Assembly (NCBI GenBank): GCA_947389015.1
Contig: CANDVA010000005.1
Span: 62,001-126,000 of the forward strand
DNA from: an uncultured Clostridia bacterium
Lineage (GTDB): Bacteria; Bacillota; Clostridia; Oscillospirales; Ruminococcaceae
DNA length: 64,000 bases
Direction: 5' to 3'
The position numbers were made by a program, and so were the translations under genes. The notes beneath the pieces are model-generated. The model saw only the letters and a program-made list of their open reading frames with translations, was not told the DNA's origin and ran no database searches. Positions 1-64,000 of the stretch are shown one piece after another; the first letter of the stretch is position 1, and each line of letters starts with the position of its first letter.

Positions 1-1
1 G

Positions 2-94
2 AAAAAAGCGACCGAGATCGAAGCGGATACAAAGGCGGTTTATCTCAAGGGCGAGTTCAGCGGCTTTGCGGTTCATCTTGTAGAAAGAAAGTAA
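2..94 (+). CDS. C-terminal end of an unidentified protein (cut by window start)
   Basis: An open frame enters from the left edge and ends at TAA 92-94, giving 30 residues that finish in VHLVERK. It has no start in the window and too little sequence for a family assignment. It lies 26 bp upstream of kdgK on the same strand, so it is probably an earlier gene of the hexuronate operon, but that is inference from spacing only. Confidence 0.6.
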   Translation, partial: KKATEIEADTKAVYLKGEFSGFAVHLVERK

Positions 95-120
95 TTTAAT
101 TTATAAGGAGATCGATTGAA

Positions 121-1152
121 ATGGCAAAGATAGTAACCATGGGCGAGATCATGCTGAGATTGTCCACCCCCAACAACGAAAAGTTTATTCAGGCTGATGA
201 ATTCGATATCAACTACGGCGGCGGTGAGGCTAATGTAGCCGTATCGCTCGCGAATTACGGTCATGAAGCGGAATTTGTTACCGCCGTTCCCGATAATCCC
301 ATCGGCGCCTGCGCGGTAGCCGCGCTGAGAAAGTACGGCGTGGAGACCAAGCATATCGCTAAATGCGGCGAGCGTCTGGGTATCTACTTCCTCGAGACGG
401 GCGCTTCAATGAGAGCATCCAACGTCGTTTACGACAGAGCGCATTCTTCCATTTCGACTGCGGACGCTTCGGAGTTCGATTTTGACGAGATATTCAAGGA
501 TGCGGATTGGTTCCACTTTACGGGTATCACTCCCGCTGTTTCAGATAAGGCGGCGGAGCTTACCGAGACCGCGCTGAAAGCTGCGAAGAAGCATAACGTT
601 ACCGTTTCCGTCGACCTTAACTTCCGCAAGAAGCTGTGGTCGAGCGAGAAAGCTCAGAAGGTCATGACAAATCTTATGCAGTACGTTGACGTATGTATCG
701 GCAATGAGGAGGATGCGGAGAAAGTTCTCGGCTTCAAGCCCGGCGATACTGACGTTACAAAGGGCGAGCTGGAGCTTGCGGGCTATGTTGACATCTTCAA
801 CCGTATGGCTGACAAGTTCGGCTTTAAGTACATTATATCCTCTCTCCGCGAAAGCCACTCGGCTTCCAACAACGACTGGTCGGCGTGCATTATGGACGGC
901 AAGACGCGTGAGTTCTACCATTCGAGAAAGTACAACATCAACCCGATCGTTGACCGCGTAGGCGGCGGCGACTCGTTTGCGGGCGGACTTATCTGCGGTC
1001 TGGCTGACGGTAAGGATATGAAAGCGGCTCTGGAGTTCGCGGTTGCAGCTTCGGCGCTGAAACACACTATTCCCGGTGACTTCAATCTCGTTACACGCGC
1101 AGAGGTTGAGACGCTTGCGGGCGGCGACGCCTCCGGACGCGTACAGAGATAA
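121..1152 (+). CDS. kdgK: 2-keto-3-deoxygluconate kinase (PfkB family)
   Basis: A 343-residue PfkB-family sugar kinase that phosphorylates 2-keto-3-deoxygluconate to KDPG, the last kinase step of hexuronate breakdown. The N-terminal GGGEANVAVSLANYG substrate/nucleotide region and the C-terminal signature DRVGGGDSFAGGL (anion hole with catalytic Asp) are both intact. A good ribosome site (aaggag, 106-111) precedes ATG 121. Its downstream neighbours kduI, uxaB, uxaA and uxaC make KDG kinase far more likely than fructokinase or ribokinase. KDPG aldolase (kdgA) is not in the window and may lie upstream. Confidence 0.9.
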   Translation: MAKIVTMGEIMLRLSTPNNEKFIQADEFDINYGGGEANVAVSLANYGHEAEFVTAVPDNPIGACAVAALRKYGVETKHIAKCGERLGIYFLETGASMRASNVVYDRAHSSISTADASEFDFDEIFKDADWFHFTGITPAVSDKAAELTETALKAAKKHNVTVSVDLNFRKKLWSSEKAQKVMTNLMQYVDVCIGNEEDAEKVLGFKPGDTDVTKGELELAGYVDIFNRMADKFGFKYIISSLRESHSASNNDWSACIMDGKTREFYHSRKYNINPIVDRVGGGDSFAGGLICGLADGKDMKAALEFAVAASALKHTIPGDFNLVTRAEVETLAGGDASGRVQR

Positions 1153-1158
1153 TTGCAT

Positions 1159-1995
1159 ATGATGAAGCTGTTTATCCGCGCTCACGACCTGGGGGTCAAG
1201 GGCGAAGAGAATATCGTCGCGAAGCTGGACGAATACGGGCTGAGCGGCGTTCAGCTCGTAGCGTACAAGGCGCTTGACGGAATAGAGTATACGCCCGGCT
1301 CGATAACGTCCGAACGCGCGGAAGAGTTCCGCAGGACGTTTGAGGCAGCGGGGAAAACCGTACCGCTTATTGGTGCGTATTTCAATCCCGTTCACCCCGA
1401 CGAGAAGAAAATCGAGAACGGCATCGCGATGTTTAAGGATTATCTTGTGCACGCTAAGGAACTGGGCTGCGATATCGTCGGCTCGGAAACGGGTTCGTAC
1501 AATGGAGATAAGTGGATTTATCACCCGCAGAACCGCACCGAGGAGGCTGTGAAGCGTGTTATCGGAACGTTTTCGGAGCTGTGCGACTACGCAAAGGACT
1601 GCGGAGCATATGTCGGAATGGAGGGCGCTTTCGGACACGTCTGCTTCGACGTGAAAACGCTTGACCGTGCCGTAAAGAGTATCAGCAAGGATAACATCAG
1701 GATCATTTTCGATTTGTATAATTATCTTGACAGATCTAATGTCGATAAGATGTACGATATCCTTGACGAGGGTCTGCAGACGTTCGGAGACAGAATTTGC
1801 GTATTCCATATAAAAGACTGCACGGTCGCGGAGGACGGCTCGCTGAAGCAGTGTGGAGTGGGCAAGGGAATTTTTGATTATCCGCGAATTATCGGCGAGA
1901 TAAGGAAAGTTTGCCCCGACGCAAATCTTGTACTCGAGGGCACGACGGGAGAGGATATCCCCTTTGCCGCAGCGCATTTGAAAAAATTGATCTAA
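1159..1995 (+). CDS. sugar-phosphate isomerase/epimerase-like TIM-barrel protein
   Basis: A 278-residue protein of the AP-endonuclease-2/xylose-isomerase-like TIM-barrel superfamily. Probable metal ligands are spread along the barrel: Glu in IVGSETGSY, Glu in YVGMEGAF, Asp in IIFDLYN, His in CVFHIKD and the last Glu in LVLEGTTG. Relatives include hydroxypyruvate isomerase and keto-sugar 3-epimerases, so the exact substrate cannot be set. The start is uncertain: ATG 1159, ATG 1162 or TTG 1153, none with a strong Shine-Dalgarno, so translation may be coupled to kdgK, which ends at 1152. Its place between kdgK and kduI suggests a role in uronate or pectin-sugar interconversion. Confidence 0.75.
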   Translation: MMKLFIRAHDLGVKGEENIVAKLDEYGLSGVQLVAYKALDGIEYTPGSITSERAEEFRRTFEAAGKTVPLIGAYFNPVHPDEKKIENGIAMFKDYLVHAKELGCDIVGSETGSYNGDKWIYHPQNRTEEAVKRVIGTFSELCDYAKDCGAYVGMEGAFGHVCFDVKTLDRAVKSISKDNIRIIFDLYNYLDRSNVDKMYDILDEGLQTFGDRICVFHIKDCTVAEDGSLKQCGVGKGIFDYPRIIGEIRKVCPDANLVLEGTTGEDIPFAAAHLKKLI

Positions 1996-2007
1996 GGAGA
2001 AAGCAAT

Positions 2008-2844
2008 ATGACTTTAGATATCAGATACAGCAATCACCCGGAGGATTCCAAGCATTACACCACCGATGAGCTTCGGAAGCATTATCTTATCGACAAGGTG
2101 TTTGTTAAGGACGAGATCGCTCTGACCTATTCTCATCAGGACAGGATGATCGCGGGCGGTGCTATGCCCGTTGATAAGGAGCTTTCGCTCGGCAGCACAA
2201 AGGAATTGGGCACGGAGTTTTTCCTCGAAAGACGCGAGATGGGTATCATTAACGTCGGCGGAAAGGGCATGGTGGTGCTCGACGGTAAAGAGTATGTGCT
2301 GGACTTTAAGGACGGCATATACATCGGAATGGGTACGAAGGAGATCGTGTTCAAGTCCGACGACAAGTCGAATCCCGCGAAGTTCTACATCAATTCCTGC
2401 CCCGCGCACAAGACTTATCCTACCGTGTACATCACAAAGGATATGGCGGTACACAGACCGCTCGGCACCGCTGAGAATATGAACAAGCGTGTTGTCAATC
2501 AATATGTCAATCCCGCTGTCTGCGAGAGCTGTCAGCTTGCTATGGGTATGACGGAGCTTGCTCCCGGCAGCAGCTGGAACACAATGCCCTCGCATACTCA
2601 CGAGAGAAGAATGGAGGTCTACTTCTACTTCGAGCTTGAGGGAGACAATGTTGTTTTCCATATGATGGGTCAGCCGCAGGAGACCCGTCACATAATCCTT
2701 CACAACGAGCAGGCGGTTATTTCGCCGAGTTGGTCTATACACAGCGGTACTGCTACCAGCAACTACACGTTTATCTGGGGTATGTGCGGCGAAAATCAGA
2801 CCTACGACGATATGGACAACATCGGCAATTTTGATTTGAAATAA
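2008..2844 (+). CDS. kduI: 5-dehydro-4-deoxy-D-glucuronate isomerase
   Basis: A 278-residue KduI-family cupin isomerase that converts 5-keto-4-deoxyuronate, released from unsaturated pectin oligomers, to 2,5-diketo-3-deoxygluconate. Length matches the family. The metal-binding cupin segment SSWNTMPSHTHERRMEVYFYFE carries the expected HxH, Glu and other ligands, and HSGTATSNYTFIWGM is the typical C-terminal block. Ribosome site aaggag lies at 1994-1999, before ATG 2008. The usual next enzyme, KduD, is absent from this window. Presence of kduI with uxaABC shows the operon serves both lyase products and free galacturonate. Confidence 0.93.
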   Translation: MTLDIRYSNHPEDSKHYTTDELRKHYLIDKVFVKDEIALTYSHQDRMIAGGAMPVDKELSLGSTKELGTEFFLERREMGIINVGGKGMVVLDGKEYVLDFKDGIYIGMGTKEIVFKSDDKSNPAKFYINSCPAHKTYPTVYITKDMAVHRPLGTAENMNKRVVNQYVNPAVCESCQLAMGMTELAPGSSWNTMPSHTHERRMEVYFYFELEGDNVVFHMMGQPQETRHIILHNEQAVISPSWSIHSGTATSNYTFIWGMCGENQTYDDMDNIGNFDLK

Positions 2845-2960
2845 AACAGGCGCAGGGTCTGTTTTTAACAGACTTCATCGGAAATCGGAAAAGTGATGTA
2901 CGGCGCAGTGCTTTGGAGGTTTTCGGTGAGGTCCATCAACAACCATAGGAGTGCATCGTT

Positions 2961-4064
2961 ATGGCTTATTTAACATTAAGAGGAATCAATAAGATTTATC
3001 CGAACGGATTTCACGCTGTTCACGATTTTAATCTGGAGATCGAAAAGGGCGAGTTTATCGTATTCGTTGGCTCGTCGGGCTGCGGAAAGTCTACTACCCT
3101 GCGAATGATCGCGGGTCTGGAGAATATCAGCAGCGGCGACTTTTTCATTGACGGGGAGAGAGCGAACGAAAAGGGTCCGCGTGAGCGCGGAATCGCAATG
3201 GTTTTCCAGAGCTACGCGCTTTATCCGCATATGACGGTATATGATAATATGGCGTTCGGTCTGACGCTTCAGGGCGTTGACGACGACGTTATCGAAAAGC
3301 GTGTTCTGAATACCGCAAAGATACTCGGTCTTACCGATTATCTTGACAGAAAGCCGAGAGCGCTGTCGGGCGGTCAGCGGCAGAGAGTTGCGGTAGGACG
3401 CGCTATTATCCGTAAGGTCGATATCTTCCTTATGGACGAGCCGCTTTCAAACCTTGACGCTAAGCAGAGAGTTACGATGCGCTCCGAGATCACGCAGATC
3501 CACCGCGAGACGGGCGCTACAACGATCTACGTAACGCACGATCAGACCGAGGCTATGACTATGGCGGACAGAATAGTCGTTATGAAAGACGGCTATATCC
3601 AGCAGGTCGGTACGCCTTACGATCTGTATTTCAACCCCGTGAATATGTTTGTTGCGGGCTTTATCGGCGAGCCGCCGATGAACTTTATCACGGCAAAGGT
3701 CAACGACTGCAAGATGAACATTGGCGAATGCGTTATCGACCTTGAGGCTGTCGCAGATAAGAGCGTGCTGAAAAAGTACGAGGGCGAGGAGATTGCGTTC
3801 GGCTTCCGTCCCGAGCACGTAAAGCTTGTCGGCAAGGACGACGTTCGCAAAGCGTACACTATTCCGTGTACCGTAGAGCTGACTGAGCTGCTCGGCGACA
3901 ACACCAACGTTTACGTTGACATTCGCGGCGTAAAGACTATTCTTAAGGTCGATCCGCATGATTCACCGGCGATCGACTCGAAGATTGACTTTGCTATTCC
4001 GTTTGAGAATGTTTATCTGTTCGACATTGAAACGGAAAAGCGCATTAAGCTGAGAGAGCAATAA
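2961..4064 (+). CDS. ABC transporter ATPase of the MsmX/UgpC sugar-import type
   Basis: A 367-residue ATP-binding subunit for carbohydrate ABC importers. Walker A is GSSGCGKST (about residue 37), the Q-loop is VFQSYALYPHMTV, the signature is LSGGQRQRVAVGRA, Walker B is DIFLMDEPLSNLD and the H-loop is YVTHD. The C-terminal regulatory OB domain (MOI/TOBE type, from about residue 235) includes FGFRPEHV. In Firmicutes one such ATPase often energises many sugar importers whose permeases are encoded elsewhere, and no permease is adjacent here. The ribosome site is taggag at 2945-2950. The 116-bp gap before it contains only a weak hairpin near 2859-2875. Confidence 0.92.
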   Translation: MAYLTLRGINKIYPNGFHAVHDFNLEIEKGEFIVFVGSSGCGKSTTLRMIAGLENISSGDFFIDGERANEKGPRERGIAMVFQSYALYPHMTVYDNMAFGLTLQGVDDDVIEKRVLNTAKILGLTDYLDRKPRALSGGQRQRVAVGRAIIRKVDIFLMDEPLSNLDAKQRVTMRSEITQIHRETGATTIYVTHDQTEAMTMADRIVVMKDGYIQQVGTPYDLYFNPVNMFVAGFIGEPPMNFITAKVNDCKMNIGECVIDLEAVADKSVLKKYEGEEIAFGFRPEHVKLVGKDDVRKAYTIPCTVELTELLGDNTNVYVDIRGVKTILKVDPHDSPAIDSKIDFAIPFENVYLFDIETEKRIKLREQ

Positions 4065-4071
4065 TATAATT

Positions 4072-5472
4072 ATGGATGAATCATCTGTCAGCGAAAAGGA
4101 CCGAAAACGGCGGGAATTTATTTTGAACGGCAATCCAATGGCTGTCGTTCTGAATATTTCCTTGCCGCTTATGGCTCTTGGCGCTTTCTCTTATATAAGC
4201 AGTATAATTGATACGGTCGTTGTCTCGGCTACCGATAACAGCGCAGTGTCAAGCGTTGTTATGATCTCCCAGATAAAGCAGTTGATTTCGGCGCTCGGAG
4301 CGGGATTTGCGACGGGAAGTTCAATTATTGTTTCGAGGCTGATCGGACGCGGAGAATACGACAAAGCGAAAAAAGCCGCCAACACTACGCTTGAGGTGTT
4401 CTTTGGCTTGGCTGTGTTGATTATCGCGGTTATTGAGATCTTCGCAGTGGGTATTCTGAAACTGGGTCGTCTTGACGACGATATGATCGCGATTGGTATC
4501 GGGTATTTCAGAGTCCAGATAGTGTCTATCGGCATAGGGCTGTTTAATCAGGTATTCATGGGTCTTGAAAAGGCTCGCGGCGCTATGAAGAACATCACGC
4601 TGATAAACATTATGTCTATGGCACTGAAGCTTATGTTCACGGTAGTATTCGTGAACGTACTGCATTTGGGCACGGCATGGGTGGCGGGAGGCACGCTCTG
4701 CGCGGATATTTCGGTAACGCTCTACGCGCTGGTGAATTTGGTGCGGAAAAACTATCTGTTCAAGTTCAACCCCAAGAACGTGATGTTTTCGGTAGATTTT
4801 TTTAAACCGCTTTGCTCTTTGTCTATCCCCGTATCACTGGGGAAATTTGTTTTTTCTATGGGTAAGGTGATCGTCAACGGGCTTGCTGTCGACTACGGTT
4901 CCGACGCTCCCGGAGCGTTGGGGATATCAAACCAGATAAGCGGCTCGGTAACGCATCTTACTACGTACAGTGAGGATTCGGAAAGCTCGATTATAAGCTA
5001 TAATCTGAGCCAGAGATACTACTCACGTATGATAAAGGTATTTTTCTGCACGCTGACGGTAAATCTTATCATCACAACCGTTGGATTTATCTTGCTGACC
5101 GTGTTTAGTGCTCCGATCTCCATGTTTTTCGCCGGAGACGGCGGCGCGGAAAAGGCGGAACTTATTGAAAAGATATTTTCATATGAGCGCGTCGGGATCA
5201 TCGCGCTGGGAGTAAATTCTGCGGTAAACGGTCTGATATACGGTCTGGGCTATACCAAGCTTTCGATGATCTGCAATTTGTCGAGGCTTTTCGCGTTCAG
5301 GATACCGTCCATGCTCATTATGATAAACTGCTTCCCCGATATGGGAGCGGAAAGTCTCGGTATCGCGATGCTGATATCGAACGTCGGTATCGGCTTGATG
5401 TCGGTGGTTATCGGCACAGTGTGCCTTATTAAAATCAAGCAGCACAAAACGAAAGACAATGTACGGATATAG
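4072..5472 (+). CDS. MATE-family multidrug/solute exporter
   Basis: A 466-residue membrane protein with about twelve hydrophobic segments and MATE-family sequence: NPMAVVLNISLPLMALGAFSYISSIIDT near the N-terminus and ISSIIDTVVVS as the first half motif. It begins 7 bp after the ABC ATPase stop and ends 10 bp before uxaB, so it is transcribed inside the hexuronate operon. MATE proteins export solutes using Na+ or H+ gradients; the substrate here is unknown. The position suggests that it may export a catabolic by-product or a plant-derived toxic compound, but this is inference. No clear Shine-Dalgarno is seen before ATG 4072. Confidence 0.85.
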   Translation: MDESSVSEKDRKRREFILNGNPMAVVLNISLPLMALGAFSYISSIIDTVVVSATDNSAVSSVVMISQIKQLISALGAGFATGSSIIVSRLIGRGEYDKAKKAANTTLEVFFGLAVLIIAVIEIFAVGILKLGRLDDDMIAIGIGYFRVQIVSIGIGLFNQVFMGLEKARGAMKNITLINIMSMALKLMFTVVFVNVLHLGTAWVAGGTLCADISVTLYALVNLVRKNYLFKFNPKNVMFSVDFFKPLCSLSIPVSLGKFVFSMGKVIVNGLAVDYGSDAPGALGISNQISGSVTHLTTYSEDSESSIISYNLSQRYYSRMIKVFFCTLTVNLIITTVGFILLTVFSAPISMFFAGDGGAEKAELIEKIFSYERVGIIALGVNSAVNGLIYGLGYTKLSMICNLSRLFAFRIPSMLIMINCFPDMGAESLGIAMLISNVGIGLMSVVIGTVCLIKIKQHKTKDNVRI

Positions 5473-5482
5473 AGGTGTGATT

Positions 5483-6922
5483 ATGAAAGACCTAAACAGA
5501 AGCAATTTTAAGACAGGCGAAAGACCCATAAAAATCCTCCAGTTCGGAGAGGGAAACTTTTTAAGGGCATTCGTCGATTGGATCTTGCAAAATCTTAACG
5601 ACAGCGGAGTGATAAACTCCGACGTTGCTGTGGTTCAGCCCATGCCTATGGGCAGAGTGGCAGAGCTTGCAAAGCAGGACGGCTTGTATACCGTATGCTT
5701 AGAGGGTATAGACAAGGGCGAAAAGGTGCAGAGCCGCCGCATTATCGACGTTCTCCGCGACTTTATCAACCCGTTTGAGGACTATGACAAGTACCTCTCC
5801 TACGCAAAGAGCGAGGATCTGGAGGTGATCATCTCCAATACCACCGAGGCGGGTATCGCGCTCGATCCCACGGATACCGATCTCACCAAGTGTCCGAAGA
5901 GCTTTCCCGGAAAGCTTCTCGCGCTGCTGAACGCGCGTTACGAGCACTTCAACGGCGATACGAGCAAGGGTCTGGCAATAATCCCGTGTGAGCTTATCGA
6001 CCACAACGGCGACGAGCTGAAAAGAGTAATGATCGAGCTTGCCGGTATCAACAAGATGAGCATGGGCTTCATCAAGTGGCTGACCGAGGCTAATCATTTC
6101 ACGAGCACGCTCGTCGACAGAATAGTTCCCGGCTATCCGCGCGACGCTGCTGCCGAGATATGCGAGGAGACAGGATTCCAAGACAACAACATCGTAAAGG
6201 GCGAGATATTCCACCTCTGGGTACTGCAAAAGGAAGCATTCGTGCAGGAGAAGCTGCCCGCCGATAAGTCGGGGCTGAACGTTATCTTCGCGGACGACAT
6301 TACTCCGTACAAGCAGCGCAAGGTAAAGATACTCAACGGCTCACACACCGCAATGGTTCCCGTCGCGTATATGAGCGGTATTGGCACCGTTCGTGAGAGC
6401 GTTGAGGACGAGGACGTGGGCAGATTCGTCCAAGAGCTTGTCAACGACGAGATAAAGCCCACGATCGACCTGCCCAAGGACGAAATGGATGCGTTCGCAA
6501 ACAGCGTTATCGAGCGCTTCAAGAACCCGTTTATCCGTCATGAGCTTATGTCGATAGCGCTCAATTCCACGACCAAGTTCAAGACCCGTCTGCTGCCGAC
6601 CTACAACGATTACCGCGCTAAGTTTGGCAAGTCACCGAAGCACATTCTGTTCTCGTTCGCGTCGCTCTGCGTATTCTACAAGGGCAAGCGCGGCGGCGAG
6701 GATATCGCGCTCGCGGACGATCAGAAGTATCTCGACTTCTGGAAGGAGCTTTGGACAAAGACCGACTACACAGATATCGCGAAAACGGTTATGTCGAGAA
6801 GCGACATCTGGGAGCAGGATCTGGCGGCGGACGACGATAACGTTGCCGTAGTCGCGGGCTATATCGAGAGCATTGTAAAGAACGGTGAGAGAGCCGCTTT
6901 AAAGGCTTTTCTGGGTGAATGA
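5483..6922 (+). CDS. uxaB: tagaturonate reductase (altronate oxidoreductase)
   Basis: A 479-residue member of the mannitol dehydrogenase/UxaB family that reduces D-tagaturonate to D-altronate with NADH. The Rossmann start ILQFGEGNFLRAFVDW and the catalytic-domain block KVKILNGSHTAMVPVAYMSG (Lys, Asn, His) are present. An in-frame ATG at 5459 lies inside the end of the MATE gene, but ATG 5483 follows a ribosome site (agaggtg, 5471-5477) and starts at the normal position (MKDLNRSNF), so 5483 is chosen. It is followed at once by uxaA, with a single base between stop and start. Confidence 0.93.
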   Translation: MKDLNRSNFKTGERPIKILQFGEGNFLRAFVDWILQNLNDSGVINSDVAVVQPMPMGRVAELAKQDGLYTVCLEGIDKGEKVQSRRIIDVLRDFINPFEDYDKYLSYAKSEDLEVIISNTTEAGIALDPTDTDLTKCPKSFPGKLLALLNARYEHFNGDTSKGLAIIPCELIDHNGDELKRVMIELAGINKMSMGFIKWLTEANHFTSTLVDRIVPGYPRDAAAEICEETGFQDNNIVKGEIFHLWVLQKEAFVQEKLPADKSGLNVIFADDITPYKQRKVKILNGSHTAMVPVAYMSGIGTVRESVEDEDVGRFVQELVNDEIKPTIDLPKDEMDAFANSVIERFKNPFIRHELMSIALNSTTKFKTRLLPTYNDYRAKFGKSPKHILFSFASLCVFYKGKRGGEDIALADDQKYLDFWKELWTKTDYTDIAKTVMSRSDIWEQDLAADDDNVAVVAGYIESIVKNGERAALKAFLGE

Positions 6923-6923
6923 T

Positions 6924-8402
6924 ATGAAGAAAACTATTGTAATAACTCCGCAGGATTCCGTTGGCGTGGCGTTGGCGCCGCTTAAGAAAGGAGAGCTTGC
7001 CGAGGGTGTTACCCTTATGGAGGATATCGAAAAGGGACACAAGTTCGCGCTCAAAGAGATCAAAAGCGGCGAAAAGGTCATCAAGTACGGCGAGGTCATC
7101 GGCAGAGCGACCGCCGATATCGCGCCCGGCGAGCATATTCACTCGCATAATATGGCGACCAATCTCGAGGGAACGCTGGAGTATTCCTACAACAAGAAGG
7201 AGATCGCTCCCGCGCCCGAGTTCAAGAACCGCAAGGTTATGGTCTATGAACGCAAGAACGGCGAGGTCGGCATACGCAACGAGCTGTGGGTTATTCCGAC
7301 CGTCGGCTGCGTTAACGCGCAGGCGAGAGCTATCGCGGCGGAGTTTTTGAAGCGTCATCCCGATCTTCAGGGCGTTGACGGAGTGTTCGCGTACACGCAC
7401 CCCTACGGCTGCTCGCAGATCGGCGAGGATCACGAGCGTACGCGCACTATTCTCCAGAGAATGGTAAAGCACCCCAACAGCGGCGGCGTATTGGTGCTAG
7501 GGCTTGGCTGTGAGAACAACCGCATGGACGTATTCAAGGAAACGCTCGGGGACTACGACAAGGAACGCACCGAGTTCCTTATCGCGCAGGACGTTGAGGA
7601 CGAATTGTCCGCGGGTGTTGAGCTACTCGAAAAGCTGTACGCGAAGATCAAGGACGACAAGCGCGTTGAAAAGGACATTTCGTGTCTTAAAGTCGGCTTG
7701 AAGTGCGGCGGCTCGGACGGTCTGTCGGGTATTACCGCAAATCCGCTTGTCGGAAGATTTTCGGATTATATTGCGACAGTCGGAGGAACGACAGTGCTCA
7801 CCGAGGTTCCCGAGATGTTCGGCGCGGAGCAGCTTCTTATGGACAGGGCAAAAGACGACGTAACGTTCAATAAGATCGTAAAGCTTGTCAACGGCTTCAA
7901 GGAGTACTATCAGAAGCACGATCAGCCCGTTTACGAGAATCCCTCTCCCGGAAACAAGGCAGGCGGTATAACCACGCTGGAGGACAAATCCCTCGGCTGC
8001 ACCCAGAAATCGGGAACGCGCGAGGTCTGCGACGTGCTGTTTGACGGCGACGCGCTCTCGGCGCACGGACTCAATCTGCTGAACGGTCCCGGAAACGATA
8101 TGGTGGCGGTGACTAATCTCGCGAGCGCGGGCTGTCATATGGTGCTGTTCACGACGGGCAGAGGCACGCCGTTCGGAGGTTTCGTGCCGACGATAAAGAT
8201 ATCGACCAATTCCGATCTGGCGGTGCGCAAGAAGAACTGGATAGATTTCGACGCAGGCGGTATCGCGGTCGGAGAGAGCTTCGAGAGCAAGCTTGAGGAG
8301 CTTGTCGACCTCGTAGTCGAGACCGCCAACGGAAAGCAGACTGTTAACGAGCGCTACGGCGCGCGCGATATCGCGATATTCAAAACGGGTGTTACACTTT
8401 AA
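6924..8402 (+). CDS. uxaA: altronate dehydratase
   Basis: A 492-residue UxaA-type dehydratase that converts D-altronate to 2-keto-3-deoxygluconate, the substrate of kdgK. It has the short N-terminal SAF-like domain (residues 1-95) joined to the large catalytic domain. The catalytic domain carries GCEN and GLKCGGSDGLSGITANP, likely iron/metal-binding Cys and Asp residues of the family. ATG 6924 is preferred over GTG 6915, which overlaps the uxaB stop. With uxaB and uxaC this completes the galacturonate to KDG route. Confidence 0.94.
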   Translation: MKKTIVITPQDSVGVALAPLKKGELAEGVTLMEDIEKGHKFALKEIKSGEKVIKYGEVIGRATADIAPGEHIHSHNMATNLEGTLEYSYNKKEIAPAPEFKNRKVMVYERKNGEVGIRNELWVIPTVGCVNAQARAIAAEFLKRHPDLQGVDGVFAYTHPYGCSQIGEDHERTRTILQRMVKHPNSGGVLVLGLGCENNRMDVFKETLGDYDKERTEFLIAQDVEDELSAGVELLEKLYAKIKDDKRVEKDISCLKVGLKCGGSDGLSGITANPLVGRFSDYIATVGGTTVLTEVPEMFGAEQLLMDRAKDDVTFNKIVKLVNGFKEYYQKHDQPVYENPSPGNKAGGITTLEDKSLGCTQKSGTREVCDVLFDGDALSAHGLNLLNGPGNDMVAVTNLASAGCHMVLFTTGRGTPFGGFVPTIKISTNSDLAVRKKNWIDFDAGGIAVGESFESKLEELVDLVVETANGKQTVNERYGARDIAIFKTGVTL

Positions 8403-8416
8403 GGAGAATTGCTGCT

Positions 8417-9811
8417 ATGAAGAATTTTATGGATAAGGACTTTGTCCTAAAAAATCAGACAGCGGTAACGCTGTACGAAAACTACGCGAAGGATATGCCG
8501 ATTTTCGATTTCCATTGTCATCTTCCGATAGAGGAAATTTACAACGACAGAAAATTTGCGAACATCACCGAGTGCTGGCTCGGCGGCGATCATTACAAGT
8601 GGCGCTTGATGCGCGAAATGGGCGTTGACGAGAGCTATATCACGGGCGATAAGGGCGACTTCGAGAAGTTTATGAAGTACGCCGAGGTAATGCCCTACGC
8701 GATAGGAAATCCCATTTTCCACTGGACACATCTGGAGCTCCAGCGCTATTTCGGGATAAACGAGGTTCTCTCGCCCAAGACCGCAAAGGAGATATTTGAC
8801 AAGTGCAACGAAAAGCTGCAAACGCTGACCGCGCGCACGCTTATCAAGAACAGCAACGTAAAGAAGCTGTTCACGACCGACGATCCGATCGACGACCTGC
8901 ACTTCCATAAGCTGCTCAAGGAGGACAAGTCGTTCGACGTTGAAGTCGCTCCCGCGTTCCGTCCCGATAAGGCGATAAATGTCGAACTGCCGACCTATGT
9001 TCCGTATATTGCGAAGCTCGCCGACGCAGCCGACGTTCGCATAGACGGTATCGACAGCCTGTGCGAGGCTTTGACGAAGCGCATAGAGTATTTTGACAGC
9101 GTAGGCTGCGTATGCTCCGATCACGCACTGGATGTTGTAATGTTCGCGCCCGCGACAAAGGAGCAGGTCGACAAGATAGTTAAAAAGGCGCTTGCCGGCG
9201 ACGATCTGACCGTGAACGAGGTCGAGCAGTACAAGGGATACGTTCTCGTACATCTCGGCAGACAGTACGCGCGTCTGCACTGGGTACAGCAGTACCATAT
9301 CGGAGCGCTCCGCAACAACTCGCGCCGTTATATGGGGTTGCTCGGTCCAGATACGGGCTTTGACGCTATCGAGGATCAGACGTTCGCCAAGAAGCTCTCA
9401 ATGCTGCTCGACACGCTGGACAGCACTGACGAGCTTCCCAAGACCATTCTGTACTGCCTGAATCCGCGCGACAACGAAGTCCTAGCAACGATTATGAACT
9501 GTTTCCAGCAGAGCGGTATTGTTGGTAAAATGCAGTTCGGCTCGGCGTGGTGGTTCAACGATCAGAAGGACGGCATGGAAAAGCAGCTTACCGCGCTCTC
9601 GCAGCTCGGGCTTGTCAGCAAGTTTGTCGGAATGCTCACCGACAGCCGCAGCTTCTTGTCTTACACCCGTCACGAGTATTTCAGACGCATACTCTGCAAT
9701 ATGTTCGGTACCCTTATCGAGGAGGGCGAATATCCCAACGATGTAGAGTTCGTAGGCGAGATAGTCAAGGACGTTTGCTATAACAACGCAATAAAGTATT
9801 TCTCCAAGTAA
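8417..9811 (+). CDS. uxaC: uronate isomerase (glucuronate/galacturonate isomerase)
   Basis: A 464-residue amidohydrolase-superfamily isomerase that interconverts galacturonate with tagaturonate and glucuronate with fructuronate. FDFHCHLP near residue 31 is the HxH metal motif, and GCVCSDHAL with later GSAWWFNDQ and MLTDSRSFLSYTRHEYFRRI are family hallmarks. Ribosome site aaggag (8401-8406) precedes ATG 8417. This is the last gene of the operon, followed 10 bp later by a strong hairpin terminator. Confidence 0.95.
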   Translation: MKNFMDKDFVLKNQTAVTLYENYAKDMPIFDFHCHLPIEEIYNDRKFANITECWLGGDHYKWRLMREMGVDESYITGDKGDFEKFMKYAEVMPYAIGNPIFHWTHLELQRYFGINEVLSPKTAKEIFDKCNEKLQTLTARTLIKNSNVKKLFTTDDPIDDLHFHKLLKEDKSFDVEVAPAFRPDKAINVELPTYVPYIAKLADAADVRIDGIDSLCEALTKRIEYFDSVGCVCSDHALDVVMFAPATKEQVDKIVKKALAGDDLTVNEVEQYKGYVLVHLGRQYARLHWVQQYHIGALRNNSRRYMGLLGPDTGFDAIEDQTFAKKLSMLLDTLDSTDELPKTILYCLNPRDNEVLATIMNCFQQSGIVGKMQFGSAWWFNDQKDGMEKQLTALSQLGLVSKFVGMLTDSRSFLSYTRHEYFRRILCNMFGTLIEEGEYPNDVEFVGEIVKDVCYNNAIKYFSK

Positions 9812-9820
9812 ACCGAAAAA

Positions 9821-9860
9821 CTAACCGCCGCGGGTCGTCTCCTGCGGCGGTTAGCCTTTG
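9821..9860 (+). terminator. Rho-independent-like terminator of the hexuronate operon
   Basis: Inverted repeat ctaaccgccgc (9821-9831) pairs with gcggcggttag (9844-9854) around a 12-nt loop that can extend by GG/CC. Only a modest T-rich stretch follows (cctttgcgtttg). It begins 10 bp after the uxaC stop. Confidence 0.75.
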
Positions 9861-9926
9861 CGTTTGCTATACATACGGTGCATACAGTACAAATACCGCA
9901 TAGCACCGATGATACGCAAATTTTCC

Positions 9927-9955
9927 TTGATTTTTCCGTAATAATGTACTATAAT
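9927..9955 (+). promoter_or_regulatory. sigma-A promoter of the second MATE gene
   Basis: TTGATT (9927-9932), 17-bp spacer, TATAAT (9950-9955), about 37 bp before the MATE start at 9993. Confidence 0.7.
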
Positions 9956-9992
9956 ATACATAGATAAGTAATATTCAGGGGTAAAATTCAAT

Positions 9993-11354
9993 ATGGAGCA
10001 AAAAAATAACGCAGGTGCGGACAGTCAGTACAAAAAAATGACTGAAACTCCCGTGGGAAGACTGATAATATCGCTTGGTATACCGACGGTCATTAGTATG
10101 CTGATCACAAACATATACAATATGGCGGACTCATATTTTGTCAGTCAGCTATCGCTGAGTGCAGGCGGAGCGACAAGCATTGTGTTCGGTGTAATGGCTA
10201 TTCTTCAGGCGTTCGGTTTTATGTTTGGTCACGGGTCGGGAAGTCATATCAGTCGAATGCTCGGCGCTAAGCAGAATGAAAGAGCAAGTCAATTCGCTTC
10301 TACGGGATTTTTCTGGGCAGTGCTTGTCGGTTTTTTGATTATGATCGGCGGGCTTGTTTTTATTGAGCCGCTGATGAGACTGCTCGGAAGCACTGATACT
10401 ATTTTGCCGTATGCCATAGATTATTGCACCTTCATACTGATTGCCGCTCCCGCTATGACAGGGAGCTGTGTGCTGAACAATATACTTCGTTATGAGGGAA
10501 AAGCAGCGCTGGCAATGATAGGTCTGACGACGGGCGGTATTTTAAATATGGCGCTTGATCCGCTGCTAATTTTTGCGCTTGATATGGGTATAAGCGGCGC
10601 GGGACTGGCTACGGCGCTGTCGCAGTACATATCGTTCGGTATTCTGCTGTCGATGTTTTTGTTGAAAAAGACGCAAAGTCGGATATCTCCGCGCTTATTT
10701 GCAAAGGAATTCAATACGGTAGCAAGCATTGTAATTACGGGTCTGCCGAGCCTTGCGAGACAAGGGCTTAACAGTGCGTCGACCATGGTAATGAACGCGC
10801 AGGCAAAGCCGTTCGGCGACGCGGCGATCGCGGCAATGGGATATGTCGGCAGAACGTCGAGCCTAATATTCAGCATAGGGCTCGGTATCGGACAGGGATT
10901 TCAGCCCGTATCGGGATTTAACTACGGCGCGAAGAAATATTCAAGGGTCAGAAAAGGCACTTGGTTTACTTTATGGCTGGGCATGGCGTCGATAGGAGTT
11001 ATCGCCGCGGGGTGCTTTGCTTTCGCGCCTCAGATCATTTCACTTTTCAGAAACGAAGAGGAGGTTTTACTGATCGGCAGCGAGGCATTGCGGATTCAGT
11101 GCATTTTTCTTTTGTTTTTTCCCGCGTCTATGGTGGTCAATATGTTATTTCAAAGTATCGGAAAGAGTATCCCCGCGCTGGCGCTGTCATGTCTGCAAAG
11201 CGGGTTGATCTTTATACCCCTTTGTTTGATCCTGCCTCGGTTATGGGGTATAAAGGGCATTGAAGTCGCACAGCCGCTGGCTTACTTTGTGACGGCTATT
11301 ATTTCAATGCCTTGTATGATAGTTTTTTTAAAGCATCTGCCGAAGGACAAATAA
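9993..11354 (+). CDS. MATE-family efflux transporter
   Basis: A 453-residue, twelve-helix MATE exporter, distinct from the one in the hexuronate operon. The N-terminal block MTETPVGRLIISLGIPTVISMLITNIYNMADSYFV and the mid-protein PSLARQGLNSASTMVMNAQA with SLIFSIGLGIGQGFQPVSGFNYGAKKY are characteristic of the DinF/NorM-like clostridial branch. A likely Shine-Dalgarno (aggggt) lies about 10 bp before ATG 9993. It has its own promoter and appears monocistronic. The substrate cannot be predicted. Confidence 0.9.
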   Translation: MEQKNNAGADSQYKKMTETPVGRLIISLGIPTVISMLITNIYNMADSYFVSQLSLSAGGATSIVFGVMAILQAFGFMFGHGSGSHISRMLGAKQNERASQFASTGFFWAVLVGFLIMIGGLVFIEPLMRLLGSTDTILPYAIDYCTFILIAAPAMTGSCVLNNILRYEGKAALAMIGLTTGGILNMALDPLLIFALDMGISGAGLATALSQYISFGILLSMFLLKKTQSRISPRLFAKEFNTVASIVITGLPSLARQGLNSASTMVMNAQAKPFGDAAIAAMGYVGRTSSLIFSIGLGIGQGFQPVSGFNYGAKKYSRVRKGTWFTLWLGMASIGVIAAGCFAFAPQIISLFRNEEEVLLIGSEALRIQCIFLLFFPASMVVNMLFQSIGKSIPALALSCLQSGLIFIPLCLILPRLWGIKGIEVAQPLAYFVTAIISMPCMIVFLKHLPKDK

Positions 11355-11403
11355 CACGATTGACGAATTTCGCGCGTTGGTTTTGCATGAGGATTTTAGA
11401 GGA

Positions 11404-11643
11404 ATGAATTCAACTGAGAACCTTGTTGTAATCCTTCTGTTCTCAGTCTTCGCCGCACTTAAAACAGATAAACCGATGGCAGTATTCATCAGTGCTGTAA
11501 GCATCGTTCCGAACTCCTGCGCAGTAATATCGTATCGCAGACGGAGCAGTGCTTACGCTCGTTTTTTCCGCAGTCGTACAGTATGTTCGGCTGCGCTGTC
11601 TGTTATTGCGGCATGCGCGGCTATCGGAATAGTCGCCGTTTAG
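11404..11643 (+). CDS. possible small membrane protein, 79 aa
   Basis: An open frame from ATG 11404 to TAG 11643 encodes 79 residues with hydrophobic stretches near residues 6-18, 25-42 and 61-79, separated by a basic RRRSSAYARFFRSR segment. gagg at 11390-11393 could serve as a ribosome site. No family is recognised. It could be a spurious frame in the spacer between the MATE gene and the sensory island. Confidence 0.3.
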   Translation: MNSTENLVVILLFSVFAALKTDKPMAVFISAVSIVPNSCAVISYRRRSSAYARFFRSRTVCSAALSVIAACAAIGIVAV

Positions 11644-11677
11644 GTTTGTCCGCAAACTGTACCATACGAACAGACCA

Positions 11678-11705
11678 CAAAAAAGTCCCGGCGCTTGCCG
11701 GGACT
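11678..11705 (-). terminator. Rho-independent terminator of the small transcript (and of the upstream chemoreceptor mRNA)
   Basis: The stem agtcccgg/ccgggact (11684-11691 with 11698-11705) is followed on the minus strand by a run of six Ts. Confidence 0.85.
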
Positions 11706-11713
11706 AGGGTATT

Positions 11714-11758
11714 TTACTTCTGGGCGGGGAATTCGGCAATGAGGTCAATATGGTTCAT
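11714..11758 (-). CDS. putative 14-residue peptide ORF inside a short LytTR-box-controlled transcript
   Basis: On the minus strand, ATG at 11758-11756 opens a 14-codon frame (MNHIDLIAEFPAQK) ending at TAA 11716-11714. The only candidate Shine-Dalgarno is the G-rich run (gggcgggg) about 10 nt upstream. That run can pair with ccccgccc inside the ORF, so translation would be structure-dependent. The ORF fits entirely between a strong promoter and a strong terminator. It may be a signal or regulatory peptide, or the transcript may be non-coding. No homology is claimed. Confidence 0.3.
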   Translation of the reverse strand: MNHIDLIAEFPAQK

Positions 11759-11788
11759 ACTGGTTCAGCCCCGCCCTTCCGCTCTTTA

Positions 11789-11856
11789 AGTATAGCAAAA
11801 ATCCGTTCAATTTTCAATATTTATCACTTATATGACGGAAAAATCACTTATATGAC
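11789..11856 (-). promoter_or_regulatory. LytTR-like direct-repeat operator and promoter A (small RNA)
   Basis: Read on the minus strand: two copies of GTCATATAAGTGAT (plus coordinates 11843-11856 and 11823-11836, period 20 bp), then 5 bp, then -35 TTGAAA (11812-11817), a 17-bp spacer and -10 TATACT (11789-11794). The box core resembles the AgrA/LytTR box. The same arrangement recurs at 13890-13977 and 18581-18648. Confidence 0.75.
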
Positions 11857-11872
11857 ATAAGCGTACATATTT

Positions 11873-13855
11873 TTACCCGAAGCGGTCGAGATGCTCTTTC
11901 AGCAGCGCTGCCTGACTGTCAAGCTCCTCGCTTGCCGCGGCGGAATTCTGCGCGGCGGAGTCCGTTTTCTCAATGACCGTCTCCACTTCGCCGAGCTTTA
12001 CGGATATCTCCGCGAGCATGGTCTTCTGCTCCTCGGAAACATCCGCTATTTCCGATACCGAGCCGCTTATCGAGTTCGTTTCCGCAACGATACCGCTCAG
12101 CATTTCGGCTGTCAAGTTTGCTGCCGCCGTGCCGCTTTCGATAGCCTTTACGGTGTTCTCGATAAGCTCCGCGGTGATCTTTGACGCGTCGGAGGATTTC
12201 GCTGCGAGATTGCGCACCTCCTCAGCGACAACGGCGAAGCCCTTGCCTGCCTCTCCCGCGCGTGCCGCCTCGATAGACGCGTTGAGCGCGAGTATATTCG
12301 TCTGGAACGCTATGTCCTCGATCGTAGAGTTGATCTTGACTATCTCGTCCGCGGAGCGAGAAATGCTGTCCATGATATTAACAAGCTCCTGCATTTTCTC
12401 GTTGCCCGCGCTTACCGCGTCGGCGGCTTTGAGCGCCTTTTCCTTGACCGAGAACGCGTTTTGCGCGGACTGCGATACTCTGTTGTTGATATCACCGAGA
12501 TTAGCGGAAACCTCGACGATAAGCCTTGTTTCGTCGTTGACGGCGCGCGCAAGCTCTGAAGCTCCTACCGAAACGCTGCGCGAGCCGCCCGATATCTGCT
12601 CCGATACCGTGCTAAGTTCGGCAAACGTAGAAGTCATCGCATTGCAGATATGCTTAATTGACTGCTCCATAGCGGTGAATTCGCCGACAAATTTAACAGA
12701 GCTGTCATACGTGAATTTTCCGTCCGCCATATCCGAGAGTATCCTTTCGATCTCATCAATGTACGATTTAAGTGATATGTTTGTTTGCATAAGCGCGCCG
12801 CAGATAGTGCCGATCTCGTCGTTCGCGGCTTTGGGGTAGCTGTGCTCCAGAACGCCGTTGGACATATTTGTGACGATATTCTCTATCGCCGACAGCGGCT
12901 TTAAGCGCTTCGTAAACTTCAGCCAGAAGAACAGTCCTCCGCCGAATATCGCCGCAAGCGAAACTATCACCGCCAGAATGATTATGTTGTTCAGCCGTGA
13001 CATCGCTTCGTCGTAATCCGCCGCATAAAGTACTTTCCAGCCGGTATCGCCTATCGGAACAACGGGGAAATAGCGCATAGAGCCATCGTAGCCCTTCCCC
13101 GAAACGACGTTTGTGCTTCCCGCTGCCGCGAGAACGTCTTTGTAAATGGGCGCGATATCAACGAGCTTCGTGATCTGTTCGGTCTTGCCGTCGTCAAGAA
13201 GTCTGTGCGAATACTCCTGATTTTCGGCGTGGGCTACTATATTGTCGCTGCCGTCTACAAGTACCGCGTATCCGCCCTCGTCCGCTTTAAGTCCTTGGCA
13301 GACCGAGACCAGCTCGCCGATCTCGATGTCGAGACCGCACACGCCCAACACCTCGTTCTCCGACAAAAGCGGGCTTGCAACGGTGATAACGATCTTTCCC
13401 GTGATCGCGTCTATGTACGGGTCGGTAACGATAGTGGCGCGGGTGCTCTTGGCGCTTTGGTACCAGCCGCGCTCCTGGGCGACGTAATCCTCGGCTACGG
13501 GATAAACGCTGCACACCATTCCCACCGTATCGGTCTCCCACGCGAGATATCCGTTCATAATGCTTGCCGAGGTGGTGTGAACAACGTCAAGCATATGCTT
13601 TTGCAATGCTTCTCCGTGGAATTGCTGTTCCGCTGCTGTCTTGGCAAAGTCTTCCGCAATGGTCGTGTGCTTTGTGAACCATGTGTCCATTTTAGCTGAC
13701 TCCGCCGCGACGGTATGATACAGATCCGATTTTATCGAACTTGTGTATCGGATATTGACGTTCACGGAAAAAATGAGACAGACCGCTATAAGAGCGGCAG
13801 CCAACATTCCCGCTGAGGATAATAAAATGCTTGTGAGCAGACTTTTCCTTTTCAT
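11873..13855 (-). CDS. methyl-accepting chemotaxis protein with extracytoplasmic Cache-type sensor
   Basis: A 660-residue transmembrane chemoreceptor. A short cytoplasmic N-terminus and TM1 (about 9-30) lead to a long extracytoplasmic dCache-like region (about 35-285; motifs [40 protein letters not shown]). TM2 follows (about 292-314), then HAMP and a signalling coiled coil. The kinase-contact tip [34 protein letters not shown] is intact, so it should engage CheA/CheW encoded elsewhere. dCache domains usually bind amino acids, amines, organic acids or sugars. A ggaggaga ribosome site precedes ATG 13855. Transcription is predicted from the repeat-controlled promoter at 13890-13977, tying it to the adjacent two-component system. 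Confidence 0.92.
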
Positions 13856-13889
13856 AGATCATTCTCCTCCATAAAAATTTGTATATATA

Positions 13890-13977
13890 AGTTTAGCAGG
13901 ATTGCCCGCGATTTTCAATATTTATCACTTAATTGACGAATAAATCACTTAATTGACAGACAAATCACTTAATTGAC
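13890..13977 (-). promoter_or_regulatory. LytTR-like triple direct repeat and promoter B (chemoreceptor)
   Basis: Three identical copies of GTCAATTAAGTGAT (minus strand; plus coordinates 13964-13977, 13944-13957, 13924-13937) with an exact 20-bp period end 5 bp before -35 TTGAAA (13913-13918). A 17-bp spacer and -10 TAAACT (13890-13895) follow. The boxes lie between this promoter and the divergent response-regulator promoter at 14018-14046, so binding could affect both. Confidence 0.8.
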
Positions 13978-14017
13978 ATGAGATTTTTCCAAAATATGTA
14001 TATTCATCGACAAATTA

Positions 14018-14046
14018 TTGACTTATTGATCATTTTATGATATAAT
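14018..14046 (+). promoter_or_regulatory. promoter of the LytTR response regulator
   Basis: TTGACT (14018-14023), 17-bp spacer, TATAAT (14041-14046), 23 bp before the TTG start. It faces away from the chemoreceptor promoter, with the three boxes about 40 bp upstream. Confidence 0.8.
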
Positions 14047-14068
14047 TAAAATCAGGGGTGAAGAACGG

Positions 14069-14821
14069 TTGACTAAAATAAAATTTGTCATGTGTGACGA
14101 TAATAGCGACGATCTGGAAACGCTCCGCGCGTCGGCGGACGACTACATAAAACAACGCGGCTTTTGCGGCGAAACGGTATGCCTTTCATCGCCTGAGGAC
14201 GTTCTGCGATATTCCGAGGCGGTCGACGAAAACGAAATTTCAGTGTATCTTCTCGACGTTATAATGCCTGAAACGGACGGCATAGAGTTGGGCAAAAGGA
14301 TACGCGAACACGACAAGAAATCGGCGGTCATTTATATTAGCGTCTCGCGGGAGTATTCGCTTGACGCGTTTTCGGTGCGCGCTTTTTCTTATTTGATCAA
14401 GCCGTTTTCGCGTGAAAAGCTTTTTTCGGAGCTTGACGAGTGCCTCGACCGAATGGAGACCGCGCCGCAAACGCTTTCGATAAAAACCGCCGACGGCACG
14501 GCGCTCCTTGAGTTGTCAAGAATTATAGCGGTGGAGTATCTTGACCACAGACTGATATTTCACCTTCCAAACGGCTCTAAGATCGAAAGCGCGTATCGCA
14601 GACAGCCATTTGACGTTCAGGCGGAGGAGCTTATGCAGACGGGTGCCTTTCTGAAGGTGTCCGCGAGCTATCTGGTAAATTATAAAAATATTCAGGGCGT
14701 GAAATCCGATGAGTTTATTATGCGCGACGGCACTCAATATAAGATCACCCGAAAATACATAGCCGCAAGGCAGCAGTACATAAACGGAGAAATGCTCGGT
14801 CACAAAATGTCAATTAAGTGA
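14069..14821 (+). CDS. LytTR-family response regulator
   Basis: A 250-residue AgrA/VirR-type regulator: receiver domain (about 1-120) and LytTR DNA-binding domain (about 135-240). Receiver residues are visible: acidic pair in VMCDDNSDD, phospho-acceptor Asp63 in YLLDVIMPETDG, Ser91/Ser93 region IYISVS and Lys111 in YLIKPF. The start is TTG 14069, preceded by ggggtg at 14055-14060. The last four codons and stop (MSIK, TGA) are themselves part of the first box of operator C. The gene is followed by its predicted cognate kinase. LytTR proteins bind direct repeats about two helical turns apart, which fits the repeats found around it. Confidence 0.92.
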   Translation: MTKIKFVMCDDNSDDLETLRASADDYIKQRGFCGETVCLSSPEDVLRYSEAVDENEISVYLLDVIMPETDGIELGKRIREHDKKSAVIYISVSREYSLDAFSVRAFSYLIKPFSREKLFSELDECLDRMETAPQTLSIKTADGTALLELSRIIAVEYLDHRLIFHLPNGSKIESAYRRQPFDVQAEELMQTGAFLKVSASYLVNYKNIQGVKSDEFIMRDGTQYKITRKYIAARQQYINGEMLGHKMSIK

Positions 14822-14897
14822 TTTTTCCGTCAAATAAGTGATTTTTTGGTTAAACGGGCAATATCTCTTGAAGTGTTGACCCGTTTTGTATTATAAT
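14809..14897 (+). promoter_or_regulatory. LytTR-like operator C and promoter of the histidine kinase
   Basis: GTCAATTAAGTGAT (14809-14822) overlaps the end of the response-regulator gene. A second box GTCAAATAAGTGAT (14829-14842) follows at a 20-bp period. The best promoter is TTGAAG (14868-14873), an 18-bp spacer and TATAAT (14892-14897). The gap from box to -35 is 25 bp, exactly one repeat period more than at the other three sites. This implies autoregulation of the kinase. Confidence 0.7.
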
Positions 14898-14913
14898 ATG
14901 TAGGGGTGATGTA

Positions 14914-16962
14914 ATGCCATATCTTTTTTCGTATTTTTCCGAGGCGATGTTTTTTGCCTTGTATATATTTGTATGTTTGACGTTTATGAAACCGCGCTTT
15001 CCGCTCGGTATCCGAGTTTTGGTATACGGTGGGGTGCTGCTCCTCTCCTGTGGCGCGGTAACGGTTCTTACGCTGTCGGGAAACGCTATGGCGGCGCTCA
15101 CGCTGCTGCCGCTTATCGCGTATCTTCCGTTTTCCGTTTGCGTATACGTCCTCTCCGAGAGCGGGATATTTGAAGCAACCTCGGCTTGCTCCGTGGGAGC
15201 GCTTTTGACGATAATGCTCAAAATGTTCGACAAAATGCTTATGCTGCTGTTTGGCGTGGTTTTTCACGAAATCAACGGAGTATTGTACGATACTATAATT
15301 CTTGTTATTACAGCCGTTCTTACGGCGGCATTGGGATTTGTGGTGTTTCGGTATATACGCATACCGTTTACGGCATGCGCGGGTTCGGGTCTGAAAAACA
15401 GTCTGCTTATCCTTATCCCGGTAATAACAATGTTTCTGATAATTTTTATCAATTTCAACCGTCCTATCTACATTGGGATGATAATACTGACGCTTATGAC
15501 AGTCGCGTCTTTTTTCGCGATAACCACACGGCTTTTCGTATATTACGCGAAAATTATCGAGGCGACGGAGAACGAAAAAAAACTTATTGATAGTCTGGCG
15601 CTTCAGCGTCAAAATTTTGAGCGCATTTCCCGGAGCGTGGACGCGGGGCGGCTTTACCGTCACGATATGCGTCATCATCTGAAGGTATTGGCGGGAATGG
15701 CACAGCGGGACAACGCCGCCGAAATTCTGGAATATATAGGGGAACTAAACAGCTCTGTTGGGGACTGCACTCCCGAAATGTTCTGCAGAAACCCCGCGGT
15801 AAACGCAGTGCTGTCGCAATACATAAGCCGCGCGGAAAATATCGGCTGCCGGATTGAGCATAAAGTCTTCATTCCCGAAGAGCTTCCGTTTGAGCTGCCC
15901 GACGTGTGCATAATTCTGTCAAACGCGCTTGAAAACGCGCTGAACGCCTGCGAAAAGTGCACCGAGGACAAGCGTTATATTGATTTGCAGGCTGATTTTT
16001 CGGATGACCGCAAGCTGAAAATATCCGTAAGAAACCCCTGCTCCGATATCGTAGAGCTTGGCGCGGATGGACTGCCTGTTGTCGCTAAGCGCACAGACGG
16101 TCACGGGATCGGACTTCGGGGCGTGAAAAAAACGGTTGAGAAATACAACGGCTTTATCTGCTGCGCGTATGAAAACGGAGTATTTCTGTTCTGCGCCGAG
16201 ATATTCCGCGACCCGAACGGCGGCTTGCCAAATTACGGTAAAGCCGAACGCGTTCCCAAGCATTCAAAGGCGCTTCCTGCGGTTCTGGCGTCGATCGTCT
16301 GTGCAATAGGCGTGCTGAATTTTTCTCCGGCAGCTGCAAGCGCGCTGTCCGAAACGCTCTCCGTCGATATCAAGACGATAAGCTACGGTTGGGGTGACAA
16401 CGACCTGAGCATACGATATCCCGAGTTTGTCGGAGATAATTCCGATAAGCTGAATCAGGCGGCAAAGGATTTTATTTCCGAGGCGCAGAATACTTTTATG
16501 CAATACGCTCTTAAAAAATACGAGGGCTACGTCGCGGAGGACGCGGGCTACCGTATCCATATGAACAACAGAGATTATCTGTCGGCGAGGTTTTACGCGA
16601 CGATAAATTTAGGCGGCTCTATGGAATACAGCCGCTGCGTGACTATTGACAAGAAAAGCGGCAAGGTACTGGCGCTGGCCGACCTGTTCGATGAAAATTA
16701 CGATTACATAGGCGAGATAAGCGCGGAGATATTACGTAAAATGGAATACCGCGTGGAAAACGAGGGAGCGAATTATTTCATTCCCGGAGGCATCTGGAGG
16801 GACGACGAGTGTTTTAAGGAGATATCTCCGGATCAGGAGTTCTACTTGACGTCGGATGGGCTGTTGGTTATTGTTTTTGACGAATACACCGTAGCTCCCG
16901 GCACGGAGGGCTCTCCCGAATTTTTTATGCCATATGATATCTTCTTTTATGAAGCGCATTAA
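14914..16962 (+). CDS. AgrC-like sensor histidine kinase with C-terminal RsiV/DUF3298-like extracytoplasmic domain
   Basis: A 682-residue protein. Residues 1-212 hold six or seven membrane segments. Residues about 220-432 form the kinase: predicted phospho-acceptor His250 in YRHDMRHHLKVL, N-box LSNALENALNAC, G-box DGHGIGLRGV (GHKL type of LytTR partners). Unusually the chain continues. A further membrane segment (about 454-475, LPAVLASIVCAIGVLNF) is followed by about 205 residues resembling DUF4163/DUF3298 (PdaC/RsiV family): IRYPEFVGDNSDKLNQ, SGKVLALADLFDE, DQEFYLTSDGLLVIVFDEYTVAPGTEGSPEF. In RsiV this fold binds lysozyme. That a similar ligand is sensed here is inference. No stop or frameshift separates the parts. 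Confidence 0.85.
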   Translation: MPYLFSYFSEAMFFALYIFVCLTFMKPRFPLGIRVLVYGGVLLLSCGAVTVLTLSGNAMAALTLLPLIAYLPFSVCVYVLSESGIFEATSACSVGALLTIMLKMFDKMLMLLFGVVFHEINGVLYDTIILVITAVLTAALGFVVFRYIRIPFTACAGSGLKNSLLILIPVITMFLIIFINFNRPIYIGMIILTLMTVASFFAITTRLFVYYAKIIEATENEKKLIDSLALQRQNFERISRSVDAGRLYRHDMRHHLKVLAGMAQRDNAAEILEYIGELNSSVGDCTPEMFCRNPAVNAVLSQYISRAENIGCRIEHKVFIPEELPFELPDVCIILSNALENALNACEKCTEDKRYIDLQADFSDDRKLKISVRNPCSDIVELGADGLPVVAKRTDGHGIGLRGVKKTVEKYNGFICCAYENGVFLFCAEIFRDPNGGLPNYGKAERVPKHSKALPAVLASIVCAIGVLNFSPAAASALSETLSVDIKTISYGWGDNDLSIRYPEFVGDNSDKLNQAAKDFISEAQNTFMQYALKKYEGYVAEDAGYRIHMNNRDYLSARFYATINLGGSMEYSRCVTIDKKSGKVLALADLFDENYDYIGEISAEILRKMEYRVENEGANYFIPGGIWRDDECFKEISPDQEFYLTSDGLLVIVFDEYTVAPGTEGSPEFFMPYDIFFYEAH

Positions 16963-16975
16963 CACTTATAATGGC

Positions 16976-17012
16976 AAATATCCGAGAGCGGCTGCCCTCG
17001 GATATTTTTTTA
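16976..17012 (+). terminator. terminator after the histidine kinase
   Basis: The stem atatccgag/ctcggatat (around 16978-17005) with a 10-nt loop is followed by seven Ts. It separates the kinase from the convergent chemoreceptor gene, which ends at 17036. Confidence 0.85.
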
Positions 17013-17035
17013 TCTTTATTATGCACTGTACACCT

Positions 17036-18529
17036 CTATTTAGCGAGCGTATCAAGCTGCTCGGACATTTCGCGTATATCCTTTACCATTGCGCTGAGCG
17101 TCTCCATGCTCTCGCTGCTTTTGCGTATCGTATCCGAGACCGTTGACACGGCAACGTAGTTGTTTACTATATTTTCGCTTACTCCCGTAAGCTTGTTTGT
17201 TACCTCGTCGCCGCTTTTCGCGACGCTTGAGATAACCTCCGCGATATGCCCGATGTTTTGAGATATTTCGCTGTTCGAGCTGCTCAGCTTCTCTGCCGAT
17301 GATTTTATCAGCTCCATGTTCTCCATTCCCTCGCGCGTGAGCGTATAATTCTGCTCCATCACCGAGACTGCGGACGTTATGTTTTGAGTGAACATTTTGA
17401 TAATACCGCCGATCTCCTGCGCGGAGCTTTTGGTCTGCGCGGAAAGTGTGCCTATCTCCTCAGAAACTATTGAAAATCCCTTTCCCGCCTCGCCCGCGTG
17501 AGCCGCCTCTATTGACGCGTTTATCGCGAGAATATCCGTTTGCCGCGAAATGTCCTCGATCATCTTGACGATCTCGGAAATGCGCTTGGACTGCTCGGAA
17601 AGCTCCGCGATTATCTTCATACTGTCGTCGGTGTGGGTGTATATCTGTTTCATGCCGTTTTCGGCAACGGAAAGCGAGGAATTGTTTTCGGCGGTGATCT
17701 CGTCGGAATGCTTGAGAAGCTGCTCGATCTCGCGGCTCATATTGTCAAGATTGCGCAGATTTTCCGAGATCGTATTCATATTCTCGCCGACGGAACGGAT
17801 ATGCTCGGAATTCTCCTCGCTGTCGCGCATGATCTTTTCAGACTGAGCTGCCATCGTCCTGCCAGACTCCGCGGATTGCGCCGAAATATCGTCCATTTCC
17901 TTGACCGCTCGGACAAGGGTCTGCGATATCTCCGCCGATTTTTCGCGTATCTGCTCCTGCTGTTCGGCGCTCATCAGATTTCCGAGCAGCGAGGCGGTGC
18001 GCTTGCAGAGCATTGTGAATATCATCGAAATAGCGAATAGTATCATAGCTCTCGGAAGTATTCCGAACAGCGTGACACCCTTGAAATCCGTAAAGTTTGC
18101 GTCCCGGTCGCAAGGAATATAAAGCGATATAAGCTGCGCCGCCGACACGGTGATTATCGTAAAAACCGTCGAGAAAATATTCAGCTTTCCCGAAAAATAA
18201 AGGCTCGATATCGCTATCGGGTATACGTAAAGCAGTACCGAATGTTTAGGCAGTATCACCGACAATATTCCCGTAAAGATGACCGCACAGGTAACGCATA
18301 CGTACTTTGTATATCCCTCGCCGCTTTTCTTCATCACGTTCGCGATCAGCGTCGGTACGGCGAGCATTACCGTACCCGATATGTACGCGATTATCATCTG
18401 TGTCATATCCACGATAAAAATGCCCGCGATATTCAGAATGAATACTATGGTAAGCACGATAATGCTTATACGCATTACCTTTGCAACAGCCAGATTTGCG
18501 CTTGTTTCATTTTCCTTCAGCAGTTTCAT
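17036..18529 (-). CDS. methyl-accepting chemotaxis protein with multi-helix membrane N-terminus
   Basis: A 497-residue chemoreceptor-like protein. Residues about 18-180 contain five or six membrane helices without a large extracytoplasmic sensor, so it may sense within the membrane or respond to energy state. The rest is a methyl-accepting signalling coiled coil with tip [34 protein letters not shown]. The tip differs from the first receptor by having His in EAAHAG and [17 protein letters not shown] is not obvious. aaggag upstream of ATG 18529 is the ribosome site. It is controlled by promoter D with the same boxes as the first chemoreceptor. Confidence 0.9.
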
Positions 18530-18580
18530 CGGTTTTGGTTCTCCTTTTGAAATTGTTTTAACGATTATATATTTTATAGT

Positions 18581-18648
18581 AGTATATCAAAATCACGCTT
18601 CTTTTTCAATAAGTATCACTTAATTGACAAAAAAATCACTTAATTTAC
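18581..18648 (-). promoter_or_regulatory. LytTR-like operator and promoter D (second chemoreceptor)
   Basis: Minus strand: GTAAATTAAGTGAT (18635-18648, one mismatch) and GTCAATTAAGTGAT (18615-18628), period 20 bp, then 5 bp, -35 TTGAAA (18604-18609), a 17-bp spacer and -10 TATACT (18581-18586). Geometry is identical to sites A and B. Confidence 0.8.
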
Positions 18649-18666
18649 AAAAAATGTGTTTTGCGC

Positions 18667-18695
18667 TTGACAGTATTTCTGAAATATGCTATAAT
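18667..18695 (+). promoter_or_regulatory. consensus promoter of the XRE/cupin regulator operon
   Basis: TTGACA (18667-18672), 17-bp spacer, TATAAT (18690-18695). It is divergent from promoter D; the nearest box ends only 18 bp upstream of this -35. Confidence 0.85.
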
Positions 18696-18729
18696 ATACA
18701 AAAGTCTATCTTAACATATAAGGGGGGTA

Positions 18730-19272
18730 ATGAAAATGCAGAGCCTTACAGTCGGCAGGGAACTGAAAAGCATACGTCAGTCACGCGGTCTGACCTTAGA
18801 CGAGCTTGCCGAGATGACGGGAGTAAGCAAGCCGATGCTCGGACAGATCGAGCGTGGGCAGTCCTCTCCGACGATCAACACGCTGTGGAAGATCGCGACC
18901 GGCTTAAAAGCGCCGCTGTCGTCGCTGCTGCGCGAACGCGGGGGCGAATTTGTAACGGTGAGCCCTTCGGATATGATCTCGGAGGAGAACGGGTCAATGC
19001 GTGCATACGCGCTGTTTCCGTTTGATCCGATACGCAGCTTTGAAGCGTTCGTTATCGAGTTTGACGCGGGGTGTGTTCACCGCTCGGACGCTCACGCGGA
19101 AAACGTCGAGGAAACGGTTTTCGTGATACGCGGAAGGCTCGACGTCACTGCGAACGGGCATAAGGAAACGCTTTCGGAAGGACAGGCTGCGCGTTTTCGC
19201 GCGGATATCCCGCACGTCTACGCAAATCCTTACGGCGAGCCGTGCCGTATATACAATACGATTTTTTATTGA
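18730..19272 (+). CDS. XRE-family transcriptional regulator with cupin domain
   Basis: A 180-residue regulator: HTH_3 domain at residues about 8-62 (LKSIRQSRGLTLDELAEMTGVSKPMLGQIERGQSSPTI) and a C-terminal cupin at about 105-178 (HRSDAHAENVEETVFVIRGRLDVTANG, ending DIPHVYANPYGEPCRIYNTIFY). Such proteins often control small metabolic operons, with a ligand bound in the cupin barrel. A strong aagggggg site precedes ATG 18730. It forms an operon with the MBL-fold gene 10 bp downstream, which is a plausible target and source of its ligand. Confidence 0.9.
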   Translation: MKMQSLTVGRELKSIRQSRGLTLDELAEMTGVSKPMLGQIERGQSSPTINTLWKIATGLKAPLSSLLRERGGEFVTVSPSDMISEENGSMRAYALFPFDPIRSFEAFVIEFDAGCVHRSDAHAENVEETVFVIRGRLDVTANGHKETLSEGQAARFRADIPHVYANPYGEPCRIYNTIFY

Positions 19273-19282
19273 GGAGGACATT

Positions 19283-20158
19283 ATGTTTGAATTACATCAG
19301 GTCGGCGAACATACTTATTATATAGAAAGCCCCGCCAAGATCGGCGTTTATCTTGCCGACGGCGGAGCGTATCTTATCGACAGCGGAAACGATAAGGACG
19401 CGGGCAGGAAAGTACGCAAAATACTCGACGATAAGGGCTGGCAGCTGCGCGGTATCGTCAATACTCATTCCAACGCCGATCATATAGGCGGCAACCGCTA
19501 TCTACAACAGCAGACGGGATGTAAGATATTTTCGGCGGGTATTGAAAAAGCGTTCACCGAAAACCCTATACTGGAGCCGTCGTTCCTGTACGGCGGATTT
19601 CCCTGCAAGGAGCTTCGCCATAAGTTCCTGCTGGCGGCGGAGAGCGAGGTCGCGGATTTCTCGGACGTCGATTTTCCGAACGGTCTTGAGATAATTCCGC
19701 TGGGCGGTCACTTCTTTAATATGACGGGCTTCCGCACTCCCGACGACGTTGTCTTCCTTGCGGACTGTCTGTCGAGCAGGGAGACCCTTGACAAGTATCG
19801 GATAGGCTTTATCTACGACGTCGCGGAATATCTGAATACGCTAGAGCGTGTCAAGGGAATGACCGCGAAGCTGTTCGTGCCGTCCCACGCCGCCGCAGCG
19901 GAAAATATCGCAGACCTCGCGCAGTACAATATCGCCAAGGTGAACGAGATCGCTGAGCGCATAACCGCGCTCTGCGAAACGCCGCTCAGCTTTGAACGGA
20001 TACTGCAGTCGCTGTTCTCGGAATATGGGCTGAAAATGACGTTCGAGCAGTATGTGCTTGTCGGGAGTACCGTGAGATCGTATCTCGCGTGGCTTCACGA
20101 TATGGGCAGACTCGGCGTTGACTTTGAGGATAATATGATGCTTTGGACGAAAATATAA
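19283..20158 (+). CDS. MBL-fold metallo-hydrolase-like protein
   Basis: A 291-residue metallo-beta-lactamase-fold protein. The core motif reads THSNADHIGGN (residues 61-71): His62, Asp66 and His67 are kept, but the usual second His is Asn64. Further ligands appear as GGHFFNMTG, FLADCLSS and VPSHAAA. About 90 C-terminal residues may form a winged-helix-like extension (FERILQSLFSEYGLKMTFEQYVLVGSTVRSYLAWLHDMGRL). Substrate unknown. Ribosome site gaggagg precedes ATG 19283. Co-transcribed with the XRE/cupin regulator. Confidence 0.85.
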   Translation: MFELHQVGEHTYYIESPAKIGVYLADGGAYLIDSGNDKDAGRKVRKILDDKGWQLRGIVNTHSNADHIGGNRYLQQQTGCKIFSAGIEKAFTENPILEPSFLYGGFPCKELRHKFLLAAESEVADFSDVDFPNGLEIIPLGGHFFNMTGFRTPDDVVFLADCLSSRETLDKYRIGFIYDVAEYLNTLERVKGMTAKLFVPSHAAAAENIADLAQYNIAKVNEIAERITALCETPLSFERILQSLFSEYGLKMTFEQYVLVGSTVRSYLAWLHDMGRLGVDFEDNMMLWTKI

Positions 20159-20169
20159 CAGACATAATT

Positions 20170-20199
20170 AGGGGGAGCCGCTCACTCCCCCCGTTTTTA
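20170..20199 (+). terminator. Rho-independent terminator of the XRE-MBL operon
   Basis: The stem gggggag/ctccccc (20171-20177 with 20184-20190, approximately) is followed by gttttta. It also lies at the 3' end of the convergent PNPOx gene. Confidence 0.85.
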
Positions 20200-20634
20200 T
20201 TATTCGCCGTAAAGCTCGTCGACGGAAAACGTCGTATTTCCGAGACCGTGATAATAATTCACCGTTTCGGCAGTGAACTTGTACACGCAGTAATCCTCGT
20301 CGTCGACGCCCTTCGGGTAGTACATCTCGTCGCCGTTGTGCCATATCAACGCTTTAGTTTCGTGGTCGGTACACACCTCGATAGTGCCCGTAAACAGCGC
20401 GCCCTTAAATTCGCGCTCGTGACAGTAATACACGCACGCTTTCGGGTTCGCGAGGAACTGCGCGGCACGCTTTGAGCTCGTATTCGTTGAAAAATACTGC
20501 ACCCTCATATCGTCGTGCTCCGCGACCAGCATTGCCTTGACCTGCGGAAAGCCGTCGCCGTTTACCGAGCCTACATATGCGACATTGCACCTGTCGCGCA
20601 GATCTCGTATATCTTTTCTAATTTTTGTGTCCAT
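20200..20634 (-). CDS. pyridoxamine 5'-phosphate oxidase-family flavin-binding protein
   Basis: A 144-residue split-barrel flavoprotein of the general-stress-protein/PNPOx-like group (RDLRDRCNVAYVGSVNGDGFPQVKAMLVAEHDDMRVQYFSTNTSSKRAAQF). These proteins bind FMN, FAD or F420, and the reaction is unknown here. The start is ATG 20634, spaced 8 nt from aaggag; the frame extends further upstream but inside the MarR gene. The start overlaps the MarR 3' end by 17 bp, showing a two-gene operon. The product may be a redox or detoxification enzyme regulated by MarR. Confidence 0.88.
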   Translation of the reverse strand: MDTKIRKDIRDLRDRCNVAYVGSVNGDGFPQVKAMLVAEHDDMRVQYFSTNTSSKRAAQFLANPKACVYYCHEREFKGALFTGTIEVCTDHETKALIWHNGDEMYYPKGVDDEDYCVYKFTAETVNYYHGLGNTTFSVDELYGE

Positions 20635-21076
20635 TTTCATTCTCCTTTTCGATAAGATTTTCAAGAATTTTCCCAAGCCCATCTTCAAAGGCGAGTATCT
20701 CATTGTCGCTGAACCCCCTGTAAAAAACCTCGTTCATCATCGCCGAAACACGCTCGTATTTTTCTTGGAGAGCCTCGGCGTTCTCGGTAAGGCATATCCG
20801 CACCGCTCTGCGGTCGTCGGGGTCGGGCGCACGGCGGATATGTCCCGATATCTCCAGTCTGTCAAGCATACTCGTAAGCGTGGTCTTGGCAAGCCCCGTC
20901 CGTTCAGACAGTACACTGATAGGAATATTGTCCGTCTCCCACAGCACGAACAGGATACGCCCCTGCGCGCCGTTGAACTCGCTTATCCCGTTTTCGTCAA
21001 GCATACGCTCAAACACGCGGCCCTGTATCTGTTTGATCTTGCTGACAAGAAATCCTCCGCTAGTTCTCTCCAACAA
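20618..21076 (-). CDS. MarR-family transcriptional regulator
   Basis: A 152-residue winged-helix regulator (ISVLSERTGLAKTTLTSMLDRLEISGHIRRAPDPDDRRAVRICLTE is the recognition helix and wing). The start is taken as TTG 21076, 8 nt after AGGAGG; GTG 21085 sits inside the Shine-Dalgarno itself and is less likely. The gene is read from a promoter whose -10 lies within a perfect 23-bp palindrome, the expected layout for MarR self-repression. It shares an operon with the flavoprotein gene. Confidence 0.9.
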   Translation of the reverse strand: MLERTSGGFLVSKIKQIQGRVFERMLDENGISEFNGAQGRILFVLWETDNIPISVLSERTGLAKTTLTSMLDRLEISGHIRRAPDPDDRRAVRICLTENAEALQEKYERVSAMMNEVFYRGFSDNEILAFEDGLGKILENLIEKENENGHKN

Positions 21077-21091
21077 TTTTCGCACCTCCTA

Positions 21092-21126
21092 CTATATAGT
21101 ATAATACTATATAGAACATTTGTCAA
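21092..21126 (-). promoter_or_regulatory. MarR promoter with 23-bp palindromic operator
   Basis: Minus strand -35 TTGACA (plus 21121-21126), 17-bp spacer, -10 TATACT (21098-21103). The region ctatatagtat-a-atactatatag (21092-21114) is a perfect 11-bp inverted repeat around one base and covers the -10 element. Confidence 0.85.
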
Positions 21127-21172
21127 GTCCTTTCCAATTTTTTTTGCTGTGACTTCGCCAAGCTTACACTGC

Positions 21173-21200
21173 AAAAAACGGCACAAAAACGCGCCGTTTT
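21173..21200 (-). terminator. terminator of the lipase-phoH-ybeY-dgkA operon
   Basis: The stem aaaacggc/gccgtttt (21175-21182 with 21193-21200) is followed on the minus strand by a T run. It starts 3 bp after the dgkA stop. Confidence 0.85.
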
Positions 21201-21203
21201 CCG

Positions 21204-21665
21204 CTATTTGTCGTTTTTTCCCCAATATTCGGGCAGGAAAACAAATCCCCATGCCGCGGCAATGGCGAGTATCAGCGCCGCCAGCCGCGCAGGTTCCGTA
21301 AAGTAGAGGCAGATTAGACCGATAACGTCCAAATTCCAGAACAATGCCACGCCCACCGCGGCAGCGCCAATCGCCGCGATAAGCACAGCGCCCGCCGCGC
21401 AGTCTTTGGCGAGCTTTATACGGTGACTGTTCTCCTCGGTGACTTTATCGGCAAGCTTTTCGATGCCCGTGTTGACGGCCTCAAGCGACAAGACCGCCGC
21501 GCACGTCATAAGTAAGATCGCCCACCGCTCCGCAGTGAACGAATAAAACCTCGCGGCAAAAAAGATCACGAACGCCGCCGCGCATATGTGGAAGCGGAAA
21601 TTCCGCTGACCAAGCGCCGTAACTATACCGCGCCCTGCGTAGTAAAAGCTCTTGAAGAATTTCAT
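21204..21665 (-). CDS. dgkA: diacylglycerol kinase / undecaprenol kinase
   Basis: A 153-residue integral membrane kinase of the Gram-positive DgkA family, which phosphorylates undecaprenol (lipid carrier recycling). The catalytic region is AAVLSLEAVNTGIEKLADKVTEENSHRIKLAKDCAAGAVL, with Glu of EAVNT and Asp of KDCAAGAV. Family members are about 120-130 residues; here an added C-terminal tail carries one more hydrophobic segment (about 126-145). The start ATG 21665 overlaps the ybeY stop by 4 bp. The conserved ybeY-dgkA order supports the call. Confidence 0.92.
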   Translation of the reverse strand: MKFFKSFYYAGRGIVTALGQRNFRFHICAAAFVIFFAARFYSFTAERWAILLMTCAAVLSLEAVNTGIEKLADKVTEENSHRIKLAKDCAAGAVLIAAIGAAAVGVALFWNLDVIGLICLYFTEPARLAALILAIAAAWGFVFLPEYWGKNDK

Positions 21666-22132
21666 CGTGTTATACCCAGTTTTTGTAAAACCTTTTCCTG
21701 TTTCGCGAACATTTCCTTTTCCTCGTCCTCGGTCATATGGTCGTAGCCGAGCAGATGAAACAGCGAGTGCGTTATCAGAAACGCGACCTCGCGCCTGAAG
21801 CTGTGACCGTATTCCTCCGCCTGCGCCCGCGCCTTTTCGAGCGATATCACGATATCGCCGAGCAGGATAGCGTCGGTATCGGGATCGACCTCGAAGCCGT
21901 CCTCGTCTCCGAGCGGGAACGACAGCACGTCCGTTTCGCGGTCGATCTCGCGGAACTTGGCGTTCATCTCGCGGATACACGCATTGTCCACCAGCGTTAC
22001 CGACACCTCCGCGTCGTCCTCTATCTCCTCCTCGTCAAGCGCGGCGGCGGTGCATTTTTCGATAAGCTGCTCAATGCCCTCGGGAGGGGTGAGCTTGTCC
22101 TGTTCGTTATTGTAATCGATATATATCTTCAT
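21662..22132 (-). CDS. ybeY: endoribonuclease YbeY
   Basis: A 156-residue single-strand-specific metallo-endoribonuclease involved in 16S rRNA 3'-end maturation and ribosome quality control. The zinc motif HSLFHLLGYDH (HxxxHxxxxxH) with following MTEDEEKEMFAKQE is complete, as is RETDVLSFPLGD. The start overlaps the upstream unknown gene by 4 bp (ATGA-type coupling), and the 3' end overlaps dgkA. Confidence 0.95.
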   Translation of the reverse strand: MKIYIDYNNEQDKLTPPEGIEQLIEKCTAAALDEEEIEDDAEVSVTLVDNACIREMNAKFREIDRETDVLSFPLGDEDGFEVDPDTDAILLGDIVISLEKARAQAEEYGHSFRREVAFLITHSLFHLLGYDHMTEDEEKEMFAKQEKVLQKLGITR

Positions 22133-22569
22133 TGTTTCTCCTTATAATAATCAAGGGCGGTTTCATACAGAGCACGCGACTGCCTCTCGTCGCCGTAGGA
22201 AAGCGGATCGTCCGCGTAAGTAAGCGTACTGAACGGCTCGATATGTTCATATTGATAGGGATGATATGGCAGAGCGCACCACAGCTTATAGCAGCGTCTG
22301 CCGAACTCCGCAAGCGGAAATACGTCCGCTTTGTAAACCTTTTCAAGAGCCGCGAACAATTCCTTTCCGAATAAGTCAATGTCCACGCTGTCGGCTAACC
22401 GCCCGAGCCTTGCCCAAGCCGCTGCGGGGTAATTTCCAAGCCCCTCAAGCTCCAACAGAAGATCGTCCTCGGGGTTCTCCAGAAACAGCCTGTCAAGCTC
22501 CGTTACATAATCGTCCTTGTCGGCAAGTCCGAACGCCCACACATAGCATAACGCGACTAATTTTTCCAT
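22129..22569 (-). CDS. unidentified protein between phoH and ybeY
   Basis: A 146-residue acidic, probably soluble protein (MEKLVALCYVWAFGLADKDDYVTELDRLF...). No family is recognised. It overlaps phoH by 13 bp and ybeY by 4 bp, so it is translated as part of the operon. Aromatic-rich segments (CYKLWCALPYHPYQYEHIEPF) suggest a compact fold. Its insertion into the usually adjacent phoH-ybeY pair hints at an accessory role in RNA metabolism, but nothing in the sequence proves that. Confidence 0.75.
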   Translation of the reverse strand: MEKLVALCYVWAFGLADKDDYVTELDRLFLENPEDDLLLELEGLGNYPAAAWARLGRLADSVDIDLFGKELFAALEKVYKADVFPLAEFGRRCYKLWCALPYHPYQYEHIEPFSTLTYADDPLSYGDERQSRALYETALDYYKEKQ

Positions 22570-23543
22570 GTTCCCTTACCCGTCTTTGCGCTGCCCTGAT
22601 ACTCGTCGTAAGCCTTAACTATATCCTGCACCAGCTTATGACGCACAACGTCCTTTTCAGTGAAGCGGTTCTGCGCTATGTCCTCGACGTTTCGGAGGAC
22701 TTTCAGCGCCTCGATCAGCCCCGACTTTTTCGCTTCGGGGAGGTCTATCTGCGTGATGTCGCCCGTGATGACCATTTTGGAGTTGAAGCCCAATCTCGTC
22801 AGGAACATCTTCATCTGCTCGCGCGTGGTGTTCTGCGCCTCATCAAGGATTATAAAGCTGTCGTCGAGAGTGCGCCCTCTCATATAAGCGAGCGGCGCAA
22901 CCTCGATAGCTCCGTGCTCCGACAGCCGCGCGAAAGCTTCCTGTCCGAACATATCAAAAAGTGCGTCATAGAGCGGACGAAGGTACGGGTCGACCTTATT
23001 TTGCAGATCTCCCGGGAGAAATCCCAGCTTCTCGCCCGCCTCGACTGCGGGTCTTGTGAGGATAATGCGCTGAACCTGCTTCTGCTTGAACGCGGTGACG
23101 GCGAGTGCGACCGCGAGATACGTCTTTCCCGTTCCCGCGGGACCCACGCCGAACGTTATCGTGTTTTTCCGTATCATATCACAGTACTTTTTCTGTCCGA
23201 CGGTCTTGGGCTTTATCGGTTTTCCCGAATAGCTCACGCAGACGCAGTCGCCGCTTATCGCCGCTATTTCGCCCTCCGCGCCGTCGTTCACCATAGCGAT
23301 AGCGTAGCGGACGTTCTGCTCCTCGATAGCTTCTCCGCGCGAAAAGCTGTCGCAGAGCGTTTTGACCGCCTTTTCCGCCTTGACGACGGAAAGCTCGCTG
23401 TCGCCTGTGATCTTCACCTCGCCGCCGCGCGCGAATATCGTCACAGAAAACGCTTTCTGGATAAGGTTTATATTCCTGTCAAATTCTCCGAATACGGCGC
23501 GTATTTCCTCCGTGCCGTTCATTGTTATCGTAATATCCGCCAT
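22557..23543 (-). CDS. phoH: PhoH-family ATPase
   Basis: A 328-residue PhoH-like protein with an N-terminal KH-like/RNA-binding part and a C-terminal P-loop ATPase domain. Walker A is GVGPAGTGKTYLA (near residue 135) and Walker B is SFIILDEAQNTT, followed by TRLGFNSKMVITGDITQIDLP. Members cooperate with YbeY in RNA turnover; the reaction is not fully settled. Length is normal and all helicase-like motifs are present. It lies in a tight minus-strand operon. Confidence 0.93.
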   Translation of the reverse strand: MADITITMNGTEEIRAVFGEFDRNINLIQKAFSVTIFARGGEVKITGDSELSVVKAEKAVKTLCDSFSRGEAIEEQNVRYAIAMVNDGAEGEIAAISGDCVCVSYSGKPIKPKTVGQKKYCDMIRKNTITFGVGPAGTGKTYLAVALAVTAFKQKQVQRIILTRPAVEAGEKLGFLPGDLQNKVDPYLRPLYDALFDMFGQEAFARLSEHGAIEVAPLAYMRGRTLDDSFIILDEAQNTTREQMKMFLTRLGFNSKMVITGDITQIDLPEAKKSGLIEALKVLRNVEDIAQNRFTEKDVVRHKLVQDIVKAYDEYQGSAKTGKGTWKN

Positions 23544-23564
23544 ATTTTTCCTTTCCGTATTTTA

Positions 23565-24089
23565 TCATCTGTATTTTTCAATGGTTTCGTCGCTCCATAT
23601 CTGCGCTTCGATATATTTAACATTTCCGTATTCATTTTCTTGTGGTATTCCGTACCTTTCTATCAAATCAAGAATACCCTCGTAATCGTAAAGCCGTTTG
23701 CGGTACTCCAATCCGTCGTTTACGCGCGGGCTGAATGTCGGGTGCGAATCTCCGTAGGTAAAAGAGACGGTTCTGAGATCAAATTCGGATATCGGTATTT
23801 TGATAAAAGCGCTGTTCTCAAACCAACCCGCTAGCCACTTGCACTCCCCCACCACCATATAATGCGGAGCGCTGCGTTTTATTATACCACCGATAGCCAC
23901 GAATTTTTCACGCATGACCTCTTCGTAGTAAAGCCTGTCCGCCACATATTCGGGGTGACGCCCCGTCGCCTGTGACGCGGGGTTTACGCGTTTTATCTCA
24001 TCCAAGATATTCTCCGCTTTTTCCCGCGGCAAATCGGACAGATTCAGAAACGGCGCACGCGAGCTGTCATAGTAATGATAAAGATACAT
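23565..24089 (-). CDS. conserved protein of unknown function
   Basis: A 174-residue soluble protein beginning MYLYHYYDSSRAPFLNLSDLP, with repeated aromatic/acidic motifs (APHYMVVGECKWLAGWF, VSFTYGDSHPTFSPRVNDG, KYIEAQIWSDETIEKY). This layout resembles a conserved Firmicutes protein of unknown role that I know only by sequence pattern. It is spaced 2 bp from the NUDIX gene and 21 bp from phoH. Confidence 0.75.
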   Translation of the reverse strand: MYLYHYYDSSRAPFLNLSDLPREKAENILDEIKRVNPASQATGRHPEYVADRLYYEEVMREKFVAIGGIIKRSAPHYMVVGECKWLAGWFENSAFIKIPISEFDLRTVSFTYGDSHPTFSPRVNDGLEYRKRLYDYEGILDLIERYGIPQENEYGNVKYIEAQIWSDETIEKYR

Positions 24090-24091
24090 TT

Positions 24092-24547
24092 CTATCCCTC
24101 GTAGAGCGAATAGCTCTCAACGTCAGACGACGCGGGAACGTATGCGCTTTTCCCGAGCGCCGTTCCGCGCTTGATGTACGCGCCTATAAGCTCGCGGCTC
24201 AGATTTGTGAGGTCGGCGCGGGAAAGCGCTTCCTCCGCCGTAAGGAGCAGCACCTCGCTGTTTTCGCGACCGTCGCTTCTCGGTTCGCCGCCGATATAGT
24301 CCATTTCAAACACGACGCACCATTGCTCGGTCTTGAACTGCACCGCGAACACCGAACGCGCTTTTACGGCAACGCCCGTCTCCTCGAGTATCTCGCGCTC
24401 CACGGCTTTGTCGGGAAGCTCGCCCTCGCGCACGAAGCCGCCCGGGAGCAATATCCTGTCCTTCGCCGCGCCGTAGGTATGCCGCACAAGAAGTATCTTT
24501 CCACTGATCTCGGTTATGCCGCAGACCGTGTAAAATTTGTTGTTCAT
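24092..24547 (-). CDS. NUDIX hydrolase
   Basis: A 151-residue NUDIX pyrophosphohydrolase. The NUDIX box GGFVREGELPDKAVEREILEETGV fits GX5EX7REUXEEXGU (residues about 37-59). Substrates of such proteins are nucleoside diphosphate derivatives; specificity is unknown. It lies 1 bp downstream of the lipase-like gene and 2 bp before the unknown gene. Confidence 0.9.
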   Translation of the reverse strand: MNNKFYTVCGITEISGKILLVRHTYGAAKDRILLPGGFVREGELPDKAVEREILEETGVAVKARSVFAVQFKTEQWCVVFEMDYIGGEPRSDGRENSEVLLLTAEEALSRADLTNLSRELIGAYIKRGTALGKSAYVPASSDVESYSLYEG

Positions 24548-24548
24548 A

Positions 24549-25883
24549 TCAGTATCCCCTTTCGCGCAGCTCGGAAACCATTTGCACGTAAAACTCGCGC
24601 ACGTCGAAGCCCTTGATGTTCTCGCGATTGAGATCGATCATATCCGCGTGAGTTATTCCGCGCTTTGCGGGCGGATATATCGGCGTAAATTTTTCGCCCC
24701 ACGGTGCGGAGGTAAGTGCGACAAGTCCGTCGTTATTGCCGTCGAATTTCTTGACGACGGGGTAGGAAAAATTCAGCGGAAACCGCGCGCCGCGATGATT
24801 TATCGCCTTAGAGCCGTAAGATTGGTACATAACGTCGGGACTGTCCAAAACCTCCTTGTTGAACTGTTCACAGTAGCTGTTGGTAAGACACTTCACCGCC
24901 GACATAAAATCGGGAGTATTGTCGCCGAGCGCGTAAAACATCTTGTTGTAGGTCTTTTCGATGAAATTCTTGACGCGCTCGGGAGCCGCTCCGAGAAGAT
25001 ATTCCGCGAAAATACAGCCGCGGTGCGGAGTGTTTATCGTCGTCAGGGTCGCGACATATTTGTCGCTGCCGAGCTTGGATATAGCGTAACGGGAGTCCAG
25101 CCCGCCTTTGGAGTGCGCGATGATGTTCACCTTGCCGCAGCCCGTCCGCGTGACTATTTCCTCGATCTTCTTTGCCAGCTCCTCGGAGCTTTGCTCTATC
25201 GAAAGGGCACTCTGCTGTTCGCCGTAATAGATGACCGCGCCGTTTTTCTCAAGCTCCGCGGGTATTCTGCCCCAATAGTTGAGCAGACGGTTGTCGCGGA
25301 AAAACACGCCGTGCACCAGCAATATCGGATATTTCGTCGCGCAGATCTTTTTTTCCTTGCGGCTCTCGTTGAGCTTGTGTTTTTCGGTCTCAAAAATCGT
25401 TTCCTGCTTTACGCGCACATAAATTATCATCAGCATAACAAGATTTGCTATAGGAATAAGCCCGAAAACTATCCCAAGCACGCGGTAACGCAGTCCTAGC
25501 TGAACGGAGGTTATATAAACGCGTATGATCCCGTTCCAGAAAACGGCAGCCTCGCAAAGAATCAGCACGACCGCATAGATAATATATTTCGGATAGTCCG
25601 TGCCGCCGCCTATAAGTTCGGCGATAAGCGCCCCGACAAACGGAGCTGAGGCGGCGCAGGTCACCCAGAACGCGAGAATAAGCTCCGCGCCGTCGCCAAG
25701 AATTTTCAGACGCAGCGTGGGATATTTCCGCAGCGACGGGAATATGTTAAAGCCGATAAAATAAATCAGCAGCACCGCCCCGAGCGCTATCTGCAGCGCA
25801 AGCGGTTTTCCCGCAAGGATTATTGGCATATTTATCCCGAATACAAGTATTATCCAGTGAAGAACGCGAATAAAAATTTTCAT
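24549..25883 (-). CDS. membrane-anchored lipase-like alpha/beta hydrolase
   Basis: A 444-residue protein with five or so N-terminal membrane helices (residues 1-165) and a cytoplasmic or surface alpha/beta-hydrolase domain. The oxyanion region is YPILLVHGVFFRDN and the nucleophile elbow is IIAHSKGGLDSRYA, an AHSxG variant of GxSxG. TPHRGCIFAEYLLG follows, as in triacylglycerol lipases and esterases. Catalytic Asp and His are likely in KKFDGNNDGLV and RGITHADMI. The lipid substrate is unknown. It is the first gene of the seven-gene minus-strand operon. Confidence 0.82.
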   Translation of the reverse strand: MKIFIRVLHWIILVFGINMPIILAGKPLALQIALGAVLLIYFIGFNIFPSLRKYPTLRLKILGDGAELILAFWVTCAASAPFVGALIAELIGGGTDYPKYIIYAVVLILCEAAVFWNGIIRVYITSVQLGLRYRVLGIVFGLIPIANLVMLMIIYVRVKQETIFETEKHKLNESRKEKKICATKYPILLVHGVFFRDNRLLNYWGRIPAELEKNGAVIYYGEQQSALSIEQSSEELAKKIEEIVTRTGCGKVNIIAHSKGGLDSRYAISKLGSDKYVATLTTINTPHRGCIFAEYLLGAAPERVKNFIEKTYNKMFYALGDNTPDFMSAVKCLTNSYCEQFNKEVLDSPDVMYQSYGSKAINHRGARFPLNFSYPVVKKFDGNNDGLVALTSAPWGEKFTPIYPPAKRGITHADMIDLNRENIKGFDVREFYVQMVSELRERGY

Positions 25884-25912
25884 ATCGTACCTCGAAAAAA
25901 CTTTCTTATTAC

Positions 25913-25941
25913 ATTATACAACCGTTGGCAGGATTTGTCAA
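25913..25941 (-). promoter_or_regulatory. consensus promoter of the lipase-to-dgkA operon
   Basis: Minus strand TTGACA (plus 25936-25941), 17-bp spacer, TATAAT (25913-25918), 30 bp before ATG 25883. Confidence 0.88.
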
Positions 25942-26001
25942 CGTAATTTTTCCCGAATAAAAGCGTACTATCCGTTTAAACTATTTTCACGGAGGTGCGG
26001 T

Positions 26002-26124
26002 ATGAATATGATCATATGCGGCGAGGACTGCCGCCACCAGAAGGACGGATATTGTATGCTTGACGATCTCACTCACGCAAACGCGCTCGCGTCGTCTGAC
26101 TGCCGTTATTTTGAGAAGCGCTGA
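26002..26124 (+). CDS. 40-residue cysteine-rich mini-protein
   Basis: ATG 26002 to TGA 26124 encodes 40 residues (MNMIICGEDCRHQKDGYCMLDD... SSDCRYFEKR). A strong ggaggtg Shine-Dalgarno lies 7 nt before ATG. Four Cys in CxxxC, a lone C and a C-terminal CxxFxK pattern suggest a small metal or Fe-S knot like the short cysteine-rich proteins common in Clostridia. Followed at once by a bidirectional terminator. Function unknown. Confidence 0.75.
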   Translation: MNMIICGEDCRHQKDGYCMLDDLTHANALASSDCRYFEKR

Positions 26125-26130
26125 GATTAA

Positions 26131-26168
26131 AAAAATCCCAAGGCAAAACGCTTTGGGATAAGTTTTTT
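26131..26168. terminator. bidirectional terminator between the mini-protein and the phage head module
   Basis: The stem atcccaaggc/cgctttgggat (26135-26159, one G-T pair) has T runs on both sides: aagtttttt on the plus strand and ttttttt on the minus strand. Confidence 0.88.
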
Positions 26169-27528
26169 AAATTATTAGCAGTGTTGAATAAGACTGTTCC
26201 GCCGCGATCTGCGCGGCACCCGTCGTCGCCTGAATTCTCACGGTTATTCGGTTATTCCCCTTTGGCAGACCGTCGGCGAGATAGTGATAGTGCTCGAGAC
26301 TGAGCCTGCCGCCGACGGGCTTGTATGTAACTGTTCTCTCCTGCTGCACGTCGTTTACATAAACGAGTATTTTCAGTACCGTGCCCTCGTTCGCGAGCAG
26401 CGCGAAGTTAACGTCTATCATAGCTGCTTTTCCGCGCTTGTCAGTTGTGAACTCGTATTCGGCGAGCGTTCGTGCGACGGTCGATATCGTCAGCGCGAAC
26501 GAATTGCTCTGCTGCATACGTACGATATCCGTCGAGTAGCTCAGATCTTCAAGAGCCGTTTGCAGCTCGCTTTTCTCGGGACTTGTGTTGCGTGAGTGCA
26601 GAGTCGCGGTAAGTCCGCCGTCATAGTGATATTCGATCTCGCTTACGATTATCGGATAAGTGCTGCCGTCCTTTTCCTCAAGCGTGATATTGTCGCCTGC
26701 TTCGAGATACGGAAGCCCCTGCATTTTGATTTGCGCGCCGTAAAATCTGAACTTTCCCAGCTGCTCCGCAAGCGCATCGGCTATCTCCTGCGTCATCATA
26801 GGATTATATAGCTCAGCCGCCGACTCGACGGCGCTGCTGCCGCTTTCGATAGCCGTGCCGTCCGCGTCGATAATAACGCCCGCGACAAACGACGTCGTCA
26901 TGTTGCGGTTTATGCTCATGCAGTTTTTTTCTCGGAGAAAAACGCCCTCCGTCGGCACGGTTTTCTTGAATACGAGCGTTCCGTTTCTGTCGAACTTTGC
27001 GCCGGCGCAGTTCATCGAAGCGATAAAGCTTATTATATCCCTTATCGTGAAGCCGCGCGGCAGCCGGCTTATCGTGATATTTCCGCCGTTTTCCGCGCAT
27101 GATATCCCCACCTGAGCGCACGCGTCGTGCAGGATCGCGTCGGTCGTTGTCGGGATACGGAGCGTAGGCTTGTATTCGGTATCGAGATAGTACATCTTGT
27201 CGTAGCAGATAATGGAGGCGTACCCTCCGCGGACATATCGCCTTGCCACATAGAACACTCCCAGCGGACACCACTCTTTGCCGTCAAAGCTGATGTAAGG
27301 TCTAACCTCGTCGCGGACGTTCAGTTCGCCGTTATACATCGCGGAGAAGCAGAATTTGTTTGAGCATACCGTGCCGATAGTAAAGCGGTCGGGGTGGATA
27401 ACGTCGTCGAAATCGAAATCTATTATCCTGTCGTCGAGAAAGGTCTCGCCGCCCGCGGTTATCTTACAGCACACATATCTGCCGTTAGCCTCGGCGAGCG
27501 CCCTGAAATTATCGGAAACATTGGTCAT
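26167..27528 (-). CDS. phage tail-hub/baseplate-like protein, last gene of head module
   Basis: A 453-residue protein. The N-terminal half (FLDDRIIDFDFDDVIHPDRFTIGTVCSNKF; LGVFYVARRYVRGGYASIICYDKMYYL) has the pattern of phage tail-hub or baseplate proteins. The last about 90 residues (EYEFTTDKRGKAAMIDVNFALL...) look beta-rich and may be a carbohydrate- or receptor-binding domain. It begins 9 bp after the previous gene. A tail-hub-like protein with no tape measure, tube or sheath nearby is odd. The call rests on pattern only. Confidence 0.5.
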   Translation of the reverse strand: MTNVSDNFRALAEANGRYVCCKITAGGETFLDDRIIDFDFDDVIHPDRFTIGTVCSNKFCFSAMYNGELNVRDEVRPYISFDGKEWCPLGVFYVARRYVRGGYASIICYDKMYYLDTEYKPTLRIPTTTDAILHDACAQVGISCAENGGNITISRLPRGFTIRDIISFIASMNCAGAKFDRNGTLVFKKTVPTEGVFLREKNCMSINRNMTTSFVAGVIIDADGTAIESGSSAVESAAELYNPMMTQEIADALAEQLGKFRFYGAQIKMQGLPYLEAGDNITLEEKDGSTYPIIVSEIEYHYDGGLTATLHSRNTSPEKSELQTALEDLSYSTDIVRMQQSNSFALTISTVARTLAEYEFTTDKRGKAAMIDVNFALLANEGTVLKILVYVNDVQQERTVTYKPVGGRLSLEHYHYLADGLPKGNNRITVRIQATTGAAQIAAEQSYSTLLII

Positions 27529-27537
27529 TGCGTCACC

Positions 27538-27882
27538 TCACTTCTGCTTCATAGTCAGCTTTACGCCGCCGTACATTTTAACGCCGTTCACGACCGTAAG
27601 CTCGGGCGCGGGCTCGTCGGAAATGTGAAAATCCGCCGTTACCTCCCCTTCGGGAGCGGAGAACTTAACCGATACGAAAATGCGCTGCGACAGATCGCGG
27701 AGCGTTTTCAGCTCGTTTTCCGTCAGCAGTCCGAACGTCACCTCCAGCGCGTACTTTCTGCACACCATATCTATCAGCATATCCCCTTGGGTATTGTAGC
27801 GGATATCGGTGCGGCGGAGCTCGCGCTTTGCGTTCAACTCGGTGACGTTGTTGAATGCGGTCTTGTCAATTGTTATCGTCAT
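27538..27882 (-). CDS. phage head-tail joining/tail-completion-like protein
   Basis: A 114-residue protein (MTITIDKTAFNNVTELNAKRELRRTDIRYNTQGDML...). Not assigned to a named family. Size, charge and position after two connectors suggest a neck or tail-terminator protein, or a structural protein of the same particle. aaggggcg precedes ATG 27882. Confidence 0.5.
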   Translation of the reverse strand: MTITIDKTAFNNVTELNAKRELRRTDIRYNTQGDMLIDMVCRKYALEVTFGLLTENELKTLRDLSQRIFVSVKFSAPEGEVTADFHISDEPAPELTVVNGVKMYGGVKLTMKQK

Positions 27883-27898
27883 CTGAATTCGCCCCTTT

Positions 27899-28240
27899 TC
27901 ATTTTATATATTCTCCGCCGATCTTCCGCGCCTTGAATTTGCAGTGGTGCGGACCGTCGGCGAGGTATACCTTTTGCTCGGTTATCTCGTAGGTCTCGCC
28001 GTGATAGCGGACCTTCATTCCCGCCGCGAACTCGGCTTTCGGCGAGGACCTTGAGCAGTCGTACCACACGGTGAGCTCGGTGTTGTCGCGAGCCTTCTGC
28101 GACGAGTAATCGGATATGCAGCAGTTCCGTTCTACGCGGACGTTGCCTATAACGGTCTCTCTCCATTTGCCTGAGCCGTCGGGCACAAGCAGCGTAAAGC
28201 TGTCGCCGAGAAGAACGTCGGGAATGGGCATTATGTTCAT
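27899..28240 (-). CDS. phage minor capsid/head-closure-like protein
   Basis: A 113-residue protein with the segment FAAGMKVRYHGETYEITEQKVYLADGPHHCKFKARKIGGEYIK, typical in size and pattern of phage minor capsid or stopper proteins. Start overlaps the preceding connector gene by 4 bp (ATGA). The exact particle position is inferred from gene order. Confidence 0.55.
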   Translation of the reverse strand: MNIMPIPDVLLGDSFTLLVPDGSGKWRETVIGNVRVERNCCISDYSSQKARDNTELTVWYDCSRSSPKAEFAAGMKVRYHGETYEITEQKVYLADGPHHCKFKARKIGGEYIK

Positions 28241-28611
28241 TCGCGCACCTCCGTTCCGCCGTAAAGGCAGCCCGCCGCGCGGAGCAGCTTGACTACCATT
28301 TTGCTGTTGTCGTCAGCTGAACGTGTAGTGGAGCTTGTTTTATAGTAGGAGAAATCCCCCACGGCAACGCGCTCTCCCGATGAGCTGTCCGCGGCAAGCT
28401 CGCGTTTAAGCAGCTCTGCGGTCTGAAATGCCGCCGCCTGCTTTACGAGGTCTGCGGCAGCGCCCGTGCCCTGCGCGACGATCCCAGCACGGTCATTCGT
28501 CAGCCCGTTCAGCACGAACTCGGCGCGCTTTATACAGTTTTCGAGAGCGCCGACGTTGTTATCGTCGACGGCAAATCCCATTTCAAAAAAATCTTCCTTG
28601 GTTATGATCAT
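28237..28611 (-). CDS. phage head-tail connector (gp6-like adaptor)
   Basis: A 124-residue protein (MIITKEDFFEMGFAVDDNNVGALENCIKRAEFVLNGLTNDR...). Helical content and position immediately after the capsid gene match phage gp6/gp15-like adaptors that dock onto the portal. Ribosome site aaaggagg precedes ATG 28611. A hairpin at 28651-28691 lies between capsid and this gene and may lower its expression relative to capsid. Confidence 0.6.
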   Translation of the reverse strand: MIITKEDFFEMGFAVDDNNVGALENCIKRAEFVLNGLTNDRAGIVAQGTGAAADLVKQAAAFQTAELLKRELAADSSSGERVAVGDFSYYKTSSTTRSADDNSKMVVKLLRAAGCLYGGTEVRE

Positions 28612-28650
28612 TGCGACCCTCCTTTCAAGGTATAAAAGGTATAAAAATGA

Positions 28651-28691
28651 CGGGCAGTCCGTTGCACGGTAGGATTTAACGCGGCTGCCCG
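28651..28691 (-). terminator. hairpin between capsid and connector genes (possible attenuator)
   Basis: The stem cgggcag/ctgcccg (28651-28657 with 28685-28691) carries a 27-nt loop and is followed on the minus strand by tcattttta. This would give partial termination after capsid. Confidence 0.45.
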
Positions 28692-28742
28692 CCGTTGTTA
28701 TATGTAAATATATGTCAATTCTCGGAGGAAATTAACGTATGA

Positions 28743-29627
28743 TTAACTCGCCGTGCAGACCGCTATCGCCGACTTCTTGTTGTCGGGGATAAACAGGTCG
28801 TGATACTTGCGGTAGTCGATATCCCACGCGTCCGCGAACTGATTCTGTTCGGGGGTTATGATCTTGACGTTGTCCGTCTTGGATATCGCTATGGGAGCGG
28901 ATCTCGGGCAGATTATCCAGTTGATCTGCTTTGCGCTTTCGGCAGCGGAATAGCCGTTTTCGCTGTCGAATGTATACTCGGTCTTCATTCTCGCAGAAGG
29001 CACGGGAATTATGACCGCGCCGTTTATGGTCTTTACGGAGAATTCCATATCACCCTGCGTGAAGCTGCCGTTGTCCACTGAATGAGAGACCTCCGAGGAG
29101 AGCAGCATCATATCGTAAACGGAACGCGCGATAGCGATTATCAGTTCGCCCTCGCCGCCCGTGACCTCGCGCACCGCGCTGATCTGTCCGACGAGGGCGG
29201 ACAGCACGGTGGACTTGTCGGGGGTGTAGGTCTTGGTAATATTCGCCGCCTTTGCGAGAGTGGAATAACGGTAGGAGTCGATCTCGGGAATGACCTGAGT
29301 GCGCTGAAACTCGGAAGCGACATTTGCCGCTGCCAATCCGAAGCCTGTTTCGTCAACGTCCAGCGCGTCAATGCGGAAGCGTCTGCCTCTGTCCTGCGAG
29401 AGCGTCATAGTCTCGTAAGAATAGTTGACGGTGCCGCCCTTGTAGCCGCTGTCGCGGTCGTAGTCGCCCAGACCCATAAGCGCGATCTTGGGCAGTTTGA
29501 TCTCGCTGCCGCCGCTGTAAATCACCTGAGAGGCGTTCTCCTCCATCCAGCCCGAGGTGGAGCGCTCGACGATCTGTCGGTCGAGTTCCTTCTGAAATAC
29601 CTTTGCGTATTCAATTGTTTTTGCCAT
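28743..29627 (-). CDS. phage major capsid protein
   Basis: A 294-residue protein matching HK97-fold major capsid proteins in size and pattern: N-arm MAKTIEYAKVFQKELDRQIVERSTSGWM, then GGSEIKLPKIALMGLGDYDRDSGYKGGTVNYSYETMTLSQDRGRRFRIDALDVDE, and C-terminal NWIICPRSAPIAISKTDNVKIITPEQNQFADAWDIDYRKYHDLF. These blocks recur in capsids of clostridial siphophages. It follows the scaffold-like gene at 161 bp. No frameshift or stop is seen, so it looks functional. Confidence 0.85.
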   Translation of the reverse strand: MAKTIEYAKVFQKELDRQIVERSTSGWMEENASQVIYSGGSEIKLPKIALMGLGDYDRDSGYKGGTVNYSYETMTLSQDRGRRFRIDALDVDETGFGLAAANVASEFQRTQVIPEIDSYRYSTLAKAANITKTYTPDKSTVLSALVGQISAVREVTGGEGELIIAIARSVYDMMLLSSEVSHSVDNGSFTQGDMEFSVKTINGAVIIPVPSARMKTEYTFDSENGYSAAESAKQINWIICPRSAPIAISKTDNVKIITPEQNQFADAWDIDYRKYHDLFIPDNKKSAIAVCTAS

Positions 29628-29664
29628 ATAAATTACTTCCTTTCGTTGATTGAATAGTTGATAT

Positions 29665-29742
29665 TATCCCGTATGCCGCCGTTCCGCCGCGCCGTTTTTA
29701 ACGCTCAACAGCCATAGTCCGCGCCGACGGCGGCTTGGGATA
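29665..29742 (-). other. long inverted repeat before the capsid gene
   Basis: Arms tatccc...gccgccgt (29665-29682) and acggcggc..gggata (29727-29742) can form an extended hairpin in the 161-bp gap between scaffold-like and capsid genes. It lacks a T run. It could stabilise capsid mRNA or tune translation. Confidence 0.45.
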
Positions 29743-29788
29743 GTGAATATATGTAAACCCTCCGTCCCGCCCTTAACCTGTTTTGGAA

Positions 29789-30211
29789 TTATCTTCCCGA
29801 GAATATCTTGCGGATAGCTGAAAATCCGTCGTCGCTGCCCGAGCCCGAAGCCGAGAACTGTGGTATCTTTCGCTGAACGGCTTTAAGGTGAGGGTAAGCC
29901 GAAATGATTTCGGCGGCGGCCTCCTCGGGCTCCTTGCCCGTGCTGCAAAGCCCCACCGCGAGCGACGTGCCGTCTTCCAGCTTTTCCTTTGTGATACCGA
30001 GAAGCAGCAGCGCGGTCTGCACCTTTGCGGTGGTAAGCTCCGATTTGAGCATTTCCACTTGCGCGTACAGCTCCGAGATCTCCCCCGAGCGCGTGCCGTC
30101 GCTCGCGCGGTAGCCCTCCGAAGCAGCCGCGTGATCGGGCGTGCTTTCGGACTGAACCTCGGGCGTTCCCTGAACCTCCTGCCCGGTAAGCGTTTCATTG
30201 TTATTCTCCAT
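29789..30211 (-). CDS. phage scaffold-like protein
   Basis: A 140-residue acidic protein with a central coiled coil (ELYAQVEMLKSELTTAKVQTALLLLGI, about residues 48-73) and low-complexity ends. Position between portal and capsid and the coiled-coil layout are typical of phage scaffolding proteins, which is inference from gene order. Start ATG 30211 follows ggagg and overlaps the portal 3' end by 11 bp; the open frame extends further upstream but lies within the portal gene. Confidence 0.65.
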   Translation of the reverse strand: MENNNETLTGQEVQGTPEVQSESTPDHAAASEGYRASDGTRSGEISELYAQVEMLKSELTTAKVQTALLLLGITKEKLEDGTSLAVGLCSTGKEPEEAAAEIISAYPHLKAVQRKIPQFSASGSGSDDGFSAIRKIFSGR

Positions 30212-31562
30212 TGTGATCCTCCTTTTCCATATTTTTCGCCTCGTCGAGGGAAATTCCGTATATCTCGGATATCGCCCTCGCTCTTGAAATAAGTCCGCTT
30301 TCATACAGCGCTCTGGCGCGCTCCGTTTTCGTGCCCTCGTCCTCGCAGACACCGTCCGCGAAGCGTATCGACGCCGTTTCGCACGCGCCCGCCGAAAGCT
30401 CTCCCGCCATTTTGCCGAGTATGCAGATATTTTCCGCAACACTTGCCAAAGCGTTTGCTATCATCCGGCGGTAAAAGCACGCGGTACGGTAGGTGCGGCT
30501 GTTGCGGCTGACGACCTCGGTCGCGGTGCGCACCGTGCCGCTCTTGTAGGACAGCGCTCCCTCAGACAGCCCCACCTGCATACACAGCAGGTCGAGAAGC
30601 TCCCCGAGAGCCGCCGTGTGCTCGGCTACGCGCAGCTCTGCGGTGTTATCGGAAATTTTCAGCTCCTCGTTATCAGAGGTTGAAAATGCTTCGAACACCT
30701 CGTCGTTCACGTCGAAATAACGTTTAAGCTCGCCCTTTTTATCGTACTCGCCGCGTATCGCGTAATACGGCACGATAATGCGCTTTTTGCCGAGAACGAA
30801 CTCGCGCGTCAGACTGTCGAACACGATATCAAGCGACTTCAGCGTGTCCTCCGCTCCCGCAAATACCGAAGCGCCCAACGGCGCGCATTGCGGCAGGTTT
30901 CCCGCGCCCGCCCTGAAATAAACGAACAGCGGTTTTGTCAGACCTTTGATAGTGCTTTTCGCCGCCATTTTCGGGTAGACCTCCGACAGCCCGACCTCGC
31001 CGCCGCTCTCGCGGAACAGCTTGTTTTCGATCACAAGTCCGTCGCCCGACAGCTCCTGCGTTTCGGCGAGAATGTAGCCTTTTCCGTTTTCGCGGACGTT
31101 CGAGCCGAACGCGCCGCCGTAAATTCCGCGGTTGTCCCATTTTGTCGGGACAAAGCAGTCCGCCGTGATAAAGTCGAGCTTAACGCCGTTCCCGTCGCGG
31201 TAGACTTTAACGACACCGCCGCCGAGCGCGAACGTCTTTTCAAGGAAGTCCGAAAAGCGCTCTGCGAAGCCATTTTCGTCCAGTACCTTTTTCAGGTATC
31301 CTTCGGTCTCGCTGTCGGAGCAGAACAGCTCTGTGCCTTCGGTGAAGCACAGCCGCGCCAGTTCCGCGCAGACCGCCCTTGCCGCTCCGAGCGACGCGAC
31401 GCGTCTCATGCCGCCGTTCATGCCGCCCTTTCGGGTGTAGCGCCAGTCTCCGCCGCCGTTGTAGATATCGCTCCAGCGAGCCATATCGCCCGAATAAAAC
31501 GCGGAGAGCGCCGAGTCCTCGTACAGCTTGCGGCTGCCGAACAGCAGGCTTTTAAGTCCCAA
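30201..31562 (-). CDS. phage portal protein
   Basis: A 453-residue portal of the SPP1 gp6-like type, with LGGGVVKVYRDGNGVKLDFITADCFVPTKWDNRG and LLDLLCMQVGLSEGALSYKSGTVRTATEVVSRNSRTYRT as recognisable blocks. Portals form the dodecameric DNA channel at a capsid vertex. The start is TTG 31562, 8 nt after AAAGGAG; GTG 31571 lies within the Shine-Dalgarno. It is the first gene of the module, with no terminase upstream. Confidence 0.8.
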   Translation of the reverse strand: MGLKSLLFGSRKLYEDSALSAFYSGDMARWSDIYNGGGDWRYTRKGGMNGGMRRVASLGAARAVCAELARLCFTEGTELFCSDSETEGYLKKVLDENGFAERFSDFLEKTFALGGGVVKVYRDGNGVKLDFITADCFVPTKWDNRGIYGGAFGSNVRENGKGYILAETQELSGDGLVIENKLFRESGGEVGLSEVYPKMAAKSTIKGLTKPLFVYFRAGAGNLPQCAPLGASVFAGAEDTLKSLDIVFDSLTREFVLGKKRIIVPYYAIRGEYDKKGELKRYFDVNDEVFEAFSTSDNEELKISDNTAELRVAEHTAALGELLDLLCMQVGLSEGALSYKSGTVRTATEVVSRNSRTYRTACFYRRMIANALASVAENICILGKMAGELSAGACETASIRFADGVCEDEGTKTERARALYESGLISRARAISEIYGISLDEAKNMEKEDHNGE

Positions 31563-31595
31563 TGCGATCACTCCTTTCTAATTTATATTTTGCAG

Positions 31596-31876
31596 ATTGC
31601 GCACGATTGAATTTCACATTGCTTTGTGTATATCGTTATCACTGCGCTGTGCAATTTGCAGTTTTTGATTTTGCGTTGAATTTTGCAACAAAGGTGTCTA
31701 TTCCCTTTTTTTATAAATTGCCGCGTCCGATCCCGAAAAAGCCGTAAATGCTTTGCCCGAGCCGTATTTAACGCTTTATTCCTTCCGCTGATTAAATGTT
31801 ACCATGCCGAAAACTGCAAAAAACTGCACAATTTTTGCAGGATATAAAAAATATTTCTGCAAAAAGACTTGCAAAA
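31596..31876. repeat. clustered TGCAA/TTGCA motifs between the phage module and RpiR gene
   Basis: The 371-bp space between the portal start and the RpiR start holds many copies of a short motif in both directions (for example ttttgcag, tgcaatttgca, tttttgcagg, ctgcaaaaa, cttgcaaaa). One inverted pair is ctgcaaaaa...tttttgcag near 31806-31836. They surround the divergent promoters and may be regulator binding sites. Apart from this and the promoters no gene is seen here. Confidence 0.4.
31627..31654 (-). promoter_or_regulatory. candidate promoter of the phage head module
   Basis: Minus strand TTGCAC (plus 31649-31654), 16-bp spacer, TATACA (31627-31632), about 65 bp before the portal start. 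Confidence 0.4.
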
Positions 31877-31897
31877 TCGGAAATAAAGGTGTATTAT
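31869..31897 (+). promoter_or_regulatory. promoter of the RpiR-family regulator
   Basis: TTGCAA (31869-31874), 17-bp spacer, TATTAT (31892-31897). The -35 overlaps a TGCAAAA motif of the cluster. Confidence 0.6.
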
Positions 31898-31933
31898 ATA
31901 AGATAATATATCGGAGTTTAAGGAGAGAAAGAA

Positions 31934-32794
31934 ATGAACGAAGATTTGCTTAAACAAATAGAGGACAAGCTCCCGCAGTTTTCCAAAAGCCAGAAGCTTA
32001 TAGCGAGATTTATTCTCGAGCATTATGAAAAAGCCGCGTATATGACGGCGCTGAAGCTCGGAAATGCGGTCGGCGTAAGCGAGAGCACGGTAGTGCGGTT
32101 TGCCATAGAGCTCGGCTTTGAAGGCTATCCTCAATTGCAGCGGTCATTGCAGAGCCATATCAAAAACCGTCTTACATCGCTGCAAAGAATGGACGTAACC
32201 AGAAGCCGTATAGGCGACGAGGATCCCGTCGTCGGAGTGCTCAATCAGGATATCGACAAAATTCGCCGCACTCTCGAAACGATAGACAAGGAGAGCTTCG
32301 ACAACGCCGTCGCGACCATCTGCGCGTCAAGGCGCATCTACATTCAGGGCGCGATGTCGTCTGGACTGCTCGCGAGCTTTATGCACTACTATCTGCGGCT
32401 TATCTTCGACAACGTAATGCTTGTAGGCGCGGTCAGCACCGCGGAGCTGTATCAGCAGATGATACACATCGGCGAGGGCGATCTGCTTATCGCAATGAGC
32501 TTTCCCCGATACGCCGCGGGAACTATTGAAGCGTGCCGTTTCGCGCGCGAATCGGGAGCGCATATAATCGCCATAACCGACAGCGACAGCTCGCCGCTCG
32601 TGCAGTACGCGCATACCTCGCTGTATGCGTATTCGGATATGGTGTCGTTCGTCGACAGTCTCGTAGCGCCGATGAGCCTTATTAACGCGCTTATCGCCAT
32701 GGTTTCCGCGTCCAACCGCTGCCGCGTGGAGCAGACCTTCGGCAAGCTCGAGCAGCTCTGGGACAGCAGCGAGGTCTACAAAAAGGACGTATAA
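31934..32794 (+). CDS. RpiR/MurR-family transcriptional regulator
   Basis: A 286-residue regulator: N-terminal HTH_6 domain (residues 1-77; YMTALKLGNAVGVSESTVVRFAIELGFEGYPQL) and C-terminal SIS phosphosugar-binding domain (about 110-240; RRIYIQGAMSSGLLASFMHYYL and DLLIAMSFPRYAAGTIEACRFARESGAHIIAITDS). Such proteins respond to sugar phosphates. Ribosome site aaggaga precedes ATG 31934. Adjacent genes do not reveal its targets; the motif cluster upstream could be its operator. Confidence 0.9.
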   Translation: MNEDLLKQIEDKLPQFSKSQKLIARFILEHYEKAAYMTALKLGNAVGVSESTVVRFAIELGFEGYPQLQRSLQSHIKNRLTSLQRMDVTRSRIGDEDPVVGVLNQDIDKIRRTLETIDKESFDNAVATICASRRIYIQGAMSSGLLASFMHYYLRLIFDNVMLVGAVSTAELYQQMIHIGEGDLLIAMSFPRYAAGTIEACRFARESGAHIIAITDSDSSPLVQYAHTSLYAYSDMVSFVDSLVAPMSLINALIAMVSASNRCRVEQTFGKLEQLWDSSEVYKKDV

Positions 32795-32836
32795 CAAACG
32801 CGGAAAGGCTCATTTTTTGTAAGGAGGGAAATTTTA

Positions 32837-33184
32837 ATGAGAAGTGAAATTTTAAAGAGGATTAACGAGCTGTTTGATTCGTATGATTTGTTCGGCGGAT
32901 CGGGCAGCGAAGAAGCGCTCGAAACGATCAGGGAGGAGTTTCCCGACATAACGGAGGAGGAGCTCAAAGAATTCGGGGAGTATTTGGACGGCTTCTATGA
33001 TTATTGCTTGGAGTACGGCGACATATTGGCGGAAAAATACAAGTTGCCGTTTTTACCGACAAGCGGGGAAGCCAAAAAGGAGATTGCCGAATACGTTGCT
33101 GTATGCAGGGAAAAATACCCCGAAATCGACGAGAAGCATATCATTGAGCTTTTTTCAACGGATTGTTGGCTGACGAACAGATGA
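32837..33184 (+). CDS. unidentified acidic protein, 115 aa
   Basis: A 115-residue, strongly acidic, helical protein (MRSEILKRINELFDSYDLFGG...). An excellent aaggagg site precedes ATG 32837. No family recognised. It lies between RpiR and the flavoprotein, 42 bp after RpiR. Confidence 0.65.
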   Translation: MRSEILKRINELFDSYDLFGGSGSEEALETIREEFPDITEEELKEFGEYLDGFYDYCLEYGDILAEKYKLPFLPTSGEAKKEIAEYVAVCREKYPEIDEKHIIELFSTDCWLTNR

Positions 33185-33212
33185 AAGAAAGAGAGCTTTA
33201 AGAGGTAAACAA

Positions 33213-34439
33213 TTGTCGGATATAATAGTAGTCGGCGGCGGTGCGGCGGGAATGACGGCGGCAATAACGGCAGCGGAAAACGGCGCAAAGGTGCTGCTTA
33301 TCGAAAAGAACGACCACATGGGAAAAAAGCTCGCGATAACGGGCAAAGGCCGCTGTAACGTCACCAATAACTGCGGTTTGAACACGCTTATGGAGAATAT
33401 TCCCCATAACGGAAGATTTTTGTACAGCGCTCTGGCGCAGTGGCTGCCACGCGATACAATGGAGTTTTTCGAGAGCATGGGCGTGCCGCTGAAAACCGAG
33501 CGCGGACAGCGCGTTTTCCCCGTCTCGGACAAGGCGGCGGATATCGTGAACGCGCTTACAATGCGGCTTGATCGGCTTGGCGTCGAGACCGTCCGCGAAA
33601 ACGTCCGCTCGCTGGTAATAGAGGGCGGAATTTGCTGCGGTGTTAATACGCATAATCGTCAATTTCGGGCAAGCTCGGTGATATTGGCGACGGGCGGTGC
33701 GTCGTACCCGAAAACGGGCTCCGACGGTTACGGCTACCGCCTCGCGGAACAGGCGGGTCACACGATAATTACGCCGCGTCCTTCGCTGTCGGCGCTTGTA
33801 ACGGAGGAAAAATGGGTGCGCAAAGCCGCGGGGCTGATCTTGAAAAACGCGGCGGTAAAGCTTCTCGATAACGGAAAAACTATCTACGAGGACTTCGGCG
33901 AGCTTACGTTCACTGCCGACGGCGTAGGCGGCGCGACGGTGCTGAGCGCTTCGGCGCACATTCCCGAAATGTCGGACAACCGTTACACAGTCACGATAGA
34001 TTTGAAACCCGCGCTCACGGAAAAGCAGTTAGACGCGCGTATCCTGCGCGATTTCGCGGAGCTGCGCGGCGGCGCGTTCGGGCAAAGCCTGCGCAAGCTG
34101 CTGCCGAAAGACCTTTTTGAACCCGTCTCGGAAATAACAGATATTCCGCTTGAAAAGAAAATCAGCGAAATCAACAAAACAGAGCGAAAAAAAATAGTAA
34201 ATACGCTGAAATTTTTGACTTTGAAAATCAAATGCTTCCGATCGATAGACGAAGCGATAATCACGCGCGGCGGCGTAAACGTAAAGGAGATATCTCCAAA
34301 AACGCTTGAGAGCAAGCTTTGTAAAGCTCTTTATTTTGCAGGGGAGATAATCGACGCGGATGCGTACACCGGAGGCTTTAATCTTCAGATAGCGTTCGCG
34401 ACGGGAAGACTTGCGGGTATTTCCGCCGTAAATTCGTGA
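33213..34439 (+). CDS. HI0933/YhiN-family FAD-dependent oxidoreductase
   Basis: A 408-residue flavoprotein. Dinucleotide-binding GGGAAGMTAAITAAENGAKVLLIEKNDHMGKKLAITGKGRCNVTNNC at the N-terminus and VILATGGASYPKTGSDGYGYRLAEQAGH are HI0933 signatures. C-terminal ITRGGVNVKEISPKTLESKLCKALYFAGEIIDADAYTGGFNLQIAFATGRLAG completes the fold. The start is TTG 33213 after agaggt. Substrate unknown; family members occur near cmk in Clostridia, as here. Confidence 0.92.
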   Translation: MSDIIVVGGGAAGMTAAITAAENGAKVLLIEKNDHMGKKLAITGKGRCNVTNNCGLNTLMENIPHNGRFLYSALAQWLPRDTMEFFESMGVPLKTERGQRVFPVSDKAADIVNALTMRLDRLGVETVRENVRSLVIEGGICCGVNTHNRQFRASSVILATGGASYPKTGSDGYGYRLAEQAGHTIITPRPSLSALVTEEKWVRKAAGLILKNAAVKLLDNGKTIYEDFGELTFTADGVGGATVLSASAHIPEMSDNRYTVTIDLKPALTEKQLDARILRDFAELRGGAFGQSLRKLLPKDLFEPVSEITDIPLEKKISEINKTERKKIVNTLKFLTLKIKCFRSIDEAIITRGGVNVKEISPKTLESKLCKALYFAGEIIDADAYTGGFNLQIAFATGRLAGISAVNS

Positions 34440-34468
34440 AAAATTGATGAAAAATCTTAAAAAACCTC

Positions 34469-34497
34469 TTGCATTTTTTATTGGAGTGTGTTATAAT
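34469..34497 (+). promoter_or_regulatory. promoter of the cmk-plsC-ispH/rpsA operon
   Basis: TTGCAT (34469-34474), 17-bp spacer, TATAAT (34492-34497). Confidence 0.75.
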
Positions 34498-34570
34498 GAA
34501 GTGATTGATAAGGGTAAATTGTACCTTTTTCATCATTTTACATTTTTTGCCTGTTCGGAGTGTGCTTGAT

Positions 34571-35239
34571 TTGAAGCTGATTTCTGTTGCAATCGACGGT
34601 CCTGTAGGCGCGGGAAAAAGCACTATTGCGAGAACCGCTGCCGAGCGTCTGAATTATATTTATTGCGATACCGGCGCGCTGTACCGCGCGGTCGGATTGT
34701 ATTGCCACAGAAACGGCGTCGATCTGAATGATCCGTCGGCTATTGCCGTCAGCATGGGAGAGATCAACGCGGATATCCGCTTGGCGAATGGCGTTCAGCG
34801 GATATTTCTTAATGAAGAGGACGTGTCGGAGGAGATAAGGCTTCCCGAAATATCTATGGCGGCGAGCGCGGTCTCCGCGGTTCCCGAGGTAAGATCGGCG
34901 CTGCTTGGCTTACAGCGCGATATTGCCGAAAAGAACAGCGTTATCATGGACGGTCGCGATATCGGAACGGTAGTACTGCCGAATGCGGACGTGAAGATAT
35001 TTCTTACTGCAAAGCCCGAGATACGCGCTAGAAGGCGCTATGACGAGCTTATAGCAAAGGGCAAGGATGTGACGTTCGAGGAGGTTCTGAACGATCTCAA
35101 TCAGCGTGATTACAACGACTCGCACCGAACCGCGGCCCCCCTCAGACAAGCTGCCGACGCGGTTCTCGCGGATACCTCGGAGCTTGACTTCGGGCAGTCC
35201 GTTGATCTGGTGTGCGGACTGATAAAGGAGCGGCTGTAA
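34571..35239 (+). CDS. cmk: (d)CMP kinase
   Basis: A 222-residue cytidylate kinase making CDP/dCDP from CMP/dCMP. P-loop AIDGPVGAGKST, CMP-binding YCDTGALYRAVG, DGRDIGTVVLPNADVKIFLTA and lid region RARRRYDELIAKGKDVTFEEVLNDLNQRDYNDSHR are all present. TTG 34571 is chosen as start (MKLISVAIDGPVG), 10 nt after cggag; the open frame reaches back to 34505 but those residues are not family-like. It overlaps the plsC start by one base. Confidence 0.92.
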   Translation: MKLISVAIDGPVGAGKSTIARTAAERLNYIYCDTGALYRAVGLYCHRNGVDLNDPSAIAVSMGEINADIRLANGVQRIFLNEEDVSEEIRLPEISMAASAVSAVPEVRSALLGLQRDIAEKNSVIMDGRDIGTVVLPNADVKIFLTAKPEIRARRRYDELIAKGKDVTFEEVLNDLNQRDYNDSHRTAAPLRQAADAVLADTSELDFGQSVDLVCGLIKERL

Positions 35240-35844
35240 TGTTCTACGAGATAGCACGCGGTCTTGTAAACTTCGTGTTTCACATCTGGTTTCACATTAC
35301 CGTCATGGGAAAGGGAAATATCCCGAAAGCTAAGGGCGGCTATATAATCGCGTCCAATCACGTTTCCAATAACGACCCGCCTATGGTCGGTATCGTTTTC
35401 AAGGGAAAGTATACATTTATGGCAAAGGATGAGCTTTTTCATCTTAATCCGATATTTACTTGGCTGATAAAAAAGCTCGGTGCGTTCCCCGTAAAGCGCG
35501 GTTCTAAGGACACCAAAGCTATAGACAGCGCGCTGGAGAGCTTAAACCACGGAAGGATATTTGTGATCTTTCCCGAGGGTACTCGTTCAAAAACGGGTGA
35601 ACTTGGCAAGCCGAAAAGCGGCGTTTCGCTGATAGCGGCGCGGGCAAAAGTTCCCGTTGTGCCTGTGTTTGTGAAGTACGGACGTAAGAAGATTCGTCAG
35701 AACGTTCTGGTGTCGATAGGTGAGCCTATTCCAGCCGAGAATTTTGACGTTGACTATACCGATAAGCACGCTATACGCAAGGTCAGCGAGGAAATAATGG
35801 GAAGAATTTCCGAGTTGAAGGAGAGCGCTCCCGATGTATATTGA
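35239..35844 (+). CDS. plsC: 1-acyl-sn-glycerol-3-phosphate acyltransferase
   Basis: A 201-residue PlsC-type acyltransferase in phosphatidic acid synthesis. The catalytic motif NHVSNNDPP is the HX4D block written as HVSNND, and FPEGTRSKTGELGKPKSGV is the substrate-binding block. An N-terminal hydrophobic segment anchors it to the membrane. ATG 35239 overlaps the cmk stop (TAATG). cmk-plsC-ispH/rpsA is a known clostridial order. Confidence 0.93.
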   Translation: MFYEIARGLVNFVFHIWFHITVMGKGNIPKAKGGYIIASNHVSNNDPPMVGIVFKGKYTFMAKDELFHLNPIFTWLIKKLGAFPVKRGSKDTKAIDSALESLNHGRIFVIFPEGTRSKTGELGKPKSGVSLIAARAKVPVVPVFVKYGRKKIRQNVLVSIGEPIPAENFDVDYTDKHAIRKVSEEIMGRISELKESAPDVY

Positions 35845-37795
35845 GATTGCGGAAAAAGCGGGCTTCTGCTTCGGAGTGGAACGGGCTATTGCGTTGGCGG
35901 AGCGGGCTGCCGAAAGGTACGGAGAAGTTTGTACGCTTGGCGAGCTTATCCACAACGAGCGGGCTGTCGCTGAGTTGGAAAGAAAAGGTGTACGCTCGGT
36001 TGTAAACGTTTCCGAAGCCGAGGGAAAACCGCTGATAATACGCTCTCACGGAGTGTCAAGAGTTGTCGAGACCGAAGCGCGTAAGTACGCGTCCGAGGTA
36101 ATAGACGCTACCTGTCCTTTTGTTAAGAAAATTCACAATATCGTTGCCGATCTGCCCGAGAACGCAAAAGCGATCGTATTGGGCGACAGTAATCACCCGG
36201 AGGTCGTCGGGATAATGGGCAGCGCGCGCTGCACGGCGTTTGCGTGCAGAGATTTCGAAGAGATAGAAAACCTATTTGAGTGCGGCGATATCGCCGAAAA
36301 CGATACGGCAATATTAGTCGCTCAGACTACCTTCGACCGCAGCAGATTTTTGGAGTACTCCCGAACAGTCGGGAAAAGGTACGGCTGCGTTAAGATATAC
36401 GATACAATATGCGATGCTACCGTAAAGCGCCAGGATTGCGCGCGGGAGCTTGCAAAACGGGCTGCGCTGATGATCGTTGTCGGAGGAAGAAGCAGCTCGA
36501 ACACAAGGAAGCTGGCGGACATCTGCGGCGAATACTGTGAAACGGTGTTCGTGACCTCTGCCGATGAGATTCCTTTGCGGGTCTTGAAAGACCTGCGATC
36601 CGATAGTCTTATCGGAATAACGGCAGGAGCTTCGACTCCCGCTTATACCATTAAGGAGGTTCATGAAATAATGAACGAAGAAATCAACAAAATCAACAAT
36701 GAAAATGAGGAGGACTTTGCTTCGCTGCTTGAGCAGGATCAGTCTTTTAACAGATTATATACCGGCAAAAGAGTCAAGGCTACGGTAGTCAGCGTATCCA
36801 AGAAGGAAGCTGTCGTTGAGGTCGGCGCAAAGCAGACAGGCTACATAGTCCGCGAGGAGCTGACTAACGATCCCAACGCAGAGGTCGAGGATATCGTTAA
36901 GCCCGGCGACGTTATCGACGCGGTCGTGGTAAAGGTCGACGATTCCGTCGGCACCGCGGCTCTTTCCAAGAAGCGCGTTGACGCTCAGCTCGGTCTTGAG
37001 AAGCTCCAGGCGGTAAAGGAGTCCGCGGAGACTATCGAGGGCACGGTAGCACAGGTAGTAAAGGGCGGCGTTATCGTAATTTACGAGAACACCCGCGTAT
37101 TTATTCCCGCGTCTCACACAGGCGTTCCGCGCGGCGGAAAGCTCGACGATCTGCTCAAGAAGTCCGTTAAGTTCAAGATCATCGAGGTCACGAACGAGCG
37201 CGGCGGCAGAGTTGTAGGCTCTATCCGTCAGGCTAATAAGGAAGTCCGCGACGCAGAGAGAGCTAAGTTCTGGGAGAGTATCGAGGTCGGACAGAAGTTT
37301 GACGGCGAGGTTCGCTCCATTGAAAGCTATGGCGTATTTGTAGATATCGGTCCCGTTGACGGCTTGGTTCACACCGCAGATCTGACATGGAACAGAGTTG
37401 GTCACCCGAAAGATATCGTTAAGGTCGGCGACAAGATCAGCGTTGTCGTAAAGAGCTTCGATCCCGAGAAGAAGAGAGTTTCTCTCTCCGCAAAGGATCC
37501 CGACGACAATCCTTGGACAAAGTTCGTTTCCGAGTATCGGAAAGGCGATGTTATCAAGGCGACGGTCGTTTCTATCACCGAGTTCGGCGCGTTTGCGCAG
37601 ATCATTCCGGGAGTTGACGGTCTTATTCACATCTCGCAGATATCCACCGAGAGAGTTACAAGCATTGCTTCCGTTCTCACGGTAGGTCAGGAGGTCGAGG
37701 TCAAGATCATCGACATCGACGAGGAAAAGAACAGAGTAAGCCTTTCTATCAAGGCGCTCATGGAGACAGCAGCACCCGCCGAGGACGAAGAGTAA
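35834..37795 (+). CDS. ispH: IspH-ribosomal protein S1 fusion
   Basis: A 653-residue fusion. Residues 1-285 are 4-hydroxy-3-methylbut-2-enyl diphosphate reductase (MEP isoprenoid pathway), with cluster/active-site Cys regions EKAGFCFGVERAI, DATCPFVKKIH and YDTICDATVKRQ. After an acidic linker (residues about 285-305) come four S1 RNA-binding domains (starts near 308, 390, 475, 560) like ribosomal protein S1. This fusion is known in many Clostridia. The start overlaps plsC by 11 bp. The gene is the last of the operon. Confidence 0.94.
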   Translation: MYIEIAEKAGFCFGVERAIALAERAAERYGEVCTLGELIHNERAVAELERKGVRSVVNVSEAEGKPLIIRSHGVSRVVETEARKYASEVIDATCPFVKKIHNIVADLPENAKAIVLGDSNHPEVVGIMGSARCTAFACRDFEEIENLFECGDIAENDTAILVAQTTFDRSRFLEYSRTVGKRYGCVKIYDTICDATVKRQDCARELAKRAALMIVVGGRSSSNTRKLADICGEYCETVFVTSADEIPLRVLKDLRSDSLIGITAGASTPAYTIKEVHEIMNEEINKINNENEEDFASLLEQDQSFNRLYTGKRVKATVVSVSKKEAVVEVGAKQTGYIVREELTNDPNAEVEDIVKPGDVIDAVVVKVDDSVGTAALSKKRVDAQLGLEKLQAVKESAETIEGTVAQVVKGGVIVIYENTRVFIPASHTGVPRGGKLDDLLKKSVKFKIIEVTNERGGRVVGSIRQANKEVRDAERAKFWESIEVGQKFDGEVRSIESYGVFVDIGPVDGLVHTADLTWNRVGHPKDIVKVGDKISVVVKSFDPEKKRVSLSAKDPDDNPWTKFVSEYRKGDVIKATVVSITEFGAFAQIIPGVDGLIHISQISTERVTSIASVLTVGQEVEVKIIDIDEEKNRVSLSIKALMETAAPAEDEE

Positions 37796-37805
37796 TTCAA
37801 AAGCC

Positions 37806-37833
37806 AAGAGGACGTTCGCGCGTCCTCTTTTTT
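37806..37833 (+). terminator. terminator of the cmk-plsC-ispH/rpsA operon
   Basis: The stem aagaggacg/cgtcctctt (37806-37814 with 37821-37829) is followed by a T run. Confidence 0.92.
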
Positions 37834-37842
37834 ATGCGGAAA

Positions 37843-37873
37843 AATGCCGAGGGCTGATTTAAACCTCGGCATT
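37843..37873 (-). terminator. terminator of the ECF sigma operon
   Basis: The stem aatgccgagg/cctcggcatt (37843-37852 with 37864-37873) is followed on the minus strand by T residues. Confidence 0.8.
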
Positions 37874-37879
37874 GTTTGT

Positions 37880-40039
37880 TTATGATCTTGAATATGTATT
37901 GCTTTCAAAATCTATTGTAATAGTGCCCTTGTCGTCAACAATAGCATTTTTTTCAAAATCTACCTTGAAATCGCCGCCAACATACTGCGCAGAGCCGGTC
38001 GCCGGCGCGGGAGCGTAATCCTTATCATATTTCAGCTTGGTTATCGTGTCATTTTCGATCTTGTAAAGCATAGCATAATGATCTACCCCTGCCCACGGCT
38101 CAAAGGCGGAATACATAACAAATCCCATGCTATCCTTCATTTCAAACGGATGAAGATAATCGGATATTTTTAACCCAACGAGTGAAAAAGAATCGTCTGC
38201 GTCAACACGCGCAACTATCTCCCCGTTCTTTTCGACCGCGATAAACAGCTTGTCATAATCCACCAATACCTCATCGGCGGGTCTCACGCCGTGCCCCAAC
38301 AGATAAAATCTGTATTCCGCGGCTTCCTTGACGTCCAATATAACCCGTTGCTGAATGTCGAATGTGTTTTCGTTATACGGCTTATAGTCGCCGATATTGA
38401 TCTCATCCGACCCAATAACGGTTTCCGTATAAGTGACCTTGTCGAAGTCGAAAACATACTTTTTGCCGTCGAGTATAAGCGCGTTTTCCTCCGGCAGCAG
38501 AGTGACCTTTCCGTTCGCCTCGGAAACAGTGCCGTCAAACGGGTCGCGTTCGTCATATCCCAAAGGTGAGGTGGTAAACTCGATCATAACGTCGTTCTTT
38601 ATCGTGCCATAAGTCGGGGTGCCGGGCAACTGTACGGATTTTTTATCCAGCCCGAAAACTATCCCGTCTTTCATTTCATAGGCGTCGGGGAGCAGATCGG
38701 TGAACCCTTTCTCGGTAAGTATAAGAGTTCTTACGCCCGTGCCGTTTTCACCGGTCACATGTATGACCTTGCCGTCTCTTGAAATGACCGAGCACACTCC
38801 ATCCGCCATAAAGCGCGTATTTTCATCATCTTTTTGGATAACAAAGGAAGTCCTGAGGTTTTCCCCGATTATCGAGAGCGTGTACTCGCCGACCTGCTTT
38901 TCCGCGATGGTCGCCTTAGGCAGCGCGTTGGTTATATCGTTGGGATTGTCTCCCGCGTCGGGGATCTCGGACATATCGACCATTGGGTATTCGGAGAGAT
39001 CAAACCCGATATCTTCTTGAGATCTTATGCTTACGGTAAAGTGTGGAGCGTTATCGTAAGGATTTTTCCCGAAATTCTCACACGCGAAGGTATAAACCAG
39101 ATCGCCGTCCGTAAGCGTATTTTTTCTTTCGTCAACCTTGTAAGAGGGCGTAAGCTCCGTATTCATATCAAACTCCGCACCGCCTATGTCGGTAAAACTG
39201 CCCATAAGCGGCATAAGCTCGTCGTCGACGATAGAGAAAAATGTCGCTTCATACCCGATAGAAGCATCGGGACCCAGTTCGCCCGGGTATTTGAAAATGA
39301 TAAGCGGCGCGCTGCTCAGCTCGTAATACTCGAGGTAAACATTCTCTTTCTTGTCGGCAATATACCCGAGGTTGCCCGTATTGAACGAATATCCCGCCTG
39401 TCCCATGGAAACGCTGCGTGTATGCGGAGCGTCGTCGGACAGTACCTTTCCGTCCTTTGCGAGAGCAAGCTTTACATGGTATGAATACAGGAGCTCGGGA
39501 TCGCTGCTCTTGTCTATGTGGATATATTCTCCGAGCATATACAGCTCATACTCGCCGCATTTCAGCGTCTCAAGCGTCGCTTTTTGCAGCTTTTTATCCT
39601 GCTGCGTCATCTGAGTTTCAAACCCGCTGCCGTTGAGGTCGGGAACCTTTTCAAGGTCTATCGGCGGATAATCCTCAAGGCGAATCACCTCATTATCGGT
39701 TATCACGGGAACGCTGCTGTCCTCGGAGGAAGTACTGCTGCTTGTTTCGACAGACGAAACGCCGCTATCCGATGTAAAGGGAGCGTCGGATGACAGCTCG
39801 CTGTCGGGATTGTTGGGACCGACAAACCCCGCGTTTTTGCTTATAATGTCAGCGCCGATCACGACCGCAGCGATTATCGCCACACACGCGGCTATCGGCA
39901 GGAAAATGCCGAGAAATCCCCTGATCGGTCGGTGCTCGCTCACGACCTCTACGCCGTGCTGTTCGTCGGGAATACGCGCCTCCTCGTAAAACTTGTCGTC
40001 TATCTCGCCGAGGAGCTCGAATAATTCGGTGCTTTTCAT
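37880..40039 (-). CDS. membrane-anchored ECF partner protein with triplicated ectodomain
   Basis: A 719-residue protein: cytoplasmic N-terminus (1-40), one membrane helix (about 41-66), a Ser/Thr/acidic linker (70-115), then an extracytoplasmic part. The ectodomain shows three related modules of about 190-220 residues, each opened by a DYPPID/EYPMVD/DYKPYN-like motif (near 123, 350 and 537) followed by GEYELYMLGE, GEYTLSIIGE and AEYRFYLLGH. It starts 4 bp inside the sigma gene, so it is likely the anti-sigma or sensory partner. No catalytic motif is recognised. Confidence 0.72.
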   Translation of the reverse strand: MKSTELFELLGEIDDKFYEEARIPDEQHGVEVVSEHRPIRGFLGIFLPIAACVAIIAAVVIGADIISKNAGFVGPNNPDSELSSDAPFTSDSGVSSVETSSSTSSEDSSVPVITDNEVIRLEDYPPIDLEKVPDLNGSGFETQMTQQDKKLQKATLETLKCGEYELYMLGEYIHIDKSSDPELLYSYHVKLALAKDGKVLSDDAPHTRSVSMGQAGYSFNTGNLGYIADKKENVYLEYYELSSAPLIIFKYPGELGPDASIGYEATFFSIVDDELMPLMGSFTDIGGAEFDMNTELTPSYKVDERKNTLTDGDLVYTFACENFGKNPYDNAPHFTVSIRSQEDIGFDLSEYPMVDMSEIPDAGDNPNDITNALPKATIAEKQVGEYTLSIIGENLRTSFVIQKDDENTRFMADGVCSVISRDGKVIHVTGENGTGVRTLILTEKGFTDLLPDAYEMKDGIVFGLDKKSVQLPGTPTYGTIKNDVMIEFTTSPLGYDERDPFDGTVSEANGKVTLLPEENALILDGKKYVFDFDKVTYTETVIGSDEINIGDYKPYNENTFDIQQRVILDVKEAAEYRFYLLGHGVRPADEVLVDYDKLFIAVEKNGEIVARVDADDSFSLVGLKISDYLHPFEMKDSMGFVMYSAFEPWAGVDHYAMLYKIENDTITKLKYDKDYAPAPATGSAQYVGGDFKVDFEKNAIVDDKGTITIDFESNTYSRS

Positions 40040-40677
40040 AGCTCATATCCCTCCTTTTTCATAAATTCGCGCAGCTTTGCGCGTGTGCGGTTAAGACTTA
40101 CCGAAACGTTGTTCTCGCTCATGCCGAACCGCAGCGCGATAGAGCGCGTGCTTTCGCAATAGCAGTACCGCGACACGAACATCACGCGGCTCTTTGCGGG
40201 CAGCCTGCCGAGAAAGCGGTTGATAGCGGCGATCATTTCGTGCCGCTCGGCGGACGCCTCTACGCTGCTGCCGTCGGATACGCACTCCTCCAGCTCCTCG
40301 AAGATCAGCGCGGTCTCATCCCCGCCGCGTTTCCGCGTATGCTCGCGCCTGTATCTGTCTATCGCGATATTACGCGTGATCTTCGCCAGAAACGCGGAGA
40401 GTATGCGCGGTTTTTCGGGAGGAATGGTCTCCCATACCCGCATATATGTATCGTTGACACACTCCTCCGTATCCTGCGCGTTTTCAAGGATATTCCTCGC
40501 GATTGCCGAGCAGTAGCCGCCGTACTTGTTTCTGACAGCGGCAAGCCCGTTCTCGTTCCTGTCAAACAACATGCCGATTATTTCACTGTCGTCCAAACCT
40601 GCCGCACTCCTTTCCGAAACGTTTTCAAACACCGTGACCACACCACCCGACGGCGAAAATGCAATGTCATTGTTCAT
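40036..40677 (-). CDS. ECF-type RNA polymerase sigma factor
   Basis: A 213-residue sigma-70 family protein. Region 2 includes NAQDTEECVNDTYMRVWETIPP and FLAKITRNIAIDRYRREH; region 4 is LPAKSRVMFVSRYCYCESTRSIALRFGMSENNVSVSLNRTRAKLREFM. The start ATG 40677 lies 6 nt after gaggtg. It overlaps the partner gene by 4 bp. The target promoter motif is not evident; its own promoter at 40777-40805 looks sigma-A dependent. Confidence 0.92.
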   Translation of the reverse strand: MNNDIAFSPSGGVVTVFENVSERSAAGLDDSEIIGMLFDRNENGLAAVRNKYGGYCSAIARNILENAQDTEECVNDTYMRVWETIPPEKPRILSAFLAKITRNIAIDRYRREHTRKRGGDETALIFEELEECVSDGSSVEASAERHEMIAAINRFLGRLPAKSRVMFVSRYCYCESTRSIALRFGMSENNVSVSLNRTRAKLREFMKKEGYEL

Positions 40678-40776
40678 TTTTGTCACCTCACTGTTAAAAA
40701 AATAATGAAAAGAATAAAGGCAATTTATTTTCCCCTTCAACCGTAGTGACGTTAAATAAATCAAAATCTTACAAAA

Positions 40777-40805
40777 ATTTTATCATATTTTTTTAAAAAA
40801 GTCAA
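40777..40805 (-). promoter_or_regulatory. sigma-A promoter of the ECF sigma operon
   Basis: Minus strand TTGACT (plus 40800-40805), 17-bp spacer, TAAAAT (40777-40782). It lies in the 340-bp divergent spacer, which holds no gene. Confidence 0.65.
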
Positions 40806-40926
40806 ATTTCATGTAACTGTTTTCAGTAAACCGTTCGGATTTAACAATATTTTCTTTGACAATACGGCGTTTTATGTGAATTTACATTAAAAAACATACC
40901 TTATATATCATTATCTGTATATTCAC

Positions 40927-40955
40927 TTGACTTTTCAGCGTTTTTATAGTAAAAT
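40927..40955 (+). promoter_or_regulatory. promoter of the arabinofuranosidase gene
   Basis: TTGACT (40927-40932), 17-bp spacer, TAAAAT (40950-40955), about 63 bp before ATG 41018. Confidence 0.65.
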
Positions 40956-41017
40956 TATAATAAGCATTGCAGTCTTTTTCATAAAGGCAAATCCATATGC
41001 ATTAAAAGGAGAACGCT

Positions 41018-42496
41018 ATGAAAACCTTAAAGCTCACCGTAAACCCGCTTGATAAGCGTAGTAAAATTCGTAAAGAAATTTATTCCAACTTCTCCGAGCA
41101 CCTCGGACGCTGTATCTATGACGGCATATTCGTCGGCAAGGACAGCGATATCCCGAACATCGAGGGCTACCGTAAGGACGTTATTGAGGCGTTCAGGCAG
41201 ATAAAGCTCCCCGTGCTGCGCTGGCCGGGCGGTTGCTTCGCGGACGAGTATCATTGGATGGACGGTATCGGAGAGCCGTCCGAACGCAAAAAGATGATCA
41301 ACACCAACTGGGGCGGCGTAGTCGAGGACAACAGCTTCGGTACGCACGAGTTTATGCGCTTCTGCGAACTGGTCGGCTGCGAGCCGTATATAAGCGGCAA
41401 CGTCGGCAGCGGTACGGTCGAGGAGCTGGCAAAGTGGGTCGAATACATAACCTTCGACGGGATTTCGCCTATGGCGGAGCTTCGCAGGAAAAACGGCAGA
41501 GAAAAGCCGTGGAAGCTGAAATATCTCGGTATCGGCAACGAGAGCTGGGGCTGCGGCGGCAGTATGACCCCCGAATTCTACTGCGACAACTACCGCCGCT
41601 ATTCGACGTTCTGCCGCGAATATTCGGGTAACAAGCTCTTTAAGATCGCGTGCGGTCCGAGCGCCGACGATTTTAACTGGACGGACGTCTGCATGAAAAA
41701 TATAGGTGCGTGGGGAATGCAGGGGCTTTCGCTGCACTATTATACCATGCCGACGGGTAATTGGGAGCACAAAGGCAGCGCGACAGAGTTCTCCGACGAG
41801 GAGTACTACGATACCATAAACATAACACGTCATATCGAAACGCTCATCACGCGGCACAGCGGCATTATGGATCGCTATGATCCGCAGCGCAAGGTGGGGC
41901 TTATCATCGACGAGTGGGGCACATGGTATGACGTCGAGCCGGGCACAAACCCGGGATTCCTCTATCAGCAGAACACCATGCGTGACGCGATAGTAGCCGC
42001 CATAAATCTTAATATCTTCAACGAGCACTCCGACCGCGTCTTCATGGCGAATATCGCGCAGGCGGTGAATGTTTTGCAGGCTATTCTGCTTACAGAGGGC
42101 AATGCGACGGTCAAAACGCCGACCTACCACGTTTTCGACCTGTACAAGGAGCATCAGGACGCTGAACTGATATACAGCCATATCGAGAACGATACCGCTT
42201 ACGGCAATATCCCGTGCGTTTCACATTCTGCAAGTATCTCGGAGGATGGCACGATAACGATTACGCTGTCCAACTGTTCGCTGGATAAGGAGTTCACAGC
42301 GGATATCGGTGCGGCATTCGGCGAGATATCTGCCGCGAGCGGACGTATCCTTACGGGAGAAGTACATGCGCTCAACACCTTTGATAACCCCGAAAACGTG
42401 ACGATAAAGCCCCTTGACGTGAAAACGGAGAACGGACGCGCGGCGGTGATTCTTCCTCCGTGCAGCGTAACGGCTGTTTCACTTGCGTTAAAATAA
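41018..42496 (+). CDS. abfA: alpha-L-arabinofuranosidase, glycoside hydrolase family 51
   Basis: A 492-residue GH51 enzyme that removes terminal L-arabinofuranose from arabinan, arabinoxylan or pectin side chains. Acid/base Glu lies in [13 protein letters not shown] (near residue 175) and nucleophile Glu in [12 protein letters not shown] (near 294). [18 protein letters not shown] and the C-terminal beta-sandwich are typical. No signal peptide, so it acts on imported oligosaccharides. Ribosome site aaggag at 41006-41011. It complements the hexuronate operon in pectin use. Confidence 0.95.
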
Positions 42497-42529
42497 ACCA
42501 AAATTTACAGACAAGGCGGATCTTCATAC

Positions 42530-45500
42530 ATGGAAAACGATTACTCAATGATAGAAAAGCTCGCCGACGAGGCGTTTGACGGATACGGGATATACAGACT
42601 TGTCGACGGCAGGCTTGAGATAGTGCGCGTCAACGAGAGCTATAAGCGCGTTATGGGTTATGCTTCGGATGAATTCAACGAGAGCGGCTTCGATGTGTGG
42701 AGCAGAATTCATCCCGACGACGCAAAACGCTCCGCAAAGGCTTGCGCTCAGGCTGCCGAAAGTGGTAAGGCAGTCCGCTCGACCGTGCGCAGATACGGCG
42801 GAAACGACGATATACTCTACCTCGACGGTACGCATATAGCGCTTGGGAATTCGATGTTCTGTATTGCGTTCAACGATGTTACCGAGCACTATACCAATAA
42901 GGCAAAGCTTGAGGCTATCATGCGTAATTTTGACAGCGGTATCGCGCTCGTCAGATGCAGCGGCACCGTAGCGGAGATCGCCTACGCGAACGATATGTTC
43001 TATGACGTGCTGAACGTCCGTCCCGGAAGCCGACGTCTCGATTCAATGCTCACGCTCATTATCGAGGAGAACATCGGCAGCCGTGATATGCGCATACGCT
43101 GCGCGGACGGCAGCCGCAGGATAGTGCGTATGCGGCTGATAAAAACCGAGGCGGTTGGCGGATACGTCATTGCAGCAAATGACGTAACAAAGCGGCGAGC
43201 TTTGGCGAAAAACCGTATCGCGGAACGCATGGCGAACGCTTCGGCGGGACTTTACGACGAGGTTTTTGAGCTTAATTACCGCAGCATGACCACAAAGCTG
43301 ATTTCCAGCCGCAGATTTCCCGAAAAAGCAGCGGACGCAAAGCCTGTTCCTCTTGATTACGTGACTACAACGTGGGCTGAAAAATATATCCACCCGGCTG
43401 ACAAGGAGCTTCTGCGCGAGGTTTACAGCGCCCCCTCCTCAAATCCGGACTTCACCGATTTCTATGGCGAGATTCGTATACTTGACGCGTTCGGAGACGG
43501 TGAATATCACACGTTTGGTATGGTAATGGTGCGCTCGGGAAAAGATACCTGTATGCTGTTCAATCGCGACAAGGCGCGCTTTGACAACTCGCTCACCTCG
43601 GCTCAGGTCGCTGAGACAGACCGTCTTTATAAGCTTGTCGCCGAGCAGACTCACACTACCGTTATTGAATCCGACCATATTACCGGTCGCACCTTCTGCT
43701 CGCCGTCCATTAGGGAGTATTGGGCGGCGGGTCTCGACAAGAGCGTTTTTGTCAACGCGAACGAGTTCCGCAAAGCCCCCATAGTATACCCCGACGACAA
43801 GGTGATGTTCGCGGAATTTCTCGAACGGCTGTATTCCTCCGCAGGCTATGAATCCGTTATTCTCCGCCTTAAAATGGCCGACGGAAGCTTTAAATGGTGC
43901 AGACTGACGATAACGCTTACTCGCGCGAGAAACGGAAACGTTATCAAGTCGCTGTGTACGATAAATCTTGTTCACGATGAGGTGGTCGCACGAAAGAAGG
44001 CGGAAAAGACCGATGAGCTCCTCCGCAGGACCGTGCGGCATATCCCGCTCGGAGTGGGCGTTTTCCGCATGGAGAACGGCGGTCCGGCGCCCATATACCT
44101 CAGCGACAATATTTATACGATATTCCGCATACCCGATAATGATTTCAACGAGGCGGTAAAGACCGCACGGGCTTTTCTTGAAAAGGCAGACTTCAAGACG
44201 GGCGCGGAGGGAGATTATACGCTTGACCGCGTTCGCGGCGACGGAACGCGCTTTTGGCTCAACGTAAGCTACCGCGTTCTCGAGGAGGACGGAGAGCCGC
44301 TTATGTACGCAGCGGTCTCCGATATCACCGAGCGCATAGAGAGCCAGCGCCGCGCCGCGGTACAGGAACAGATGTATCAGGTGCTGCTTGAGGAAACGGG
44401 CACGATAGTCTTCAACTACGATCCCGAAAATGACGCGCTGTCCTATTTGCGTCACAGCTACAACAGCGGCAACGAATTTGTGACTGTCGAGCATATCGGC
44501 GAGACTCCCGACCGCTTTACGCTTATTCAGCCGGAATTCCGTCCCGGGTTCGCATCGCTGCTCAAAGCGCTCAGTGAAAAGGCGGGTTCGCAGGAGATAC
44601 CGGTAAAGATCGACGTAGACGGATATCCGAGGCGTTATAAGGCGTTCTTCAAGAGCTTGTGCGACGCGGATGGCGGCGTATTTGAGATAATCGGCAAGAT
44701 CGAGGATGTTGACGATGAAATGGCGCGTCTTGAAAGCATACAGGCGAAGGCGATGTACGATTCGCTGTGTATCAATATTTATAATAAAGCTACCACAGAG
44801 GAGCTCATCAAGGCTGAACTGGAGCGCAGCACGGGCGGAGCGCTGCTTATGATAGACGTTGACGACTTCAAGAGTATAAACGACAGTCTCGGGCATATGT
44901 TTGGCGATGAGTTCCTGAAAAGGTTCGCCACAACGGTAAAGAGCACGTTTCGTGATACGGATATCGTCGGGCGCTACGGCGGCGATGAGTTCTTCGTGTT
45001 TATGCCGCACGCTACCGCCGCGCTCGCCGAGAAAAAGGGCGAGCAGATATTACAGCGTGTCAAGGAAATTGAAGTGCCCATGGAGGGCGGCGTAAAAAGC
45101 AGCGTGGGCGTAGCGGCGGTAAATCCCGACAACCGCAGTTATCGTCAGCTCTTAAAGCAAGCCGACAGCGCGCTTTATCAGGCGAAAAATCACGGTAAAA
45201 ACTGCGTTGTGCTGTTCGATCAGTATTCTATGCGGGAGGGCACCTACCGTACCGAGGAGGCTGTAAAGCAGGGCAGGTCGAATGTCGTACTGAGCAGCAA
45301 TCCCGAGGGCGCGGCTTCCGTGATGATGCGCATTTTCAGCGCGCTCTATACAAGCGTCGACATTGACAAGGGCATAAATCAGATGCTGGAGCTTGTTGGA
45401 AAGACCTACGACGTAAGCCGTATGTACATCTTCGAGGACACCGAGGACGGTCAATACTGCTGCAATACGTTTGAGTGGTGTAATGAAGGAGTAGAGCCGG

Positions 45501-46150
45501 AAATTGACAATCTGAGAATGGTCTCCTACGAGGAGGAGCTCGGAGGAAATTACCGCGAAAATATGAACGACGACGGTATTTTCTACTGTCATGACATAAG
45601 CAAGCTAAGCGAGATACAGTATAAAATGCTCGCCGAGCAGGGGATAAAATCCATGCTTCAGTGTTCTATCGTCGACGACGGAAAATTCAAGGGATTCGTA
45701 GGCTTCGACGAGTGCAGGAGCAACCGTTTCTGGACGCAGGAGCAGATAGATTCGCTGGTGCTTTTGTCAAAGGTTCTGTCGATATTTCTGATGAAAGCGC
45801 GTTCGAGAACGCAGTCGGACAACTATGCGAACTCGCTGAAATCCATTCTCGACAACTATCCGCAGGCGCTGTATATCATTGAAGCGGAAACGCAAAAGCT
45901 GCTCTATCTCAATAAGCAGACAGAGAAAGTTGTAGGAATGGGTAAGCTCGGAATAGAATGCAGAACTGCGATATGCTGCGATAAGATGTTCCCGAAATGC
46001 CCGATCGAAGAATTGCTGAAAACGGGAAAGAGCAGTCCGATCGAAATGTTCAGCCCGGCGCTTAATAAAAAAGTCCGCATTCAGGCGACGGAGGTGCATT
46101 GGGATGGCAAGCCCGCGTATATGATAAGCTGTGCCATGCTTGAGGAATGA
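42530..46150 (+). CDS. PAS-GGDEF-GAF-PAS sensor protein (probable diguanylate cyclase)
   Basis: A 1206-residue soluble signalling protein. Several PAS-like domains fill residues 1-740 (early PAS GYASDEFNESGFDVWSRIHPDD; later FRIPDNDFNEAVKTARAFLEKADF). A GGDEF domain spans about 760-905 with RYGGDEFFVF near 815 and an intact inhibitory I-site RDTD exactly five residues before GGDEF. A GAF-like domain (about 925-1080) and a C-terminal PAS-like domain with a Cys-rich segment (CRTAICCDKMFPKCP) follow. An EAL domain is absent. It starts 33 bp after abfA and may share its transcript. The ligand is unknown. Confidence 0.87.
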   Translation: MENDYSMIEKLADEAFDGYGIYRLVDGRLEIVRVNESYKRVMGYASDEFNESGFDVWSRIHPDDAKRSAKACAQAAESGKAVRSTVRRYGGNDDILYLDGTHIALGNSMFCIAFNDVTEHYTNKAKLEAIMRNFDSGIALVRCSGTVAEIAYANDMFYDVLNVRPGSRRLDSMLTLIIEENIGSRDMRIRCADGSRRIVRMRLIKTEAVGGYVIAANDVTKRRALAKNRIAERMANASAGLYDEVFELNYRSMTTKLISSRRFPEKAADAKPVPLDYVTTTWAEKYIHPADKELLREVYSAPSSNPDFTDFYGEIRILDAFGDGEYHTFGMVMVRSGKDTCMLFNRDKARFDNSLTSAQVAETDRLYKLVAEQTHTTVIESDHITGRTFCSPSIREYWAAGLDKSVFVNANEFRKAPIVYPDDKVMFAEFLERLYSSAGYESVILRLKMADGSFKWCRLTITLTRARNGNVIKSLCTINLVHDEVVARKKAEKTDELLRRTVRHIPLGVGVFRMENGGPAPIYLSDNIYTIFRIPDNDFNEAVKTARAFLEKADFKTGAEGDYTLDRVRGDGTRFWLNVSYRVLEEDGEPLMYAAVSDITERIESQRRAAVQEQMYQVLLEETGTIVFNYDPENDALSYLRHSYNSGNEFVTVEHIGETPDRFTLIQPEFRPGFASLLKALSEKAGSQEIPVKIDVDGYPRRYKAFFKSLCDADGGVFEIIGKIEDVDDEMARLESIQAKAMYDSLCINIYNKATTEELIKAELERSTGGALLMIDVDDFKSINDSLGHMFGDEFLKRFATTVKSTFRDTDIVGRYGGDEFFVFMPHATAALAEKKGEQILQRVKEIEVPMEGGVKSSVGVAAVNPDNRSYRQLLKQADSALYQAKNHGKNCVVLFDQYSMREGTYRTEEAVKQGRSNVVLSSNPEGAASVMMRIFSALYTSVDIDKGINQMLELVGKTYDVSRMYIFEDTEDGQYCCNTFEWCNEGVEPEIDNLRMVSYEEELGGNYRENMNDDGIFYCHDISKLSEIQYKMLAEQGIKSMLQCSIVDDGKFKGFVGFDECRSNRFWTQEQIDSLVLLSKVLSIFLMKARSRTQSDNYANSLKSILDNYPQALYIIEAETQKLLYLNKQTEKVVGMGKLGIECRTAICCDKMFPKCPIEELLKTGKSSPIEMFSPALNKKVRIQATEVHWDGKPAYMISCAMLEE

Positions 46151-46190
46151 TGCAGCCGTTCAAATGTTTCAATAATGCAAGTGATAAATA

Positions 46191-46232
46191 AAACCGCGGC
46201 AGTACACGATTTGCATTGCCGCGGTTTTAGTT
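46191..46232 (+). terminator. terminator after the GGDEF gene
   Basis: The stem aaaccgcggca/tgccgcggttt (46191-46201 with 46217-46227) is followed by tagttttat. Confidence 0.88.
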
Positions 46233-46332
46233 TTATATTTATAAATAGCCGAACGGATCTTTTGTTTGTCATTTTTTCCTCTTGATGTTACCCAGATGCT
46301 GCTGATTTTTTGTAAAATTTTCATATTACAGA

Positions 46333-46364
46333 ATGAACCGCACAGCAAACGCCAAGCGGTTCAT
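46333..46364 (-). terminator. weak hairpin after the first NPxTG gene
   Basis: The arms atgaaccgc and gcggttcat pair; no clear T run follows on the minus strand. Confidence 0.35.
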
Positions 46365-46382
46365 TGATCCGTGATAATGCTA

Positions 46383-46607
46383 TCAGTTTCTCTTGCGGGA
46401 GATGACGATAGCCGCACCCGAAAGCGCGATAGCGCCCGCAAAAGCCGCAACGCTTTCAACACCTGTGTCGGGGTTTTCGCCCGTTGCTGCCGCAGCCTCG
46501 GGCGCGGGAGTCATTTCTCCGCTCTCGGTAGCCGCAAATCCGCATACGGACACAGCTGAAACAGTGGCAAACGCAGCAAGCGCCGCCAAAACAGTTTTCA
46601 ATTTCAT
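46383..46607 (-). CDS. small NPxTG-type surface protein, 74 aa
   Basis: A 74-residue secreted protein: signal peptide (MKLKTVLAALAAFATVSAVSVCGFAATE), a short Pro/Ala/Glu-rich spacer, sorting-like motif NPDTG, a hydrophobic helix (VAAFAGAIALSGAAIVI) and basic tail SRKRN. This matches a sortase substrate with an NPxTG motif, unlike the common LPxTG. ATG 46607 follows ggagg. No sortase gene is in the window. Confidence 0.7.
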   Translation of the reverse strand: MKLKTVLAALAAFATVSAVSVCGFAATESGEMTPAPEAAAATGENPDTGVESVAAFAGAIALSGAAIVISRKRN

Positions 46608-46693
46608 TCCAAATCCTCCGGATCTCAAATTTTGCTGTTTTTATGGATCGAAGCTGCAATTCCCCTACAAGCTTGATCCTTTCCCCATAGTAT

Positions 46694-46722
46694 ATTTTAC
46701 TATATTTCGACATATTTTTCAA
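46694..46722 (-). promoter_or_regulatory. promoter of the 74-aa NPxTG gene
   Basis: Minus strand TTGAAA (plus 46717-46722), 17-bp spacer, TAAAAT (46694-46699). The 5' leader can form a small hairpin (ggatcaagct/agcttcgatcc, about 46641-46674). Confidence 0.6.
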
Positions 46723-46837
46723 GTGTGATTTTGCACTGCTTTTGGGCAAGCCCGGGAATAACTTTTTAGCATTTTGCACAAAAGCTGACAAACATTTAAC
46801 GCGCATACTGCGATAATGTGAGAATTAAATATGTAAA

Positions 46838-46866
46838 CGCGCTCTCCGTAAATAAAGGAGAACGCG
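46838..46866 (-). terminator. terminator of the second NPxTG gene
   Basis: The stem cgcgctctcc/ggagaacgcg (46838-46847 with 46857-46866, one mismatch) is followed by a T-rich stretch on the minus strand. Confidence 0.6.
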
Positions 46867-46877
46867 CAGAAAAAGCG

Positions 46878-47621
46878 TTACTTTCTCTTCTTAGCCGCGA
46901 TTACTACCGCGCCTGCGATAATAGCGGGAACAAACGTCATAGCGACGCCCGTGCCCGGGTTCTTGTTGGTGCTCGAACCGCTGTTAGAGGTGTTGCTGTC
47001 CGAAACAAGACCGCCGCTGTCGCTTTCACTTCCGCTGTCGCTGCTTATATTACTGTCGCTGTCGGACGGAGTGCTGTCGCTGTTGTCGTCCGCACTCGTG
47101 TAGACCGATACCGTGACGGTCGTTGCTTCTCCGTGATTGGAGAAGATCTGGAAATAGTAGTTGTTCCAATCTACCGCGCTTCCCTTGATGGTTATGCTGT
47201 TGGACGGCCAGTTTTCGTCGTCGTCGTTAGTCTGGTAGTAGCCCTCTGCCTTTGTTCCCGTAAGAGTGGTGTTGAAGCCCGCGCCGATCTCATCGTCAGC
47301 GTTAGCGCCCTTGATGACTATCGCGTCGATGTCGGCAGGCTTGATGGTGCCGATAAGATCTGCCTGGGTCACGTTCTGCGAAACCCAGCCGGAGTCGGCG
47401 TTTTCCGAAGCGGGAACCTGCCAGGTGTATACATACGCGGGCTTTTCGTCGTCAACGAGATCGCTGTTGTCGCTATCGACGCTGCTGTCGGAAACAGAGC
47501 CGTCCGCGGAGGTGTCCGCGTCTGAGCCGCTGTCGCCGGAAGTCGCAAACGCCGATACCGTGACTACGGTCATGGCGCACGCGCACGCGATAAGCGCTGT
47601 CAGAAATTTTTCTAACTTCAT
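46878..47621 (-). CDS. NPxTG-type surface protein, 247 aa
   Basis: A signal peptide (MKLEKFLTALIACACAMTVVTVSAFA) is followed by an acidic Ser/Asp linker, then a roughly 120-residue beta-rich domain (WQVPASENADSGWVSQNVTQADLIGTIKPADIDAIVIKGANADDE... VDWNNYYFQIFSNHGEATTVTVSVYT). A second Ser/Asp linker precedes NPGTG, a hydrophobic helix and KKRK. The central domain resembles small carbohydrate-binding-like jelly rolls by pattern only. Ribosome site aggagg precedes ATG 47621. Confidence 0.72.
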   Translation of the reverse strand: MKLEKFLTALIACACAMTVVTVSAFATSGDSGSDADTSADGSVSDSSVDSDNSDLVDDEKPAYVYTWQVPASENADSGWVSQNVTQADLIGTIKPADIDAIVIKGANADDEIGAGFNTTLTGTKAEGYYQTNDDDENWPSNSITIKGSAVDWNNYYFQIFSNHGEATTVTVSVYTSADDNSDSTPSDSDSNISSDSGSESDSGGLVSDSNTSNSGSSTNKNPGTGVAMTFVPAIIAGAVVIAAKKRK

Positions 47622-47810
47622 AATATTTTCCTCCTAATAATATATGTCGGGATATTTCCCGTACCTCTGTTGTATGACAAAACGGCATATTTCGACAGGA
47701 AAATCCTGTCCGTATAACCGATTGCTGCAAAAATAGCAGATAATAAATATCCGCCGTTTTTTTATTGCGCTCTCAACGGCGTTTTGCCGCTAAGAGCGCA
47801 GAATGATCTT

Positions 47811-48335
47811 TTAGTCGTCTCTGCGAACCGCAGTGATAGTAACGCCAAGCGCCGCCATTACTGCCGCCGCAGCCGCGAAGCCGAACGAAACACCCGTTGT
47901 AGGGTTGTTTGCGTTGCCGCTGTTAGTGCCGCTGGAAATGTTGCTTGATGTGTTGCTGTCAGAATCGCTTGAAGTGTTGCTCGAGTTTTCGCTGCTTGTT
48001 GTATCGGAAGAAGTGCTGTCCGAGGGCGTGCTGCCGGTATTGCTGTCGGTGGTAGTACTGCTGCTGTTCGTACCGCCTGTTGTATTGTCGCCGCTTGTTG
48101 TGGTATCGCCCGAGGTGCCGCTGCCGGTCGTGTTGTCGTTGCCGGTTCTGCCCGTAATGCCGTTTACAATGTCACGTCCCGCGTTAGCCGCACCGTTTAC
48201 TATATCCTCACCTGCGTTGACAGCGCCGTTTACCGCGCCGCCGATCGCCGAACCCACGCCTCTTGCCGAAGCCGCGGACGAAAGCGCTGCAAAGCACACC
48301 GCAGCCGCCGCAGCCGCAGAAATTTTCTTTATCAT
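47811..48335 (-). CDS. NPxTG-type surface protein with long Ser/Thr stalk, 174 aa
   Basis: A signal peptide (MIKKISAAAAAAVCFAALSSAASA) leads to a Gly/Ala/Asn-rich part (GGAVNGAVNAGEDIVNGAANAGRDIVNGITG, two imperfect repeats). Then come about 85 residues of Ser/Thr/Asp/Gly low complexity, likely a wall-spanning and possibly glycosylated stalk, motif NPTTG, a hydrophobic helix and RRDD tail. ATG 48335 follows aaaggaga. A hairpin at 47765-47800 follows the gene but has no T run. Confidence 0.72.
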   Translation of the reverse strand: MIKKISAAAAAAVCFAALSSAASARGVGSAIGGAVNGAVNAGEDIVNGAANAGRDIVNGITGRTGNDNTTGSGTSGDTTTSGDNTTGGTNSSSTTTDSNTGSTPSDSTSSDTTSSENSSNTSSDSDSNTSSNISSGTNSGNANNPTTGVSFGFAAAAAVMAALGVTITAVRRDD

Positions 48336-48409
48336 AGTGTGTTCTCCTTTGTTCTGAATTACGCGGATAGCTCCGCGCAAACATAGTATTTACAAAGGAA
48401 AAACGTTTA

Positions 48410-48799
48410 TTAGAGGGGATTTTTGGGAGATTTTTTTGACGTTTTTTTCAAAGTGCTTTTCTTTTTATCGGTCAGCGCAAAGCTCACCAGCGTCATGCGT
48501 TCGATCTCCTCATCGGGAACGTCGGACTCAAGAAAGACCGTATTCCAGTGTACCTTATTCATATGGTACGCGGGAATAACTCCCTTGAAAGCGCTCCTTA
48601 AAAAATCCGATTCCATCGGCTCACACTTTAAGTTTACCACGGTTTTTCCCTGATATTCCATAATTAGCGCAAACCATTTTTTGCTATCGGAATGACGCGC
48701 GACGGTCGACTCGAAATCCTCGTTAAAAGGTTGGTCGACCTCCGCTCTTCCCAGATTTTTACAAAATTCGATAAATGCGTCTTTGGTCATTTTTTCCAT
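48410..48799 (-). CDS. MmcQ/YjbR-family protein
   Basis: A 129-residue protein with the YjbR/MmcQ fold pattern (KWFALIMEYQGKTVVNLKCEPMESDFLRSAFKGVIPAYHMNKVHWNTVFLESDVPDEEIERMTLVSFAL). The family may bind DNA but its role is unsettled. A Lys-rich C-terminal tail (KKKSTLKKTSKKSPKNPL) is an extension that could bind nucleic acid. It overlaps the upstream DUF4240 gene by 13 bp. Confidence 0.85.
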   Translation of the reverse strand: MEKMTKDAFIEFCKNLGRAEVDQPFNEDFESTVARHSDSKKWFALIMEYQGKTVVNLKCEPMESDFLRSAFKGVIPAYHMNKVHWNTVFLESDVPDEEIERMTLVSFALTDKKKSTLKKTSKKSPKNPL

Positions 48800-49230
48800 C
48801 TCTCCGTGTTGCTTCCCGTCTCGTAGCTTGTTTTGGTGATATATGGATAATCGTCGGGATCGGCATTATGCTTTTTCGCCCACGCGCGGCTTGGCAGATA
48901 GAGTATCGCCTCGAATTCAAGATCGGGATCGGGCAGCTCGATGCCGTTCAAAATACCGTTATAATAGTCCTTACCGTTTACGAGAACGCAGCAGCGCTGA
49001 TACAGGAAAATATCGCCGGACATATATTCGTCCTCGGCGTACAACTTGTCGGCCAGCTCGCGAGTATCGAGCGCATACAGGAGCTCTGCCATACGTTCCT
49101 CAAACGCGAATATCTCCTCGTCCTCCAGCTGCGCAAGATGATTAAGAGCGGGCTGCATGACCTCGTCATCGTCGCCGGCGTTATACCAGTCAAATTTTTT
49201 CAGTATCTGCCAGAATTTATTATCGGTCAT
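48787..49230 (-). CDS. DUF4240-like protein
   Basis: A 147-residue acidic soluble protein. MTDNKFWQILKKFDWYNAGDDDEVMQPALNHLAQLEDEEIFAFEERMAELLYALDTRELA follows the DUF4240 layout (N-terminal WxxI, helical core), and the second half has DIFLYQRCCVLVNGKDYYNGIL. Function unknown. It overlaps the membrane-protein gene upstream by 4 bp. Confidence 0.72.
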   Translation of the reverse strand: MTDNKFWQILKKFDWYNAGDDDEVMQPALNHLAQLEDEEIFAFEERMAELLYALDTRELADKLYAEDEYMSGDIFLYQRCCVLVNGKDYYNGILNGIELPDPDLEFEAILYLPSRAWAKKHNADPDDYPYITKTSYETGSNTERWKK

Positions 49231-49523
49231 TTCGACGCTCCTTCCAGAATGGAATTTATTTCCTCCTCGGTCTTTCCCTGAGATTTAAGATAATCTCCGA
49301 TTATTTTCCCCGCCTTTTTTAACATATTCGCCGACAGAAAATTTACCAGAACGCCAAGTACGCCGACTACGCCTCCGAATATCAGAAACAGCGGCAAAAG
49401 CTCCCTGATAAAAAATCCGACAGCGACAATGATAACCATAAGCACCAGCATGACTATCATTGCTATAAACATTTCCCTGCGCCATTTTTTGGCGGTATTA
49501 TACTGTTCGACAAGTTCTTCCAT
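49227..49523 (-). CDS. small two-helix membrane protein (paralogue 1)
   Basis: A 98-residue protein: amphipathic N-terminus MEELVEQYNTAKKWRREMF, two adjoining membrane helices (about 19-62) and a cytoplasmic C-terminus with QGKTEEEINSILEGASK. Start ATG 49523 with ggagtg upstream. It resembles the neighbouring paralogue in start context, N-terminus and helix layout. Function unknown. Confidence 0.65.
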   Translation of the reverse strand: MEELVEQYNTAKKWRREMFIAMIVMLVLMVIIVAVGFFIRELLPLFLIFGGVVGVLGVLVNFLSANMLKKAGKIIGDYLKSQGKTEEEINSILEGASK

Positions 49524-49527
49524 AATA

Positions 49528-49863
49528 TTACACTCCATTAATATAAATTTTTAAAATTTTTTTATCAAGTTTCAACTCGCGGGTCAAAGATATGATCTCC
49601 TCCGCGGGCAGGCGTGCTCTTAAAATCTCCGCGCAGACATCGCATTCCCGTGTGAGGAAGCGGTGGCTCAGCACAAAATATGTCGTTGTTCCCGCGCCGC
49701 CTGCAAGCAGCCCCGCGATCATAAACGCGGTCATATTTTCGGTGAAAAGCATTGCTCCCACGCTGATAAGCGCGATCATTGCCGACCATGCGAACAACAT
49801 TGCAACGAATGAGATGTTCCGTTGAAGACGCGCATTTTTATACGATTCGACAACTTCTTTCAT
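49528..49863 (-). CDS. small two-helix membrane protein (paralogue 2)
   Basis: A 111-residue protein: MKEVVESYKNARLQRNISF, two membrane helices (about 18-62), then a cytoplasmic tail containing CDVCAEI and LPAEEIISLTREL. ATG 49863 follows ggagcg. The region from Shine-Dalgarno to codon 4 is almost identical to that of the next gene, indicating duplication. Function unknown. Confidence 0.65.
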   Translation of the reverse strand: MKEVVESYKNARLQRNISFVAMLFAWSAMIALISVGAMLFTENMTAFMIAGLLAGGAGTTTYFVLSHRFLTRECDVCAEILRARLPAEEIISLTRELKLDKKILKIYINGV

Positions 49864-50025
49864 AATATTACGCTCCGTCCGCAAAATTCCCTGTTTTTAT
49901 ACTTCTTATATTATAGCACAATTTTAAAATATGTCAATAACGTTTATTTCTTGATACGGATAACAAAGCGTTTGGGCAATTAATTCCGTCATATAAAAAA
50001 ATTTTATTTTTTTTCAAAAAACCTC

Positions 50026-50066
50026 TTGACAAAACTGTATAAACTGTATATAATATCACTATACAG
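50026..50066 (+). promoter_or_regulatory. promoter and inverted-repeat operator of the GntR-ABC operon
   Basis: TTGACA (50026-50031), 17-bp spacer, TATAAT (50049-50054). ctgtata (50044-50050) and tatacag (50060-50066) form an inverted repeat overlapping the -10 and the likely start site, typical of YtrA-type GntR self-repression. Confidence 0.85.
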
Positions 50067-50091
50067 ATTAGCGATATCAAGAGGTGATGAA

Positions 50092-50469
50092 GTGACTATA
50101 TTTATAGACAACAAAAGCGGCGCGCCTATCTACGACCAGATATATTCACAGATAAAGTCGCAGATAATAAGCGGGGAGCTGTCCGAAAACGAAATGCTCC
50201 CGTCGATACGCGGGCTTGCCAAGGATCTGAAGATAAGCTTTGTGACGACAAAACGCGCGTATGACGAGCTGGAAAAGGACGGCTTTATCTACACGATACA
50301 GGCGAAGGGCTGCTATGTCGCGCCGAAAAACGTCGAACTGCTGCGTGAGGAAAATCTGCGCAGGATCGAGGATTATATCGACGAAATAGTCAAGTTGGCG
50401 GCGACTTGCAATCTGACAAACGATGAAATTATTGAAATGCTGCGGTTCGCTTTAAAGGAGGAAGAATAA
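50092..50469 (+). CDS. YtrA-subfamily GntR transcriptional regulator
   Basis: A 125-residue GntR protein with a winged helix (GAPIYDQIYSQIKSQIISGELSENEMLPSIRGLAKDLKISFVTTKRAYDELEKDGFIYTIQAKGCYVAP) and only a short dimerisation tail, characteristic of the YtrA subgroup. The start is GTG 50092 after gaggtg; the frame reaches upstream to 50026 but crosses the promoter. It overlaps the ABC ATPase start region by 1 bp, and probably represses this operon until an effector or cell-envelope stress relieves it. Confidence 0.92.
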   Translation: MTIFIDNKSGAPIYDQIYSQIKSQIISGELSENEMLPSIRGLAKDLKISFVTTKRAYDELEKDGFIYTIQAKGCYVAPKNVELLREENLRRIEDYIDEIVKLAATCNLTNDEIIEMLRFALKEEE

Positions 50470-51314
50470 TGAACGCACTTGAGATCAACGGACTTACAAA
50501 ATCATTTCCGGGCTTTACGCTCGACAACATCAGCCTTACACTGCCGAGCGGCTGTATTCTCGGCCTTGTCGGCGAGAACGGCGCGGGCAAGAGCACCACT
50601 ATAAAGCTTATTCTGGATATGCTGCACAAGGACAGCGGCAGCATAAAGATACTCGGCAGAGACAACACCGACAATATACGTCTTATTAAGGAGGACGTCG
50701 GGGTCGTTATGGACGAGGCGGGCATTCCCGATTGTCTGAACGCGCGTCAGGTCGGAAAGATAATGAACGGCACGTTCCGTAACTGGAACAACGGGTTATA
50801 CGGAGATACCCTCCGCAGGCTGTCGATCCCCGACGGCAAGCCATTCAAAGATCTCTCGCGCGGCATGAAGATGAAGCTCGGCATAGCGGTCGCGGTTTCG
50901 CACGGGAGCAAGCTGCTGCTCCTTGACGAGCCGACGAGCGGACTTGACCCGGTCGTGCGCGACGAGGTGGTGGATATGTTCAGCGAGTTCACGCGTGACG
51001 AAAACCGCTCGATACTTATTTCTTCGCATATTGTCAGCGACCTTGAAAAACTGTGCGATTATATCGCGTTCCTGCATAAGGGGAAGCTGCTGCTGTGTGA
51101 GGAAAAAGATGTACTGCTAGGCGAATACGGGGTAATTCACTGTACCGAAAAACAGCTTTCGGAGCTTAACGGAACGGCAGTGCTTCACAAGAAGATATCA
51201 CCCTACGGCGCGGAGGCTATTGTCCGCCGCGAAATGATACCGCATTCGTTAACGATCAGCCCGATCTCGATCGAGGAACTTTTTGTGCATATGGTAAAGG
51301 AGGAAACGTTATGA
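50469..51314 (+). CDS. ABC transporter ATP-binding protein
   Basis: A 281-residue ABC-2-type exporter ATPase. Walker A is GENGAGKST, a signature-like LSRGMKMKLGIAVAVSHGSKLLLLDEPTSGLDP covers signature and Walker B, and ISSHIV is the H-loop. The signature is LSRGM rather than LSGGQ, as is common in this subgroup. It overlaps the permease gene by 4 bp. The substrate is unknown; YtrA-linked exporters often act in peptide or antibiotic resistance. Confidence 0.93.
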   Translation: MNALEINGLTKSFPGFTLDNISLTLPSGCILGLVGENGAGKSTTIKLILDMLHKDSGSIKILGRDNTDNIRLIKEDVGVVMDEAGIPDCLNARQVGKIMNGTFRNWNNGLYGDTLRRLSIPDGKPFKDLSRGMKMKLGIAVAVSHGSKLLLLDEPTSGLDPVVRDEVVDMFSEFTRDENRSILISSHIVSDLEKLCDYIAFLHKGKLLLCEEKDVLLGEYGVIHCTEKQLSELNGTAVLHKKISPYGAEAIVRREMIPHSLTISPISIEELFVHMVKEETL

Positions 51315-51943
51315 GAGGATTGTTAATAAAGGACTTCTATATGTTAAGAAAGCATTTCAAAATGTATCTGTTAATTGATGTTCTTTTTATAGCGGTAGCT
51401 TTTTTTAGCGCCGATAACATTATGTTCGTTGCGCTGCCGATAATGCTTGCGGGTATTATTCCGATAACGCTGCTCGCCTACGACGAACGCAGCCGATGGA
51501 CGGAATACTGCGGTGCTCTGCCATACAGCAGAGCGCAGATAGTTTCCGCAAAATACCTTGTTGGACTTGCATTGCAAACTATAACATCAATTGTTGTACT
51601 TATCGTGCTTATTATAAGGAATAACGAGTTTTCATTCAATACGCTCGAAGAATTGATTGCGTCTGTTGCCGCAATGTTCATTGCATCTTTCATAATGCCC
51701 ACGATCTGTATGCCGTTTTCGTTGAAGTTTGGAACGGAAAAGGGCAGGATAATCTATTATGTGGTTATCGCGGCGATTGCCGGCTTCATAGCGCTCGCAG
51801 TGGAAAGCACCGACGATATTCCGCGCAAGCTTGATTCGTTGGCCGGTCTTATGCCGATCATCTGTACAGGCTTGATCGTCCTGTATGCGCTGTCATGGCT
51901 CTTGTCGGTTGCTTTTTATAATTATAAGGAAATCGGGAAATAA
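51311..51943 (+). CDS. ABC-2-type transporter permease
   Basis: A 210-residue membrane protein with six hydrophobic segments (MRGLLIKDFYMLRKHFKMYLLIDVLFIAVAFF... to ALSWLLSVAFYNYKEIGK), the usual form of permeases paired with YtrA-type regulators. It partners with the upstream ATPase. Ends before a terminator at 52005-52036. Confidence 0.88.
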   Translation: MRGLLIKDFYMLRKHFKMYLLIDVLFIAVAFFSADNIMFVALPIMLAGIIPITLLAYDERSRWTEYCGALPYSRAQIVSAKYLVGLALQTITSIVVLIVLIIRNNEFSFNTLEELIASVAAMFIASFIMPTICMPFSLKFGTEKGRIIYYVVIAAIAGFIALAVESTDDIPRKLDSLAGLMPIICTGLIVLYALSWLLSVAFYNYKEIGK

Positions 51944-52004
51944 GAACTTGTTCTGCGGTATAATTTCAATAAAAACGCCGATTATAATAACGGCGCATAA
52001 GCGG

Positions 52005-52036
52005 ATATCGGGCGCGGACAGCGCCCGATATTTTTG
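52005..52036 (+). terminator. Rho-independent terminator of the GntR-ABC operon
   Basis: The stem atatcgggcgc/gcgcccgatat (52005-52015 with 52021-52031) with a 5-nt loop is followed by Ts. A smaller hairpin (gccg/cggc, about 51977-51994) precedes it. Confidence 0.93.
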
Positions 52037-52115
52037 CCTTTAGGAAATATTTTGTGCAGGGTATACAAAGCACTTTCCTACAAATTGTAAGATTCTCTGA
52101 AAAATGAAGTTTTGT

Positions 52116-52202
52116 GAAAGTTTTTGAAAGAAAGTGATTGACTTTTGAATAGGGTTATGTTAATATATAATCACAACCAATCAAATTATTTCAAAATCTT
52201 TC
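52116..52202 (+). promoter_or_regulatory. fructose operon promoter flanked by two operator-like half-sites
   Basis: TTGACT (52138-52143), 17-bp spacer, TAATAT (52161-52166). GAAAGTTTTTGAAA (52116-52129) upstream and its near-complement TTTCAAAATCTTTC (52189-52202) downstream form an inverted pair around the promoter (13 of 14 positions), probably DeoR/FruR sites. Confidence 0.65.
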
Positions 52203-52213
52203 AGAGTGGAGTG

Positions 52214-52966
52214 ATGGAATTGCTTACGGAAGAACGGCATTCAATTATCCTTGATACGCTCGGACGGCAGCGGAGCGTTAATCTCACAGAGCTATGTACG
52301 CTGCTTGACGCGTCGGAATCGACGGTCCGCAGAGATCTCGCGATACTCGCGGAGAACGGTATGCTGGTCAAGGTGCGCGGCGGCGCTATGTCGCTCGGGG
52401 AGAATTTCACCTCGTTTGAGCATAATGTCGAGGAAAAGGCGAATATGTTTGTAGAGGAAAAGACCGCTATCGCGAAATACGCCGCGTCGCTTATCGAGGA
52501 CGGCGACTTTGTTTACCTCGACGCGGGAACGACTACGGAAAAGATGATTGACTACATTCCGTCAAAATCCGTCACATTCGTGACAAATGCTTTCATAAAC
52601 GCCAAGCGGCTTGCTCAGAGGGGTCACCGAGTTCTTATCCTCCCCGGAGAGGTCAAGCCCACGACCGAGGCGATTGTCGGCTCGGAGGCGGTCATAGCGC
52701 TTACGCGGTACAACTTCACCAAATGCTTTATGGGCGTGAACGGGATATCTGTAAGGGGCGGGTTTTCCACTCCGGATATGAGCGAGGCGACGGTGAAATC
52801 CACCGCGATAACGTGCAGCAAAGAGGTATATATTCTCGGAGACCACTCGAAATTCGGCAAGATAACCGCGGCAAAATTTGCAGAGCTGAAAAAAGGACAG
52901 ATAATTACCGACAAGGCAACGGATAAAAAATATTTCAACGAAACGTCCGTAAAGGAGGTATTGTAA
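52214..52966 (+). CDS. fruR: DeoR-family repressor of the fructose operon
   Basis: A 250-residue DeoR-type regulator: HTH (TEERHSIILDTLGRQRSVNLTELCTLLDASESTVRRDLAILAENGMLVKVRGGAM) and C-terminal DeoRC sugar-phosphate sensor (DFVYLDAGTTTEKMIDYIP; DHSKFGK). ATG 52214 after tggag is the family-like start; an upstream in-frame ATG 52145 lies in the promoter region. The start of fruK overlaps its stop (TAATG). Likely inducer is fructose-1-phosphate by analogy. Confidence 0.9.
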   Translation: MELLTEERHSIILDTLGRQRSVNLTELCTLLDASESTVRRDLAILAENGMLVKVRGGAMSLGENFTSFEHNVEEKANMFVEEKTAIAKYAASLIEDGDFVYLDAGTTTEKMIDYIPSKSVTFVTNAFINAKRLAQRGHRVLILPGEVKPTTEAIVGSEAVIALTRYNFTKCFMGVNGISVRGGFSTPDMSEATVKSTAITCSKEVYILGDHSKFGKITAAKFAELKKGQIITDKATDKKYFNETSVKEVL

Positions 52967-53889
52967 TGGTTTATACGGTGACCTTCAATCCCGCTATCGA
53001 CTACGTTGTACACACCGACGAGCTTGCAGTCGGAATGACGAACCGCTCAACGTCGGAGCAGATGTATGTCGGCGGAAAGGGCATTAACGTTTCAATGGTG
53101 CTCGCCGAGCTTGGGATAAGGTCTAAGGCGCTCGGGTTCGTGGCGGGGTTCACAGGCAGGGCTATCGAGGACGGCGCAAAGGAAAAAGGAGTTGAAACTG
53201 ATTTCGTTCATCTTGAAAGCGGCTGCTCACGTATCAACGTGAAGATCAAGTCGGACGAGGAAACGGAGCTTAACGGGCAGGGACCGAAAATTTCCGACAA
53301 GGCTATAGATGAGCTTTTGAAAAAGCTTGACAAGCTGGAGGATGGCGACGTTCTGGTGCTTGCGGGAAGTATACCCGGCACACTGCCAAACGATATCTAC
53401 GAAAAGATACTCGCGCGGCTGTCCGACAGGAAGATCAAGACGGTGGTCGACGCGACAAAGGATCTGCTGCTGAACGTTCTGAAATACAAGCCGTTCCTGA
53501 TCAAGCCGAACAATCACGAGCTTGGAGAGATGTTCGGGGTCGAGCTGAAAACGGAAGATGAAATAATCTCCTACGCGAAAAAGCTCCGCGAAATGGGCGC
53601 AATGAACGTGTTAATTTCAATGGCGGGCGACGGGGCTATTCTCGTCGACGAACACGGAAAAGTCCACAAATGCGGAGTGTGCAGGGGCACGGTGAAAAAC
53701 TCCGTCGGCGCGGGGGATTCCATGGTTGCGGGATTTATCGCGGGCACCACACGGGCTTCGGATACTGCGGAGAAAGGCGATTACGAGTACGCGTTAAAGC
53801 TCGGCACGGCAACGGGCGGCGCGACGGCGTTCTCCGACGAGCTGGCAAAAAAAGATGAGATATATGAGCTGCTTAAGCAGTTGAACTAA
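52966..53889 (+). CDS. fruK: 1-phosphofructokinase
   Basis: A 307-residue PfkB-family enzyme converting fructose-1-phosphate to fructose-1,6-bisphosphate. MVYTVTFNPAIDYVVHTDEL, VGGKGINVSMVLAELG and the catalytic GTVKNSVGAGDSMVAGFIAG are FruK signatures; LKYKPFLIKPNNHELGEMFG is also typical. Start overlaps the fruR stop; fruA follows after 21 bp. Confidence 0.95.
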   Translation: MVYTVTFNPAIDYVVHTDELAVGMTNRSTSEQMYVGGKGINVSMVLAELGIRSKALGFVAGFTGRAIEDGAKEKGVETDFVHLESGCSRINVKIKSDEETELNGQGPKISDKAIDELLKKLDKLEDGDVLVLAGSIPGTLPNDIYEKILARLSDRKIKTVVDATKDLLLNVLKYKPFLIKPNNHELGEMFGVELKTEDEIISYAKKLREMGAMNVLISMAGDGAILVDEHGKVHKCGVCRGTVKNSVGAGDSMVAGFIAGTTRASDTAEKGDYEYALKLGTATGGATAFSDELAKKDEIYELLKQLN

Positions 53890-53910
53890 GACGAAACGGG
53901 GGTTTGGATT

Positions 53911-55836
53911 ATGCGTATTATTGATCTGTTGAAAAAGGAAAGTATTCAATTGAACGCTTCACCGAAAAGCAAGTCCGAGGCGATCGATATGCTGGTCGAG
54001 CTTCAGGTAAACGGCGGCTGTATCTCCGACAAGGACGAGTACAAAAAAGGGATCATCGCGCGAGAGGAGCACGGCTCAACGGCGGTCGGCGAGGGTATAG
54101 CGATACCTCACGCGAAGAACAAGGGTGTTAAAGCGCCGTCGCTCGCGGCAATGACAGTCCCTGAGGGCGTGGATTACGAGGCTCTTGACGACGAGCCGTC
54201 AAATCTGCTGTTTATGATTGCCGCTCCCGAGGGCGGCGGAGACGTTCATCTTGACGTTCTCGCGAAGCTGATGACTATCCTTATGGACGAGGATTTCAGA
54301 ACTAATCTGCTTGCGGCTGAAGATAAGGACGAGTTTTTAAAGATAATCGACGATATGGAAACGGAGAAGTACCCCGCGGAAACTACCGACGAACCCAAAT
54401 CCGATACCGCAAAAGCTGCGGACGGCGCGATAAAGGTGCTTGCGGTCACCGCTTGTCCCACGGGTATCGCACATACTTATATGGCGGCGGAGGCTCTCGA
54501 AAAGGCGGGAAAGAAGCTTGGCATCTCGATCAAGGTTGAGACTAACGGCTCGGGCGGCGCTAAGAATATTCTTACGAAAAAGGAGATCAAGGATTGCGAC
54601 GGAATTATCGTCGCTGCCGACAAGTCTGTTGAAATGGGGCGCTTTGACGGAAAAAAGGTCATTAAGACAAAGGTCTCCGACGGCATCAAGATACCCGAGG
54701 AGCTTATCAACAGAATAGAAGCGGGCGACGCTCCCGTTTATCATCACGCGGGCGCAAAGAACGAATCCGATTCCGGCGACAACGAAAGCTTCGGGCGCAA
54801 GCTCTACAAGTACCTTATGAACGGCGTATCCAATATGCTGCCGTTTACGGTAGCGGGCGGCATATTCATCGCGATAGCGTTCCTGATAGATACGATAGCG
54901 GGCGCTCCGCAGGACGGCAATTTTGGCTCACACATCGCGGCGGCGGCGTTCTTTAAGAAAATGGGCGATTTTACATTCAACTTTATGGTGCCGATACTCG
55001 GCGGCTATATCGCGATGTCCATTGCCGACAGACCGGGTTTCCTTGTAGGTATGGTGGGCGGTTATCTCGCGTCTACGGGATCAACGTTTGCGAGCGTCGG
55101 CGGCGGTATCCCCTCGGGCTTCCTCGGCGCGCTGCTTGCGGGCTTTGCGGGTGGATTTTTAATGCTCGGTATAGAGAAGCTCTGCGACAGAATGCCAAAG
55201 TCGCTTAACGGAATAAAGCCCGTTCTGATCTATCCGCTTGCGGGTCTGGGACTGATAGCGGTGATTATGTGCGCGGTCAATCCTTTTATGGGTATGATAA
55301 ACAACGGACTATCCAACTTGCTGAGCGGCATGGGCGGCTCGAGCAAGATCGTTCTCGGCTGCATTCTCGGAGCTATGATGTCGATCGATATGGGCGGTCC
55401 GTTCAACAAGGCAGCGTACGTTTTCGGTACGGCGGCTATCGCTTCGGGCAGCTACGATATTATGGCGGCAGTAATGATAGGCGGTATGGTACCTCCGATC
55501 GCGATCGCGCTGTCCACAACGTTTTTCAAGAACCGCTGGACGGACGAGGAACGCAAAAACGGTCTTGTTAATTATATAATGGGTCTGAGCTTCGTGACCG
55601 AGGGTGCTATTCCCTACGCGGCTTCCGATCCGCTGAGAGTTATCCCCGCCTGCGCTATTGGCGCGGCGACTGCGGGCGGACTTTCAATGGCGTTCGGCTG
55701 CACGCTTATGGCGCCTCACGGCGGTATTTTCGTTATCGCTGTTGTCGGCAATTGGGCGCTGTATCTGCTCTCACTGGCGATAGGCTCGGTAGTCGGAATG
55801 CTGCTTCTGACGCTTCTGAAAAAGAAAAAGTCCTAA
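53911..55836 (+). CDS. fruA: PTS fructose transporter subunit EIIABC
   Basis: A 641-residue three-domain phosphotransferase. EIIA spans residues 1-150, with phospho-His67 in AVGEGIAIPHAKNKG. EIIB spans about 173-275, with phospho-Cys182 in VTACPTGIAHTYMAAEAL. EIIC spans about 295-641, with eight or so helices (MLPFTVAGGIFIAIAFL; GGPFNKAAYVFG; FVTEGAIPYAASDPLRVIP). Imports fructose as fructose-1-phosphate for fruK. A complete single-chain permease of normal length. Confidence 0.96.
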   Translation: MRIIDLLKKESIQLNASPKSKSEAIDMLVELQVNGGCISDKDEYKKGIIAREEHGSTAVGEGIAIPHAKNKGVKAPSLAAMTVPEGVDYEALDDEPSNLLFMIAAPEGGGDVHLDVLAKLMTILMDEDFRTNLLAAEDKDEFLKIIDDMETEKYPAETTDEPKSDTAKAADGAIKVLAVTACPTGIAHTYMAAEALEKAGKKLGISIKVETNGSGGAKNILTKKEIKDCDGIIVAADKSVEMGRFDGKKVIKTKVSDGIKIPEELINRIEAGDAPVYHHAGAKNESDSGDNESFGRKLYKYLMNGVSNMLPFTVAGGIFIAIAFLIDTIAGAPQDGNFGSHIAAAAFFKKMGDFTFNFMVPILGGYIAMSIADRPGFLVGMVGGYLASTGSTFASVGGGIPSGFLGALLAGFAGGFLMLGIEKLCDRMPKSLNGIKPVLIYPLAGLGLIAVIMCAVNPFMGMINNGLSNLLSGMGGSSKIVLGCILGAMMSIDMGGPFNKAAYVFGTAAIASGSYDIMAAVMIGGMVPPIAIALSTTFFKNRWTDEERKNGLVNYIMGLSFVTEGAIPYAASDPLRVIPACAIGAATAGGLSMAFGCTLMAPHGGIFVIAVVGNWALYLLSLAIGSVVGMLLLTLLKKKKS

Positions 55837-55897
55837 TGCGGAAAATGCCGCGCCTGCGGCGTAAAATACAGTAAATTTATTATAGGAGGACATTATT

Positions 55898-56164
55898 ATG
55901 GTATCGAAAAAGGTAACGGTAGTAAACGAGCAGGGTATGCATATGCGTCCCGCGGGCGAGCTTGCGAAGGCGGTAAAGGCTCATCCCGACTGCGAGGTAA
56001 CACTCAACGCGAACGGCAAGACGGTAAAGGCGAAGGCTCCCATGCAGATAATGAGCGCCTGCATGAAAAAGGGCTGCGAGGTAGAGATAGTATGCGACGG
56101 AGCAGACGAGCAGGCAGTTCTCGATGAGATCGCGGGAATGTTTGAGAGCGGCTTCGGCGAATAA
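55898..56164 (+). CDS. ptsH: PTS phosphocarrier protein HPr, without regulatory Ser46
   Basis: An 88-residue HPr that carries phosphate from EI to EIIA. Active-site His15 is present (EQGMHMRPAGELA). The second conserved block reads KAKAPMQIMSACMKKG where the family has KSIMGIMSL, so the Ser that HPr kinase phosphorylates is Ala47 here (one-residue offset) and the next residue is Pro. The protein can therefore act in transport but should not be a substrate for Ser46-based CcpA co-regulation. Good aggagg site at 55884-55889. Located between fruA and ptsI. Confidence 0.92.
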   Translation: MVSKKVTVVNEQGMHMRPAGELAKAVKAHPDCEVTLNANGKTVKAKAPMQIMSACMKKGCEVEIVCDGADEQAVLDEIAGMFESGFGE

Positions 56165-56254
56165 TTTCAAATTCAAAAACACCAAAGCAACATTGAGTTA
56201 GCGGAGCGTACTTTGCGTAATTTTGGATTTTCAAATTAAGATAAGGGTGAGATT

Positions 56255-57889
56255 ATGAAAAAATATCAGGGCAAAGGTGTATACGGCGCGGTGGCTATCG
56301 GAAAAATCTCGCTGTTCAAGAAGCCCGACGCGGCGGTAAAGCGTATTCATGTGGTGGACACGGACAACGAAAAAACGCGTTTTGAGCAAGCTAAGACATT
56401 GGCGGTCCAGCAACTTCAGGAGATATACGAAAAGGCGTTAAAGGAGGTCGGCGAGACAAACGCGGCGATCTTCGAGATACATCAGATGATGTTGGACGAC
56501 GACGATTACAACGACTCGATCAACAACATAATCGACAGTCAGAGCGTCAACGCGGAATACGCCGTGGCGGTAACCGCGGATAACTTCGCGGATATGTTTT
56601 CGGCTATGGACGACGCGTATATGAAAGCCCGCGCGGCGGACGTGCGCGATATCTCCAATCGCCTTATAAACAATCTTTCCGGTAACGCTTTGATAGAGAC
56701 GGGCTCGGACGAAAAGGTCATAATTTGCGCAAGCGATCTCGCGCCGAGCGAGACAGTGGCGCTCGATAAGGATAAGGTTCTCGCGTTTGTGACGGCTCAC
56801 GGCTCGTCCAATTCGCACACCGCGATACTTGCGCGAAATATGAATATCCCCGCGATAATCGGCGCGGGCGACGAGTTCCTGAACGAGATAAAGGACGGCG
56901 GCGAAGCTATCGTCGACGGCTACACGGGAGAAATATTTGTCGACCCCGACGGGGAAACTCGCACAATGCTTCTTGAAAAGCAGCGCGCGGACGAGGAGAA
57001 AAAGCGTCTGCTGCAAGAATTAAAGGGAAAAGAGAATATCACTGCCGACGGAAAAAAGATCAATGTCTATGCTAATATCGGCAGCGTCGGCGATATCGGA
57101 AAAGTCCTCGCGAACGACGCGGGCGGGATCGGACTTTTCCGCAGCGAATTTCTTTACCTTGAAAATTCCGATTATCCAACCGAGGATCAGCAATTTGCGG
57201 CGTACAAAAAGGTTCTCGAAAGTATGGCGGGGAAGAAAGTCGTTATCCGCACGCTTGATATCGGCGCGGATAAAAAATGCGATTATTTCAACCTCAAGCC
57301 CGAGGAAAATCCCGCGCTCGGGTATCGCGCGATACGTATTTGCCTTACGCGCCCCGAGGTTTTCAAAACACAGCTTCGTGCGCTGTACAGAGCCTCTGCG
57401 TTCGGAAATCTGGGAATTATGTTCCCGATGATAACGAGCGTTTCCGAGCTTGAAAAAATACTCGCCATATGTGATGAAGTAAAGGCGGAATTAAAGGAAC
57501 AAGGCGTTGAGTTTTCGGATAAGGTGGAGCTAGGCATTATGATTGAGACCCCCGCCGCTGCGGTGATAAGCGATAAATTAGCGCCTATGGTGGACTTTTT
57601 CAGTGTGGGAACCAACGACCTCACGCAGTATACTCTCGCTTGCGACAGGCAGAATCCCGATATCGAGCAGTTTGTCGACACGCACCACGAGGCTGTTCTG
57701 CGCCTTATAGAGATGAGCGCCGAGAACGCTCACAAGCATGGCGCGTGGATAGGTATCTGCGGAGAGCTGGCAGCCGATACAACGCTTACGGAAACGTTCC
57801 TGCGTATGGGTATCGACGAGCTTTCGGTTTCGCCGACGTTCGTGCTTAAGGTCCGCGGCGCGGTTAGAAGCATTGATCTGTCAAAGTAA
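56255..57889 (+). CDS. ptsI: PTS enzyme I (PEP-protein phosphotransferase)
   Basis: A 544-residue enzyme I transferring phosphate from PEP to HPr. N-terminal phospho-His188 in THGSSNSHTAILARN-type motif (AHGSSNSHTAIL), PEP-binding barrel with GIGLFRSEFLYL, VIRTLDIGADK and FFSVGTNDLTQYTLACDRQNP, and catalytic Cys in GICGELAAD. Slightly shorter than the usual 570, but all domains are present. The 90-bp gap after ptsH contains no evident gene. Confidence 0.95.
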   Translation: MKKYQGKGVYGAVAIGKISLFKKPDAAVKRIHVVDTDNEKTRFEQAKTLAVQQLQEIYEKALKEVGETNAAIFEIHQMMLDDDDYNDSINNIIDSQSVNAEYAVAVTADNFADMFSAMDDAYMKARAADVRDISNRLINNLSGNALIETGSDEKVIICASDLAPSETVALDKDKVLAFVTAHGSSNSHTAILARNMNIPAIIGAGDEFLNEIKDGGEAIVDGYTGEIFVDPDGETRTMLLEKQRADEEKKRLLQELKGKENITADGKKINVYANIGSVGDIGKVLANDAGGIGLFRSEFLYLENSDYPTEDQQFAAYKKVLESMAGKKVVIRTLDIGADKKCDYFNLKPEENPALGYRAIRICLTRPEVFKTQLRALYRASAFGNLGIMFPMITSVSELEKILAICDEVKAELKEQGVEFSDKVELGIMIETPAAAVISDKLAPMVDFFSVGTNDLTQYTLACDRQNPDIEQFVDTHHEAVLRLIEMSAENAHKHGAWIGICGELAADTTLTETFLRMGIDELSVSPTFVLKVRGAVRSIDLSK

Positions 57890-57913
57890 AGGTGTTGAAC
57901 AAAAGATACAGAT

Positions 57914-57952
57914 AAACGGGGGCAGAAAGCCGTTGGTTTTTTGCCCCCGTTT
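57914..57952 (+). terminator. hairpin between ptsI and fbp (terminator or translation control)
   Basis: The stem aaacgggggca/tgcccccgttt (57914-57924 with 57942-57952) has a 17-nt loop rich in Ts. The fbp Shine-Dalgarno (gggtg) begins 5 nt after the stem. Confidence 0.6.
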
Positions 57953-57966
57953 GTATGGGTGATGTT

Positions 57967-59883
57967 ATGAACAAAAAATATCTGCAATTGCTTGCCGAAA
58001 AATTTCCGTCCGTGGAGAGCGCGGCAAGCGAAATAATCAACCTTTCCGCGATACGGAGCCTGCCGAAGGGTACGGAGTATTTTTTCAGCGACCTTCACGG
58101 TGAATACGAGGCTTTCCTGCATATGCTGAAAAGCGCGTCGGGAATTATCAGGAACAAGATTGACATTGCGTTCGGGAAAACGCTTTCCGCCGCCGAACGC
58201 GAACGTCTTTCCACACTTATTTACTACCCCGACCGCGAGATCAAGCGCGTCTGCGAGGACGGTGAGTGGAGCGACGAATGGCAGCGGCTAACGATATACA
58301 GGCTCGTTCTCGTTTGTGAGAATGTTTCCGCGAAGTATACGCGCTCGCGGGTACGCAAGAGCGTTCCCGAAAAGCTGAGATATATCGTCGACGAGCTGCT
58401 GAACGTCACAGACGATGTAAACAAGGATTACTACTACGATAAGATAATCAGCTCGATAATCGAAACGGGAATTGCCGAAAACTTTATTATCTCGCTCTGC
58501 GAACTGATACAGGCGCTTGCGGTTGACAAGCTCCATATAATCGGCGATATTTTCGACCGCGGACCGCGCCCCGATATTATCCTTGACGAGCTTATGAAAA
58601 TGCACGACGTTGATATACAGTGGGGAAATCACGATGTATCGTGGATAGGCGCGGCATCGGGCTGCCGCGCGCTTATCGCCAACGTTATCCGTATTTCGAT
58701 TAAGTACAACAATTTCGACCTTCTCGAGGACGGCTATGGTCTAAATCTGCGCGCGCTTGCGGTTTTCGCCCGCGAGACCTACGGCTCGGACGAATGTATA
58801 ATATACTATCCCCGCGTTTACGATGACAACATATACGATCCTATTGACGCAAAGCTGGCCGCGCAGATGCACAAGGCAATCGCGGTGATACAGCTAAAGT
58901 TGGAGGCGCAGCTTATCGCCGCTCACCCCGAATGGGAAATGGAGGAGCGCAGTTTGTTCGTCAAAACGGACTTTGACAACGCTGAAATTGAGATCGGCGG
59001 CAAAAAATATCCGCTGCTCGATAAGAGCTTTCCGACTGTCTCTCCCAACGCCCCTTCGGCGCTCTCCACCTCTGAGAACGATCTTATGTCGATACTCGAA
59101 AACTCGTTCCTGCACAGCGAAAGGTTGCAGCGACACGTGCGTTTTTTGCTCGCAAAGGGTTCGATGTACAACGTCTGCAACGGGAATTTAATGTTCCACG
59201 GGTGTATTCCCATGGACGAAAACGGAGCTCTGCAAAGTCTTGAGATAGGCGGCGCAAAATACCGCGGAAAGCCGCTGCTCGACGAAATAAATACTCTCGT
59301 AAACAAGGCGTTTTTTTCCAAGGACGACTACGCACGCGACTTTATGTGGTATCTGTGGTGCGGAGCGCGTTCTCCGCTTTACGGCAAGGATAAGTTCGCG
59401 TTTTTCGAGCAGTACTATATCGGCCACAAGGAGCTTTGCCGCGAGCGCTACAACAGCTATTACGCCTTTTCGGAAAACGCGGAGGTTTGCCGAGAGCTTT
59501 TGCGGCAGTTCGGCATCGACGAGAACAAGGGGCATATAATAAACGGACATGTCCCCGTAAAAATAAAGGACGGCGAAAGCCCCGTAAAGGCGGACGGAAA
59601 GCTGTTCGTTATCGACGGCGGCATCTCAAAGGCGTATCAGCAGGCAACGGGTATTGCGGGCTACACGCTTATCTACGATTCGCACAGCCTCAGCCTCGCC
59701 GAGCACAAGCCGTTCGTAAGCGAAATCGGCGGCGAAAGTCCCGTGATACGCGTAGTCGAAAGACCCGAAAGCCGCGCGAACATTTCCGATACCGACAAGG
59801 GCGCGGAACTCGCCGAGCAGATACGCGATCTGCATGAGCTTCTCGAAGCCTACCGCAGCGGCGAGATCAAGGAACGCGGATAG
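57967..59883 (+). CDS. fbp: fructose-1,6-bisphosphatase class III
   Basis: A 638-residue class III FBPase of the metallophosphatase fold that hydrolyses fructose-1,6-bisphosphate in gluconeogenesis. FFSDLHGEYEAFLHML, IIGDIFDRGPRPDIIL and IQWGNHDVSWIGA are metal-binding motifs; GHIINGHVPVKIKDGESPVKADGKLFVIDGGISKAYQ is the C-terminal block. The ATG at 57967 (MNKKYLQLL) follows gggtgatg. Linked to the fructose PTS, it may rebalance fructose-1,6-bisphosphate. Confidence 0.95.
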   Translation: MNKKYLQLLAEKFPSVESAASEIINLSAIRSLPKGTEYFFSDLHGEYEAFLHMLKSASGIIRNKIDIAFGKTLSAAERERLSTLIYYPDREIKRVCEDGEWSDEWQRLTIYRLVLVCENVSAKYTRSRVRKSVPEKLRYIVDELLNVTDDVNKDYYYDKIISSIIETGIAENFIISLCELIQALAVDKLHIIGDIFDRGPRPDIILDELMKMHDVDIQWGNHDVSWIGAASGCRALIANVIRISIKYNNFDLLEDGYGLNLRALAVFARETYGSDECIIYYPRVYDDNIYDPIDAKLAAQMHKAIAVIQLKLEAQLIAAHPEWEMEERSLFVKTDFDNAEIEIGGKKYPLLDKSFPTVSPNAPSALSTSENDLMSILENSFLHSERLQRHVRFLLAKGSMYNVCNGNLMFHGCIPMDENGALQSLEIGGAKYRGKPLLDEINTLVNKAFFSKDDYARDFMWYLWCGARSPLYGKDKFAFFEQYYIGHKELCRERYNSYYAFSENAEVCRELLRQFGIDENKGHIINGHVPVKIKDGESPVKADGKLFVIDGGISKAYQQATGIAGYTLIYDSHSLSLAEHKPFVSEIGGESPVIRVVERPESRANISDTDKGAELAEQIRDLHELLEAYRSGEIKERG

Positions 59884-59908
59884 ATTAATATCGAAAAAAC
59901 CAAACGGC

Positions 59909-59946
59909 AGCGGCTTGCGGAAAAAGACATTTTTCGAGCTGCCGCT
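59909..59946 (+). terminator. hairpin after fbp
   Basis: agcggc...aaaaa pairs with ttttt...gccgct (arms 59909-59925 and 59930-59946, imperfect). A short gttt follows. Possible weak terminator. Confidence 0.5.
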
Positions 59947-60074
59947 GTTTCCTGTTCACAATGCCAAAAACCGACCTTGAAATCTGGTGAATTTGACGAA
60001 ATTATATTTAATACTAAAAAATTTCCCCAAACGTGAATAAAAATGCTACAATATAAATGAATAATTATGTGTAA

Positions 60075-61229
<1,155 letters not shown>

Positions 61230-61230
61230 T

Positions 61231-61605
61231 ATGTCAATATTGTCAAAAATAAAGAACATTTTTGCTCCTCGATACGAACCGCTTGTCTGCAAGCCCGCAG
61301 ATGTTTTCGAGCTTATACGGGAGTGCGTTGATATCAACGCGCCGCTTTGCAGGCTTGTTGTTGAAATTAACGGCAAACCGTATAAGATCGGCGTTACCTG
61401 CGATTATAACAGCCGTACAAAACAAATATTTGATATTGCTTTTTATTTTGACGATAATGAATTTCCTACTCTTGAAAAGCTGATCGAAAAAGCGGAAACG
61501 GAGGGCGTTCGCGTTGCCGCGATTGAAACGATAACCGTGCTTGAGGATGAGGACAGCGGCGACCCGCGAAACAATGTTCTGCTGTCGGATAGGGAGATCA
61601 AATAA
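61231..61605 (+). CDS. unidentified small protein after tgt
   Basis: A 124-residue protein (MSILSKIKNIFAPRYEPLVCKPADVFELIRECVDINAPLCRLVVEINGKPYKIG...). No family recognised. ATG 61231 starts 1 bp after the tgt stop, with ggttgag as a possible ribosome site. Likely soluble, alpha/beta. Probably co-transcribed with tgt. Confidence 0.65.
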   Translation: MSILSKIKNIFAPRYEPLVCKPADVFELIRECVDINAPLCRLVVEINGKPYKIGVTCDYNSRTKQIFDIAFYFDDNEFPTLEKLIEKAETEGVRVAAIETITVLEDEDSGDPRNNVLLSDREIK

Positions 61606-61631
61606 AACAGAGCTATCAACGGGGGAATAAT

Positions 61632-62075
61632 ATGACCTTTGAGGATATGGATATAGCGGAGGTGAGAGCCTATGCGGAACTGTTCGTGTCGGTGTTCAAT
61701 TCGCCGCCGTGGAACGACCGCTGGACTATGCTCACCGCAAGGCTTCGGCTCGGCGAGCTGATAACGACGGGAACATTCGTCGGGAAAGCCGCCTACGAGG
61801 ACGGTCGGCTGCTCGGGATAATTCTCGGGCAAAAGGAGCATTTCTATGACGGGGTGCATTTTCAGATACAGGAGTTCTGTGTGAGACCCGAGTGCCAACA
61901 GAGCGGCTGCGGTTCGAGACTGCTCTCGGCGCTTAAAGACGAGCTGAACGCGATAGGCGTTGTAAATATTTATCTGATAACCCGGCACGGCGAGAGCACC
62001 GAGGGCTGGTACAGACGCCGCGGACTGAATACCTCAGACGAAATGATAGTGATGTCGGAGGAGCTTACTTTTTAA
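61632..62075 (+). CDS. GNAT-family N-acetyltransferase
   Basis: A 147-residue GNAT protein; the acetyl-CoA site is FCVRPECQQSGCGSRLLSALKDEL (about 85-108), and the fold continues with VVNIYLITRHGESTEGWYRRRGL. Substrate unknown. A gggg site about 10 nt before ATG 61632. Confidence 0.88.
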   Translation: MTFEDMDIAEVRAYAELFVSVFNSPPWNDRWTMLTARLRLGELITTGTFVGKAAYEDGRLLGIILGQKEHFYDGVHFQIQEFCVRPECQQSGCGSRLLSALKDELNAIGVVNIYLITRHGESTEGWYRRRGLNTSDEMIVMSEELTF

Positions 62076-62116
62076 TTTACAAAAGGATGTATAAATCAAA
62101 TTTTTGAGGTGATAAT

Positions 62117-62692
62117 ATGTCCTTTATTGAATTGTTTTTCATCGCGGTGGGGCTGTCAGCGGACGCGTTCGCGGTGGCGCTGGCGGACGGGCTGAATTTG
62201 CGCAATCGCCGAAAAGCGGTGCTTATCGCTTTTATGTTCGGGCTGTTTCAGGCGCTTATGCCCGTACTCGGATATTTTCTCGGGGCGGGGTTCGCGAGCC
62301 TGTTCAGCGCGTTCGACCATTATCTGGCGCTTGGGGTGCTTGGGTTTATCGGCGGCAAGATGATAATCGAGAGCGTCCGCGAGCTTGCTCATGAAGACGA
62401 CGAAGAGCTTGCAGTTATACGCGACCTTCGTTTTCCCGCGCTGATTATGCAGTCGGCGGCTACTGCTATTGACGCGCTTATGGTGGGCGTGAGCTTCGCG
62501 GCGATACGGGTGTCGATAGCTCCCGCGGCGCTGTTTATAGGTGCGGTGACGTTCACGCTGTCTCTGCTCGGAGCGCTTGGCGGGAGGCGGCTGGGATTAA
62601 GATTAGGCGCAAAAGCGGAGCTTGCGGGCGGAATAGTGTTGATGATCATAGGCATAAAAACATTTATGGAGCATATCGGTGCGGGGATATAA
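62117..62692 (+). CDS. mntP: putative manganese efflux pump
   Basis: A 191-residue six-helix protein of the MntP family. GLSADAFAVALADGL (helix 1, Asp pair) and SAATAIDALMVGVSFA (helix 4, Asp) are the two conserved acidic motifs thought to bind Mn2+. gaggtg precedes ATG 62117. The manganese riboswitch (yybP-ykoY) often found before mntP is not present in the 41-bp gap. Confidence 0.93.
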   Translation: MSFIELFFIAVGLSADAFAVALADGLNLRNRRKAVLIAFMFGLFQALMPVLGYFLGAGFASLFSAFDHYLALGVLGFIGGKMIIESVRELAHEDDEELAVIRDLRFPALIMQSAATAIDALMVGVSFAAIRVSIAPAALFIGAVTFTLSLLGALGGRRLGLRLGAKAELAGGIVLMIIGIKTFMEHIGAGI

Positions 62693-62702
62693 GCAGTACG
62701 GC

Positions 62703-62724
62703 TGCGGCAAGGCTTTTTGCCGCA
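62703..62724 (+). terminator. short hairpin after mntP
   Basis: The stem tgcggcaa/ttgccgca (62703-62710 with 62717-62724) has a T-containing loop but no T run after it. May be a weak terminator. Confidence 0.4.
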
Positions 62725-62750
62725 AACCTGCTTTTAAAATAGGGGGAAAA

Positions 62751-63422
62751 ATGATTAAATATGCTATATTTGACATGGACGGAACGATTTTTGACTCGTC
62801 CGAAATGTGGAAAACGCTCGGTGAAGAATATCTGAAATTGCTCGGGAAAACGCCCGCGCCCGATCTCGCGGGCAGGCTGAACACAATGTCTATACCCGAA
62901 AGCGCGGCGTATATTCATAATGAATATGACGTTTCATACTCCCCCGAGGAGATAGTACGCCATATAACCCGAATGACCGAGAAATATTATCTCGAGCGGG
63001 TAAGCTTAAAGGACGGCGCGCCCAGACTGTTGGCGGCGCTTCGCGCTCATTGTGTGCGCATGAGCATAGCGACGGCGGGCGACGCAAATCTGGCGCTGTC
63101 CGCGCTGACGAGACTCGGTATCGCGGAGTTCTTCGAGGGCGCGGTTAGCTGCTCGGATTACGGTGCGAAAACCTCTCCGGAGGTATTCCTGGCGGCGGCG
63201 GATATCATCTACGCTGTTCCCGAGGAGACAATGGTTTTCGAGGACTCGCTCCATGCCGTCCGCACCGCAAAAAAAGCGGGCTTCGCGACTGCCGCTGTGC
63301 GCGACGTAAGCGAGAAAAATCAGGAGGAGCTGAAAAAGACCGCGGACTTCTACGCGCTGTCTCTTTCGGAGCTTGCGGATAACGCCCCGGAGCTGCTGAA
63401 ATTCTCTGCTGCGCGGAATTGA
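62751..63422 (+). CDS. HAD-family hydrolase (beta-phosphoglucomutase/phosphatase-like)
   Basis: A 223-residue HAD hydrolase: motif I DMDGTIFDS, motif II Thr in MSIATAGDAN, Lys region KTSPEVFLAAAD and motif IV VFEDSLHAVRTAKKAG. The alpha-helical cap follows motif I, as in beta-phosphoglucomutases and phosphoglycolate phosphatases. ATG 62751 after aggggg is the family-like start. Substrate undetermined. Confidence 0.9.
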   Translation: MIKYAIFDMDGTIFDSSEMWKTLGEEYLKLLGKTPAPDLAGRLNTMSIPESAAYIHNEYDVSYSPEEIVRHITRMTEKYYLERVSLKDGAPRLLAALRAHCVRMSIATAGDANLALSALTRLGIAEFFEGAVSCSDYGAKTSPEVFLAAADIIYAVPEETMVFEDSLHAVRTAKKAGFATAAVRDVSEKNQEELKKTADFYALSLSELADNAPELLKFSAARN

Positions 63423-63432
63423 CGCTATGCGC

Positions 63433-64000
63433 TTATTCAAAATTGATGTGCCGCTCGGCAAGCCTTCCGATCATCCCGATCAATTCGGGAATGTGCAGCC
63501 GCATAGGACAGTTGGCTTCACATTCACGAGTTTCGCAGCGCAGACAGTATTCGCGGGCAAATTTTATATTTAATCCCAGCTTTTTCAGCGCCCAGAAGTT
63601 CTTTCCCAGAAAATAATAATTATACTGCCTGAACATTGTGTGTATCTCCGTTCCGTGCGGACATTTGCAGCGCTGACAGCGGGTACACGGTATAGGCTCG
63701 AATTTGGTTTTTATCCGTTTGTTCACCTGTTCAAAAGAATAGCTCCTCGGGGTGATTTCACGTCCCATAGCCGACTCGACCTGCTCAATCGTACCCATTC
63801 CGATAAGCGCCGACGAAAAAGGATAATTCAAGATGCCGCCGATCAATTCCTCAACACCGAAAACGCCGATCAGAACTCCCGCGGCATAGACCTTGTTTAG
63901 AATAAACCCCTTTTCGGAAAAGGCGGTCTCATTTTTGATTCTGTCTAACATTCCGCGTTCGAAAATGTTTCCGCTGCCTTGCAGGACGTCAACGCGCGGG
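63433..64000 (-). CDS. aldo/keto reductase with C-terminal 4Fe-4S domain (partial)
   Basis: The frame runs through the right edge without stop, so the N-terminal barrel is missing from the window. The visible 188 residues include the end of the aldo/keto reductase barrel (FILNKVYAAGVLIGVFGVEELIGGILNYPFSSALIGMGTIEQVESAM). A ferredoxin-like C-terminus with CTRCQRCKCP and CLRCETRECEANCP (two Cys clusters) follows. This domain combination is common in anaerobes. An internal ATG at 63951 is not a likely start because the reading frame upstream is also family-like. Confidence 0.82.
   Translation of the reverse strand, partial: PRVDVLQGSGNIFERGMLDRIKNETAFSEKGFILNKVYAAGVLIGVFGVEELIGGILNYPFSSALIGMGTIEQVESAMGREITPRSYSFEQVNKRIKTKFEPIPCTRCQRCKCPHGTEIHTMFRQYNYYFLGKNFWALKKLGLNIKFAREYCLRCETRECEANCPMRLHIPELIGMIGRLAERHINFE

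Follow-up and report, generated by a model that had tools for sequence, protein, structure and literature searches.

LytTR response-regulator regulons of the AgrA, ComE and BtsR type are, in the accessible parts of their descriptions, built from a protein with receiver and LytTR domains, an adjacent GHKL histidine kinase and tandem direct repeats just upstream of the -35 element (PMC6193735, PMC4064291), all of which recur in the locus considered here. In published LytTR promoters these repeats lie 11-13 bp apart and, in Streptococcus mutans, 4-11 bp before the -35; the available text of the same account gives this geometry, along with autoregulation, for the LytTR Regulatory Systems HdrRM and BrsRM, which likewise resemble our locus in these respects (PMC6193735). 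AlgZR of Pseudomonas aeruginosa, as portrayed in an available excerpt, offers a further parallel as a LytTR two-component system tied to motility, namely to type IV pili (PMC4064291). The remaining relative is the RsiV-SigV system of Bacillus subtilis, whose transmembrane segment, AxA site and DUF4163/DUF3298 region are matched by the C-terminus of our kinase (PMC4183432, PMC5014341, both available in part). According to the accessible portion of PMC4183432, signal peptidase cuts RsiV once lysozyme is bound, and the AxA motif after the membrane segment is conserved among RsiV homologues; among the residues studied for lysozyme, S169, P259 and Y261, the first had the largest effect in the accessible portion of PMC5014341.

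The locus lies in a window of 64,000 nucleotides, the whole stretch of DNA analysed, from an uncultured Clostridia bacterium (Table 1). An earlier note on this DNA had proposed a four-site regulon linking a two-component system to two chemoreceptors and a small RNA (sRNA); sequence comparisons support a real LytTR regulon that would be wider than described there.

Table 1. Coordinates of the box-bearing locus, numbered from the first nucleotide of the window
Feature	Position	Strand	Evidence or detail
sRNA: long hairpin and intrinsic terminator (stem 11705-11684)	11677..11788	-	three relatives with compensatory changes
Two boxes before the sRNA (starts 11823, 11843)	11823..11856	-	-35 TTGAAA 11817-11812; -10 ends 11789
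Chemoreceptor 1 (dCache_1 and MCPsignal)	11873..13855	-	domain matches; sensor domain structure comparison
Three boxes before chemoreceptor 1 (starts 13924, 13944, 13964)	13924..13977	-	-35 TTGAAA 13918-13913
Regulator gene promoter (predicted), divergent from the three boxes	14018..14046	+	promoter prediction
Response regulator, receiver and LytTR	14069..14821	+	LytTR 24.5 bits, cut-off 22.6; model nearest ComE/AgrA LytTR
Two boxes ahead of the kinase that overlap the regulator gene's end (starts 14809, 14829)	14809..14842	+	-35 TTGAAG at 14868
GHKL histidine kinase; its C-terminal part holds a transmembrane segment and, from about residue 449, an RsiV-like domain	14914..16962	+	
Chemoreceptor 2 (MCPsignal)	17036..18529	-	domain match
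Two boxes before chemoreceptor 2 (starts 18615, 18635)	18615..18648	-	-35 TTGAAA 18609-18604

Tandem boxes and the genes behind them

Nine boxes are found in the window at four promoters, every pair at an exact 20-bp period and all at the positions claimed for them in the earlier note; the tandem pattern gives 5 matches, where 100 shuffled versions of the window average 0.00. Single boxes with up to 3 mismatches are near chance level (10 found, 4.56 expected), and such counts were rejected as weak evidence. The hundreds of dispersed copies that the earlier note named as a refuting outcome are not seen in the window genome (2.91 Mb, 49 contigs, 96% complete), which yielded 8 tandem pairs at 7 promoters, with 0 for a reversed-pattern control. 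Exact pairs of the form TAAGTGAT-N(0-30)-TAAGTGAT number seven genome-wide, and the gap is 12 in 7/7, equivalent to the 20-bp period. The set to which the four promoters of the window belong comprises seven in the genome. It may exceed seven, given that a looser scan for one box plus a -35 returned nine matches, made up of six of the seven promoters and three one-mismatch matches (C30, C38 and C43). The core of the box, which had been called close to the AgrA box, is like it in only 7/9 bases. The box is also nearly palindromic (10/14), which is unusual for LytTR sites and counts against the LytTR reading.

As claimed previously, the last box ends exactly 5 bp before TTGAAA at the promoters of the boxes at 11823, 13924 and 18615, where 17 bp separate the -35 from the -10. 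For a broader view we used 28 promoters obtained by a matrix scan of sites fetched from the window genome and eight other genomes of the genus (seven each in the window genome and G014; three each in G020, G038 and G039; two in G041; one each in G027, G030 and G032), leaving out low-scoring opposite-strand reads of the same sites, a weak pair (L017 -2429, scores 7.0/8.0) and the second register of both three-box sites (window 13944, L089 6697). In 24/28 of these, exactly 5 bp separate the last box from the start of the best -35, against 4.9% with shuffled downstream sequence, and all 28 box pairs share one orientation relative to their promoter. The exceptions lie at 4 bp (the G014 kinase), 6 bp (G027), 17 bp (G032) and 25 bp (the window kinase), the last two of which count against the LytTR reading. 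Since the boxes of the G014 kinase stand 4 bp from the same TTGAAG that is the best -35 of the window kinase, the latter promoter looks shifted by about one repeat period. Both sites of G316, read by eye and outside the 28, again have 5 bp from the last box to the -35. At 24/28 promoters, TCAATTAAG repeats 11 bp apart and 9 bp before the -35; repeat spacing and distance to the -35 alike agree with the LytTR promoters in the available part of the published account, which supports the LytTR interpretation of the earlier note.

Of the three further promoters of the genome, all outside the window, one precedes a third chemoreceptor (L013/L016), which has a dCache domain. The other two stand before repeat-rich proteins that begin like signal peptides (L011/L015 and L014/L017). 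A tally compiled by hand, with Pfam run on part of the products, covers 30 promoters, i.e., the 28 plus the 2 of G316. Fifteen precede a chemoreceptor and one a GAF-GGDEF gene followed by chemoreceptor 1; four precede the sRNA (in one case followed by a CheY-like gene), one a CheY-like gene, two the kinase and five a secreted repeat protein (in G039 without a clear reading frame), while one is without a clear target and one runs into a contig end. Orthologues of the three chemoreceptors of the window genome are 74-90% identical. The sensor domain of chemoreceptor 1 is nearest to PctA, PctB and PctC among solved structures, and by analogy one might guess that it senses amino acids. Flagellin-type matches occur in 38/43 genomes of the genus; that of the window genome is strong (1.1e-43), and those of G027, G032, G038 and G039 are only weak. 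Pfam matches to the repeat protein L017 had 0 stretches passing alone and were disregarded, L015 had no Pfam match, and neither protein had an NCBIfam match. The leaders of the surface proteins align at 64% mean identity across four sites; those of L011 and L014 gave no Rfam family over threshold.

The sRNA, with a predicted length of about 110 nt, follows its box promoter directly and folds with a z-score of -2.65. It has two relatives in G014 and one in G020; in the consensus of the four sequences, 6/19 pairs are changed on both sides in at least one of them, and all four lie directly behind boxes. A model built from them recovered the four at 1.5e-18 or better among the 43 genomes, with no further strong copies and otherwise three matches at 0.01 to 0.06; a plain DNA search recovers only one of the three related copies. 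No family of Rfam 15 passes its gathering threshold in the window, the sub-threshold scores over the sRNA being 18.1 of 60 bits on its own strand and 22.1 of 37 on the opposite one, and assignment to a known RNA family was rejected. A 14-codon ORF inside the sRNA was likewise rejected as a signal peptide, being absent from the three related copies.

The LytTR clade and the RsiV-like kinase

The LytTR domain of the regulator scores just above the curated cut-off, a low value that counts against the reading, as does the loop that reads SAS instead of the usual histidine in 9/9 members of the regulator's clade. The loop histidine of LytTR contacts DNA in AgrA, and it is present in 4/5 other LytTRs of the window genome; a histidine loop is typical of LytTR and not strictly defining. 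The structure model of the regulator (pLDDT 65) is nearest to ComE, and the LytTR domain of AgrA is among the best matches.

Box and LytTR clade coincide. Orthologues of the regulator at 60% identity or more are found in 8/43 genomes of the genus, and the tandem box in 8/43, as against 0/57 other relatives in the same search; the two occur together in seven genomes (p 1.9e-6, an optimistic value since the genomes are related). The orthologue of lowest identity, that of G027 (60%), goes with a tandem that has diverged and that precedes a CheY-like gene. In G030, a 77% complete assembly, the box stands beside a sister LytTR (39%), and only this one was found there; this pairing of the box with the sister LytTR alone counts against the LytTR reading. 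Among 292 further genomes of the family a credible box was found in G316 only (2 sites, with 2 and 3 mismatches); the single 3-mismatch match in each of G121 and G341 was put down to chance, the reversed control having produced two as well (G237 and G361). When sister LytTRs were sought in the family sample, with at most 9 candidates scored per genome, G316 gave 75% and the decayed copy in the window genome 84%, the others among the matches listed being at or below 39%. In G316, which belongs to another genus, the sister LytTR gene is divergent from boxes that drive a chemoreceptor, and a second box pair stands before a gene for a 77% orthologue of chemoreceptor 2, which it drives. Pooled over 335 genomes and among the matches listed, the box is present in 9/10 LytTR-clade genomes and in 0/325 others, or 2/325 if single 3-mismatch matches are counted. 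The pooled p-values are optimistic, related genomes not being independent. Together, the co-occurrence across the 335 genomes and the arrangement in G316 support the LytTR regulator as the link between boxes and regulon, the place it had been given in the earlier note.

Next to the C7 site, the window genome holds the decayed sister system, in which a stop and a change of frame interrupt the regulator and the kinase that follows is truncated. The boxes at C7 are intact, which makes the window regulator the more likely binder in this genome.

The kinase carries a domain overlooked in the earlier note: residues 449-676 match positions 35-275 of 286 in the NCBIfam RsiV model (129.5 bits, E 1.6e-37), short of the equivalog cut-off of 250 bits, and its C-terminus matches the RsiV structure 5jen (E 3.5e-19); the structure model of the domain has a pLDDT of 46. 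A hydrophobic segment (450-479) followed by AxA-LS is found in 6/6 kinases of the RsiV-like type. Of the RsiV residues named in the available text on lysozyme, these kinases keep S169 in 6/6, P259 in 4/6 and Y261 in 0/6. As S169 is kept, P259 only partly and Y261 never, lysozyme is only a candidate ligand on sequence grounds. A shorter GHKL kinase that lacks the RsiV-like domain comes after the regulator in G020, G030 and G032; here regulator and boxes are retained while the sensor differs.

Proposed mechanism and alternatives

We put at roughly 83% the probability that the LytTR regulator has the boxes as its operator and, activated through its partner kinase, would switch on the genes that bear them. 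The kinase would respond to a signal from outside the cell, with the RsiV-like domain as the probable sensor, and would phosphorylate the regulator; dimers of the latter would occupy direct repeats spaced by two helical turns, in pairs and sometimes in threes, and would bring RNA polymerase to promoters of the sigma-70 type with a -35 that starts 5 bp downstream. Several chemoreceptors, the secreted surface proteins and the sRNA, with its putative role in the response, would be turned on, as would a CheY or GGDEF protein in some relatives and, in two genomes, the kinase gene itself. Very probably, the sensor-regulator pair switches the whole box-bearing set together.

Boxes ending only 5 bp from the -35 could also serve a LytTR regulator that represses, with the signal turning the genes off or relieving repression. 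We favor activation because the placement of the boxes just upstream of the -35 and the weak TTGAAA elements are in keeping with it, as in the LytTR promoters in the available part of PMC6193735; repression accordingly appears improbable. A different binder is about equally improbable. The near-palindromic box could suit a dimer of another DNA-binding protein, e.g., the XRE-cupin regulator at 18730-19272, whose gene adjoins the last box pair and has a strong promoter at 18667. However, its relatives (E 1e-20) occur in 5/43 genomes and are absent from 6/8 box genomes, G029 lacks the box although it has a 91% orthologue, and all 28 pairs face their promoters in the same way; the XRE-cupin regulator was rejected as the binder, its distribution over the 43 genomes failing to track the box. 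That the boxes recur by chance or as a dispersed repeat and regulate nothing has a negligible probability: some copies are identical, as duplicates would be, but the shuffles and the reversed control gave none, only seven loci carry the pattern, and its phasing is fixed relative to the promoters of unlike genes. This explanation was rejected on genome count, shuffles and -35 phasing.

Activation by the LytTR regulator can be coupled to a more specific and distinctly tentative proposal, in which RsiV and a histidine kinase have been fused into one protein, and its extracellular domain, at about residues 484-682, binds a signal that resembles lysozyme or comes from the cell wall. This binding, perhaps together with a cut by signal peptidase at the conserved AxA, would drive the regulator to re-equip the cell with chemoreceptors, surface proteins and the sRNA. 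If so, a host-contact signal would rewire what the bacterium swims toward and sticks to, and the RsiV-kinase fusion would be a testable link from a host-derived or cell-wall signal to chemotactic behaviour.

Comparison with described systems

The earlier note held that LytTR switching of chemoreceptor expression was undescribed. Consistent with this, no LytTR regulator acting on chemoreceptor promoters was found in the titles and abstract openings of the literature searched, a coverage that leaves out most subscription journals, so that absence is no proof; nor is one described in the available parts of PMC7586716, PMC10301443 and PMC8396549. Searches for DUF3298 with lysozyme and histidine kinase, or for GHKL with RsiV and two-component, found no publication within a coverage likewise thin in subscription journals.

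The two-component system appears to install a chemoreceptor block together with surface proteins, and its sequence rule (20-bp period, 5 bp to the -35) is clean enough to read targets from genomes. Compared with the AgrA, ComE and BtsR type, the targets here are mainly chemoreceptors and surface proteins, the repeats are 11 bp apart whereas most of those in the available published text are 12, the loop has SAS for the usual histidine, and the kinase bears an RsiV-like domain. HdrRM and BrsRM, in the accessible description, pair a LytTR protein without a receiver with a membrane inhibitor, in contrast to the receiver domain and kinase present here. For AlgZR, pili and not chemoreceptors are named in the available part of PMC4064291. 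With respect to RsiV-SigV, as far as its published accounts are available, the cytoplasmic part is here a kinase instead of an anti-sigma domain, and Y261 is not kept. The known kind to which this system belongs is the LytTR regulon; the sensor and the chemotaxis output are what is new.

Kinases accompanying the LytTR regulator

The histidine kinase of the window (14914-16962) is fused to an RsiV-like extracellular domain, a fusion also found in the related genomes G014, G027, G038, G039 and G041; in all of these kinases an AxA site follows the C-terminal transmembrane segment. At two other loci, L082 (5623-7673) and L086 (1538-3600), the regulator is the same as in the window's regulator-kinase pair (14069-16962) but is followed by a different kinase, and the sensor appears to have been exchanged. 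The C7 site of the window's genome, G000 (L015 5300-6600), carries a sister system with a decayed LytTR regulator, a truncated kinase and intact adjoining boxes.

Leaders of the surface-protein genes

The leaders of four box-driven surface-protein genes (Table) have three elements in common: a GC-rich segment, a segment resembling TATATTAGG and, upstream of the start codon, a terminator-like hairpin. They are possibly attenuators or an unknown riboswitch; an Rfam search of the L011 and L014 surface-protein leaders returned no match.

Table. Surface-protein leaders and single boxes
Feature	Location
Leader, box-driven surface-protein gene	L015 6731-6920
Leader, box-driven surface-protein gene	L017 5746-5920
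Leader, box-driven surface-protein gene	L079 9790-9960
Leader, box-driven surface-protein gene	L090 4616-4775
Single box, one mismatch, right distance from -35	G000 C30:18597
Single box, one mismatch, right distance from -35	G000 C38:12946
Single box, one mismatch, right distance from -35	G000 C43:935

Candidate additional targets

The single boxes tabulated are possible additional targets of the regulon. The promoter of the XRE-cupin gene (promoter and gene together, window 18667-19272) matches the consensus at 12/12 positions and starts 19 bp past the divergent box pair, whose control this gene might share. In G039, a GAF-GGDEF gene (L089 5579-6601) stands between chemoreceptor 1 and a three-box promoter, which suggests a cyclic di-GMP link.
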